This document shows positions 1 through 10,285 of a stretch of DNA of 10,285 nt, piece after piece. The translations under genes were made by a program, and so were the position numbers. Under the pieces are notes generated by a model. It was not told the DNA's origin. It saw nothing but the letters and a program-made list of their open reading frames with translations, and ran no database searches. Numbering within the stretch: the stretch's first letter is position 1; each line of letters starts with the position of its first letter. The stretch lies in the NCBI GenBank assembly GCA_026193555.1, contig JAPHUU010000285.1, positions 1 to 10,285 of the forward strand, read 5' to 3'. Origin of the DNA: Rhodanobacter sp. Its GTDB lineage: Bacteria > Pseudomonadota > Gammaproteobacteria > Xanthomonadales > Rhodanobacteraceae.

Positions 1-102
1 ACGGCGACGCGGGCGGGCGGGCATGGGTCCGCTACGTCGATGCCGCGGGGTGGGCGCCGGTTGAGGGATACTGCTGCGGGAACGTGTTCCGGAGGTGCCC
101 CG

Positions 103-2514
103 ATGGCGTCCACATCCAGCCAACGGCGGCGTCTGGGCGTGGCGGTTGCGACCATTCTGTTTCTGCTCGGGCTCGCCCTGAGCGGGCTTGCACTTGCCGA
201 TCCGCCGGTGCAGCAGCTGCACGAAGTGAACGTGATCGCCGTCGCACCACTGGCCGGATTCGACGTCCCGGTGCTGCAGATCCCCCTGAACGTGCAAAGC
301 GCCCAGGCCGACGACGTCCGGCAGATTCACGGTCAGTCGCTGACCGAGCTGCTGCAGCGAAATTTTCAGGGTGTCAGCATGACCCAGTCGCAGGGCAACC
401 CGTGGCAGGGCAACCTGTATTTTCACGGCTTTACGCTGTCGCCCCTGCTGGGATCGCCGGCGGGCATTTCCGTCTACATGGACGGTGTGCGGGAGAACGA
501 GCCCTTCGCCGAAACCATGAACTGGGAGGCCATCCCTGACTTCGCCATTCGCAATGTCGAGCTTGTTCCCGGCTCCAACCCGCTGTACGGCATGAATACG
601 CTGGCTGGGGCGCTGCTGCTGACCAGCAAGAGCGGTTTCACCGATCCGGGTGGTTCGCTGAACACTTCGGGTGGGTCCTGGGGGCGCATCCAGGTTGATG
701 CGGATATCGGTGCCCACAGCCGCCGCTTCGGCATCTACATCGGGGCCGGCAGTGACTATGAAAGCGGCTGGCGCGACTACTCATCGAGCCGTGTGCAGCA
801 GGCCTTCGTTCGCGGCGACTGGCACCCGGACGAGGACACTCGCGTCACGTTGAGCTACACCGGTGCGCACGGCCGCTTGTCCGGAACCCAGTCCCTGCCG
901 GTCGAATGGGCGCGGACCCCGCAGGCGGGATACACTTGGCCGGATCATTTCAACGACAACATCAACGCGTTCAACCTGCAGGGCTCCCAACAGCTCGGCC
1001 TCGGCTGGGCAGTACAGACGAATGCCTACCTGCGCATCTCGCAGAGCCGCAGCTTCAACAGCAACACCAACAACTTCAGCAGCCATGTTCCGAACATCGA
1101 CGGTCCGCTTGGCTATGCCGCCAACAGTCCTTACAACCCGGACTCGATCGGCGAGTTCTACTACTCCGGATTGAGCCCGGCCTACGATCCCAACCATCCG
1201 ATGGCGACGATAAACAACGTGCCGGCCTCGAACGTGATTGGCAATGTGCACACACGCGGTTACGGCGGGTCTGTCCAGGCGGTGGACAGCGGCAGCCTTT
1301 TGGGGCGCGACAACCAGTTCACCATGGGCATCAGCCTGGACGCCGGCGAAAGCGCGTTCAGCCAGTATGCCCAGCCGGCCTATTTTCCCTACAGTGCGGC
1401 CCAGCGCGGGGATGCCGTGGGCTTGCTGCCGTTCGGCCCGAACCCGACCACTTATGCGGGTACTTCGAGCCGCAGTCAGGGGTTCTACTTCATGGACGTG
1501 CTGGCGCTCCCGCGGGGCGTGCACCTGAGCGTCGGCGGCCGCTACAACTACAGCCGGATCGCCGTCGATGACCGTTCCGGTGTTGCGCAGGCCATCAACG
1601 GCCGGCAGACGTTTCATCGCTTCGATCCCAGCCTTGGTGGAACCTGGGCCATCAGCCCGAAGCTCGACGCCTACCTGAACTACGACGAGGGCATGCGCAC
1701 GCCGACTCCGATCGAATTCGAGTGCGCCGATCCGACCGCACCGTGTTCGTTGCCGAACGACTTCATCGGCGATCCGCCACTGAAGCCGGTGGTTGTACGG
1801 ACGCTGGCCGGAGGCTTGCGTGGCGCTTTCGCCAGCGGCAACCTTCGCTGGAACTTTTCGCCGTACTACAGCCGTGCCAGCAACGATATCCTTACCATCT
1901 ACACCGGTGGCAGCGCCCAGGGCTATTTCGCCAACGTGCCCCGGACGGTGCGCAAGGGTGTGGACATCGGCCTCGGTGGTGAGAGCGGTCGGCTCGAATG
2001 GCAAGCCAACTACAGCTACGTCAGTGCCACTTACGGTGCCGCCTTCGAAGCGCAGAGCCCCGCGAACTCCAGCGCCGACGCGAACGGCGTGATCCAGATC
2101 CGAAGCGGCGACCGGATTCCCGGCGTGCCGCACGATCTGTTCAACCTCTCCGGTGAATACCAGCTCACCGATCGGTGGTCGCTGGGCGGCAACGTGCTGG
2201 CCTATTCGGGCCAGTATGCGGTAGGCGACGAGAACAACCAGGACCGTCATGGCATGCTCCCCGGCTACGCAGTCGTCGCGTTGGACCTGCACTACCGGGC
2301 GACCAGGCAGTTGGCCTTCTTTGCCCGTATCGACAATGCATTCGACCGTCGCTATTTCGGCAACGGCCAGCTGAGCGACAACGTCTTCGATACGCCGAAT
2401 CGGTTGCTCGACTTCACCGGCTCCGGCACGTCGACGCTGTTCGTCGCGCCGGGTGCGCCGCGCACGTATCTGGTGGGTCTGAGCTATGACTTTGGTGGGG
2501 CCGGGGACGATTAG
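103..2514 (+). CDS. TonB-dependent outer-membrane receptor, substrate unknown
   Basis: This encodes an 803-residue TonB-dependent receptor, which would import a ligand across the outer membrane using energy from TonB-ExbBD. The ATG at 103 is chosen over the in-frame ATG at 40 because GGAGG at 91-95 lies 7 nt upstream and a clean signal peptide follows: QRRR at 7-10, a hydrophobic core, then cleavage near ALA-DPP at 30-35. A TonB-box-like HEVNVIAVAP (40-49) precedes the plug domain (about 60-180), which shows QGNPWQGNLYFHGF (97-110), SVYMDGVRENEPF and VELVPGSNPLYGMNTLAGALLL. A 22-strand barrel would fill the remainder. Two cysteines (541 and 548) probably form a disulfide in an extracellular loop. 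The end is RTYLVGLSYDF plus six further residues (GGAGDD), so the usual terminal aromatic is not the last residue. The plug resembles a widespread receptor family of about 800 residues whose ligand I do not know. It converges with the next receptor, and no sigma54 promoter is visible in front of it. Confidence 0.93.
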   Translation: MASTSSQRRRLGVAVATILFLLGLALSGLALADPPVQQLHEVNVIAVAPLAGFDVPVLQIPLNVQSAQADDVRQIHGQSLTELLQRNFQGVSMTQSQGNPWQGNLYFHGFTLSPLLGSPAGISVYMDGVRENEPFAETMNWEAIPDFAIRNVELVPGSNPLYGMNTLAGALLLTSKSGFTDPGGSLNTSGGSWGRIQVDADIGAHSRRFGIYIGAGSDYESGWRDYSSSRVQQAFVRGDWHPDEDTRVTLSYTGAHGRLSGTQSLPVEWARTPQAGYTWPDHFNDNINAFNLQGSQQLGLGWAVQTNAYLRISQSRSFNSNTNNFSSHVPNIDGPLGYAANSPYNPDSIGEFYYSGLSPAYDPNHPMATINNVPASNVIGNVHTRGYGGSVQAVDSGSLLGRDNQFTMGISLDAGESAFSQYAQPAYFPYSAAQRGDAVGLLPFGPNPTTYAGTSSRSQGFYFMDVLALPRGVHLSVGGRYNYSRIAVDDRSGVAQAINGRQTFHRFDPSLGGTWAISPKLDAYLNYDEGMRTPTPIEFECADPTAPCSLPNDFIGDPPLKPVVVRTLAGGLRGAFASGNLRWNFSPYYSRASNDILTIYTGGSAQGYFANVPRTVRKGVDIGLGGESGRLEWQANYSYVSATYGAAFEAQSPANSSADANGVIQIRSGDRIPGVPHDLFNLSGEYQLTDRWSLGGNVLAYSGQYAVGDENNQDRHGMLPGYAVVALDLHYRATRQLAFFARIDNAFDRRYFGNGQLSDNVFDTPNRLLDFTGSGTSTLFVAPGAPRTYLVGLSYDFGGAGDD

Positions 2515-2602
2515 GTCGCGTCGGGCGAGCATGGGGCAACAGAACCGCAACCCGATGCGGGGCGCGCCGTGAGGCGGACGCTGGTCAAGCCACACCGGGG
2601 TT

Positions 2603-2628
2603 CGCCGGCACGCCGGCGCCGCGTTTTC
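2603..2628 (+). terminator. weak candidate terminator between convergent receptor genes
   Basis: The 212-bp gap between the two convergent receptor genes holds a GC-rich hairpin: CGCCGG (2603-2608), loop CACG, CCGGCG (2613-2618). It is followed after a few bases by only four T residues (2624-2627). The stem is short and the T tract poor, so this is a guess. Nothing else gene-like is visible in the gap. Confidence 0.3.
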
Positions 2629-2726
2629 CATCCCTTTGGGAGGGTGCCCGTTTCACAGCCAGCCCATGCGTCCACGAACGGCGCGGACCTCGCGCCAGCC
2701 GCCTCCGCCATGGGAGGGGCCGGCTC

Positions 2727-4862
2727 CTAGCCTTGGGGTTCCCAGCGCAAGTCGACGCCCAGCAGGTAGGTGCGTCCGGGGCCGGGTTCGAAGTAACCGT
2801 TGTGTCCCGCGTTGACGATCACTGCGCCCACATAGCGACGATCGAATGCGTTGTCGATGCGCCCGAACAGATGCGCGCGCCAGCGTCCGAGCTGCGTGAT
2901 GTAACCGGCACCGAGGCCGAATAGTGCGTAAGCCGGTGTGCTTACCGTGTTGAGGTCGTTGGTGGGCACCGCCGCCATGTAGCTGCCGTCCAGATCGAAC
3001 TGCCAGCCGCTGTCGGCGCCATAGTGCAGTGCCGTATAGGTATTGGAGCGAGGCACGCCCGGAATGCGCATGCCGCCAGGCACGGGTGTGTCCGGCGTGG
3101 TGCAGAAGGATGCACAGGTCAGGAACGGCGATTGGAATGTCGCGTCCAGCCACGTGTAGGCGATGCTTGCCTTCCAGTGTTCGGCGAAGCGCATGTTGAA
3201 CGACGCTTCGATACCCTGGCGACGAGCACGGTCGATGTTCTGATACGTCGTGCGGCCGCCGTGACTGGTGGCGACAGCCAGTTCGTTGCGGCTGTCGGCG
3301 CGGAACAACGCCAGGTTGGCGTGCGATTGCGCGGAGGGTTCAAGTTTCAGGCCCACTTCGCCGCTGCGTGTGCGCGCTGGCTTCAGGTAGAGCGCCAGGC
3401 CGCTGATACCGTCATTGCGGTAGCCCAGCTCGGAGAAGGTCGGTGCCTCGAAGCCCTTGCCCCAGTCGGCGTAAAGATGCGCCTTCGGCGACAACCGGAA
3501 CAGCACGCCGGCTACCGGAGTGGTTGCCGAGTAGTGCACCCGGCCGCTGTCGTTCGGGTTGGTGGCGGTGATGTAGGCATCGGTGGACTGGAAACTGACC
3601 CGACTGTGGCGCACGCCGGCCATCAGCGTCCAGTCGTCGCTCACCCGCCAAGTCGCCTGCGCGTATTGGTCGAAGTCGTAAATGCGATTTTGCTCGTTGC
3701 GCCTCAGCGCGCCGTGCACACCCAGCTGATTGCCGACGAAGTTGTTGTAGCCAAGCCGGTGCTGGCGCTGGTTGTCATAGCTCACGCCGAGCGCCAGATC
3801 GAACGGCTTGCCTGCCAGACTGCCAGCCCAGGTCCAGCGTGCGTCGGCACCACCGTAGGCGTTGTCGAGATCGATCACGCCGCCCGAGGATAGCGGGCTG
3901 GCTTGGGCGCCGGTCGGTACCGACAGGAACTGCTCGACCCGGCGCTTGCCGTAATACCCCATCAGCCTCAGCGTGCCATTCTCGGTCAACTGGTCTTCGT
4001 AGATCAGGCCGCCCTGCTGCTGCGAAACGCTCTTGCGCGTGTTGTAGGGGCCGGCCGATGTCGATGCCTGGCGCGGGTCCTGGAGATATTGTGCCGGAGT
4101 CAGGCCCTGGGGATCGTGCGCGTCGGGCAGGTTGAAGGTGTTCAGCACCAGCGTCAACGTGCGATGTTCGCCAAGCTTCCAGCCAAGCTTGGCATTCCCC
4201 GATTCACGCTTGGCACGGCTATGGTCGCGATAACCATCGGTCTGAAAGTGCGTGAAGTCGATGTTGTAGTCGAGTGCACCGGTGACGCCGCGTGCGTTGG
4301 CTTCGGCTCTCAGCAAGCCGTCGCTTCCGCCGGCGAGGCCGAGATGCAACTGCGGCGGCGCGGTGCCATCGGCGGTGAAAAGCTGTATCACGCCACCGGC
4401 GGCGTTGCCGTAGAGTGCCGAGAACGGGCCGCGCAATACCTCGATGCGATCTGCCGAATCGAGATTGAAGTGCGAGACCTGCCCCTGACCATCGGGCATC
4501 GTGGCGGGAATGCCGTCGGTGTACAGTCGTATGCCACGGATGCCGAAGGTCGAGCGCGCACCAAAGCCGCGAATCGATATCTGTTCATCCTGTGCGTAAT
4601 TCTGCCGGTCGCGAGCGATCACGCCGGGGATGCCGGCGAGCAGCTCCGAAGCATTGACGTCAAGGTTGCCGCTGGGTGGTGCCGCCACGACATTGATCGA
4701 GGCGGCAACATCGAAAGGCGACTGCGCCGTGCGCGTGGCGGTGACCACCACCGGTGACAGATCCTTGGGTTTCGTCGCTGACGAGGTCGCGACGGCGGTC
4801 AGTGGCAGCGTAGCCAGTGCGAAGGCGGCAAGCCGGCGTCGCGTCACAAGGGGTGAATGCAT
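2727..4862 (-). CDS. pqqU: TonB-dependent receptor of the PQQ receptor type (PqqU/YncD-like)
   Basis: This 711-residue outer-membrane receptor very probably takes up pyrroloquinoline quinone. The start is supported by AAGGA (4868-4872) 5 nt upstream and by a signal peptide (RRR at 8-10, hydrophobic to about residue 26). A TonB box, DLSPVVVTATR, lies at 34-44. The plug contains RDRQNYAQDEQISIRGFG (84-101), IRLYTDGIPATMPDGQGQ (111-128) and EVLRGPFSALYGNAAGGV (141-158). The barrel contains GGRTTY followed by RRQG, and the last part has FGRIDNAFDRRYVGAVIVN and FEPGPGRTYLLGV. These blocks match Escherichia coli YncD/PqqU as I remember it, almost word for word in the plug. The cysteine pair (583, 587) falls where YncD also has a cysteine pair. 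Four residues (EPQG) follow the last strand. A sigma54-type promoter lies about 80-95 bp upstream, and the activator gene precedes it on the same strand 222 bp away. The PqqU assignment rests on motif recall, not on an alignment; other small redox-cofactor ligands remain possible. Confidence 0.85.
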   Translation of the reverse strand: MHSPLVTRRRLAAFALATLPLTAVATSSATKPKDLSPVVVTATRTAQSPFDVAASINVVAAPPSGNLDVNASELLAGIPGVIARDRQNYAQDEQISIRGFGARSTFGIRGIRLYTDGIPATMPDGQGQVSHFNLDSADRIEVLRGPFSALYGNAAGGVIQLFTADGTAPPQLHLGLAGGSDGLLRAEANARGVTGALDYNIDFTHFQTDGYRDHSRAKRESGNAKLGWKLGEHRTLTLVLNTFNLPDAHDPQGLTPAQYLQDPRQASTSAGPYNTRKSVSQQQGGLIYEDQLTENGTLRLMGYYGKRRVEQFLSVPTGAQASPLSSGGVIDLDNAYGGADARWTWAGSLAGKPFDLALGVSYDNQRQHRLGYNNFVGNQLGVHGALRRNEQNRIYDFDQYAQATWRVSDDWTLMAGVRHSRVSFQSTDAYITATNPNDSGRVHYSATTPVAGVLFRLSPKAHLYADWGKGFEAPTFSELGYRNDGISGLALYLKPARTRSGEVGLKLEPSAQSHANLALFRADSRNELAVATSHGGRTTYQNIDRARRQGIEASFNMRFAEHWKASIAYTWLDATFQSPFLTCASFCTTPDTPVPGGMRIPGVPRSNTYTALHYGADSGWQFDLDGSYMAAVPTNDLNTVSTPAYALFGLGAGYITQLGRWRAHLFGRIDNAFDRRYVGAVIVNAGHNGYFEPGPGRTYLLGVDLRWEPQG

Positions 4863-4941
4863 GGAGATCCTTATCGCTTGGCCATGGGACGCCTTGGCGC
4901 GCGAAACCAGTCACATGACGCATGCAGGCTTGAGGATGAAG

Positions 4942-4957
4942 GCAATGACTGTGCCAA
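4942..4957 (-). promoter_or_regulatory. sigma54 (-24/-12) promoter of the pqqU-like gene
   Basis: Read on the minus strand the site is TTGGCACAGTCATTGC, with the invariant GG and GC separated by exactly 10 bases (GG at 4955-4954, GC at 4943-4942). The -24 part TTGGCAC is a perfect consensus and the -12 part is TTGC. Transcription would start near 4930, giving a leader of about 68 nt before the ATG at 4862. It implies control by an AAA+ sigma54 activator, and one is encoded immediately upstream. Confidence 0.8.
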
Positions 4958-5067
4958 GAGTCAGCTCGCGTGTCGGCGGGGTTTCGCCCGGAAGCCGCAC
5001 TGCGGGTGTGCCGAAACCGGGTCACTACGAACGATGGGGGCGTCTCGCATGTGGCGCATTCGGCACC

Positions 5068-5081
5068 GGTGACGCGTCACC
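5068..5081. promoter_or_regulatory. 14-bp perfect palindrome, possible activator site
   Basis: GGTGACGCGTCACC is a perfect 14-bp palindrome. It begins 3 bp beyond the stop codon of the activator gene and lies about 111 bp upstream of the -24 element of the pqqU-like gene, a normal distance for an upstream activator site. No T run follows in either direction, which argues against a terminator. On the minus strand, TGCGCCA lies 9 bp further toward the promoter; the same heptamer occurs in the shared elements upstream of the porin and SRPBCC genes. Protein binding is inferred. Confidence 0.4.
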
Positions 5082-5084
5082 CGA

Positions 5085-7031
5085 TTACGTGGGGAGCGCG
5101 ATGTCGTGCTTGCGAATCTTGCGATACAGGGTGTTGCGACTCATCCCGAGCGTGGTGGCGGTACGGCTGATATTCCAGTGCATGCGTTCGAGTTCACGCA
5201 CCAGTGCATCGCGTTCGGCAGTGCGCAGCGGCCCCGGGTCATCGGTGCTTGCGGCCGACAAGGTGGCCCCGAGCCGGTGGCTTGTGCCGGTAAGCTCCTT
5301 CCCCAAATGGGCCACGCCGATATGGCCATGGTCACCGCAGAGCGCTGCCGCGGTTCGCAGCACATTGCGCAGCTGGCGGATGTTTCCAGGCCATGGATGG
5401 GCAAGCAGCAATTCCATCGCCGCATCCTCGATCTCCGGCAACGGACCCTGGGGTGTTTCCTCGCGCAGCAACGTCTGAATCAGATCGAGCTTGTCAGTGC
5501 GCTCGCGCAGCGGCGGAAGCTCGAGCGTAATGCCGTTGAGGCGGTAGTACAGATCTTCGCGGAACGTGCCTTGTTGCATCATCTGCAACAGATCGTGGTG
5601 GGTCGCGCTGACTATGTGCAGATCCACGGGGATCGGGGTGTCGCCACCAAGCGGCATGATCTCGTGCTCTTCCAGCACGCGTAGCAGGCGCGTTTGCAGC
5701 GTCAGTGGCATGTCGCCGATCTCGTCAAGAAACAGCGTGCCCCCGCTGGATTGGCGAATCTTCCCGGTATGCCCCTCGCGGGCGGCATCGGTGAAGGCGC
5801 CGCGGGTATAGCCGAATAGTTCGCTCTCGATCAGCGGTTCGGGAATGGCGGCGCAGTTGACCGCGACAAATGAGCAGTTGGACCAGCTGCTGGATTGGTG
5901 CAGAGCCTTGGCGAAGACCTCCTTGCCGGTACCCGTGGCGCCCTGCAACAGAATAGGTACACGCCGACTGAACAGCTGCCGCCCGCAATTGAGATTGCGC
6001 TGCATGCGCGGATCGCTGTCGATATGCCGACGAGACGGCGCCGGTTCCGGTATCGAAAATGCAAAGGATGTCGGTGCCAGAGTGCGACGGCAAGCGATCG
6101 GTGCGCGTGCGTTGGCAAAGAAACGGCGGCCGTAGGCGATGTCACGCATCGGCCACAGGGTCGTCGGCTCGCTGGCGGCGCGTTGCTCCAGGGTGGCGAA
6201 GTCCAGCGGGAGGATCTCTTCCAGCGCACGACCCACCAGTTTTTCGCGCGCGCTGATGCCCAATTGCATGAGTGCGCTCTCATTGACAGCCAGGATGCGG
6301 CCGTCGCCGTCGACCGCCATCAGCGCTTCATGCAGGAGGCCGACGAATTCGGCACGGCTGTGGAAGCGCAGTATCCAGGCGTCCGGGAACTTGCTGAGGA
6401 AATGGCAGCGCGAGATGAGTTTGGCCGACATGCTGACCAGCGCCATGGTGTGGCTTTGCACCAGCTTGGTGTCGGACGAACGTGCCGCTGAGGCATCCAG
6501 CACCGCGAGCACGCCGCCATCGACATCAAGGATAGGTGCTCCGCAGCAGGACAGGCTGGCGTTGTACTGGCGGAAGTGCTCGCCGCAATGCACCGCTACC
6601 GGCAAGCGCTCGGCGATCGCCGTGCCCAGCCCGTTGGTGCCTTCGTTTTCTTCGCTCCAGATTGCGCCGATCCAAAGTCCGGCGCTCCTGAATTCGCGCT
6701 TGACATTAGGGTCGGTGATAGCACTCAGCACCACGGCATCGGCATCGCTGAGAATCACCGCATAGCCGGAGCCGGCAATCTGTTCGTAGAGGTTTTCCAT
6801 CTCGGCCCGTGCCACATTCAGTAGTTCGCCCAGCATTTGCTGACGGGCTCGCACGGACTCGGCATCGAGTACTACGGTGTTGCGCTTGGCGTCGGGTTCC
6901 ATGTTGTAGCGGTTGAAACAGCGATCCCATGACTTGGTGACGTGGGCGCCAACAGATGTCGTGCCCATGCGCCTGCGCAGCAGAATGGCGATCTGGGAGG
7001 ACGGCTGTCGGGTTGACAGGGCATTGTTCAT
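5085..7031 (-). CDS. AcoR-type sigma54-dependent transcriptional activator
   Basis: This 648-residue enhancer-binding protein of the AcoR class would sense a small molecule and drive sigma54 promoters. The ATG at 7031 is preferred over upstream in-frame ATGs because AcoR-like sequence begins there and the normal length is about 640-660 residues. GAGG lies 11 nt upstream, a rather long spacing. Residues 33-38 (KSWDRC) are the AcoR-style N-terminal motif. A GAF domain (about 80-200) contains EENEGTNGLGTAIAERLPV and CGAPILDVDGGVLAVLD. A PAS-like segment covers about 228-330. The AAA+ domain (about 340-570) has Walker A GATGTGKE (364-371), a sigma54-contact loop reading GAFTDA instead of GAFTGA (411-416), and Walker B TLFLDE (432-437). 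The C-terminal Fis-type helix-turn-helix includes NISRTATTLGMSRNTLYRKI. Relatives control acetoin or alcohol catabolism; the inducer here is unknown. Sigma54 promoters in front of three nearby genes suggest they are its targets. Confidence 0.93.
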   Translation of the reverse strand: MNNALSTRQPSSQIAILLRRRMGTTSVGAHVTKSWDRCFNRYNMEPDAKRNTVVLDAESVRARQQMLGELLNVARAEMENLYEQIAGSGYAVILSDADAVVLSAITDPNVKREFRSAGLWIGAIWSEENEGTNGLGTAIAERLPVAVHCGEHFRQYNASLSCCGAPILDVDGGVLAVLDASAARSSDTKLVQSHTMALVSMSAKLISRCHFLSKFPDAWILRFHSRAEFVGLLHEALMAVDGDGRILAVNESALMQLGISAREKLVGRALEEILPLDFATLEQRAASEPTTLWPMRDIAYGRRFFANARAPIACRRTLAPTSFAFSIPEPAPSRRHIDSDPRMQRNLNCGRQLFSRRVPILLQGATGTGKEVFAKALHQSSSWSNCSFVAVNCAAIPEPLIESELFGYTRGAFTDAAREGHTGKIRQSSGGTLFLDEIGDMPLTLQTRLLRVLEEHEIMPLGGDTPIPVDLHIVSATHHDLLQMMQQGTFREDLYYRLNGITLELPPLRERTDKLDLIQTLLREETPQGPLPEIEDAAMELLLAHPWPGNIRQLRNVLRTAAALCGDHGHIGVAHLGKELTGTSHRLGATLSAASTDDPGPLRTAERDALVRELERMHWNISRTATTLGMSRNTLYRKIRKHDIALPT

Positions 7032-7184
7032 GAGCAGATATCCCTCGTTGCCAACGCACCACTGCACAGTCGATCCACGTACCGATGCCGGGTGGATTGG
7101 CCGCCTGACATTGATGAAATGACCTAGAGCATCGCGCTCTGCCCCTGCGGCTGCAAACTGCACTGCAACATGCACGTCCGACGC

Positions 7185-7243
7185 GTGCGGCATTTGGCAC
7201 GGTCTGTCACGACCGCGCTGCGCCAAAAAAGCAACAGTGCGCC
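7185..7243 (+). promoter_or_regulatory. upstream activator element, copy 1 (porin promoter)
   Basis: This 59-bp element matches 9019-9077 at 44 of 59 positions without gaps, and most differences are transitions. The best conserved blocks are ATTTG, TCTGT (7203-7207), ACG, CGCG, TGCGCCA (7219-7225), GCAACA (7231-7236) and TGCG. Its 3' end lies 55 bp before the -24 GG of the porin promoter, exactly as in copy 2. The natural reading is a binding region for the neighbouring activator; no binding data exist here. Confidence 0.65.
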
Positions 7244-7295
7244 TCGCCGCGCCCCGTGCGGCACTCCAAACCACGGGCTTGGCAGCCGCGATCAT

Positions 7296-7311
7296 TTGGC
7301 GCGCGTCTTGC
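7296..7311 (+). promoter_or_regulatory. sigma54 (-24/-12) promoter of the porin gene
   Basis: TTGGCGCGCGTCTTGC has GG at 7298-7299 and GC at 7310-7311 with the required 10-base gap. It departs from TTGGCAC by one base. The expected start near 7323 gives a leader of about 134 nt before the porin ATG. The shared 59-bp element upstream supports it. Confidence 0.7.
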
Positions 7312-7456
7312 CTGTGCAAGCAGCAGCACTGTGCGGGGGGCGCTCTGGCCTCGCAAAAGTGTCGTTCGGCGCTCCCGCGCCGATTACGCGTTCGGACAAC
7401 CACGGCGGCGTGTCGATCAACGCGGGGCGCCGCAAATCATTCAGGGGGAGAAGGGC

Positions 7457-8662
7457 ATGACAAGAATCGCAAGAAGTAACGGCGCGCGACTGCGCCGCCG
7501 TGTTTCGCATCAGGGCCTGTCGGCCGGCATCGTGCTGCTTGGACTGGCCGTCTGCCCGCTGACAGCCGGTGCCACCGAGATCAGTGGCGACAACTGGAAG
7601 GTGGACATCAGTGGCTTCGTCAATGCCTTCTACACCACGGTGGGCTGTTCGGGTGCCGCCGTGGGTGGCCCTGCGCTGGCCTCGCAGGGATTGGGCTGCG
7701 GCGGCCAGCAGAACCGCACGACAATCGGCAATGGTCTGTTGCCGAATGCCCTGATCAGCAAGTTCAGTACCCAGCAGGAGGGCATTGATATCGCAGCGCA
7801 GGTGGGCATGATGGTGCACACGGCGACCGCTGACGGCCTCGCGGCGAACAATGGCATCGACGTGCGCCAGGCATTTTTCACGCTCGGCTCTGCGGATTTC
7901 GGCACGATCAAGCTCGGCCGTGACTATGGCATTTTCGGTTCCAACGCGATCCTGACCGACATGACGCTGTTGGGGGTCGGGGCGCCGGTCCAGGCCACCC
8001 AACGCGGACGCGTATCGTTGGGACACATCGGTGCGGGCTACACCTACCTCAATAACTACGGCCAGATCGTCTACACCACGCCGGGCAGCAGCAGCGGCCT
8101 GAGCTTCACCGGCGGTGTGTTCAGCCCGGTGAACAACACCGGGGTTTACGACTCCCGGTCCGCTCCGCAAATACAGGTGCAGCTGGCCTACGCACAGAAC
8201 GGCATCAAGGCATGGGTCGGTGCCAAGACGCAGCGGTTCTACGCGATGACCGGCTCCGGTGCGCTGCCGGCCAGCTTCACCATGACCGCCGGGGAGATCG
8301 GTGCGTCGTTCACGCTCGGATCGTTCAGCGTGCTCGGCAACATTCAGTCCGGCCGTGGCATCGGCATCCTCACCGATGGCGACCAGGGCAATGCGAAGGG
8401 AATCAACTACCTGCTGCAGGGCACGTTCGCGCTCACCGAGAAGCTCAAGCTCGGCTTGAGCGATGGCGTCAGTCGCAACCAGGATGACCTCGCCAGCAAT
8501 GCGGATTTCAAGTCCAACAGCAATGTCACCGCTGGTGCCTATTACGCATTGACCAAGAGCGTGACGCTCGATCTCGAGCTTAGCCAGACCCGCTCCAAGG
8601 ATTTTGCCGGGAACACCGCGCGGATGAATGGCGTGGCCCTCGGTGGCATCCTGTTTTTCTGA
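7457..8662 (+). CDS. outer-membrane porin (Gram-negative general porin family)
   Basis: A 401-residue beta-barrel porin that would let small solutes diffuse through the outer membrane. The ATG at 7457 follows a strong GGGGGAG (7444-7450) at 6 nt; the reading frame stays open upstream, but a start there would place the sigma54 promoter inside the gene. The signal peptide has a basic N-region (RLRRR at 11-15), a hydrophobic core (about 21-36) and a cleavage site near TAGA-TEIS. The mature protein starts with KVDISGFVNAFYTT, a first-strand pattern, and contains FFTLGSADFGTIKLGRDYGIFG, the stretch leading into the pore-constriction loop of trimeric porins. It ends with the expected aromatic (GGILFF). 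Two cysteines about 17 residues apart in the first loop (GCSGAA and GLGCGG) may be disulfide-linked. Its sigma54 promoter and shared upstream element tie its expression to the adjacent activator. The solute cannot be read from the sequence. Confidence 0.9.
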   Translation: MTRIARSNGARLRRRVSHQGLSAGIVLLGLAVCPLTAGATEISGDNWKVDISGFVNAFYTTVGCSGAAVGGPALASQGLGCGGQQNRTTIGNGLLPNALISKFSTQQEGIDIAAQVGMMVHTATADGLAANNGIDVRQAFFTLGSADFGTIKLGRDYGIFGSNAILTDMTLLGVGAPVQATQRGRVSLGHIGAGYTYLNNYGQIVYTTPGSSSGLSFTGGVFSPVNNTGVYDSRSAPQIQVQLAYAQNGIKAWVGAKTQRFYAMTGSGALPASFTMTAGEIGASFTLGSFSVLGNIQSGRGIGILTDGDQGNAKGINYLLQGTFALTEKLKLGLSDGVSRNQDDLASNADFKSNSNVTAGAYYALTKSVTLDLELSQTRSKDFAGNTARMNGVALGGILFF

Positions 8663-8737
8663 CCGACACGACTGACCGCAAGGGAGAATTTACGGAAATT
8701 CGCCAACGCAGACCTTGTCACGCGTGAAGATCCTGAC

Positions 8738-8765
8738 GGCGACCAGAGCCTCAGCTCTGGTCGCC
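8738..8765. repeat. perfect 12-bp inverted repeat with CTCA loop
   Basis: GGCGACCAGAGC (8738-8749) and its exact complement (8754-8765) flank the loop CTCA. It starts 76 nt after the porin stop. No T run follows, so it is not a standard intrinsic terminator. It could stabilise the 3' end of the porin mRNA or be a REP-like element. Confidence 0.7.
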
Positions 8766-8800
8766 AGACGAGATTCTGCGGGATACGAAGATGGCCGGTC

Positions 8801-8866
8801 GCCCGCCGGAGCAGCTGACTCTGAAGCCATTAAAAAATGGCCTCAGAGTCAGGTGTGATGGCGGGC
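8801..8866. repeat. nested inverted repeat, REP-like hairpin
   Basis: The inner stem pairs 8815-8831 with 8836-8852: 17 positions with one A/C mismatch (8825/8842), around an AAAA loop. An outer stem pairs GCCCGCC (8801-8807) with GGCGGGC (8860-8866), separated from the inner stem by 7 nt on each side. The inner arm carries CTGACTCTGA, a type of sequence often seen in dispersed hairpin repeats mobilised by REP-associated transposases. That identity is an inference. Confidence 0.7.
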
Positions 8867-9018
8867 AGGCCGAGCGACGCGATTGCCCGGCCGTGGCTCC
8901 CCTGGCGGGTTTCAAGAAGCAGCACCAAGGCACCGGTGCGCGCATGATCAACAGCGATACCGACATCAATCGTTGCTCCGCCGGTTGCCGCTTCACATCA
9001 CGCCTGCAGCTTTGTCGG

Positions 9019-9077
9019 GTGTGGTATTTGATACGCTCTGTAACGGTCGCGTTGCGCCATGGAGGCAACAATGCGTC
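9019..9077 (+). promoter_or_regulatory. upstream activator element, copy 2 (SRPBCC promoter)
   Basis: This is the second copy of the 59-bp element at 7185-7243, with 44 of 59 bases identical and no gaps. In this copy the core shows a dyad GTAACG-N4-CGTTGC (9040-9055), which is weaker in copy 1. The end of the element is 55 bp before the -24 GG at 9132, identical to the spacing at the porin gene. Confidence 0.65.
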
Positions 9078-9129
9078 ATGCCGCGTCGCCGCCCGCTCTG
9101 CCGCACAGCGTTCGCCGGCCGGGCAGCAA

Positions 9130-9145
9130 TTGGCATATGCATTGC
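9130..9145 (+). promoter_or_regulatory. sigma54 (-24/-12) promoter of the SRPBCC gene
   Basis: TTGGCATATGCATTGC has GG at 9132-9133 and GC at 9144-9145 with a 10-base gap, and TT follows as in the consensus TTGCTT. Transcription would start near 9157, about 34 nt before the ATG at 9191. It lies inside the longer open frame that begins at 9059 and so argues for the downstream start. Confidence 0.75.
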
Positions 9146-9190
9146 TTGTCATTCGCATCAGGCTTTGCGCCGTCGACTCGGAAGGTGGAC

Positions 9191-9613
9191 ATGGCGAGCA
9201 TCTGCGTCACCCAGCATCTCCCCCATTCCGTTGAAGCGGTCTGGGCTCTGATCGGTGATTTCGGCGGACTCCATCGCTGGCACCCGCAGGTGCAGCGGCT
9301 GGATTTGTCGTGGGAGGGGCGGATCCGCACCCTGCACTACGCCGATGGGGGGCGCGTGGTGGAACGTCTGGAGGCGCGCAACGACGCCATCTACCGGTAT
9401 GCGTATGTGCTGGTCGATGGCACGTTGCCGGTGCACGCCTGTCGCTCCAGGCTTGAGGTGCGGGCCGAGGGCGGGCAAAGTGAAGTGAGCTGGTCCTCCG
9501 ATTTCGAGCCTCTCGGTGACGGTGATGCCGAGGCCGCGGCCGAGGCCGCCCTGCGGATGAACTACACCGCTGGCCTGCGGGCCGTGGCGATGGCGCTTGG
9601 GGAGGGCGGCTAG
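9191..9613 (+). CDS. SRPBCC (START-like) small ligand-binding protein, MxaD-like
   Basis: This 140-residue protein has the SRPBCC/polyketide-cyclase fold pattern: a first strand (SICVTQHLPH), then SVEAVWALIGDFGGLHRWHPQV (the helix and WHP segment typical of the family), alternating strands through the middle (RTLHYADGGRVVERLEA, YRYAYVL, SRLEVRAEGG, SEVSWSSDFEPL) and a long C-terminal helix. This matches the usual length of a single domain. The start at 9191 has AAGG 5 nt upstream and sits behind the sigma54 promoter. There is no signal peptide from this start, so a cytoplasmic location is likely. Family members bind hydrophobic or small ligands. One branch, MxaD, accompanies PQQ-dependent methanol dehydrogenase, but MxaD is periplasmic, so that relation is only suggestive here. 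The shared promoter architecture places it in the same regulon as the porin. Confidence 0.85.
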   Translation: MASICVTQHLPHSVEAVWALIGDFGGLHRWHPQVQRLDLSWEGRIRTLHYADGGRVVERLEARNDAIYRYAYVLVDGTLPVHACRSRLEVRAEGGQSEVSWSSDFEPLGDGDAEAAAEAALRMNYTAGLRAVAMALGEGG

Positions 9614-9640
9614 CTCAGCGGCGTTCTTCGGATTCGGGGT

Positions 9641-9720
9641 AGAGCCCGACAAGGGCATGATTTGGAGGGTAACCCATTCAACGGTGAGGTAGTTACCCCT
9701 GCAAGTACCCCCGGGACGTG
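9641..9720 (-). other. possible remnant of a tRNA-associated integration site
   Basis: The gap between the SRPBCC gene and the tRNA terminator holds a repeat GGGTAAC/GTTACCC (9667-9673 and 9692-9698). Read on the minus strand it has two G-rich blocks, GGGGGTACTTGCAGGGGTAA, followed by an ATG at 9658 that opens MPLSGSTPNPKNA. G-rich GGGGGTA blocks followed by a start like MPLTDTAIKNAKP are typical in front of P4-type integrases lying just beyond a tRNA 3' end. Only about 45 bp of possible integrase sequence remain before the frame runs antisense into the SRPBCC gene. This is pattern recall and weak. Confidence 0.25.
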
Positions 9721-9765
9721 TTGGAAGTCAATGGGTGACCTTCGACCTCAATGGAACGATAGGCC

Positions 9766-9797
9766 AAGAAAAACCCCGCTTTTTGGCGGGGTTTTGG
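9766..9797 (-). terminator. intrinsic terminator of tRNA-Ala (probably bidirectional)
   Basis: The stem CCCCGC/GCGGGG (9774-9779 and 9786-9791) has a 6-nt loop. On the minus strand it is followed by TTTTTCTT, ending the tRNA-Ala transcript. On the plus strand it is followed by TTTTGGTCTTTCTT, so it may also stop transcription from the SRPBCC gene. Confidence 0.9.
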
Positions 9798-9826
9798 TCT
9801 TTCTTGGGTCTTGCTGGATACACACA

Positions 9827-9902
<76 letters not shown>

Positions 9903-9915
9903 ACGTAAGCGGTCC

Positions 9916-9944
9916 ATGTTAGCAGCGAGGCCGGGGTTCGCCAA
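9916..9944 (-). promoter_or_regulatory. sigma70 promoter of tRNA-Ala
   Basis: On the minus strand TTGGCG (9944-9939) and TAACAT (9921-9916) are separated by 17 bases, the optimal spacing. The start would lie only about 6 nt before the mature 5' end of the tRNA. Confidence 0.65.
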
Positions 9945-9996
9945 GACCTGGTGGCGGTGATGCCACGTGGGTACGGATCGTGCGCGATGGACTGGA

Positions 9997-10285
9997 TCAG
10001 CCGGGCAGCAGGTTGGTGAGCCGGTCGTGCAACAGCTCGCGGCGCCAGCCGTCGAGCAGGTCGGGCCACTTGGCGGTGACCACGTATTCCTCCAGCGCCT
10101 TGCGCGGACACAGCAGGCCCGGTGGCAAGTCGAGCTCGGCGGCAAGGGAGTCGATGCAGAGCTTCATCGCGCCCAGCGCCTTCTTTGCCTCGCCCTGCGG
10201 ATGGCCGGGGATGCTCGCGGTGGCGGCGATCTCGTCGGCGCTGACGGCAGGTGCGAGCAGTCCGAAGAGGTCCCTGCGCGGGGCC
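9997..10285 (-). CDS. rnd: ribonuclease D, C-terminal part (cut by the window edge)
   Basis: The last 95 or so codons of a minus-strand gene that continues beyond the right edge, ending with TGA at 9999-9997. RNase D is a 3'-5' exoribonuclease that trims tRNA precursors. The visible part corresponds to the C-terminal HRDC-type region: EAKKALGAMKLCIDSLAAEL, then LPPGLLCPRKALEEYV, then KWPDLLDGWRRELLHDRLTN and LLPG. The ending matches the E. coli Rnd pattern LISGWRGELMAEALHNLL as I recall it. The catalytic DEDD exonuclease domain lies outside the window and cannot be checked. The neighbouring tRNA fits loosely but proves nothing about function. Confidence 0.85.
   Translation of the reverse strand, partial: APRRDLFGLLAPAVSADEIAATASIPGHPQGEAKKALGAMKLCIDSLAAELDLPPGLLCPRKALEEYVVTAKWPDLLDGWRRELLHDRLTNLLPG

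Follow-up and report, generated by a model that had tools for sequence, protein, structure and literature searches.

For many sigma54 activators, among them NifA and FhlA, the consulted part of PMC6615313 gives TGT/ACA dyads with 10-12 bp spacers (TGT-N10-12-ACA), and it counts the AcoR motif among the distinct ones. An excerpt of PMC6115532 cites the PQQ alcohol dehydrogenase gene exaA of Azospirillum brasilense as being controlled by sigma54 together with a regulator of the LuxR type, and also presents PedS2/PedR2 of Pseudomonas putida as a two-component system for lanthanide-responsive PQQ dehydrogenases. MmoR of methanotrophs is, in the section seen of PMC5874634, a sigma54 activator of methane monooxygenase. 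The excerpts of PMC12997753, PMC12403871, PMC6778391, PMC5623727, PMC3404531 and PMC11237559 name sigma54 for other genes only, and in the open-licence literature we found no report of sigma54 control of xoxF. The DNA analysed here, called the window, is a stretch of 10,285 nucleotides from Rhodanobacter sp. (contig JAPHUU010000285.1), which carries a sigma54-dependent activator, REG, and two copies of a 59-bp element, E1 and E2. To our knowledge, this gammaproteobacterial lineage is not known for methylotrophy, and we are aware of little work on the induction of lanthanide-dependent methanol oxidation outside model methylotrophs.

The elements share with the NifA and FhlA enhancers, as far as the excerpt of PMC6615313 describes these, inverted half-sites resembling TGT/ACA that span 18 bp and precede a -24/-12 promoter; they differ in their TGnnnC/GnnnCA half-sites, in a second 15-bp dyad and in the predicted targets, which are xoxF, frmA, pqqU, porin-like and MxaD-like genes. 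As a precedent, exaA comes closest: it shares sigma54 control of a PQQ-dependent alcohol dehydrogenase but, in the part of PMC6115532 consulted, has a LuxR-type regulator instead of an AAA+ activator such as REG and concerns exaA, not xoxF. PedS2/PedR2, described in the same excerpt, likewise controls lanthanide-responsive PQQ dehydrogenases, whereas a one-component sigma54 activator is predicted here. MmoR is a GAF-type sigma54 activator of a C1-oxidation operon, a role also predicted for REG, but its operon encodes the soluble methane monooxygenase (PMC5874634, in part), which was not found in the annotated REG clusters. The type of switch is known and the target gene set of REG appears to be undescribed; as a pair of conserved enhancers serving a sigma54 activator, the system is ordinary in kind, and its targets are apparently new.

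We propose, with a probability of roughly 0.8, that E1 and E2 are enhancers of REG, and that REG, via 18-bp dyads, drives the porin-like, SRPBCC and pqqU-like genes as well as a C1-oxidation regulon in relatives. E1 and E2 would be the upstream activating sequences of the adjacent REG, which most likely binds the 18-bp dyad (7219-7236 and 9053-9070). Through a DNA loop, REG would then reach sigma54-RNA polymerase, on a preferred face of the DNA, at the -24/-12 promoter that follows the dyad after 61 bases. The predicted targets in the window are the porin-like gene and the MxaD-like SRPBCC gene, together with the pqqU-like gene, which has a dyad of its own; REG is predicted to induce the uptake of PQQ, the lanthanide-dependent oxidation of methanol and the glutathione-linked oxidation of formaldehyde, and its trigger is probably a sensed C1 compound. 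The conservation of the element, its co-occurrence with REG, its geometry and the shared dyads are observed; from sequence we infer the binding by REG, the activation, the inducer and the role of the 15-bp module. With this, a regulator, an operator and targets are named, as predictions, for lanthanide-dependent methanol oxidation, and a single sigma54 regulon is predicted to cover formaldehyde removal along with the dehydrogenase and the receptor for PQQ. In soil bacteria akin to Rhodanobacter, REG probably switches on the rare-earth-dependent oxidation of methanol and formaldehyde.

E1 (7185..7243, plus strand) lies upstream of the porin-like gene and E2 (9019..9077, plus strand) upstream of the SRPBCC gene. 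The earlier note had described the two copies as identical at 44 of 59 positions and equally distant from their promoters, and both statements are reproduced: the alignment is ungapped, 54 bases lie between element and promoter in each case so that the GG begins 55 nt past the element, and the offset between E1 and E2 equals that between their promoters (1834). The 54-base spacers from element end to GG are identical at 24 of 54 positions. The promoter of the porin-like gene (7297..7311, plus strand; GG at 7298, TGGCGCGCGTCTTGC) scores 14.5 and that of the SRPBCC gene (9131..9145, plus strand; GG at 9132, TGGCATATGCATTGC) scores 13.5, and both carry GG-N10-GC close to TGGCAC-N5-TTGC. That the two copies represent a repetitive or mobile short element, or a chance likeness in GC-rich DNA, has nothing in its favour beyond the existence of two copies, and we consider its probability negligible. 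E1 and E2 form the top same-strand 59-mer pair of the window (runner-up 38/59), and the best pairs in 40 dinucleotide shuffles of the window reached 34-37/59, against 44 observed. In the genome scan proposed previously as a check, the core at up to 3 mismatches occurs only at E1 and E2 in the organism's own genome (2.96 Mb, 465 contigs, about 90% complete), in which a reversed control pattern gave 0 matches; Rfam yields a single match in the window, a tRNA away from the elements. On the strength of the shuffles and genome scans, an origin by chance or as a repeat was rejected.

Within the family, 22 sites in 19 genomes have the element upstream of a porin-like or SRPBCC gene, namely the two in the window, those of loci L010-L019, L026 and L062-L068, and the SRPBCC copies L102 and L103, each site being the best-scoring fit upstream of its gene, a procedure that favours the motif. 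It is composed of two modules, an upstream 15-bp dyad (A-B) and an 18-bp dyad (C-D, TGnnnC-N6-GnnnCA), separated by a linker of 6-9 bp. Across the 22 sites, C-D reads TGnnnC-N6-GCRACA over 18 bp, with positions 1, 2, 6, 13, 14, 16, 17 and 18 invariant (22/22); it sits 40-64 bases upstream of the GG of a sigma54 promoter, which is present at 22/22 sites with scores of 12.8-14.5. In the window, C-D is TGCGCC-N6-GCAACA both in E1 (7219..7236, plus strand), where it is the proposed regulator site, and in E2 (9053..9070, plus strand). Module A-B, with the consensus TGRCA-N5-TGTCA, is recognisable in 22/22 sites, and its TGTCA block is intact in 20 of them; it spans this dyad plus one base in E1 (7195..7210, plus strand), has both arms off consensus in E2 (TGATA and TGTAA; 9029..9044, plus strand) and is one base longer in L026. 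The conserved blocks that had been named previously, TCTGT-N-ACG, TGCGCCA and GCAACA-N-TGCG, are replaced here by the 18-bp dyad and the upstream 15-bp dyad as units. An early model of four half-sites was rejected, as it also matched within genes. Inspection by hand found no register in which A-B fits as an 18-bp site, and since A-B is not an 18-bp dyad, a single protein on both modules is not obvious.

The first search with REG yielded 19 loci, 11 of them from Rhodanobacteraceae (L010-L019 and L026), and the comparison of related loci suggested in the earlier note shows the element adjoining REG in all 11, with the alignment revealing it in L019 and L026, where the pattern had given no match; beside REG in the 8 distant loci (L020-L025, L027, L028) no 59-bp element was found. 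In a family-wide search of 233 genomes (E 1e-120), REG is present in 36. A further 20 loci were retrieved from REG genomes; the element stands beside REG in 7 of them (L062-L068), at REG identities of 63-74%, neither the element nor an SRPBCC gene was seen in 12 (L069-L073, L075-L081), and the locus of L074 stops at REG. At up to 3 mismatches the element pattern occurs in 11 of the 233 genomes, all of which carry REG, and gives 0 matches in the 197 genomes without REG; among the 36 REG genomes, 25 have no match at this threshold, 8 of which have a diverged element, with none demonstrated in the other 17. Selection on the element, as claimed earlier, is in keeping with its conservation and its link to sigma54 promoters and to REG-bearing genomes. 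The element might instead belong to another DNA-binding protein regulating the same genes, given that binding by REG is itself something we infer and that a putative promoter block of REG's own lies nearby. We judge this unlikely, as both the element (11/11) and the tandem site at xoxF (9/9) were found only in REG genomes, and sigma54 promoters depend on an activator of REG's class.

The pair could also be a mere duplication of the promoter region upon insertion of the porin-like gene, with the element under no selection. Both copies share one spacing with the nearest relatives, some similarity remains in the spacers, and a paralog of the porin-like gene on contig C383 resembles it upstream over the last 67 bases only. 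In comparisons over 42 bases of element and 60 bases of spacer, however, E1 and E2 are identical at 31/42 and 28/60, and E1 and L011 at 40/42 and 32/60; the element is retained beside REG orthologs down to 63% identity, and conservation in other genera was found. We therefore regard a duplication free of selection as very improbable. The porin-like gene is divergent from REG only in four related genomes: that of the window, L010 (by the start of the gene alone), L012 and L013. In the three of these other than the window's, the SRPBCC gene lies elsewhere: on a different contig in G169, with its own element (0 mismatches) and promoter, about 11 kb further on in G167, again with its own element (3 mismatches) and promoter, and likewise away from REG in G187, with a promoter and a diverged element that was recognised by eye and stands outside the 22 sites. 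Together with the window, these copies indicate that the element is kept at SRPBCC in 4/4. The copies are not each other's closest, since E2 matches the G167 copy at 25/42 and L011 at 33/42. The earlier statement that the pair reflects selection rather than a recent duplication is unsupported as worded, in view of the shared spacing and some spacer similarity (28/60 for E1-E2, 33/60 for E2-L011); an old duplication under selection fits best with the single spacing and the spacer likeness of E1, E2 and the nearest relatives, and the pair looks like an old duplication maintained by selection. The simplest history would have an ancestral element at SRPBCC, behind which the porin-like gene was inserted, with the duplicated element-promoter unit retained before SRPBCC.

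The distance from A to the GG falls into three classes: 82-83 bp in genus g7 (four genomes, of which two bear the name Dyella), 92-93 bp in L014, L015 and L019, and 102-106 bp at the remaining 15 sites. Relative to the main class there are three shifts, of 21, 11.5 and 10.5 bp, all within 1 bp of whole 10.5-bp turns, for which the chance is about 0.004 if shifts are uniform over 3-27 bp (0.015 in the same test on the C-D gaps), the events being few and picked after looking. Over 11 target classes, phasing gives R 0.59 (p 0.019) at 10.5 bp, 0.71 (p 0.002) at 11 bp and 0.31 (p 0.37) at 10.0 bp, a signal that depends on the period; this analysis is descriptive, with classes set post hoc and the distal xoxF, distal porin and L021, L022, L027 and L028 porin sites excluded. 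The few events suggest that element-promoter spacings reflect helical phasing, and the earlier proposal of selection on phasing agrees with the family's few spacing changes lying near whole helical turns. For studies of phasing, these natural distances between enhancer and promoter, which lie roughly whole turns apart, offer a test bed.

REG (5085..7031, minus strand) has the domains of an enhancer-binding protein: a Sigma54_activat AAA+ domain (PF00158, E 2e-62), a Fis-type HTH (PF02954, E 9e-12) and an N-terminal region with PAS matches below cut-off. The GAFTGA loop reads GAFTDA in REG of the window and nearer relatives, and GAFTGA in L020-L025, L027 and L028. AcoR, the activator of acetoin catabolism, is likewise a sigma54 activator adjoining its operon, but no acetoin genes were seen in REG loci, where the neighbours are C1-oxidation genes; none of the 25 NCBIfam matches listed, out of 27, is above its cut-off. 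The description of the element as the operator of an adjacent AcoR-type activator is thus borne out in the co-occurrence with the activator, with AcoR being a loose label. The own genome encodes rpoN (TIGR02395), with a match above cut-off on contig C132 (positions 74-434) and a short piece below it on C172 (1-44). Beside REG lies a conserved block (7128..7171, minus strand; TTGCAG-N17-GATGCT); a GCAAAC-type block occurs near REG in 25 of 39 distinct loci, and 12 also have an AGCAT box at constant spacing. Because the block lacks GG, a sigma54 promoter was rejected for REG, and it is proposed that the block may be a sigma70-type promoter of REG.

A cluster of xoxF, a MoxJ-like binding protein, cytochrome c, frmA, gfa and a TonB receptor gene has this locus as its tail in relatives, with REG divergent from the SRPBCC or porin-like gene; the cluster was annotated on L015, where MoxJ models match below their cut-offs. 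The window opens with the TonB-dependent receptor TBDT1 (40..2514, plus strand), the gene that closes the xoxF cluster of relatives. This position at the end of an xoxF-frmA-gfa cluster suggests that REG most likely activates lanthanide-dependent methanol and formaldehyde oxidation. A second type of locus, found among others in L024 (titled Steroidobacteraceae) and in L072 and L077-L079 of the own family, has the order xoxF, MoxJ/ankyrin protein, cytochrome c and REG; the HTH of REG is closely alike in both locus types, which fits the shared dyad. On the own contig C429, pieces of xoxF and frmA are cut by the contig ends, with MoxJ-like and cytochrome genes between. The best match of the cluster dehydrogenase is the solved lanthanide XoxF 6oc5 (E 5e-227), and the enzymes of C429 and relatives carry the DYD motif of XoxF as WDYDGVNE or WDYDGINE. 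The extra Asp of this motif is a metal-site residue of lanthanide XoxF. At E 1e-200, XoxF is present in 19 of the 233 genomes, 17 of which have REG (G006 and G138 gave no REG match), compared with REG in 19 of the 214 others; of these 19 REG genomes without an XoxF match, at least 4 (G223, G042, G208, G211) have second-type xoxF. The receptor at 2727..4862 (minus strand) is PqqU-like only, matching NF041535 over nearly its full length at 700 bits, against an equivalog cut-off of 1200. The porin-like gene (7457..8662, plus strand) is so named from our reading of its sequence; no family match was found for it in Pfam or NCBIfam, nor any for its 84% identical C383 paralog or its L025 relative. 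Next to the C383 paralog lie a REG paralog of 36% identity and a further PQQ dehydrogenase. The SRPBCC protein (9191..9613, plus strand; PF10604) has relatives with the JGI name 'mxaD protein' in 8 of 103 listed, the rest being otherwise named or nameless.

The earlier note had overlooked the xoxF connection and a third sigma54 promoter with its dyad, which precedes the PqqU-like gene (4942..4956, minus strand; TGGCACAGTCATTGC). This promoter, TTGGCACAGTCATTGCCT, with GG at 4955, has the 18-bp dyad TGACCCGGTTTCGGCACA (5007..5024, minus strand; TGACCC-N6-GGCACA) 51 bases upstream. A dyad with a promoter is found at pqqU in 4 of 10 distinct loci, window included, and no such pair in the other 6. 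In a scan with a widened window and the right arm of the dyad relaxed to A or G, first-type xoxF has tandem 18-bp dyads and a -24/-12 promoter in all 11 loci with enough upstream DNA; the dyads lie 22-23 bp apart, 103-111 and 81-88 bases ahead of the promoter, which is weaker in L080. This tandem site occurs in 9 of the 233 genomes, all 9 with REG (control 0); the own xoxF (L085) is cut by a contig end, which leaves its promoter unreadable. Second-type xoxF has a dyad and promoter in 4 of 8 loci, the dyad being 105-106 bases off; L077-L079 have no dyad-promoter pair, and L072 has a promoter with weaker sites. The porin-like genes of second-type loci carry a promoter and a dyad, here a TGT-N12-ACA site, in 7/7 and a second dyad in 5/7, and frmA has a dyad and promoter in 9 of 12 distinct loci, with no such pair in L078, L079 and L081. 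The same dyad and promoter before xoxF, frmA-gfa and the porin-like gene in relatives place these genes in the predicted C1 regulon of REG. As background, both strands of 12 loci (490,364 bases) contain 35 dyad-promoter pairs, 30 at named targets and 5 elsewhere by our reading, a count that is not independent, as the motif was partly derived from loci later counted.

Upstream of the dyad-bearing xoxF (11), pqqU (4) and frmA (9) genes, a loose pattern found no A-B-like dyad. This absence is consistent with an arrangement of two proteins, in which A-B would bind a second regulator, e.g. a metal or redox sensor, while REG occupies the 18-bp dyad, so that the porin-like and SRPBCC promoters integrate two signals. 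The difference in length between A-B (15 bp) and C-D (18 bp), the variable linker (6-9 bp) and the retention of A-B at SRPBCC copies remote from REG point in the same direction, while the half-sites of both modules are TGKYRC-like and no candidate second regulator was found, in a search that was not systematic; we hold two proteins to be possible, though doubtful. Equally tentative is the broader suggestion that the one-component sigma54 activator REG might act as master switch for PQQ uptake and for the lanthanide-dependent oxidation of methanol and formaldehyde, to which the two-module enhancer of the porin-like and MxaD-like promoters would add a second input, e.g. lanthanide or redox state. 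Inside the xoxF operon, no promoter scoring above 12.5 was found among 48 gene starts in 10 loci. Five of these starts have a dyad beside a weak promoter, the best being that of frmA in L013; no xoxF was seen ahead of this frmA, and its promoter is possibly genuine.

A near-perfect sigma54 promoter, together with the 18-bp dyad TGnnnC-N6-GnnnCA that we propose as the site of the window's sigma54-dependent activator (REG), precedes the gene for the PqqU-like TonB-dependent receptor (window 4942-5024, minus strand), and is to be added to the promoters listed in the earlier note, where it was absent. In the related locus L010, a pqqU remnant (2484-2900) retains, as judged by eye, the sigma54-type promoter CTGGCACGGCGATTGCTG. 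In the relative L013, no xoxF was found upstream of the formaldehyde oxidation gene frmA (start near 19326, minus strand); a candidate frmA promoter scores 12.5 and the dyad TGTACC-N6-GGCACA lies 96 bases ahead of it.

The sigma54-contact loop of REG (window 5085-7031, minus strand) reads GAFTDA rather than GAFTGA, as it also does in the window's nearer relatives; the loop is GAFTGA in loci L020-L025, L027 and L028 and GAFPGA in L078. Adjoining REG, the block GCAAACTGCACTGCAACAT and an AGCAT box stand at constant spacing (window 7128-7171); they may form the promoter of REG itself or a site of autoregulation. A tandem double copy of the block was found in the relative L065.

Contig C383 of the window's own genome (L086, 58-6895) encodes a second PQQ dehydrogenase, a paralog of the window's porin-like gene (84% identity) and a REG paralog (36% identity), upstream of which lies the perfect palindrome TGTCGC-N5-GCGACA. 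The MoxJ-like binding protein of the L025 xoxF cluster (7461-9101) contains ankyrin repeats. The window further contains a tRNA gene (9830-9902, minus strand) and, beyond this, ribonuclease D.
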